Origin: a virus
Reading direction: 5' to 3' (one strand)
IMG/VR virus record: IMGVR_UViG_3300032401_000094
Coordinates: 1-22,507 of that record
Length of the DNA stretch: 22,507 nucleotides
Shown here: one piece after another, positions 1 through 22,507 of the stretch
Position numbering within the stretch: the first letter of the stretch is position 1
Layout of the letters: the number at the start of each line of letters is the position of its first letter
Notes under the pieces: model-generated
Told to the model about the DNA's origin: nothing
The model's database searches: none
The model's input: the letters and a program-made list of their open reading frames with translations, nothing else
Made by a program: the position numbers and the translations under genes

Positions 1-101
1 TCGGCGCTCTCCTCCGCCTGGTAGAGGTAGTTGACCTCCGGGTAGTCCCGGAGTTTCGCCCGGAGTTCACGCACCAGAGGCCTCGGCACGCGAGGTTCCA
101 T
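1..101 (-). CDS. Partial gene, possible head-tail connector/neck protein (N-terminal 33 residues)
   Basis: An ATG at 99-101 opens a frame that stays open to the left edge (33 codons and two bases). The start is supported by an AGAGGTAG ribosome binding site a few bases upstream and by spacing: the stop of the preceding gene (TAG, 105-107) is three bases away. The peptide reads LVRELRAKLRDYP, then EVNYLYQAEES, an arginine-rich helix followed by an acidic stretch. That pattern resembles the N-termini of small phage head-completion or connector proteins, and the gene sits downstream of the capsid gene where such proteins are common. With so little sequence the function is a guess; only the existence of the gene is reasonably supported. 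Confidence 0.55.
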   Translation of the reverse strand, partial: MEPRVPRPLVRELRAKLRDYPEVNYLYQAEESA

Positions 102-111
102 GGCCTACCTC
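98..111 (-). promoter_or_regulatory. Ribosome binding site and start context shared with a second gene
   Basis: On the minus strand this reads GAGGTAGGCCATGG, with the ATG of the leftmost gene at its end. The identical 14 bases occur at 14714-14727 around the start of the 585-residue protein. It also contains the stop codon of the preceding gene (105-107), so termination and re-initiation are nearly superimposed. Confidence 0.5.
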
Positions 112-638
112 TTGTTCTTCTTGCCGCGTCTCTCGGAGGCCCCCAGGACCGCCGTGGCTGCGTCCGGGACATCCCCGTGATGGATGTAGGGATCCGCGTC
201 TCCGGAGGGCACGCCGGGGCCGGTGGCCGCTGCCGGGACCGTTTCCTTGGATGCCTCTGCCGAGTTGAACCTGACGGTGTCCACAAGCTCCTGAAGATCG
301 CTTTCCTCCCGCAGGGCCTTCTTCATCTCCGATTCCGGGGCGACCGCTGGCTTGGGTGCCACTTTGGCAGCCGCCTTGAAGGAGGGTGCCCCCTTGGGCT
401 TCTCGGCCTCCGTCGGGAAGATCCAGAAGAGGCTCTTCAGGAAGGCCTTGTCGGCGTTCTGGCCGACGTGCTCCGCGACCCGTTCGATGTTCGCGATCGC
501 CAGGTTGTCCGCGTTGTAGTGCATGGCGTACGGATAGAGGAGATCGTACTGCATGACGGTCTCCTCCCGCGGCTTGATCCTCTGGAACCCTGCATCGATG
601 ATCTTGTCCGCGAACGAGACCACGTAGACGTTGCGCAT
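105..638 (-). CDS. Unidentified protein downstream of the major capsid gene (177 residues)
   Basis: I do not recognise this protein. The frame could start at 665, but that ATG has no usable Shine-Dalgarno sequence and lies almost on the terminator. The ATG at 636-638 is preceded by AAGGGG nine bases upstream (648-653), so I prefer it. The N-terminal ~90 residues look folded (MRNVYVVSFADKIIDAG, then a Tyr- and Asn-rich stretch with LLYPYAMHYNADN). The second half is low-complexity, Ala/Pro/Lys/Glu-rich, ending in a basic tail (RRGKKNKR), so it is probably disordered. It follows the capsid gene and the terminator at 676-715, so it is read through or started separately, and it precedes a possible connector gene by three bases. 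A small head-associated virion protein is plausible but not shown. Confidence 0.7.
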   Translation of the reverse strand: MRNVYVVSFADKIIDAGFQRIKPREETVMQYDLLYPYAMHYNADNLAIANIERVAEHVGQNADKAFLKSLFWIFPTEAEKPKGAPSFKAAAKVAPKPAVAPESEMKKALREESDLQELVDTVRFNSAEASKETVPAAATGPGVPSGDADPYIHHGDVPDAATAVLGASERRGKKNKR

Positions 639-647
639 GAGCGTGTG

Positions 648-653
648 CCCCTT
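648..653 (-). promoter_or_regulatory. Shine-Dalgarno sequence that decides a start
   Basis: AAGGGG on the minus strand lies nine bases before the ATG at 636-638. It favours that start over the in-frame ATG at 663-665, whose upstream bases contain no comparable motif. Confidence 0.45.
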
Positions 654-675
654 CCCCTGCTCCATTCTTCGAATC

Positions 676-715
676 TAAAGAAACGGGCCCCACCGCCACT
701 CGGCGGCGGGGCCCG
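676..715 (-). terminator. Strong intrinsic terminator after the major capsid gene
   Basis: On the minus strand a 14-base-pair stem (684-697 paired with 702-715) is closed by a GAGT loop and followed by TTTCTTTA. Every pair is Watson-Crick except one, which is a G-U wobble in minus-strand RNA but an A-C mismatch in the plus-strand transcript. This asymmetry, and the U-rich run on only one side, show that it works on the minus strand. It begins about 27 bases after the capsid gene stop. Confidence 0.9.
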
Positions 716-742
716 TAGCGAACCGCCAGGAGTACCCCCCTG

Positions 743-1933
743 TTACACCGGCGCCGGGATCGCGGTCAGCGTGTTGTCGTTGATGATCCGCAGCTTGCCC
801 GCGCCCGTCAGGACGTCCGCCGGGTTCTGGAACTGGACGGGGATCGTGACCTCGCCGCCCTTGAGGAGCAGGCAGGACACGCCCAGGATGTTGCCGAAGC
901 CGGCCCCGATCTCTTCCCAGGCTTCCATGGTGATGAACCGGCCGCGCCTGTCGATGAAGAACTTGGTGTTGTCGAGGATGAGGAAGCGGCCGAGGAACTG
1001 GGGAGACGGGAAGCAGAAGATCTGGCCCGGCTGCACCAGGTTCGGGTTGTCGCGGACGGTGGTGCAGTACGTGTACCCACCGATCGTGGTGTACTTGTAC
1101 CCGTCCTTGACGATCTCCGAGGTCAGCTCGAGGCCGGCCTCGTTCACCGACCACGCGATCGTGTCGGTGTAGTCGTACTCGTGCATGAGGAAGGTCTTGG
1201 CCTTCATCTGCCGAGCCGCGCAGATCTTCACCACGTCGCGGAGGGCGATGCGGTTGAACTCGGTCTGGTCGGAGAAGATGATGTTGGTGTGGAGCCCGCG
1301 CGCCCTGTTCAGGGCCGCCGTCGGGATGGCCGCGGCCCACGGGTGGGCCTGGTAGGCCTTGTTGATCGTGAACAGGTAGTTCGCGAGCTCGGTCTCGTTG
1401 GCGAAGTTCTTGTTCGTCGCCAGGACCCCGCGCTCCACCAGCTTGTTGTACTGGTGCCGGGTCGCGAGGAACAGGGCCGCCTTCACGTGGTCCATGAAAG
1501 CGACGTCTTCCTGCTCCTGGATGTCCCGGACGATGTTCTGCTCGATGACCTTCGTCAGCGGCATGCGGTACGCCCGCAGCTCCGACTCGGTCTTCTGGAA
1601 CTGGTCGCTGGAGATCGTGTGGAACTGGATCCGGTACCTGCGGCCCATGATCCAGGTCTTGTCCGGCTCGCCGCGCCAGTTGATGCGCATGGCGATGCTG
1701 TCCGGTTCCAGATCGTCGACGTACTCGAGGGAGTCGTGGTCGACGGAGCGCTGGCACTCGCGCTCGGTAACGGTCTCGGGCGGCACGATCTTCCGGCAGA
1801 ACGCGTTCTCGCGCAGCTTGTGCTGCACGAAGAGCCCGGTCGCCTGGCCGAGCTTTTCCATCGTGTCTCCGCCCGCCTTGAGCGCCTCTCCGAAGAGGGC
1901 GTTGAACTGGTCGGGAGTGAACTCGTAAGCCAT
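743..1933 (-). CDS. Major capsid protein (probable HK97 fold)
   Basis: A 396-residue protein starting at ATG 1931-1933 behind AAAAGGAG (spacing about 7). It fits the major head subunit in length, context and pattern: an N-terminal helix with an LGQATGLFVQHKLRENAFCRKI segment; a charged strand region around IAMRINWRGEPD; RRYRIQFHTISSDQF, followed by ESELRAYRMPLTKVIEQN and an acidic QEQEDVAFMDHV helix, which resembles the long-helix/spine region of phage capsid subunits; and a beta-rich C-terminal half with many Gly and aromatic residues. The upstream gene looks like a decoration protein, the protease lies further upstream, and a strong terminator follows, as expected for the most abundant virion protein. 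I see no separate N-terminal scaffold-like delta domain. The assignment rests on pattern and position, not on a database hit. Confidence 0.8.
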   Translation of the reverse strand: MAYEFTPDQFNALFGEALKAGGDTMEKLGQATGLFVQHKLRENAFCRKIVPPETVTERECQRSVDHDSLEYVDDLEPDSIAMRINWRGEPDKTWIMGRRYRIQFHTISSDQFQKTESELRAYRMPLTKVIEQNIVRDIQEQEDVAFMDHVKAALFLATRHQYNKLVERGVLATNKNFANETELANYLFTINKAYQAHPWAAAIPTAALNRARGLHTNIIFSDQTEFNRIALRDVVKICAARQMKAKTFLMHEYDYTDTIAWSVNEAGLELTSEIVKDGYKYTTIGGYTYCTTVRDNPNLVQPGQIFCFPSPQFLGRFLILDNTKFFIDRRGRFITMEAWEEIGAGFGNILGVSCLLLKGGEVTIPVQFQNPADVLTGAGKLRIINDNTLTAIPAPV

Positions 1934-1991
1934 TGGACTGCTCCTTTTCTCTCTGGTGATCTTGAAGGAACACCTGGACGCCGGCGACCCT

Positions 1992-2513
1992 TTAGACGCC
2001 GGTCGGGGTCCCGATGGACCGGTAGATGAACCACGCGATGCCCAGCGAGACCTCGTAGATCGTCCCGAAGAACGGCCTGTTGGTCGGGATCGGGTCCACG
2101 CCGCCGCCGGGGACTTCCATCGCCCGGGGCTTGCCGCTGGTGCCGACGGTCACGAGGTTGCCGGCCGCGGGGGCCATGACCGCGGTGTCCCACTCGGTCA
2201 CCGGGATACCGATGGGGGTCCCGTTGCCGACGATGCCCGTCAGCCCGCCGCTGCTCTGGGTGATGGTCGGCGCCGTGGCGTCGAACTTGTCCTGGGTCGA
2301 AGTCTTCGAGGACCCCGCGGTGGTGTCCAGGAAGTTGAGGAGCGTGAAGTAGTCCGTGTTCGTCGCGAACACGGCCTTGCCCGCCGCGTCCTTCTTGACG
2401 AAACGGCCTTCGGGCACGTCCACCGAGCCGAACTCGAGTTTCAGCTGGTTGACCGCGCTGATCTTCGAGTTCAGACGGACGAGGGAGGTCGTCTTCCGAT
2501 CGTCGTAAGCCAT
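1992..2513 (-). CDS. Possible head decoration/stabilisation protein
   Basis: A 173-residue protein starting at ATG 2511-2513 behind AAGGAG (spacing about 8). It is rich in Thr, Ser, Gly and Val and poor in long helices, which suggests a beta-rich fold. The N-terminal half contains segments such as LKLEFGSVDVPEGRFV and KDAAGKAVFATNTDY, the short glycine-turn pattern common in phage head-decoration proteins. The C-terminus carries a Pro/Gly loop and a hydrophobic strand (IYEVSLGIAWFIY). It sits directly upstream of the capsid gene (58-base gap with its own Shine-Dalgarno sequence), where decoration proteins are often encoded. The function is inferred from position and composition; a minor capsid or fibre-like protein would fit as well. 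Confidence 0.55.
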   Translation of the reverse strand: MAYDDRKTTSLVRLNSKISAVNQLKLEFGSVDVPEGRFVKKDAAGKAVFATNTDYFTLLNFLDTTAGSSKTSTQDKFDATAPTITQSSGGLTGIVGNGTPIGIPVTEWDTAVMAPAAGNLVTVGTSGKPRAMEVPGGGVDPIPTNRPFFGTIYEVSLGIAWFIYRSIGTPTGV

Positions 2514-2528
2514 CGTTCGATCTCCTTG

Positions 2529-2909
2529 TCAGTTGTTGGTTCCCTTGAAGGGTGCATGGTTCATCAGGAAACTCGTCAACGGGTCCGGATTTCCCGCTGC
2601 CGTGGCTGCCTCGGCCGTCGGCACCCCGATCGACGGAATCCGGTCCAGCCCTATCTCCAACGCCTGCTTCACGACGGCCATCTGATCCGGGTTCTCGATG
2701 AACTCGGCCGCCTTGGCGGGCGCGTCGGCGGGGTCGATGACCCCCCTCGCCACCAGGTCGATCACATCGCGAAGGATGCCGAGCTCGGATTCGATGGCGG
2801 CAAACTTCTCGAGGATTCTGGTTCGCTCGGCCTGCCCCTGCTTGATGAGGGAGTCCTGCTTGAGCAGGATGTTCTGTACCTCAGAGGCAAGCTGCCTGCT
2901 ATCGCTCAT
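2529..2909 (-). CDS. Small helical protein, possible scaffold or assembly factor (126 residues)
   Basis: I do not recognise the family. The first ~65 residues are strongly helical with coiled-coil-like spacing of Leu, Ile and Val (SEVQNILLKQDSLIKQ, ILEKFAAIESELGILRDV). The rest is Ala/Pro-rich and ends in a polar tail. The start ATG (2907-2909) shares its A with the TGA stop of the upstream gene (TGATG), which implies translational coupling. It lies between the capsid protease and the capsid gene, the classical position of a scaffolding protein, and a helical acidic rod is what a scaffold looks like. At 126 residues it is short for that role, and the four neighbouring small genes are equally placed candidates. 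Confidence 0.7.
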   Translation of the reverse strand: MSDSRQLASEVQNILLKQDSLIKQGQAERTRILEKFAAIESELGILRDVIDLVARGVIDPADAPAKAAEFIENPDQMAVVKQALEIGLDRIPSIGVPTAEAATAAGNPDPLTSFLMNHAPFKGTNN

Positions 2910-3190
2910 CAGCGCACCTCAGACAGGATGTCGATCGCTGCGAGCGCCTTGGCCACTGCAAGGTTCCTCGCACGCTCCGTCGCCGCGACCTTCTGAAGGG
3001 CCATCTTTTTCTCGTCTTCGACGGCCATCTCCTCGATCTCGGCAACGAGCCTCTGAACTTCGGAATCGTCGAACGCCAGTTTCGTCGCGCCGGCATGACT
3101 GTCGAGATCTTCATTGGGCGTGGAAACGCCTGCGACGGCCGCGGCCGTCTTCGCTCTCTCGATCAGTGTCTTCATGTCGATCGGGCTCAC
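2909..3190 (-). CDS. Small helical protein (93 residues, GTG start)
   Basis: The start is GTG at 3188-3190 with GGAGG five bases upstream; the next in-frame ATG (Met6) has no Shine-Dalgarno sequence. The protein is Ala/Glu/Lys-rich and almost entirely helical (VQRLVAEIEEMAVEDEKKM, then ARNLAVAKALAAIDIL). No motif is recognisable. The stop overlaps the start of the next gene by one base. It is part of the run of small genes between protease and capsid, and probably acts in head assembly or as a minor head component; this is inference from position only. Confidence 0.65.
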   Translation of the reverse strand: MSPIDMKTLIERAKTAAAVAGVSTPNEDLDSHAGATKLAFDDSEVQRLVAEIEEMAVEDEKKMALQKVAATERARNLAVAKALAAIDILSEVR

Positions 3191-3212
3191 CGGGTCCTCC
3201 GATGGTTGATGA

Positions 3213-3632
3213 CTACCCGCAGGCTTCGGAGAGGTGATCCTCCCCGGTCTGCACGGAGTACCAGAGCCTCGCGGCGAGCCGGATGAACTCCTCGGCTTCG
3301 TCGGGCGAGGCGATCTTCTCGACGTCCGCCGGGGTCACGCCGAGGCGCGCGAGGTACTCGCCGGTTTCGGTCCCGATCTGGTCCCAGGCGGCGGCCTCCT
3401 TCTCGAGCACGGTCTGTTCGACCAGCTCGACGGCGAGGCTCAGCGCGGCGGAGGGGTGCAGCACGGGGAGCTCGCCCTTGTCCGTCGCTTCCTTGACGAT
3501 GTCCACGGCGCGCTCGAGGAGTTCCTGGCGATCGGTGTCGCCCTCGTACGCCTTCTCGACGTACGCGAGCTTCTCCTGGAACTCTCCGTTGATCACGCCC
3601 TCGTAGATCTCCTTCATGGTCTTGTCGGCCAT
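3213..3632 (-). CDS. Unidentified helical protein (139 residues)
   Basis: ATG at 3630-3632, AAGGAG nine bases upstream, three bases after the stop of the preceding gene. The protein is acidic and helical throughout: MADKTMKEIYEGVINGEF at the N-terminus, a central AALSLAVELVEQTVLEKEAA helix, then a DEAEEFIRLAARLWYSV helix. There is no membrane segment and no catalytic motif that I recognise. It belongs to the small-gene run upstream of the capsid gene. It could be a head assembly factor or inner-capsid component; I cannot choose. Confidence 0.65.
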   Translation of the reverse strand: MADKTMKEIYEGVINGEFQEKLAYVEKAYEGDTDRQELLERAVDIVKEATDKGELPVLHPSAALSLAVELVEQTVLEKEAAAWDQIGTETGEYLARLGVTPADVEKIASPDEAEEFIRLAARLWYSVQTGEDHLSEACG

Positions 3633-3635
3633 GTG

Positions 3636-3827
3636 TCAGCTCCTTGCGAGAAAGGCATCCGCCACAGCGGCGCCAACCAGAATCAGCGCTTCCTCGTCGA
3701 TGTCGAGGTGCCCCAGTTTCTCGATCGCTACCTCGACGGCCGCGGCAAGGATCAACGCCTCATCCGCGTTCAAGAACCCGGATCCGGCCTCGAAAGTCTC
3801 GGCCAGTTTCTCGAAGTCGGTCTGCAC
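3636..3827 (-). CDS. Very small duplicated helical protein (63 residues, GTG start)
   Basis: GTG start at 3825-3827 with AAAGGAG seven bases upstream. The protein contains two similar blocks, ADEALILAAAVEVAIE and DEEALILVGAAVADAF, suggesting an internal duplication of an amphipathic helix or helix pair. It is acidic and Ala-rich, with no membrane or metal-binding motif. The good ribosome binding site and the tight spacing (3 bases to the next gene, 16 from the preceding stop) support a real gene despite its size. The function is unknown; a small head assembly or oligomerisation protein is possible. Confidence 0.6.
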   Translation of the reverse strand: MQTDFEKLAETFEAGSGFLNADEALILAAAVEVAIEKLGHLDIDEEALILVGAAVADAFLARS

Positions 3828-3843
3828 GGTCGTTCTCCTTTCC

Positions 3844-4245
3844 CTACCCGGTCCTGTCGTCGGGATTCGGGCTCCTGGTCTTGTCTCCCGGGGTCGCGAC
3901 CGTCTCGCGGACGACCGTCTCGGGCTTCCCGGCGATCCCGGGGACGCTGCCCGGCGTCACGATGCCCTTCAGGCCCATGATCTTGTCCGCGACCCGCTTG
4001 AAGTTGCTCTGATCCTTCGACTTGTCGCCCTGGGAAGGCTCGGCCTTGCCCGTGGCGCCGGCAGCGACGTCGGCCATCTTCTCGAGGATCCCGACGACCA
4101 CGGCGTGCCCGAAGATCTTCCCGCTGTAGTTCAGATCCTCGGCCAGCTTCTCCATGGCGGAATCGCCCATGAGGCCTTCCTGGCTCGCCACCTTCTGAAG
4201 GGCCCCGCTTTCACGGAGCTTGGCGACCATTTCCTGCATGTCCAT
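3844..4245 (-). CDS. Unidentified small protein downstream of the capsid protease (133 residues)
   Basis: ATG at 4243-4245 behind AGGAGG (spacing about 6). The N-terminal ~70 residues are helical (MVAKLRESGALQKVA, MEKLAEDLNYSGKIFGHAV, VGILEKMADVAAG). The C-terminal half is polar and disordered-looking, with repeated charged and Pro/Gly residues (GDKSKDQSNFKR, TPGDKTRSPNPDDRTG). It follows the protease gene by 44 bases. A helical domain plus a disordered tail beside the protease would suit a protease-cleaved scaffold component, but no cleavage signal is known here and the call is tentative. Confidence 0.65.
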   Translation of the reverse strand: MDMQEMVAKLRESGALQKVASQEGLMGDSAMEKLAEDLNYSGKIFGHAVVVGILEKMADVAAGATGKAEPSQGDKSKDQSNFKRVADKIMGLKGIVTPGSVPGIAGKPETVVRETVATPGDKTRSPNPDDRTG

Positions 4246-4289
4246 CCTGAACCTCCTGATTCCTGTTGTTCATCTTACCAGAAACCCCG

Positions 4290-6857
4290 TCAATCGGCAC
4301 CAGCCCCGGCCACGAACGGTGTCACCATCCTCAGGAAGGTGGGAACGCCCGCGGACTTCTCGAGCCCCAAGATTTTCTCCTCTACGAGGCTCGGGTTCAG
4401 GAGCATCTGAACCGACGGATGGGATGTCACGGCTTTCAACTGTTCGAGATCCACGTGGCTCAGCCAGGCCTTGTACGAGTCGTACGAGTTCGCACGCTTG
4501 ACCAAGACCGTCGGCCTCCAGATGGACGCTTCTCTCGGCGTCCGCATCGAGAAGAAGGGGTCGAACATCGATCTTTTCTCGATCAGCCCCTTCGATCTAC
4601 CTAATAGTGTAGGGTCGGGCTGTTTCAAGTCAAGATCCGCAGGGACCTTCTGATCTCCGAGAAGATAACCGGCCTCTTCCGGCTTCAGGATCACGCCGAG
4701 AGACGTCAGCGCGGAAAGGATCGTCTGGGGCGAGAACCCCTTCAAATCCATCATTTCCTTCGGAAGAGTCTCCGACGTCGCCTGATCCTTCGCGACCCGG
4801 TTGAAGAGGATCTTCCAGACGTCAGGATCGATCGGCGAGGGCCCGAGATTCTTCTGGGGCTCCTCCACCGGGACTTCCTTCTCGATGTCGGCCTTCTTCG
4901 TTCCGCCAGCGGAGAGGAAGTCGAGGATGCCGGCGAACTTCTCGATCCCCGCCATCGGGGGAGCGAGCACCGGGGACTCGACGATCTCGACGAACGGACC
5001 GCCGACGGAAGCGATCTTCTTCAGGGAGTAGGCGCTCCGGTCGGCGGGGACGATGACGGCGGAGATGTCGAAGAACCTGGGGAACCAGTTCCAGGAGAAG
5101 ACCTTCTGCCCGTCCGGAAGAACGTGGTTCTTCATGTTCTTCAGGTGTTCGCAGTACATGTCACGATTTGTAGCAACATTCATGCACACGGAACAGTTGT
5201 GGGCGATGAAGCCCACGTGGTAGGTCTCGTCTTCCTCGACGGCGAGATTGAAAACTGGCTTCTCGACCGCCTCTTCCTGGATGACGGTATCGACAGGAAG
5301 AAGGAAGAAGTCCCCATGCTCGATGATCGTGGCAGACCACCGAACGACCGGTTCCACGGAGGCACACTTCGTAGAGTAGTCCTTCAAGATGCTGGTTCCA
5401 GCGCAACCCAGGTTCAGTTGATTGATCGTAGTCCCAGGGCTCCAGTCGCTGTAAACCCTGTTGCGGGACATCGTAGCCGGGATTCCCACGGAGAACGCCA
5501 GGATCTGGGCCTGCTCCATCAGCGGGTTGATCGTGATCGTGATCCTGGAACCCTTCTTCTTTTTGTCGACGCAACCGTCGGTGTCCATCATCCCACCGAG
5601 AAGAGCCAGCCTGGATTCCACGGGGCTGTAGAAGATCTCCGCAGGGATGTGCTTCTCCTTCAGGCGTCCGCACATCCCTGCGACCCTGGCTGCCAGCACC
5701 TGATCATGACAAACGATCTGGACAGCATGACGATCCTCACCGGCCGGGTAGACGTGAACTTTACTCTCGGAGAGAATCTCGAAAGTATCCACTACCCGCG
5801 CGATGTGGTCCTTCTCGTCCGCGTTGCAGCAGACCGAGATCCCCACGTAGTCACGACCGCCGGTCTTTCCTTCGCCCCGACGCTGCGTAATGATGCACCC
5901 GTCCCCAAGGTAGTAGCCGCAGAGACGCGCCAACGGAACGTCGATGGACTCGTACTCCGACGTATCCATCGACAACCGAGGAACGGCGACGTAATCGCCC
6001 GGCTTGACGGATGAAGCTTCAACGAAGGCACCGGTGACATCAGCAGCCTTTTCATTGAGCCGACGTCCGCCCGGAGTCCTGATCTGTTCCTTCCGGAAAA
6101 CGAACACCGGATGATTGCCCGTGAGCGTAGGACGCTGAACCAGCCCTTTGACCTTCAGTGTGACAACCGTTCCGGTATACGATCTGCGAAAGACCTGGAC
6201 GACTTTACGTGCCCTTCCCTTGTTGGTGAAGACAAAGTCTCCGACCTCAACGTCCTCGACGTTCTTCACCATGTCGGGACCGTAGATCTGAGTGCCAGGG
6301 TACAGGCAGAGATCATAGGGCAATTTAGCGCCCATGGACCACGGGATCGGCTCGCCGGCGTCGATGCGCTGGACGAGGTCGGGAGCCTTCTCGTTGGACA
6401 CGAACACGATCAGCTCGACGCGGTGCATCTTGTCGTTGTAGGCGGCGCAGCACACGCGCTCGCCGATCGTGAGCGTCGGGTCCTGGTTCTGGTGATAGCG
6501 GTAGGTGTAAGCGTACCGTTCGAAGGTGTCGCACCCATACTCCGTCGGCATGGGGAGACCCTTCGCGCGGATGAACTCCTTCACCATGGGAGGCGGCGGT
6601 TCGCCCTTGAGGCTCCACTCCGGGAATGCGTCGGCGTTCGCGTTACTCGACCAGTATTCGTAGGCGCCGATCGCGTTCAGCAGGACGTACCGGCCGTCGT
6701 CGCGGGGACGGATCCGGTCCATGAAGTCGATGAGCTTCTGGGGCGTGAAGGAAGTCCCCGCGATCTTCTCCATCGATCGCGGATGCAGCGGGATCGCCAC
6801 CGGGCCCCATGCCTCGGTGCCGGATCCCAGCGGCGTGTAGACTTCCATCTCGAACAT
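4290..6857 (-). CDS. Capsid maturation protease-like protein interrupted by an intein
   Basis: 855 residues as translated, 484 after removal of the intein (residues 184-554). The N-extein has a NANADAFPEWSLKG segment (72-85), then YRYHQNQDP with His122, MHRVELIV, and GEPIPWSMGAK with Ser174. A His, then a VEL strand, then an S-M/I-G serine is the pattern of HK97-type (S78) prohead proteases, so His122 and Ser174 are the likely catalytic residues. The C-extein starts with C-x2-C-x10-C-x-H (Cys555, Cys558, Cys569, His571), a zinc-knuckle-like motif, followed by FFDISAVIVPADRSAY. The last ~200 residues look like a separate helical region, perhaps a fused scaffold segment. The start ATG (6855-6857) has only AAAGG upstream and follows a hairpin at 6869-6885. 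The role is to cleave internal head proteins during maturation. The family assignment is by pattern; a structural head protein of related fold is the alternative. Confidence 0.72.
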   Translation of the reverse strand: MFEMEVYTPLGSGTEAWGPVAIPLHPRSMEKIAGTSFTPQKLIDFMDRIRPRDDGRYVLLNAIGAYEYWSSNANADAFPEWSLKGEPPPPMVKEFIRAKGLPMPTEYGCDTFERYAYTYRYHQNQDPTLTIGERVCCAAYNDKMHRVELIVFVSNEKAPDLVQRIDAGEPIPWSMGAKLPYDLCLYPGTQIYGPDMVKNVEDVEVGDFVFTNKGRARKVVQVFRRSYTGTVVTLKVKGLVQRPTLTGNHPVFVFRKEQIRTPGGRRLNEKAADVTGAFVEASSVKPGDYVAVPRLSMDTSEYESIDVPLARLCGYYLGDGCIITQRRGEGKTGGRDYVGISVCCNADEKDHIARVVDTFEILSESKVHVYPAGEDRHAVQIVCHDQVLAARVAGMCGRLKEKHIPAEIFYSPVESRLALLGGMMDTDGCVDKKKKGSRITITINPLMEQAQILAFSVGIPATMSRNRVYSDWSPGTTINQLNLGCAGTSILKDYSTKCASVEPVVRWSATIIEHGDFFLLPVDTVIQEEAVEKPVFNLAVEEDETYHVGFIAHNCSVCMNVATNRDMYCEHLKNMKNHVLPDGQKVFSWNWFPRFFDISAVIVPADRSAYSLKKIASVGGPFVEIVESPVLAPPMAGIEKFAGILDFLSAGGTKKADIEKEVPVEEPQKNLGPSPIDPDVWKILFNRVAKDQATSETLPKEMMDLKGFSPQTILSALTSLGVILKPEEAGYLLGDQKVPADLDLKQPDPTLLGRSKGLIEKRSMFDPFFSMRTPREASIWRPTVLVKRANSYDSYKAWLSHVDLEQLKAVTSHPSVQMLLNPSLVEEKILGLEKSAGVPTFLRMVTPFVAGAGAD
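5196..6308 (-). mobile_element. Intein with LAGLIDADG endonuclease domain, in the capsid protease
   Basis: A 371-residue in-frame insertion. It begins with Cys1 (CLYPGTQIYG), carries the block B motif TLTGNHPVF (Thr63, His66), has two LAGLIDADG motifs (LCGYYLGDG at 129-137 and LLGGMMDTDG at 236-245, acidic residues Asp136 and Asp244), a block F (VFNLAVEEDETYHV), and ends FIAHN with Asn371 before Cys+1. All residues needed for splicing are present, and both endonuclease acidic residues are kept, so it looks active in splicing and perhaps in homing. Joining the flanks gives PYDL-CSVC, which reads as a continuous protease sequence. The boundaries follow from Cys1 and His-Asn/Cys. Confidence 0.93.
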
Positions 6858-6868
6858 CGTTCGCCTTT

Positions 6869-6885
6869 GGTCCAGTCACTGGACC
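6869..6885 (-). other. Perfect hairpin just upstream of the protease ribosome binding site
   Basis: GGTCCAG, a 3-base loop, then CTGGACC: a perfect 7-base-pair inverted repeat in the 33-base gap before the protease gene. On the minus strand it is followed directly by AAAGGCG and the start codon, not by a U-run, so it is not an intrinsic terminator. It could act as an RNA processing site or influence translation of the protease; this is inference. Confidence 0.45.
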
Positions 6886-6890
6886 CAACC

Positions 6891-8177
6891 CTACTTCGGC
6901 GGGGCAGCCGCGCGAGTATTCGCTGCCGAAAGGTACTGCTCGGGACTCTGTCCCTGCATCCAGGACGTCCTCGCCGCGGCCGCCTCGGCGGGATTGTACT
7001 TGAATACTTTTTTCTGGGCAAACCCGCGTAGATGAGGAAAAGCCAACTGGGAACCGATGAACGCCGGCATCTGCATTTCCTCGGGCAGCAGAGCCCCGGC
7101 AGCCATCGGGACGCCCATCATGATGGACGCATCCAGCAGCCCGGATTTCCAAGGACTCGTGACGCTGGGATCCGAGGTACCGGTCGCCTTGTGGAACTCC
7201 GCGAGTTCCTTCGGGGTTTCACCGCTGACGAGCTGCTTCATCCGCGCATACTCTTGCGGATCCGATGGCCCAGCCGCGCCGGCCTCGGCCTTGGGCCTGG
7301 CTTCCGATTTTCCGGCTGGTTTGTCGGAGGGTTTTCCTCCGGCAGGGGCACCGGGCTTCGCGGGAAGTACCGACGACGGAACGGGTTCCTGGTACTGTTT
7401 CGTTCCCCGCGCCGCGCTCGGATCCTGTGCCATCGCGACGTCTTTGGAGCTCTTCAGAGGAGCAGCAGGCTTTCCGGCGGACGGCGTCGCCGGGGTCTTC
7501 CCGACAGCCGAGAACGGCTCCAGCACACCGACCTTCCCACCCGGCGTGGTAGCTGGCTGAGCCGGGGCGGCCGAGGGAAGCGGCGCAGGCTTCGAAGGCG
7601 CTGGCCCGGCCCGGAGATCCTCGAGACCTTGTGTCGGCCTCTGCGGAGCGGGAGCGGGGACTGCCGGCTTCACAGGCGGAGGAGGCGGAGGCGTAGGAGC
7701 CGGAGGAGTCGGCGTCAGCGGCTTCACGGGAGCCGGGGCTGCCGGAGCCGAAGGCTGAAGGGGCTTTCCGGACGGACCGACGAGTCCGCCTGGAGCAATC
7801 TGAGTGGGCGGCCTCGGAATCGACGGACGGCCGGAGATGACCTGCTGCGGAGGAAGGACCGACGAAGGACCGACAAGTTTCATCGGCAGCTTCATGGACT
7901 CGCGCTGGAGAGGGGTCACTCCCTTTCTGATCGCGGTGACGGTGACCGCCGTCTTGCTCATCACCGCTTCGAGAAAGGAGAGCGCGGCGTTCATTTCGTG
8001 GGACGCGCGCTTGATGAAGTCGGGGTCCGACATCGTGCGTCTCCGCTTGATGGGAGGCGGAAGGTCCGTGTCCCTGACGAGATGAGAGGAGCCCCCGTCG
8101 GCGTCCCGGAGCGTGGACTGCTCCGTCTCCGTCGGGAAGATCCTTACGACCGGGCCACGATGGAAAGTGAAGTCCAA
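6891..8177 (-). CDS. Proline/alanine-rich protein with a C-terminal folded segment (428 residues, TTG start)
   Basis: I do not recognise it. The longest form starts at TTG 8175-8177, with GAGAGG about six bases upstream; an ATG at 8031-8033 (MSDPDFIKRAS) has GGAG seven bases upstream and would give 379 residues. The extra codons have high G+C at third positions, like real coding sequence, and without them a gap of some 160 bases would open, so I annotate the long form with reservation. The N-terminal part contains a helix (MNAALSFLEAVMSKTAV). Residues ~120-310 are very rich in Pro, Ala, Lys and Gly and probably unstructured. A C-terminal segment has hydrophobic stretches (LLDASIMMGVPMAAGALL, MPAFIGSQLAFPHLRGFA). 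A virion protein with a flexible linker is likely; a tape-measure or ejection function cannot be claimed. Confidence 0.65.
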   Translation of the reverse strand: MDFTFHRGPVVRIFPTETEQSTLRDADGGSSHLVRDTDLPPPIKRRRTMSDPDFIKRASHEMNAALSFLEAVMSKTAVTVTAIRKGVTPLQRESMKLPMKLVGPSSVLPPQQVISGRPSIPRPPTQIAPGGLVGPSGKPLQPSAPAAPAPVKPLTPTPPAPTPPPPPPVKPAVPAPAPQRPTQGLEDLRAGPAPSKPAPLPSAAPAQPATTPGGKVGVLEPFSAVGKTPATPSAGKPAAPLKSSKDVAMAQDPSAARGTKQYQEPVPSSVLPAKPGAPAGGKPSDKPAGKSEARPKAEAGAAGPSDPQEYARMKQLVSGETPKELAEFHKATGTSDPSVTSPWKSGLLDASIMMGVPMAAGALLPEEMQMPAFIGSQLAFPHLRGFAQKKVFKYNPAEAAAARTSWMQGQSPEQYLSAANTRAAAPPK

Positions 8178-8192
8178 GTCGGCCTCTCAGTA

Positions 8193-8828
8193 TCAGGTCT
8201 TCAGGAGCGCCGCCGCGATTGCCGCTGCCGGTGTGCCCGACTGTCCCATGGCCGCCGATACCCCCGTGGTCTGGGAAAGATTCTTCTGGATCTCGGTCAG
8301 CTCCTTGATGATCTGCGGGGTTGCCATCATAGGACCGGCCATGTGCCACTGCGAGAGAAGGTTCCCCGCGATCACGGCATTCGAAGCGATGGCAGGGGCG
8401 AAATCGGAGATGGCCTGGAAGTACGAGGGCACGTTGGGATCCTTCTTCAGCTCGGGATGCTGCATGTAGATCTGCTCAAGGGATCTCTTCAGGTTCCTCC
8501 CCTGGAGCAGGCTCTTCACGCCACCGACGAGCCACGGGGCGGCGGAAAGACCGAGGGCGAGCGGGGCCATGATGGCGCCGATCGTGTGCCCGATCTGGGC
8601 GTTCTTCTCCTGGGACGACATGAAGTCGACCATGCCGTTGATCCGGTCGTACGCCGTCTCGTCGATGCCGGCGAACTCCTTCCGGAAGAACTGCACCAGG
8701 TCCGCCTCGTTGCCCATCGTGGCGACCTTGACGAGTTCGGACGTGAAGCGACCGAGTTCCTGCTGCTCCGCAAGAGTGAATTCCATCTCACCGTAGAGAC
8801 AAGCGTATTTCTTCATCATCGGGAACAT
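8193..8828 (-). CDS. Unidentified protein with a central hydrophobic segment (211 residues)
   Basis: ATG at 8826-8828 after a purine-rich GAGGGGG. The N-terminal ~90 residues are helical and charged (TLAEQQELGRFTSELVKVA, LVQFFRKEF). A hydrophobic stretch follows (IGHTIGAIMAPLALGLSAAP, then WLVGGVKSLL), long enough to be a membrane segment or a buried hairpin. The remainder is helical with an Ala-rich C-terminus (PAAAIAAALLKT). There is no signal peptide and no catalytic motif. It lies between two other proteins with glycine/alanine-rich hydrophobic regions. A head-internal or membrane-interacting virion protein is conceivable, but only the coding call is firm. Confidence 0.68.
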   Translation of the reverse strand: MFPMMKKYACLYGEMEFTLAEQQELGRFTSELVKVATMGNEADLVQFFRKEFAGIDETAYDRINGMVDFMSSQEKNAQIGHTIGAIMAPLALGLSAAPWLVGGVKSLLQGRNLKRSLEQIYMQHPELKKDPNVPSYFQAISDFAPAIASNAVIAGNLLSQWHMAGPMMATPQIIKELTEIQKNLSQTTGVSAAMGQSGTPAAAIAAALLKT

Positions 8829-8855
8829 GCTCTATCCCCCTCTCGATGGTCCGGC

Positions 8856-9989
8856 CTACGTTCTGGTGGGCGGCGCCGACGTCAATTCCTCGAGCCTGGC
8901 ACGCTCGTCGTAGGGCTTCTTGAGTTCGCGACCTGCCCCGTGCATCACGTGGTGCGCGAGGGCCCCGCCGGCGAGGGTACCCCCGATCACCCCGGCCCCG
9001 ATGCCTACCTTGGCTCCGGTGCCTACGTTCTTGAGGAATCCCGAATTCTTCGAGAGGAACTCGACGAACTCCTCGAGCCCTTCCTGGGCCTTCTTGTCCA
9101 GCATGTCGAGGGTGTTGAGGGTGTAGTCGTTGAAGTCGTCGGAGGTCTTCAGCGAGTCCATCTTGTCGACGATCGCCTCGCCGAAGGTGTCCATGAGGCG
9201 GATGCGCTTGGAATTCCTGTCCTCGTTGCTGATCTTGTTCTTGAGCGTGTCGAGCCGGATCGCGAGGACGTGGCCGCCGTTGATCACGTCCAGCGTGCTG
9301 TCCGGCATCTCGAGCTTGTCGTTGACCAGGGCCTTGTCCACGGGGTGCCCCAGCTTCATCAGGTCCTCCTTCATGGCGAGGAAGACCTGCTGGTACAGCT
9401 CCTTGCACCCGGGGTCGTACGCGCAGGCGTACTTCAGGAAGTCGGAGAGGGTCCCGTGGTTGAGGATGATGTGCTCCTTGGCGAGAGCGGCGATCTTGCC
9501 GATCTCCTCCGCGATCTCCGCGTGGTCGTTCATGACCTGACCGCGGAGTTCCTCGCGGTAGCGCACCACCCTGGAGGCCAGCTTGTTCAGGAGCAGGTCG
9601 ACGTTCCGGATTCGGCAGGCGTCGACGTAGGGATCGGTCGTCGGGAGTTTGAACTCCGAGGCCGTCTTCTTCATCCCCGTCATGGGACTCCGGACGTGGC
9701 CGAGGATTCCGAGGGCGGCGACCTTCGTCGGTTCCACTTCCCGGATCTTTCGAACGACCTCGACGGCGTCCGCCAGGGGGAACGTGAAGGTCTTGTCCTC
9801 CGACCGCTTGAGGAGGGCCAGGTTGGTCTCGTGGTTGGCGATCTCGGCGACCCGCTGGATCTGGGCCGGCGTAAGTTCGTTCTCCTCCGAGACCTTCGCC
9901 AGGGAGTCGTTCAGCGCGACTCCGCTGGAGAGGAACGAATCGGAGACTTCCTTCGCCAGTACCGAGAGCTTCATCGGGTTGATATCCAT
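8856..9989 (-). CDS. Unidentified helical protein with glycine-rich C-terminal hydrophobic region (377 residues)
   Basis: The frame opens at 10010, but AGGAG (9997-10001) lies exactly seven bases before the ATG at 9987-9989, so the protein should begin MDINPMKLSVLAKEVSD. The N-terminal domain reads LNDSLAKVSEENELTPAQIQRVAEIANHET, then KTFTFPLADAVEVV, a pattern I associate with uncharacterised structural proteins of large phages. The middle is helical. Near the C-terminus VGIGAGVIGGTLAGGALAHHV is a glycine-zipper-like hydrophobic stretch that could insert into a membrane or pack as a helix. It lies 57 bases after the terminase gene. This is the place where a portal is often found, but the sequence does not look like a portal to me. 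Function unknown. Confidence 0.7.
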   Translation of the reverse strand: MDINPMKLSVLAKEVSDSFLSSGVALNDSLAKVSEENELTPAQIQRVAEIANHETNLALLKRSEDKTFTFPLADAVEVVRKIREVEPTKVAALGILGHVRSPMTGMKKTASEFKLPTTDPYVDACRIRNVDLLLNKLASRVVRYREELRGQVMNDHAEIAEEIGKIAALAKEHIILNHGTLSDFLKYACAYDPGCKELYQQVFLAMKEDLMKLGHPVDKALVNDKLEMPDSTLDVINGGHVLAIRLDTLKNKISNEDRNSKRIRLMDTFGEAIVDKMDSLKTSDDFNDYTLNTLDMLDKKAQEGLEEFVEFLSKNSGFLKNVGTGAKVGIGAGVIGGTLAGGALAHHVMHGAGRELKKPYDERARLEELTSAPPTRT

Positions 9990-9996
9990 GCTGCTG

Positions 9997-10001
9997 CTCC
10001 T
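9997..10001 (-). promoter_or_regulatory. Shine-Dalgarno sequence that decides a start
   Basis: AGGAG on the minus strand lies seven bases before the ATG at 9987-9989. It falls inside the longer open frame that begins at 10010, so it argues that the first seven codons of that frame are not translated. Confidence 0.6.
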
Positions 10002-10046
10002 AATTCCCATTAAAGGGTAACCCGCTGGACCCCGGTGTCAACAGCG

Positions 10047-11810
10047 TCAGATCGGAGGCACCCCCGTCGGCACGAGCCGCCCGGCCCGCTGGAGCGCCGC
10101 GAGATAGCAGTACACCACCGCGTGGAACGCGTCGTCTGGCAGCGTGTGGTCGTACCGGACCCTGTTGGTCCTGATGTTGTACTCCACGAAGGTGGACGTG
10201 AAATCGCTGAGGAATTCCTTCATGTCCTCCTGGCGGAAGAACGAGATCTCCCCGCGCTTGATGGCGCCGACCGTCCGCTCGATCGCGGTGTTCCTGTCCA
10301 CCATGTATCGAAACGCCTGGTCGTGGAACGAGACTGCCGACGAGGAGGTAACGTACTCGGCCTCGAGGAGGGTGGGCTGACCGGGAACCTCGAGGACCGT
10401 CCAACCGTGCTTCTGGACGAGCTGCGCATTCGTGTGCGCACCGAACCCCCAGTCCGACATGACCCACTTGGCCCCGTGATCCCGGACGACCTTGTTGATG
10501 ATCTCCGGCTGGAAGGCGAGGTTAGACATCTCCCCCGTGAACCGGATGATCTTGAAGATCTTGAAATGGGTCCGGTCAACGAAGGCGCCGAAGGCTACCA
10601 CCGTGAAGGACGGCATGTGGCCACGGCGGTTCATGACTTCCCCGAGGCCGGTTGGGGAGTAGCCTCCGGTTCCGTGGTCGATCCCGGCGCAGACGAAGTG
10701 GACGGACTGGGCGATCTCCCGCTCCCTGGCCATCGGACGGCTTGAATCGCAGTTCTGGAGGATGTCCATTTCGGTGAGGACCAGTTCTCCCTCGTCGTAG
10801 GAGAGGCCGAGAACCTCGTTGAAGAAGACCTTCCTGGGGATGTTGGGGTCTTCCAGCTTCTTCAGGATGTCGGCATGGCTCACGAACGGAACCATCATCT
10901 GCGGCATCCGGAATCCCCAGCCGTCATCGAGACGGCTGGGATTGAGAGGCTGCCAGGAACCGCTCTTGATGTGGATGGGCTTCCCGCACTTCGGACAGAT
11001 GTATCCCTTCTTGCCGATGACCTTGTCGTCGAGGTAGACCGACTTGCTGCACCCCTCGCACGGGACCAGCCACTCGAACTGGCACGTCTCCTTCCACAGG
11101 CGGTTCAGTGTGTTGCTGGTCGTCTTCGGGGTTCCCGTGTAGAGCCTGAACCTGTCCGGCACTTCGACGTGAGACATCGACTGTTCGAGGATGGGGATGT
11201 TGTCCGAGATGAGATCCTGCACCTCGTCCAGGATGATCATGCGGGCGGAGACTCCGCGGGCAGGGTCGGCCGAGTAGTAGCAGGACTTGAAGTTGACGAT
11301 GCTTCCGTTGGCGAACTGGCGCGCGCCCACCTGCCACAGGTCGCTCGATTTCACCCACCCGTCGTAGATGATCGGCGAGTCCTCGCAGATGGGCCGGAAC
11401 CGCTGCTGGCTGAACAGGGACGTCTGATCCTGGCGGGGTTCCACCGCGAGCACGTTGAAATACGGATTCGTGATGCAGAGCGTGACGGCCTTGCCTGCAA
11501 TCGTACTCGTTTTCTCGACTTGTCTCCCCGCGACCCAGACGATGTTCTTCGATCCGATCGGGTACTCTTTCCGCCAGTCGTAGATCCAGCGGAGGTAGGG
11601 ACGTTCCGCAAACGAGAGCGGCTGGCGGTTGATGGTGACGAAGGCTTCCGCGTAAAAGGAAATCGAGTGCTCTTCCTTGCCGGGGATCGCCCCTCCGGCG
11701 TTGTAACGGATGTCCCCCGGCATGTCGGATAGTGTGGTGGGACGCAGGGAACGGTGGCCGGCGTCGACGTAATCGTCCACGTCGGATACGTACTGCGATA
11801 CGAGGCTCAC
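10047..11810 (-). CDS. terL: Terminase large subunit
   Basis: 587 residues, the normal size for the packaging motor that translocates DNA into the prohead and cuts the concatemer. The ATPase half has a Walker A-like loop AGRQVEKT (94-101, Lys100), Walker B MIILDE (191-196, Asp195 and Glu196) and the coupling motif TGTP (225-228). A four-cysteine zinc ribbon follows (Cys251, Cys254, Cys272, Cys275). The RNase H-like nuclease half shows GIDHG (Asp378), MSDWGFGAH (Asp453) and LPDDAFHA (Asp560), the expected acidic triad. The Walker A loop has Glu where Gly is usual; Gln-Val-x-Lys is otherwise terminase-like. The start is GTG (11808-11810) with GGAGG just upstream, overlapping the upstream stop by four bases (GTGA), so the two genes are probably translationally coupled. 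No small terminase subunit is recognisable nearby. Confidence 0.93.
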   Translation of the reverse strand: MSLVSQYVSDVDDYVDAGHRSLRPTTLSDMPGDIRYNAGGAIPGKEEHSISFYAEAFVTINRQPLSFAERPYLRWIYDWRKEYPIGSKNIVWVAGRQVEKTSTIAGKAVTLCITNPYFNVLAVEPRQDQTSLFSQQRFRPICEDSPIIYDGWVKSSDLWQVGARQFANGSIVNFKSCYYSADPARGVSARMIILDEVQDLISDNIPILEQSMSHVEVPDRFRLYTGTPKTTSNTLNRLWKETCQFEWLVPCEGCSKSVYLDDKVIGKKGYICPKCGKPIHIKSGSWQPLNPSRLDDGWGFRMPQMMVPFVSHADILKKLEDPNIPRKVFFNEVLGLSYDEGELVLTEMDILQNCDSSRPMAREREIAQSVHFVCAGIDHGTGGYSPTGLGEVMNRRGHMPSFTVVAFGAFVDRTHFKIFKIIRFTGEMSNLAFQPEIINKVVRDHGAKWVMSDWGFGAHTNAQLVQKHGWTVLEVPGQPTLLEAEYVTSSSAVSFHDQAFRYMVDRNTAIERTVGAIKRGEISFFRQEDMKEFLSDFTSTFVEYNIRTNRVRYDHTLPDDAFHAVVYCYLAALQRAGRLVPTGVPPI

Positions 11811-12979
11811 TTACCCTCCGGCTTCTTCTGCTCCAGAGGTAAGGCTTTCACTTCGTGGAGACCGATCACGTTGGAGGCCGGAATGATGGGACCGTTTTCA
11901 CTGCCTGCGCCGATGACAAGAAAACGGTCGAAGATCTTGGCGATGTCGAGGCTGCCCTCGCCGAGCTTGTCGAGCCGGTCGCTGACCTTGAGGATGGTGT
12001 CGAGGTTGGACCGGGCCGCCTGGATCGCGGTTCCGGTTTTGAGTTGAGTTTGCTTGAGGAACTCGGCCTGAGCCTCTGACCGGAGCAGCTCGAGGACGCG
12101 TTTGTGCTCGCAGGAGAGCCCCTCGCGGGCGGAGAACTCTCCGATGGAACGGTTCATCGCGACCTCCCTCAGCGTGCGGTCGATCTCGGGAAGCGTCTTG
12201 AAGTAGGAGGCCAGGTCGGTGGAACCGATCTCATGGGACGAGTAGTACAGGTTCCGGTACGCGTTGACCGCGTGCGAAGGGACGAGCGGAAGCGTGGAAG
12301 ACGGGTTCACCATCTTCCCGAGGGCGGAAGAAACCTCCTCCGCGCTTCCCAGGGCCGTCATGAGCGGCTCGATGAAGTCCCTGTACCCGAGCAGGTAGCC
12401 GAGATCGTCGATGAGCTCCGGGGTGTCGTAGTACACCAGGATTCCGAGAACCTTCAGGAACAGCCGGAAGAGCCGGCGCCCTTCCTTCGGGACGGGTTCC
12501 TGCTTGAGGATGATGGAGTTCCGGATCTCCAGCGGCACGTTCCTGAGGAACTGCGAGTAGTACCTGGACAGGACGGACTTCTTGTACTGACCGTTCTTCG
12601 GCAGGAGGCCGATGCTCACGGCCTCCTCGTAAGTTTCCCCCGGGGACGTGTTGACGAACCGGAGCGAGAGGAAGCGGTGGAAGGGAAGGACGGGGATGTC
12701 CGTCTTCACCATCTTGAAGGACGCGATGTCGTTCGCGGCGCTCCGAAAGACGAAGTGGTTGTGGGCCCCGATCTCGTAGAAGTTCTTCCCCCGCTCCTTG
12801 ACTACCCCTCCCTTGAGGAACCCGTGGCCGAGGATATTTTCGAACGTGGCCAGGGACAGCTTGTAGTCGGCGAGGATCTGTCCCCGCGACTTTCGAACGA
12901 CCTTCGGTCCCGTCTCCTCCGGTACCGTCTCCTCCGGTACCGTCTCCGCCGGTTCCGGACTATTCGGCTCCGATTCCAC
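11807..12979 (-). CDS. Unidentified protein coupled to the terminase (390 residues)
   Basis: GTG start (12977-12979) with AGGAG eight bases upstream, overlapping the upstream gene by 20 bases; its stop overlaps the terminase start by four. The first ~30 residues are acidic and contain a PEETV repeat (see 12909-12953). The rest looks globular and mainly helical, with aromatic-rich segments (ILVYYDTPELIDDLGYLLGY, NAYRNLYYSSHEIG, DIAKIFDRFLVIGAG). I know no family for it. Genes translationally coupled to the large terminase often encode packaging or head-vertex proteins (small terminase, portal, connector). A portal is usually longer and has a different pattern, so I leave the function open. Confidence 0.72.
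   Translation of the reverse strand: MESEPNSPEPAETVPEETVPEETGPKVVRKSRGQILADYKLSLATFENILGHGFLKGGVVKERGKNFYEIGAHNHFVFRSAANDIASFKMVKTDIPVLPFHRFLSLRFVNTSPGETYEEAVSIGLLPKNGQYKKSVLSRYYSQFLRNVPLEIRNSIILKQEPVPKEGRRLFRLFLKVLGILVYYDTPELIDDLGYLLGYRDFIEPLMTALGSAEEVSSALGKMVNPSSTLPLVPSHAVNAYRNLYYSSHEIGSTDLASYFKTLPEIDRTLREVAMNRSIGEFSAREGLSCEHKRVLELLRSEAQAEFLKQTQLKTGTAIQAARSNLDTILKVSDRLDKLGEGSLDIAKIFDRFLVIGAGSENGPIIPASNVIGLHEVKALPLEQKKPEGK
12909..12953 (-). repeat. Three 15-base tandem repeats coding for PEETV units
   Basis: Three consecutive 15-base units (12909-12923, 12924-12938, 12939-12953), differing at one or two bases, within the N-terminus of the 390-residue protein. On the minus strand they encode Pro-Glu/Ala-Glu-Thr-Val/Gly repeats, an acidic and probably disordered leader. 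The length is a multiple of three, so copy-number change would not disturb the frame. Confidence 0.85.
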
Positions 12980-14717
12980 CGGTGGTACTCCTGAGCTGCT
13001 TCATCTGGCGGATGACGTTGTCCAGGGCGAAGAGGGCCGTCTTGAGCGGCGCCGTCTCAACCTGGAACCCCATCTTAGACGCCAGGAGCAACTTCGCCAG
13101 GACGGCAGACGCCTCTTCCAACTCGTCGGTGTGATCGAGGAACTTGTAGATGTTGGCATCGTTGATGAAGTTCAGGCCCAGGATCGAATCCACGGTGTTC
13201 TGGGCCTGCTCTTCGGTGACCGCGACGGCGATCTTGCAGAAGGGACCGAAGTCGCACGGCTTGATGTGGGCTGCCTCGGCGGCGAGGTTCACGGGCTTCA
13301 GGCTGAAGTTCGCCAGGTCGGCGGACCCGAGTTTCTTCATCCCCTCCGCGGGCTTGGTGATGCGGCAGAAGGAGGATCCCACCAGGGAAGCGGTCTTCAT
13401 CAGGCCGGAGACCGTGACCGGATCGAACTTCTTCTCCATCGCCTTCCGGAAGGTCAACGAGGATTCCCCGGTCTTGGCGATTCCGTGGATCTCGGCTCCG
13501 TGGAGAGAGTAGACGAGCCCGCGGTTCCGGATCTCCGCTCCGTCGGACGGCCAGTCGAACTTGTTCGCTTCGGCCGCGGTGGCCACCTTGACCGTGTCGC
13601 CGCAGCGGTGCCACGTCCACTCGGGGGACATGAGGACCGTGTCGCCCATCATGGCGACGGACTGGCAATCGGGCGAGAACCTGATCGTCCTCTCCATGCC
13701 GTCCACGGACAGGTCTGCGACCTTCGCGAAGGGCAGGCCCTCCTCGTCGGTGCCCCAGTAGAGGAACCGGGCCGGCCACGTGGCGAAGGCGTGCCCGAGC
13801 TTGAGCATCCAGAAGAAGCCGACCTCGCCCTGCTTGGCGTCGGTGGCGAAGTTGCCGAGATTCTCGAGTGAGAGCGGCCGAGCGCCGACCTCGTCGGCCA
13901 GGGCGACGGACGCGTTCTTCTCGAGGCTCACGACGAACTTCTTCCCCTCCATGATCTGGCCGTCCCAGCCGAGCATGACGTCGAAGACCATGGCGGCCTC
14001 CTTGCGGAAGCCGTCGAACACCACAGAGTAGGCCCCGGGCTCCTTCACCGGCTCGTAGGCCTTGAAGTCGATGGGCTCGATCTTCCAGCCGGAAGCCGTC
14101 TTCTCGATGGTACGACCGGGCAGGATCTTCTCCTGGGCGCCGGCGGCGAAGGCCTCCGCGGTCTTGGCGAAGGTGCCGTTCGTCTTGAGCGCGTACTCCA
14201 GCCCGTCGCGGCCGAGGGCATTGAGGGCCTTGGTGTAGTCGTCGAGGGAGAAGGTCAGCCCGGACGCGAAGGAATACTTCCCGGAGAACGGCGCGCGGGT
14301 GACATTGTAGATGGACATGTCGGCCATCTCGCCCTGGCCGGGTTCGATGGACTTCCCCACGCCGGTGTCCTGGATCTGGCTCAGGAGCGTCGCCTTGGTC
14401 ATGGGGCGGAGCTTGCCGTCGGACCAGAAGACGTCGAACGGCTGGATCTTGAAGCCGTCGATGACCACCGGGATGGCGACCTTGTCGTTCAGCACGAGCT
14501 GGCCGACGGCGGTCCCCGCTTCCGGGTCGCTCCGGTTCATGTGGAGACGGATGGAGTAGTCCTGGAGGTAGGGATGCTGCTCGTGCAGCAGCATCATGAT
14601 GTTGCTCTCCCACTTGGAGGGATCCCGGTCCGCCTTGACCGCGGCTTCCTTCGAGAAGGGGAGCGCGGACTTGTCCAGGAACAGCGGCTTGCCGCCGACC
14701 ATCGATCCGAGAGCCAT
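12960..14717 (-). CDS. Large unidentified, probably virion, protein (585 residues)
   Basis: ATG at 14715-14717 with AGGAGG six bases upstream, ten bases after the spike gene stop. N-terminal region: MVGGKPLFLDKSALPFS, then AVGQLVLNDKVAIPVVIDGFKIQPFDVFWSDGKLRPMT in which a beta-rich core is followed by a DVF-x-DGK-x-RP motif; this arrangement resembles uncharacterised structural proteins of large phages. The middle is beta-rich with many Gly and Trp (LGWDGQIMEGKKFVVS, FFWMLKLGHAFATWPARF). The C-terminal ~150 residues are helical (EEQAQNTVDSILGLNF, ASAVLAKLLLASKMG). The stop lies within the start of the next gene (20-base overlap). It could be a baseplate, neck or head protein; its place between spike and terminase does not decide this. 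Confidence 0.72.
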   Translation of the reverse strand: MALGSMVGGKPLFLDKSALPFSKEAAVKADRDPSKWESNIMMLLHEQHPYLQDYSIRLHMNRSDPEAGTAVGQLVLNDKVAIPVVIDGFKIQPFDVFWSDGKLRPMTKATLLSQIQDTGVGKSIEPGQGEMADMSIYNVTRAPFSGKYSFASGLTFSLDDYTKALNALGRDGLEYALKTNGTFAKTAEAFAAGAQEKILPGRTIEKTASGWKIEPIDFKAYEPVKEPGAYSVVFDGFRKEAAMVFDVMLGWDGQIMEGKKFVVSLEKNASVALADEVGARPLSLENLGNFATDAKQGEVGFFWMLKLGHAFATWPARFLYWGTDEEGLPFAKVADLSVDGMERTIRFSPDCQSVAMMGDTVLMSPEWTWHRCGDTVKVATAAEANKFDWPSDGAEIRNRGLVYSLHGAEIHGIAKTGESSLTFRKAMEKKFDPVTVSGLMKTASLVGSSFCRITKPAEGMKKLGSADLANFSLKPVNLAAEAAHIKPCDFGPFCKIAVAVTEEQAQNTVDSILGLNFINDANIYKFLDHTDELEEASAVLAKLLLASKMGFQVETAPLKTALFALDNVIRQMKQLRSTTGGIGAE

Positions 14718-14727
14718 GGCCTACCTC
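14714..14727 (-). promoter_or_regulatory. Second copy of the shared ribosome binding site and start context
   Basis: GAGGTAGGCCATGG on the minus strand, identical over 14 bases to 98-111. The ATG is the start of the 585-residue protein. The stop codon of the spike gene (14728-14730) lies immediately upstream. Confidence 0.55.
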
Positions 14728-16074
14728 CTAACTCTTCAGGAAGACGTCAGTGTTGACCTTTACGATGTCCACCCCGAGCGATGCAAGGTCCGGAGAGATC
14801 AAGACGGGCCCCGTCGGGGGCGTGAATCCGTGCGTGTGCGCCATCAACTTCTGCAAGTCTTTGGCGTACACGTCCGTCAGGAACGTCTCCAGGACCGCCG
14901 CCTTCTCGCTCGATCCGAAGTACGCGTTTTTCTGGAAAACGCCGTTACCACCGAAGTATACGCTTTTCAAGAACTTTATCCCTGGTCCGCCCTTCGCGGT
15001 GCCCTGGGACCACTCACAGATCGGGGTCTGGTCGGATGGACTCTTGTCATGGGTGAAGGTCTTCACGACCGCCGGATCCCACATGACCCAGGGACCGCCG
15101 AAGCCGATCACCTTCGCCTTAAAAAAGAGGCCGTCCTTGTTCAGGGACATGAACTGGTCGCCCCAGGAAAGGACGACCTCATCGCTGTTGATACGGAACT
15201 GGAATAGACCCGGAGACTGCGTCTGGTCCTTCAGGTAGGTGACCCGCATCTCCCGGACATCGTGGTCCGACTCGAACATCCCGAAGTCGCGGATCTTCAT
15301 CTGGATCCCGCGGGTCATCTTCTTGCCGCTCGCCAGCGCGCTCTGCCCGTACCCGAAGTCGTCCCACTCCTTGAGCCCGCCGGCGAAGAGCGTGACGTCC
15401 CGATCGGTCTCCGACGCCGGCTTCGTGGAGTCGGGAGGGTTGGTCGCGAACGACATCTCCAGTCGCTTGACGGTCTCGTCCTGCTGCTGGGCCTCGTTCC
15501 CTACCGTCTGCATGGACTTCTTCGGAACGTCCCAGATCTTCAGGGAGAAGCCGGGGATCACGTTGATGATCAGGCGCCCTGCGGTGATCACGGCGGCGCG
15601 GAACCTGGAGAGAAGTCCCACGTACAGGATCTGCGCCGACTTCAGGATGACGCTCGCGTCCGAGAATATCCCCATCATGGCGTCGGAGACCCGGCTCCTC
15701 ATGAGGATGTCGCCGAACGTGGGAACGTGTTCCTGCTCGCCCTGGAAGCTCGGCTTGTTGGCGACCCCCGTCTGGGGCTCTACCTTCATGTCCTGCTCGG
15801 CCTTGGCGAGGATCTGGGAGAGGCTCTTCTGCGCATCGTCGTTCGGAGCGACCGGCATGGGGACCCTGGCCAGAATGATCCATCCGCACGGGCTGTCGGC
15901 GATGACGACCGAGTCCCCCTCCTTCAGGGGAACCTGCATCCCGATGTCCATGTTCCGGCAGGTGACGCGGGTGCCGCCATGGACCAGGACTTCGTATCTG
16001 CCGTCGGCTGGGAACACGTTCTCGACGAGGCCGAATCGGCACTTCATCTGCCGGTCTGGGGAGAGGGAGCCCAT
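14728..16074 (-). CDS. Baseplate spike/needle-like protein
   Basis: 448 residues, ATG at 16072-16074, one base after the polymerase stop; the Shine-Dalgarno AAGG lies inside the polymerase 3-prime end. Residues ~10-75 look like a small beta-barrel (RFGLVENVFPADGRYEVLV, then VPLKEGDSVVIADSPCGWIILARV), compatible with the OB-fold that heads phage spike proteins. Hydrophobic and beta-rich repeats follow (VILKSAQILYVG, FQFRINSDEVVLSWGDQF). Near residue 411 AHTHGFTPPTGPVLISPDL matches the H-T-H...P-T-G-P signature near the end of gpV/gp5-type spikes, and KSVYFGGNGVFQKNAYFG before it is beta-helix-like. There is no lysozyme domain. The product should tip the tail tube and pierce the outer membrane, suggesting a contractile-tailed phage; this last step is inference. 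Confidence 0.7.
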   Translation of the reverse strand: MGSLSPDRQMKCRFGLVENVFPADGRYEVLVHGGTRVTCRNMDIGMQVPLKEGDSVVIADSPCGWIILARVPMPVAPNDDAQKSLSQILAKAEQDMKVEPQTGVANKPSFQGEQEHVPTFGDILMRSRVSDAMMGIFSDASVILKSAQILYVGLLSRFRAAVITAGRLIINVIPGFSLKIWDVPKKSMQTVGNEAQQQDETVKRLEMSFATNPPDSTKPASETDRDVTLFAGGLKEWDDFGYGQSALASGKKMTRGIQMKIRDFGMFESDHDVREMRVTYLKDQTQSPGLFQFRINSDEVVLSWGDQFMSLNKDGLFFKAKVIGFGGPWVMWDPAVVKTFTHDKSPSDQTPICEWSQGTAKGGPGIKFLKSVYFGGNGVFQKNAYFGSSEKAAVLETFLTDVYAKDLQKLMAHTHGFTPPTGPVLISPDLASLGVDIVKVNTDVFLKS

Positions 16075-16075
16075 G

Positions 16076-19000
16076 CTATGCCTTCTTGAACGAGCCGAAC
16101 ACGAAGCGCGTCACGGGGTGGCCCTTGGCGAGATCGGCGATCGCGCCGATCGCTGGGGCCTCCTTCAGGGTCTCGTGAGGCCGTTCGAACATCAGTTTAC
16201 CAATGAAGTCCTCGCCCTTGAAGGGCGAAACGCGGATCGGCAGGAGCGTCGCCCGGTACTGGATCTTCTCCTTCTGCGGGAGTTTCGCGTTGACGTCCTC
16301 GATCTTGTTGATCGAGACGATGTCCCCGCGGTAGATCCCGAGCCTGTTGGCCCCTCCCGCGTCGATCACCTCCGCCCGATCGGTCATCGGCTTCACGGCG
16401 GTCTCGAACAGCTTGCGACGCATGTTGATTCCGCCGGACGAATACTCCTTTTGGAGATCCGCGATGATCTGGTCCCTGACCCGGTGGATGTCGCCCGTGG
16501 CTTCGAGAAGTTCCTGCGGCTTGATGGCGCCGGTCTCGGAGATCTTCTGGCCGGCCGCTATCTTGTCGCCCTTCTTCACGGACAGGCCGAGTTCCTTCGG
16601 CACGAAGTGATCCATCGTCCCGATGGTCACGTTCCATCCGCCGCCGAGCCCAGGCTTTACGTTCGTGACGGTACCGCCCTGCATGGCGAGCGAGGCCTTG
16701 CCGACGACGTTCTCCGGCATCTCGAAGATCTCCTCGATCCGGTCGAATCCGACGCGGCTCTTCGAGATGGCGCCGCCCGTGTGGAACCCGCGGAGCATGG
16801 TCTGGAGGACGGGTTCCGAAACCGACTGTCCCACCAGGGCCCCGACGTGGAATCCGACCGGGAGGAACTGGCCGTTCTCCGCAAGGCCGTAGCACTTCGC
16901 GCAGATCCCCCGGATGGCGGAGCAGCGGAGCGGAGACCTGACGACGATCTCGGGAACTCCTTTGCTCTTGAGCTTCCCGGCGAATTCAGGGGTAACCACT
17001 TGGCCTTTGTACGGCCCTCTGGCGATCACGCGGTCCAGGGCGTCCCTGGAGTCGGGAGGCATCGGGATCCCCTGCTCCGTACCGCAGTCCATCGTCGAGA
17101 TGATCTGCTCGATCGTCGTGTTGACGAGCCGCTTGCTGAGCGTTCCTACGTCCTGCGTCCCGAGCCCCTTGTCCATGAGCCCCTTCCGGGATCCTGGGAT
17201 CGTCGCCCAGTACGAGGCGATGTCGTGTCCCTCCGCGTAGCTCTTGGTGATCGGGACCTTGATGACCTCGCCCTTGTGGTCGACCATGGCGACCGGGGTG
17301 GCGATCATCTGGGTGATCTGCGATCCCTTTCCGAAGGCTCCGGACGTGATGTTACCGATGACGAACCGGTTCTCCTTGCTGTTCTTCACCAGGTCGTTCA
17401 TCTTGGTCGTGGCATCCAAGTACGCCTTGTCGAAGCCAACCGTCTTCGCCGCCTTCGCGGCGTCGGAGAGGATGAGGTCCCTCGCCTTGTAGTCCGTCTC
17501 GAGGTCCTTCAGCCCGACGGAGAACCCGATCTCCGTGACCGCCTTGGCTCCCCAGTCCTTCAGGCTGGTGATAACGGCTCCGGCTTCCTTCGGATGCTTC
17601 CTCGCCAGGTTAGCCAGGAAGTCTTCCATGACCTTCCTGGTGATGGTGACGTTCCCCGGCTTGAGATCGCTCGGGAACAGGTCGTTGATGATCACCTGCC
17701 CCGCGGTCCAGATCTTTCCCCCGATGACGACCGGCGTGTTGATCTTGATCTTGCCGGCCTCGTACATCGAGACGACCTCTCCGGTGGCCTTCGCCTGTAC
17801 CGGGATTCCCTTGGGTTCCGTCATGAGGTAGAGACCGAGGGCGTATTCCTTGGACGGGGCGTGCATTGCCGAGAAGTCCGTCACCGCCAGCAGATGGGTG
17901 GACGGCATCTTGTTGAAGGCTTCCTTCCTGGCGTCCTCGCTGACCGGGACGTGGATTCCGACGGTGTCTCCGTCGAAGTCCATGTTGAAGCCCTTCACGA
18001 TCAGTGGATTGATCTGGATCGCCTGGCCCTTGACGAGCGTGGGCTTCAGCGCCAGGATTCCGAACTTGTGAAGCGTGGGCGCGCGGTTGAGATAGACGGG
18101 CCTTTCCTTGATCTCGGCACGAAGTGCAGCAAGCGCGCGCTCGTCCTTCTTCTCGATGAGTTCCGACGCCTGCATCGGCGGGATACCGGAGACCACGAGC
18201 CGGCGCATGATGAACGGCTTGTAGATGACGAGGCCCATGTCCTCCGGGATCCCCACGTCGTCGATTCCGTACTTAGGATTCGGGATGATCGTGGACCGGC
18301 CGGAGAGATCCTGGGGGCGCTTCACCACACGCCCCTGGAACAGGCCGTACTTGTTGATCCTCCCCTTGATCGTCGAGATGAATCCCTGGAAGTTCTTACC
18401 GCGGGTGAGGGGCTCGGCGACTCCTGCCATCCCCTGCACCGCCCCGTAAAGGCTCGACCGGAGGTTCGCCAGGTTCTTGCTGTCGACGCCCTTGGCCTTC
18501 AGGTCCTTCAGCTGGTTGTTGACCAGCAGGATCTCCCGATAGCAGTGGTTAGGATCGGCGACGTTCAGGGCGCCGTCAGGCAACGGATAGATCTGCCGGA
18601 AGACCGGGGGGATCACCGGAACGACCGACTGGATGTACGCCTGCGACGGCTTGAGCCCGGACAGCTTCAGGGACTGAAGGTAGCGGCGACGCCGATTCAT
18701 GTCGTCCAGCTGGGAGGCTCTCGCCGTCCTGATGGCAGGGACGAGATCCTTGAGTTCCTTGTCGATGTCGATCCTGTCGAGCAGATACTTGATGCCTTCC
18801 CCCGCGGCCTTGCCCTGCGTGTGGTCCGTGGTCATCGATCCGTCCGGCTTGACGAAGAGCAGCCCTTCCATGATCTGCTTGAACTGGGAGGACGTGATCT
18901 TGGTCACCGAGACGATCGGACGCTCCATCAACGGATTGGGAATCGGGGACTCGAGAACGATGTGGTTCCAATTGACTCCGCCGAAGCCTCCGGTGATCTC

Positions 19001-22000
19001 GCGGTCGAACAGTCCTCCGGCTTCAGGACGGAGATCGGAGGCGCGAACCACGCTGGGATTCTTGATCTCCCCGTGCGATTTGGCGAGGACGGCCTTGTCG
19101 GTGAGGGGGAGCACCTTGAACTGGGATCCGTCCTGCACGAGGTTGATCCCCGCTCCCTCGAGGTAGGTCATGAACTTGTCGAGGATGTAGGGGGACTTCG
19201 GAGGCGGAGTCGGAAGCCCGAGTTGGTACGCGCGCCAGTATTCGGGATTGCTCTGGCTCTTCAGCGTGGAGACGTCCTTGAGGAAGTGGGTGGACCCGCC
19301 TCCGAGGAGCGCGTAGAGTTCCCCGGTCCCGATGTTCTGGGCGCTCTCGCCGGAGACCTTGGCCGGCTGCTGCTCGCCCGTGTAGGGGCCGATCCCCTTC
19401 GCGGAGAACTTGTGGCGAACCTGGTGCTTGAGTTTGAAGAACGGGACCTGCCCGACGAAGACGTTCTCGATCGTCCGGTTCCCCACCGGATCGAAGACGT
19501 TCTCGGTGTCCTTCAGACCGTTCGCCTTCAGGTCGTTCTGAAGTTTCTTCAGCGAGGACTCGGACGAGAAGTTGTCGACGAGGTACTTCTTCCCGGTCTT
19601 CTCGGAGATCTTTCCGGCAGCGCCCTCGAAGAACTGACCGGGATTCACGCGGCCGCCGACGCTGGCCGGGTTGAAGAGCACGTCGATCACGTTGCCCTTC
19701 TCGTCCCGGTACATCTCGTTGTCGGGAATCAGCGCCACGACGATTCCCTTGCCGCCGGAGGACTGCGACAATTTGTCGCCGATCTGGAGAGCCTCGTCCG
19801 TCTTCACGAAGACCCTGACGAACTTCCCGGTCTTGACGACATCGATGACCTCGCCGGGGTAGTTCTCTTCCCAGTAGATCGACACGTCGCGGAACGGAGT
19901 CCTCAGGGACTTGTGGAGACGGGCGTAGGCCATCTCCTCGTCGATCTGAGCCTGTTCCACCGCGGGAATCACCGGGTCTCCCTTGGCCAGGATCGCGCCC
20001 TTCTTGACGATCCCGTCGGCGTCGTACTTGTCGGGCTTGATGATGTCCGCCCGGTCCGGGTAGTGGGCCAGCCAGATCTTGAGCCCGGTCTTCATCGTGG
20101 CGGTTTTGTCGAGCCTCAGGTCGTACTTGTGGGAGGACGTCAGCTTCTTGGCGGCGCCCTCCGAGATGACGATGCCATCCTCGAAATTCATTCCTTTGTA
20201 CGGCATGTACGCCGTGTTATGGACGGCCAGCCCAGACTCGACTAAGAAGGTAGAGACCGGCGCCATGTCCAAGTCGTACACGTAATCTTCGAAATCCGTT
20301 GGGACAACACTGACCGCGACATCCCACCACACCGGTGCCTTGTACAACCGCTGGATCTCTTCAGGGAGTTTTTCGATGATCCCCTTAATCATGGGACGAG
20401 TAACGTAACCGACGTCATTCCTGATCTGTTTACCCAGAATCTTGTCGATCAACAAACGCTGTTGGTGCGTGATCGGAATGCGATCTCGGCTGAGGGACAT
20501 GGGAAGAGATGCCAGCCTGACCACCCCCTTGTGTTTTCTAAGCAGGCTCAACTCGGGGAAGTTGCCAAGGGTCTCCTGGTAAGCCCGGATGTGCCAAGAT
20601 GCCATGTGGGTGCCTTTTGCGGGCTCCATGCCGAGATGCGTTCGTACTCCGAGATGAGCCAGGAGCATCCGAAGGCCCACTGCCAGTATGTAAGAGGCCG
20701 TTGCGGCAGACACATTGCCCTTATTGGCCGAGCCGTCACCAGACCAGTACCCGTCGATGAATCCAATCTTGAACTCACGAGGGGCAGACCACAGAAGGTC
20801 AGGAATCCGCTTGTGCTGGGACAGATAACCGCATTTCTCATGAAGGAGATTTCGAAGGGCGGCACTGTAGATGACGATCATGGTGGGGGTCTCCTTGTAG
20901 CCCAATCCCCACTTCTTTGCGATCGCCACCAACTTTTCCCGGATCTCCGGCTCCGTCGCCGCCATCATGATCGCCCGACGCCCCGATCCCTCAGCAACAT
21001 AGATGCCGAAGAGGAAACCAGCGTCTCGGTCGAGACGAAGCCTAATCGAGGCTGCTCCGCGCTTGGCATGACCCTCGGCCCATTCAATGTCCTCAGGCAA
21101 CTCGAAGGAATGAGCCTGCGGAAGCAGGGTTATCCCTTCCTTCATTTCCTCTGGTTTAACCTTTATCAGATGGCCATCTTCACCGGCCGTAACGAAGCTG
21201 TGACTCTCCGTGGCCTTCACGATAGTTCCGGTATCCGTGATGATCTTGTACATCCCTCGATCGGTATAGTGCCCGATGAATGCCTTGATCGGGGAAGTCA
21301 CGATCTTTCCATCGCTGCACATCGCCAACGATCGGACACCGGCACGAGCCGGAGCATCCTGGATCGGAGTGAAATGACCCCCCTTCTCATCGAACCAAAG
21401 GACATGGGTGTCTCCGGACACACTGGTGAGGCGCTTCGAGAAGGTCAGCGTCCCGTTCTTCGAGAAGTTGTTGTCGGCCAGGACCTGCCCCTTCTTCACC
21501 TTGTCTCCGACCTTCACGATGGGCGTGTCGTGAAGGAACGCATCGCCGTTCAGCGGGTAGTTGTTATGCAGGTAGACCGTCTTGACCTCGCCGCCCACCT
21601 TGACCTTGATCTCGTCCTTCGTGATCTTCGTGATCACGCCATCGTCGGGAGACCTGGCGTTGAACGATCTCCCGAAGAAGTCGTGGTAGCCGAGTTCACC
21701 CGCGTACCGGCTCTGCACGAGCGGCATGTCCGGGTCCTTCAGGGGCACGGACTGCTCGATGTGCCGGTCGGCCATGAGGACGCGGTTCGGAGAGTTGTTG
21801 TGGAGGAACGGGATCGCGTTCGTGACGATCGAGAAGAATCCCTTCGGATCTCGAAAGATGTACTGCACCGAAGCAGCGGGGACGATCTCGATCTTCGATC
21901 CGTTCTTGGCCTTCACCATGGGGGAGACCGGCTTCGGCTTCGCCTTGGTGAGGTCGTACTGGTCGTTGAATGCGATGACCGCCAGTTCGAGTTCCTGCGG

Positions 22001-22507
22001 AGTCTTGTGGACGGTCTCACCGGTCTTCGCGTCGGTCACGCGGATGACGAGATCGTTCCCCCGCTTCTCGGCGCCGAGCGCAAGGTGCCCAGTGATACCG
22101 ATGCGGCTCCCTTCGGGACTATGACAGGGATCGAGGAACCCCATGTGGCTCGGGTGGACGAGACGGACCTCGTCCTTCACGGCGTGGGTGGACTGGATGC
22201 CACCCTCGCCCATCGTCGTGGTGAGGTTCACGGTACCGGCCATGTCGACGGGATTGTTCTGCTCGGAGTACCTGGTGAACTCGCTGGTCTCGAACCAGGA
22301 GAGGACCGTGCCCGAGAACGTCGCCGGCGAGATGAGCGAGGTGATCTTGGGATCCCTGTCCATCTTGTAGGCGATCTCGCGGGTGATGAAGGGGACCGCC
22401 TTGGCGATCTTCTCGGGGACGAAGTCCTCCACCGAGTGGATCGACTTGAACGCCAGGGACTCCGTGTCGTCGGCCTTCGCGAAGCCGTTCGCCAGGGCGA
22501 CGGCCTT
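16076..22507 (-). CDS. Single-chain beta/beta-prime multi-subunit RNA polymerase, N-terminus cut by the window edge
   Basis: Open from the right edge to the TAG at 16076-16078 (2143 residues visible, 1740 without the intein). Beta part: FTRYSEQNNP and VHPSHMGFLDPCHSPEGS near 22130-22290, IPFLHNNSPNRVLM and VPLKDPDMP near 21700-21810, the NFEDG segment (20174-20188), GDKLSQSSGGKG (near 19750-19790), then HQVRHKFSAKGIGPYTG and GTGELYALLGGG. With no stop it passes into beta-prime: GGLFDRE (about 19000-19020), VVPVIPP, FQGRVVKRPQDLSGRS, LNRAPTLHKFGILA, and the catalytic NMDFDGD (17966-17986) with all three metal-binding aspartates. The trigger-loop region has GSRKGLMDKGL, a zinc site has four Cys (CGT, then RCSAIRGICAKC), and the bridge region has VGALVGQSVSEPV. 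The beta-prime N-terminal zinc ribbon is missing. It transcribes DNA; its promoter specificity factor is not in the window. The beta N-terminal third lies outside. Confidence 0.95.
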   Translation of the reverse strand, partial: KAVALANGFAKADDTESLAFKSIHSVEDFVPEKIAKAVPFITREIAYKMDRDPKITSLISPATFSGTVLSWFETSEFTRYSEQNNPVDMAGTVNLTTTMGEGGIQSTHAVKDEVRLVHPSHMGFLDPCHSPEGSRIGITGHLALGAEKRGNDLVIRVTDAKTGETVHKTPQELELAVIAFNDQYDLTKAKPKPVSPMVKAKNGSKIEIVPAASVQYIFRDPKGFFSIVTNAIPFLHNNSPNRVLMADRHIEQSVPLKDPDMPLVQSRYAGELGYHDFFGRSFNARSPDDGVITKITKDEIKVKVGGEVKTVYLHNNYPLNGDAFLHDTPIVKVGDKVKKGQVLADNNFSKNGTLTFSKRLTSVSGDTHVLWFDEKGGHFTPIQDAPARAGVRSLAMCSDGKIVTSPIKAFIGHYTDRGMYKIITDTGTIVKATESHSFVTAGEDGHLIKVKPEEMKEGITLLPQAHSFELPEDIEWAEGHAKRGAASIRLRLDRDAGFLFGIYVAEGSGRRAIMMAATEPEIREKLVAIAKKWGLGYKETPTMIVIYSAALRNLLHEKCGYLSQHKRIPDLLWSAPREFKIGFIDGYWSGDGSANKGNVSAATASYILAVGLRMLLAHLGVRTHLGMEPAKGTHMASWHIRAYQETLGNFPELSLLRKHKGVVRLASLPMSLSRDRIPITHQQRLLIDKILGKQIRNDVGYVTRPMIKGIIEKLPEEIQRLYKAPVWWDVAVSVVPTDFEDYVYDLDMAPVSTFLVESGLAVHNTAYMPYKGMNFEDGIVISEGAAKKLTSSHKYDLRLDKTATMKTGLKIWLAHYPDRADIIKPDKYDADGIVKKGAILAKGDPVIPAVEQAQIDEEMAYARLHKSLRTPFRDVSIYWEENYPGEVIDVVKTGKFVRVFVKTDEALQIGDKLSQSSGGKGIVVALIPDNEMYRDEKGNVIDVLFNPASVGGRVNPGQFFEGAAGKISEKTGKKYLVDNFSSESSLKKLQNDLKANGLKDTENVFDPVGNRTIENVFVGQVPFFKLKHQVRHKFSAKGIGPYTGEQQPAKVSGESAQNIGTGELYALLGGGSTHFLKDVSTLKSQSNPEYWRAYQLGLPTPPPKSPYILDKFMTYLEGAGINLVQDGSQFKVLPLTDKAVLAKSHGEIKNPSVVRASDLRPEAGGLFDREITGGFGGVNWNHIVLESPIPNPLMERPIVSVTKITSSQFKQIMEGLLFVKPDGSMTTDHTQGKAAGEGIKYLLDRIDIDKELKDLVPAIRTARASQLDDMNRRRRYLQSLKLSGLKPSQAYIQSVVPVIPPVFRQIYPLPDGALNVADPNHCYREILLVNNQLKDLKAKGVDSKNLANLRSSLYGAVQGMAGVAEPLTRGKNFQGFISTIKGRINKYGLFQGRVVKRPQDLSGRSTIIPNPKYGIDDVGIPEDMGLVIYKPFIMRRLVVSGIPPMQASELIEKKDERALAALRAEIKERPVYLNRAPTLHKFGILALKPTLVKGQAIQINPLIVKGFNMDFDGDTVGIHVPVSEDARKEAFNKMPSTHLLAVTDFSAMHAPSKEYALGLYLMTEPKGIPVQAKATGEVVSMYEAGKIKINTPVVIGGKIWTAGQVIINDLFPSDLKPGNVTITRKVMEDFLANLARKHPKEAGAVITSLKDWGAKAVTEIGFSVGLKDLETDYKARDLILSDAAKAAKTVGFDKAYLDATTKMNDLVKNSKENRFVIGNITSGAFGKGSQITQMIATPVAMVDHKGEVIKVPITKSYAEGHDIASYWATIPGSRKGLMDKGLGTQDVGTLSKRLVNTTIEQIISTMDCGTEQGIPMPPDSRDALDRVIARGPYKGQVVTPEFAGKLKSKGVPEIVVRSPLRCSAIRGICAKCYGLAENGQFLPVGFHVGALVGQSVSEPVLQTMLRGFHTGGAISKSRVGFDRIEEIFEMPENVVGKASLAMQGGTVTNVKPGLGGGWNVTIGTMDHFVPKELGLSVKKGDKIAAGQKISETGAIKPQELLEATGDIHRVRDQIIADLQKEYSSGGINMRRKLFETAVKPMTDRAEVIDAGGANRLGIYRGDIVSINKIEDVNAKLPQKEKIQYRATLLPIRVSPFKGEDFIGKLMFERPHETLKEAPAIGAIADLAKGHPVTRFVFGSFKKA
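20216..21424 (-). mobile_element. Intein with LAGLIDADG endonuclease domain, in the beta part of the RNA polymerase
   Basis: A 403-residue in-frame insertion. It starts at Ser1 (SVSGDTHVLW), has block B ATESHSFVT (Thr72, His75), LAGLIDADG-type motifs FLFGIYVAEG (137-146, Glu145) and GFIDGYWSGDG (221-231, Asp230), a block F (YDLDMAPVSTFLVE, 383-396), and ends GLAVHN with Asn403 before Thr+1. Ser1 and Thr+1 replace the more common Cys pair but are known splicing nucleophiles. Removing it joins SKRLT to TAYMPYKGMNFEDG, restoring the conserved beta sequence. Parts of it look AT-richer than the flanks (29 of 60 bases G+C at 20341-20400 versus 34 of 60 at 19381-19440), a weak sign of separate origin. 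Confidence 0.93.

Follow-up and report, generated by a model that had tools for sequence, protein, structure and literature searches.

The window, which is the whole 22,507-bp virus record analysed here, encodes what its sequence identifies as a two-barrel (DPBB) DNA-dependent RNA polymerase (RNAP) core, in which a single polypeptide comprises both beta and beta'; nearly all cells make the two as distinct proteins. The same arrangement was found in a phage family that is large, widespread and apparently undescribed. Fused two-barrel RNAPs had been described from cells and from very diverged phages, and near-cellular beta and beta' subunits from the mReC phages. No account of the fusion in mReC-like or jumbo phages was found in the open-access literature; since only that literature was searched, the word undescribed is not proven.

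The fused gene and its intein

The gene, with its in-frame intein, occupies positions 16076-22507; it lies on the minus strand, as do all features of the window given below. It is a single uninterrupted frame of 2143 amino acids plus stop that is open at the right edge, where the virus record ends, so that the 5' end of the gene falls outside the contig. Judged from relatives, approximately 250-270 N-terminal residues of beta are missing. The Pfam domains follow one another along the frame as Rpb2_3 and Rpb2_6 of beta and then Rpb1_1, Rpb1_2 and Rpb1_5 of beta'. The beta portion consists of an N-extein (residues 1-361, 21425-22507) recognized by beta profile matches and a C-extein carrying the DPBB (19136-20215; PF00562, 5.3e-42), while the beta' portion comprises residues 1125-2143 (16079-19135; PF00623, PF04997 and PF04998). 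At the junction, GAGINLVQDG/SQFKVLPLTD (19097-19156), a linker of 3-4 residues is predicted to form a beta-hairpin, and the contig sequence has neither a stop nor a frameshift. The residues that characterize two-barrel RNAPs are present, DxDGD in the beta' DPBB as NMDFDGD (17966-17986) and two lysines in the beta DPBB within the motif GDKLSQSSGGKG (19745-19780). The best PHROG match (E = 1e-107) and a PDB match to bacterial beta' (E = 3e-101) were both far above chance.

The first-pass annotation had proposed a fusion of beta and beta' in one polypeptide, and the single frame with both sets of domains, the NMDFDGD motif and the clean junction confirm it. Its description of the frame as a beta/beta' polymerase holds for the motifs and the fusion, but about 400 residues that it overlooked belong to an intein. 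This element is 403 residues long (residues 362-764, 20216-21424; PF14890, 1.7e-9; PF14528, 5.5e-8) and lies just ahead of the conserved NFEDG region. It has Ser1, a TESH motif, two LAGLIDADG motifs, a terminal His-Asn and Thr+1, and the corresponding site is empty, with uninterrupted sequence, in the nearest relatives (L021, L016, L009 and L017). By these features, the empty site included, residues 362-764 are classified as a LAGLIDADG intein. The polymerase encoded in the window is 1740 residues long once the intein is left out.

An AlphaFold2 model was calculated with 23 sequences for residues 766-1938 only (1173 residues) and had a mean pLDDT of 82.5 and a pTM of 0.71. The hairpin predicted at the junction is formed by strands at model residues 356-361 and 364-369, where the pLDDT was 84-87. 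In a Foldseek comparison, bacterial beta' aligned with the model across more than 900 columns, with an E value of about 1e-54 and a TM of about 0.55. The best structures in the viral library were beta'-sized (1127 and 1192 residues), indicating that no fused relative is among its entries.

A second intein of about 371 residues was seen elsewhere in the window (5196-6308), with Cys1, LAGLIDADG, a terminal His-Asn and Cys+1; the ORF that contains it (4290-6857) has a homologue in L006. Intein-like insertions also occur in the fused RNAP of L002, L004, L008, L020, L024, L055, L062, L064, L073, L087, L092, L184, L225, L228 and L253. The insertions are found at about eight or more conserved sites, which makes the fused RNAP gene an intein hotspot. 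In L066 and L085 an insertion of about 495 residues with intein and LAGLIDADG-like features directly follows the NADYDGD of beta' and seemingly ends in Asp rather than Asn. Insertions without obvious intein ends were observed in the N-terminal part of beta in L056 and L074, and in beta in L042-L044, L078, L082, L084, L089 and L093. Such insertions in beta are 130-380 residues long, occur at two fixed places and are possibly lineage-specific domains.

The fusion across a phage clade

The polymerase is accompanied by phage genes, as the first-pass annotation had assumed in calling it phage-encoded. The adjacent ORF (14728-16074) has a homologue at the matching place in L016 and L018. It is followed by ORFs at 12960-14717 (homologues in L021, L018, L022 and others) and 11807-12979 (homologues in L016, L021 and L018), by a GpA-type terminase large subunit (TerL; 10047-11810; phrog_675, 2.7e-59; PF05876, 6.8e-13) and, further on, by a major head protein (743-1933; phrog_2522, 1.2e-9). 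The homologues of the window genes downstream of the RNAP are collinear in L016, L018 and L021. In the relatives, the gene order runs from the portal gene through an ORF of about 100 residues to the RNAP and then to uncharacterized genes, after which TerL is located in the near relatives of the window. The TerL, the head protein and this portal-RNAP-TerL synteny in relatives bear out the phage assignment. PF05876, the only Pfam TerL match in the window, was present in all 17 fusion-lineage records tested, in 16 of them above the curated cut-off. A search of plasmid DNA gave no match.

Scans with the junction alignment A1 and with cellular beta', together with earlier matches, constituted the first sample. 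Beta and beta' were in one frame at all 99 loci of the fusion clade, a figure that is not a species count because some of the loci are near-duplicates. The junction spacing was 3-7 residues in 97 of the 99; beta' was whole in 42 and was interrupted or ran off the contig in the other 57. Because a query that spans the junction could favor fusions, a second sample was collected with a beta'-only query taken from the deepest branch of the clade. This yielded 61 more fusion loci, 58 full and three with beta' in two frames, along with two partial loci and 15 separate-gene loci in the mReC order. Within the clade, neither sample contained beta and beta' genes of the bacterial type, each with its own start. 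A scan with the C-terminal part of the window beta' found nothing.

An error of assembly or sequencing was considered as the cause of the fusion. Over 150 other loci, drawn from many metagenomes and from several genomes of isolates, also have an open junction, which refutes this reading for the lineage and leaves it a negligible probability for the window.

Among the three loci with beta' in two frames, L319 is broken solely by in-frame TGA. There are 11 in-frame TGA codons in L079 (8075-14146), one in L086 (8102-14173) and two in L319 (4875-10781). The absence of in-frame TAA or TAG in these three genes makes recoding of TGA probable in some phages of the fusion lineage. The beta-beta'N gene of Vibrio phage D148 (L011, 3083-8651), a version in which beta is fused to the N-terminal half of beta', is in two parts with a homing endonuclease gene between them and is uninterrupted in Vibrio phage D69; the interruption is perhaps an intron.

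Phylogeny, known polymerases and a probable later split of beta'

The main tree was calculated from combined beta and beta' sequences under LG+C20+F+G4 (34 rows, 1029 columns). The support was 100/100 for the fusion clade, 100/100 for bacteria and 90/81 for the separate-gene phage RNAPs, and larger, faster trees agreed. A phage clade outside bacteria with a common fusion, which the first-pass annotation had named as the supporting outcome, was thus recovered apart from all sampled bacteria. Separate trees of beta (98) and of beta' (99) also recovered a single fusion clade, so that the two parts of the gene do not stem from different sources. The nearest relative of the window RNAP is L021, with 58% over conserved columns. 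The RNAPs of YerA41, Carin-5, IME392 and Vibrio 1.031.O were profile matches only and stand outside the trees, in which phiKZ and AR9 were not included. As the tree has no root and includes neither archaea nor eukaryotes, no claim is made about a pre-LUCA age.

Fusions of rpoB and rpoC occur in cells, among them Helicobacter and Wolbachia, and a recently acquired cellular fusion was therefore weighed as the source of the gene. Two such fusions were encountered here in bacterial MAGs, L119 (Bryobacterales) and L125, one of them 2892 residues long. As in the window, beta precedes beta' in one frame. However, L119 lies inside the bacteria and keeps the beta' N-terminal zinc-binding domain, whereas the fusion clade, which has lost that domain, lies outside all sampled bacteria (Helicobacter and Wolbachia not being in the sample), and no tree placed the window inside one bacterial genus. 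Cells with such fusions also keep alpha and omega. Moreover, although the genome collection gave a bacterial sequence as its best match, the identity was only 26-36%, and the neighboring phage genes are on the same strand. A recent cellular origin is therefore considered extremely improbable.

The first-pass annotation had also suggested membership in or near mReC, the metagenomic Caudovirales with deeply branching, near-cellular beta and beta' (Weinheimer and Aylward 2020, PMC7481178). These comprise 97 published contigs, for which NADxDGD was used as a filter, and have a PF07068 capsid and a PF03237 terminase (PMC7481178). The mReC-type comparison set used here was recognized by separate genes and their order, by the Gp23 capsid and by the source metagenome 3300017989, not by the contig list of PMC7481178. 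The window RNAP is of the same general kind, since in both cases tailed phages carry a near-cellular beta and beta' that branch outside bacteria, and in an outgroup-rooted drawing both phage groups fall on the same side of bacteria. However, the clades are distinct (100/100 for the fusion and 90/81 for the mReC-type), and the mReC-type genes are separate, in the order beta'-beta at 69 of 70 loci. The Gp23 capsid (PF07068) was found in 6 of 11 mReC-type records as opposed to none of 17 fusion records, the window included, while the PF05876 terminase, found in all 17 of the latter, gave one weak match in the 11 mReC-type records. There were two RNAPs per genome in 6/6 mReC-type phages as compared with one in 20/20 of the fusion lineage, and the mReC-type mostly keeps the beta' zinc domain. 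The NADxDGD filter of PMC7481178 would drop the NMDFDGD of the window as well. The suggestion of mReC membership is not supported and is considered quite unlikely.

In mReC-type genomes, for example 3300031669_004775 (L207, L241) and 3300032046_000001 (L219, L240), there are two different RNAP gene pairs, each with beta' before beta; the presence of two RNAPs was likened to phiKZ-type phages. Two records that appeared to be separate-gene phage relatives, 'Staphylococcus phage SA 1306 Kay' (L014, OR844998.1) and 'Enterococcus phage Efs 1-1-1' (L015, OR846602.1), were rejected. They are unverified phage records that resemble a Firmicutes chromosome, their gene lengths equal those of Firmicutes rpoB and rpoC (L099, L100), indicating host contamination, and they were grouped with bacteria. 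PHROG 24349/25354 (1191 and 1216 residues) may likewise stem from host contamination.

The crAss-like, YonO and P23-45 RNAPs also carry both DPBB domains in one chain, but they are highly diverged and reduced (PMC7886860, PMC10770324). A crAss-like or YonO-type enzyme would be expected to escape recognition with cellular RNAP profiles, whereas the window RNAP still matches the RNAP families of Pfam (E down to 5e-42) and can be aligned with bacterial beta and beta' along their lengths. The vRNAP and nvRNAP of phiKZ/AR9-type phages resemble the fusion lineage in being without alpha or omega, and their beta' is split after DPBB-A as in a nested subclade described below (PMC7598289, PMC7824862). 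In these phages, however, beta is split too, there are two RNAPs and no sigma homologue, and the sequences are far more diverged (PMC7598289, PMC7824862). The fused chain, the single RNAP in 20/20 records and the sigma domains in most relatives set the fusion lineage apart from that type.

Loci with beta-beta'N and a separate beta'C formed one nested group (100/99), with one full fusion, L064, inside it. Outside the group every sampled branch is a full fusion, including the deepest, L178 and L224. Two isolates, Salmonella phage Arash (gp206 and gp216) and Vibrio phage D69, are members. They have a sigma factor, which in Arash is gp196, a GpA-type TerL and the portal, small ORF and RNAP order of the fusion lineage, and differ from the window in that the C-terminal half of beta' is a separate gene. 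The annotation of their RNAPs goes no further than 'DNA-directed RNA polymerase subunit beta' or hypothetical; the deposited Arash protein is named subunit beta. The simplest reading is that the fusion came first and that beta' was split later, after the DPBB-A region; L064 would then represent either retention or re-fusion within the split group. The phiKZ-type vRNAP and nvRNAP and the cyanobacterial beta' are split after that same domain (PMC7598289).

It is tentatively suggested, as a reading that may well prove wrong, that the lineage is old, that its ancestral RNAP was one-chain, alpha/omega-free and sigma-directed, and that beta' was cut once, later, at the spot of the phiKZ and cyanobacterial splits. 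If so, split phage polymerases can derive from a fused chain. The split subunits of jumbo phages have been proposed to be pre-LUCA relics (PMC7824862), and a fused ancestor would count against that proposal. As the succession of fusion and split is legible within one clade, it is relevant to the question of whether the split RNAPs of phages are a primitive or a derived state.

Lost domains and a one-chain core

The beta' N-terminal zinc-binding domain was missing in 102/102 clade frames, where it is replaced by 13-25 residues, typically without Cys; in the window the place is occupied by GLFDREITGGFGGVNWNHI (18959-19015). The domain was present in 82/82 bacteria, and most mReC-type loci have it too, as does the beta' of the Rhizobium phage. 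The second beta' zinc site was kept in 76 clade frames, and in the window its first Cys lies in TMDCGTEQG (17069-17095) and the remaining Cys in LRCSAIRGICAKC (16892-16930). The catalytic motif is NADFDGD in 31 of 43 full fusions. The stretch VGQSVSEPVLQTMLRGFHTGG (16772-16834) is taken to be the trigger-loop region from its resemblance to bacterial beta'. The bacterial stretch GGQRFGEMEVWALEAYGA is without conservation in the clade.

Alpha, omega and sigma were sought in 20 related records of 100-217 kb; the window, a fragment, is outside these counts. Alpha was found in 0/20 and omega in 0/20, in searches whose controls worked. Sigma region 2 was detected in 10/20 and region 4 in 14/20 (E<=0.001), and sigma matches were absent or only weak in 6/20. 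One RNAP was counted in each record; in G021 two matched pieces share one frame and were scored as one.

In cellular RNAPs, beta and beta' are put together with the help of alpha and omega, alpha being the assembly platform. The first-pass annotation had argued that a single chain removes the need for subunit assembly. The failure to find alpha and omega genes agrees with this idea, but the nested subclade split beta' again, so that a single chain is not indispensable. It is likely that phage transcription in this family is served by a one-chain RNAP core free of alpha and omega, intein-spliced in the window and probably directed by sigma. The fusion, the catalytic residues, the intein, the clade and the absence of alpha and omega matches in relatives are read from sequence, whereas splicing, catalytic activity, sigma use and assembly without host alpha are what we infer. 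After splicing, beta and beta' would form a single chain about 2,000 residues long, and the beta intein would have to self-splice to yield a working enzyme. Since the beta C-terminus joins the beta' N-terminus via a short hairpin, the halves would be tethered and the core could form without phage alpha or omega. A phage sigma70-type factor would probably guide the core to phage promoters, where it would transcribe phage genes. Alternatively, host alpha could bind the fused core, or the phage sigma factors could act on the host RNAP instead.

A further reading was that the product of the fused gene is cleaved into beta and beta' after translation. Phages carry head-maturation proteases, which counts in favor of cleavage. 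However, the linker is just 3-7 residues and is predicted to be a well-ordered hairpin, and bacterial-type genes with their own starts are lacking in the clade; cleavage is accordingly judged unlikely. It was also considered whether the one-chain core, instead of being made during infection, is packaged as a virion RNAP and enters the cell on injection to transcribe early genes. The location of the gene between the portal and terminase genes in relatives and the precedents in crAss-like and phiKZ-type phages favor a virion enzyme, while the sigma domains in most relatives and the single RNAP, which fits late transcription too, speak against it. Packaging is thus a serious possibility, but a doubtful one.

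With the fused family one can study how much of a cell-type RNA polymerase is essential and by what route viral polymerases came to be fused and split. Near-cellular cores that occur in nature as one chain, with neither alpha nor omega detectable and with phage sigma domains in most relatives, would give a minimal sigma-dependent polymerase. For the beta-beta'N version, the isolates Arash and D69 exist.
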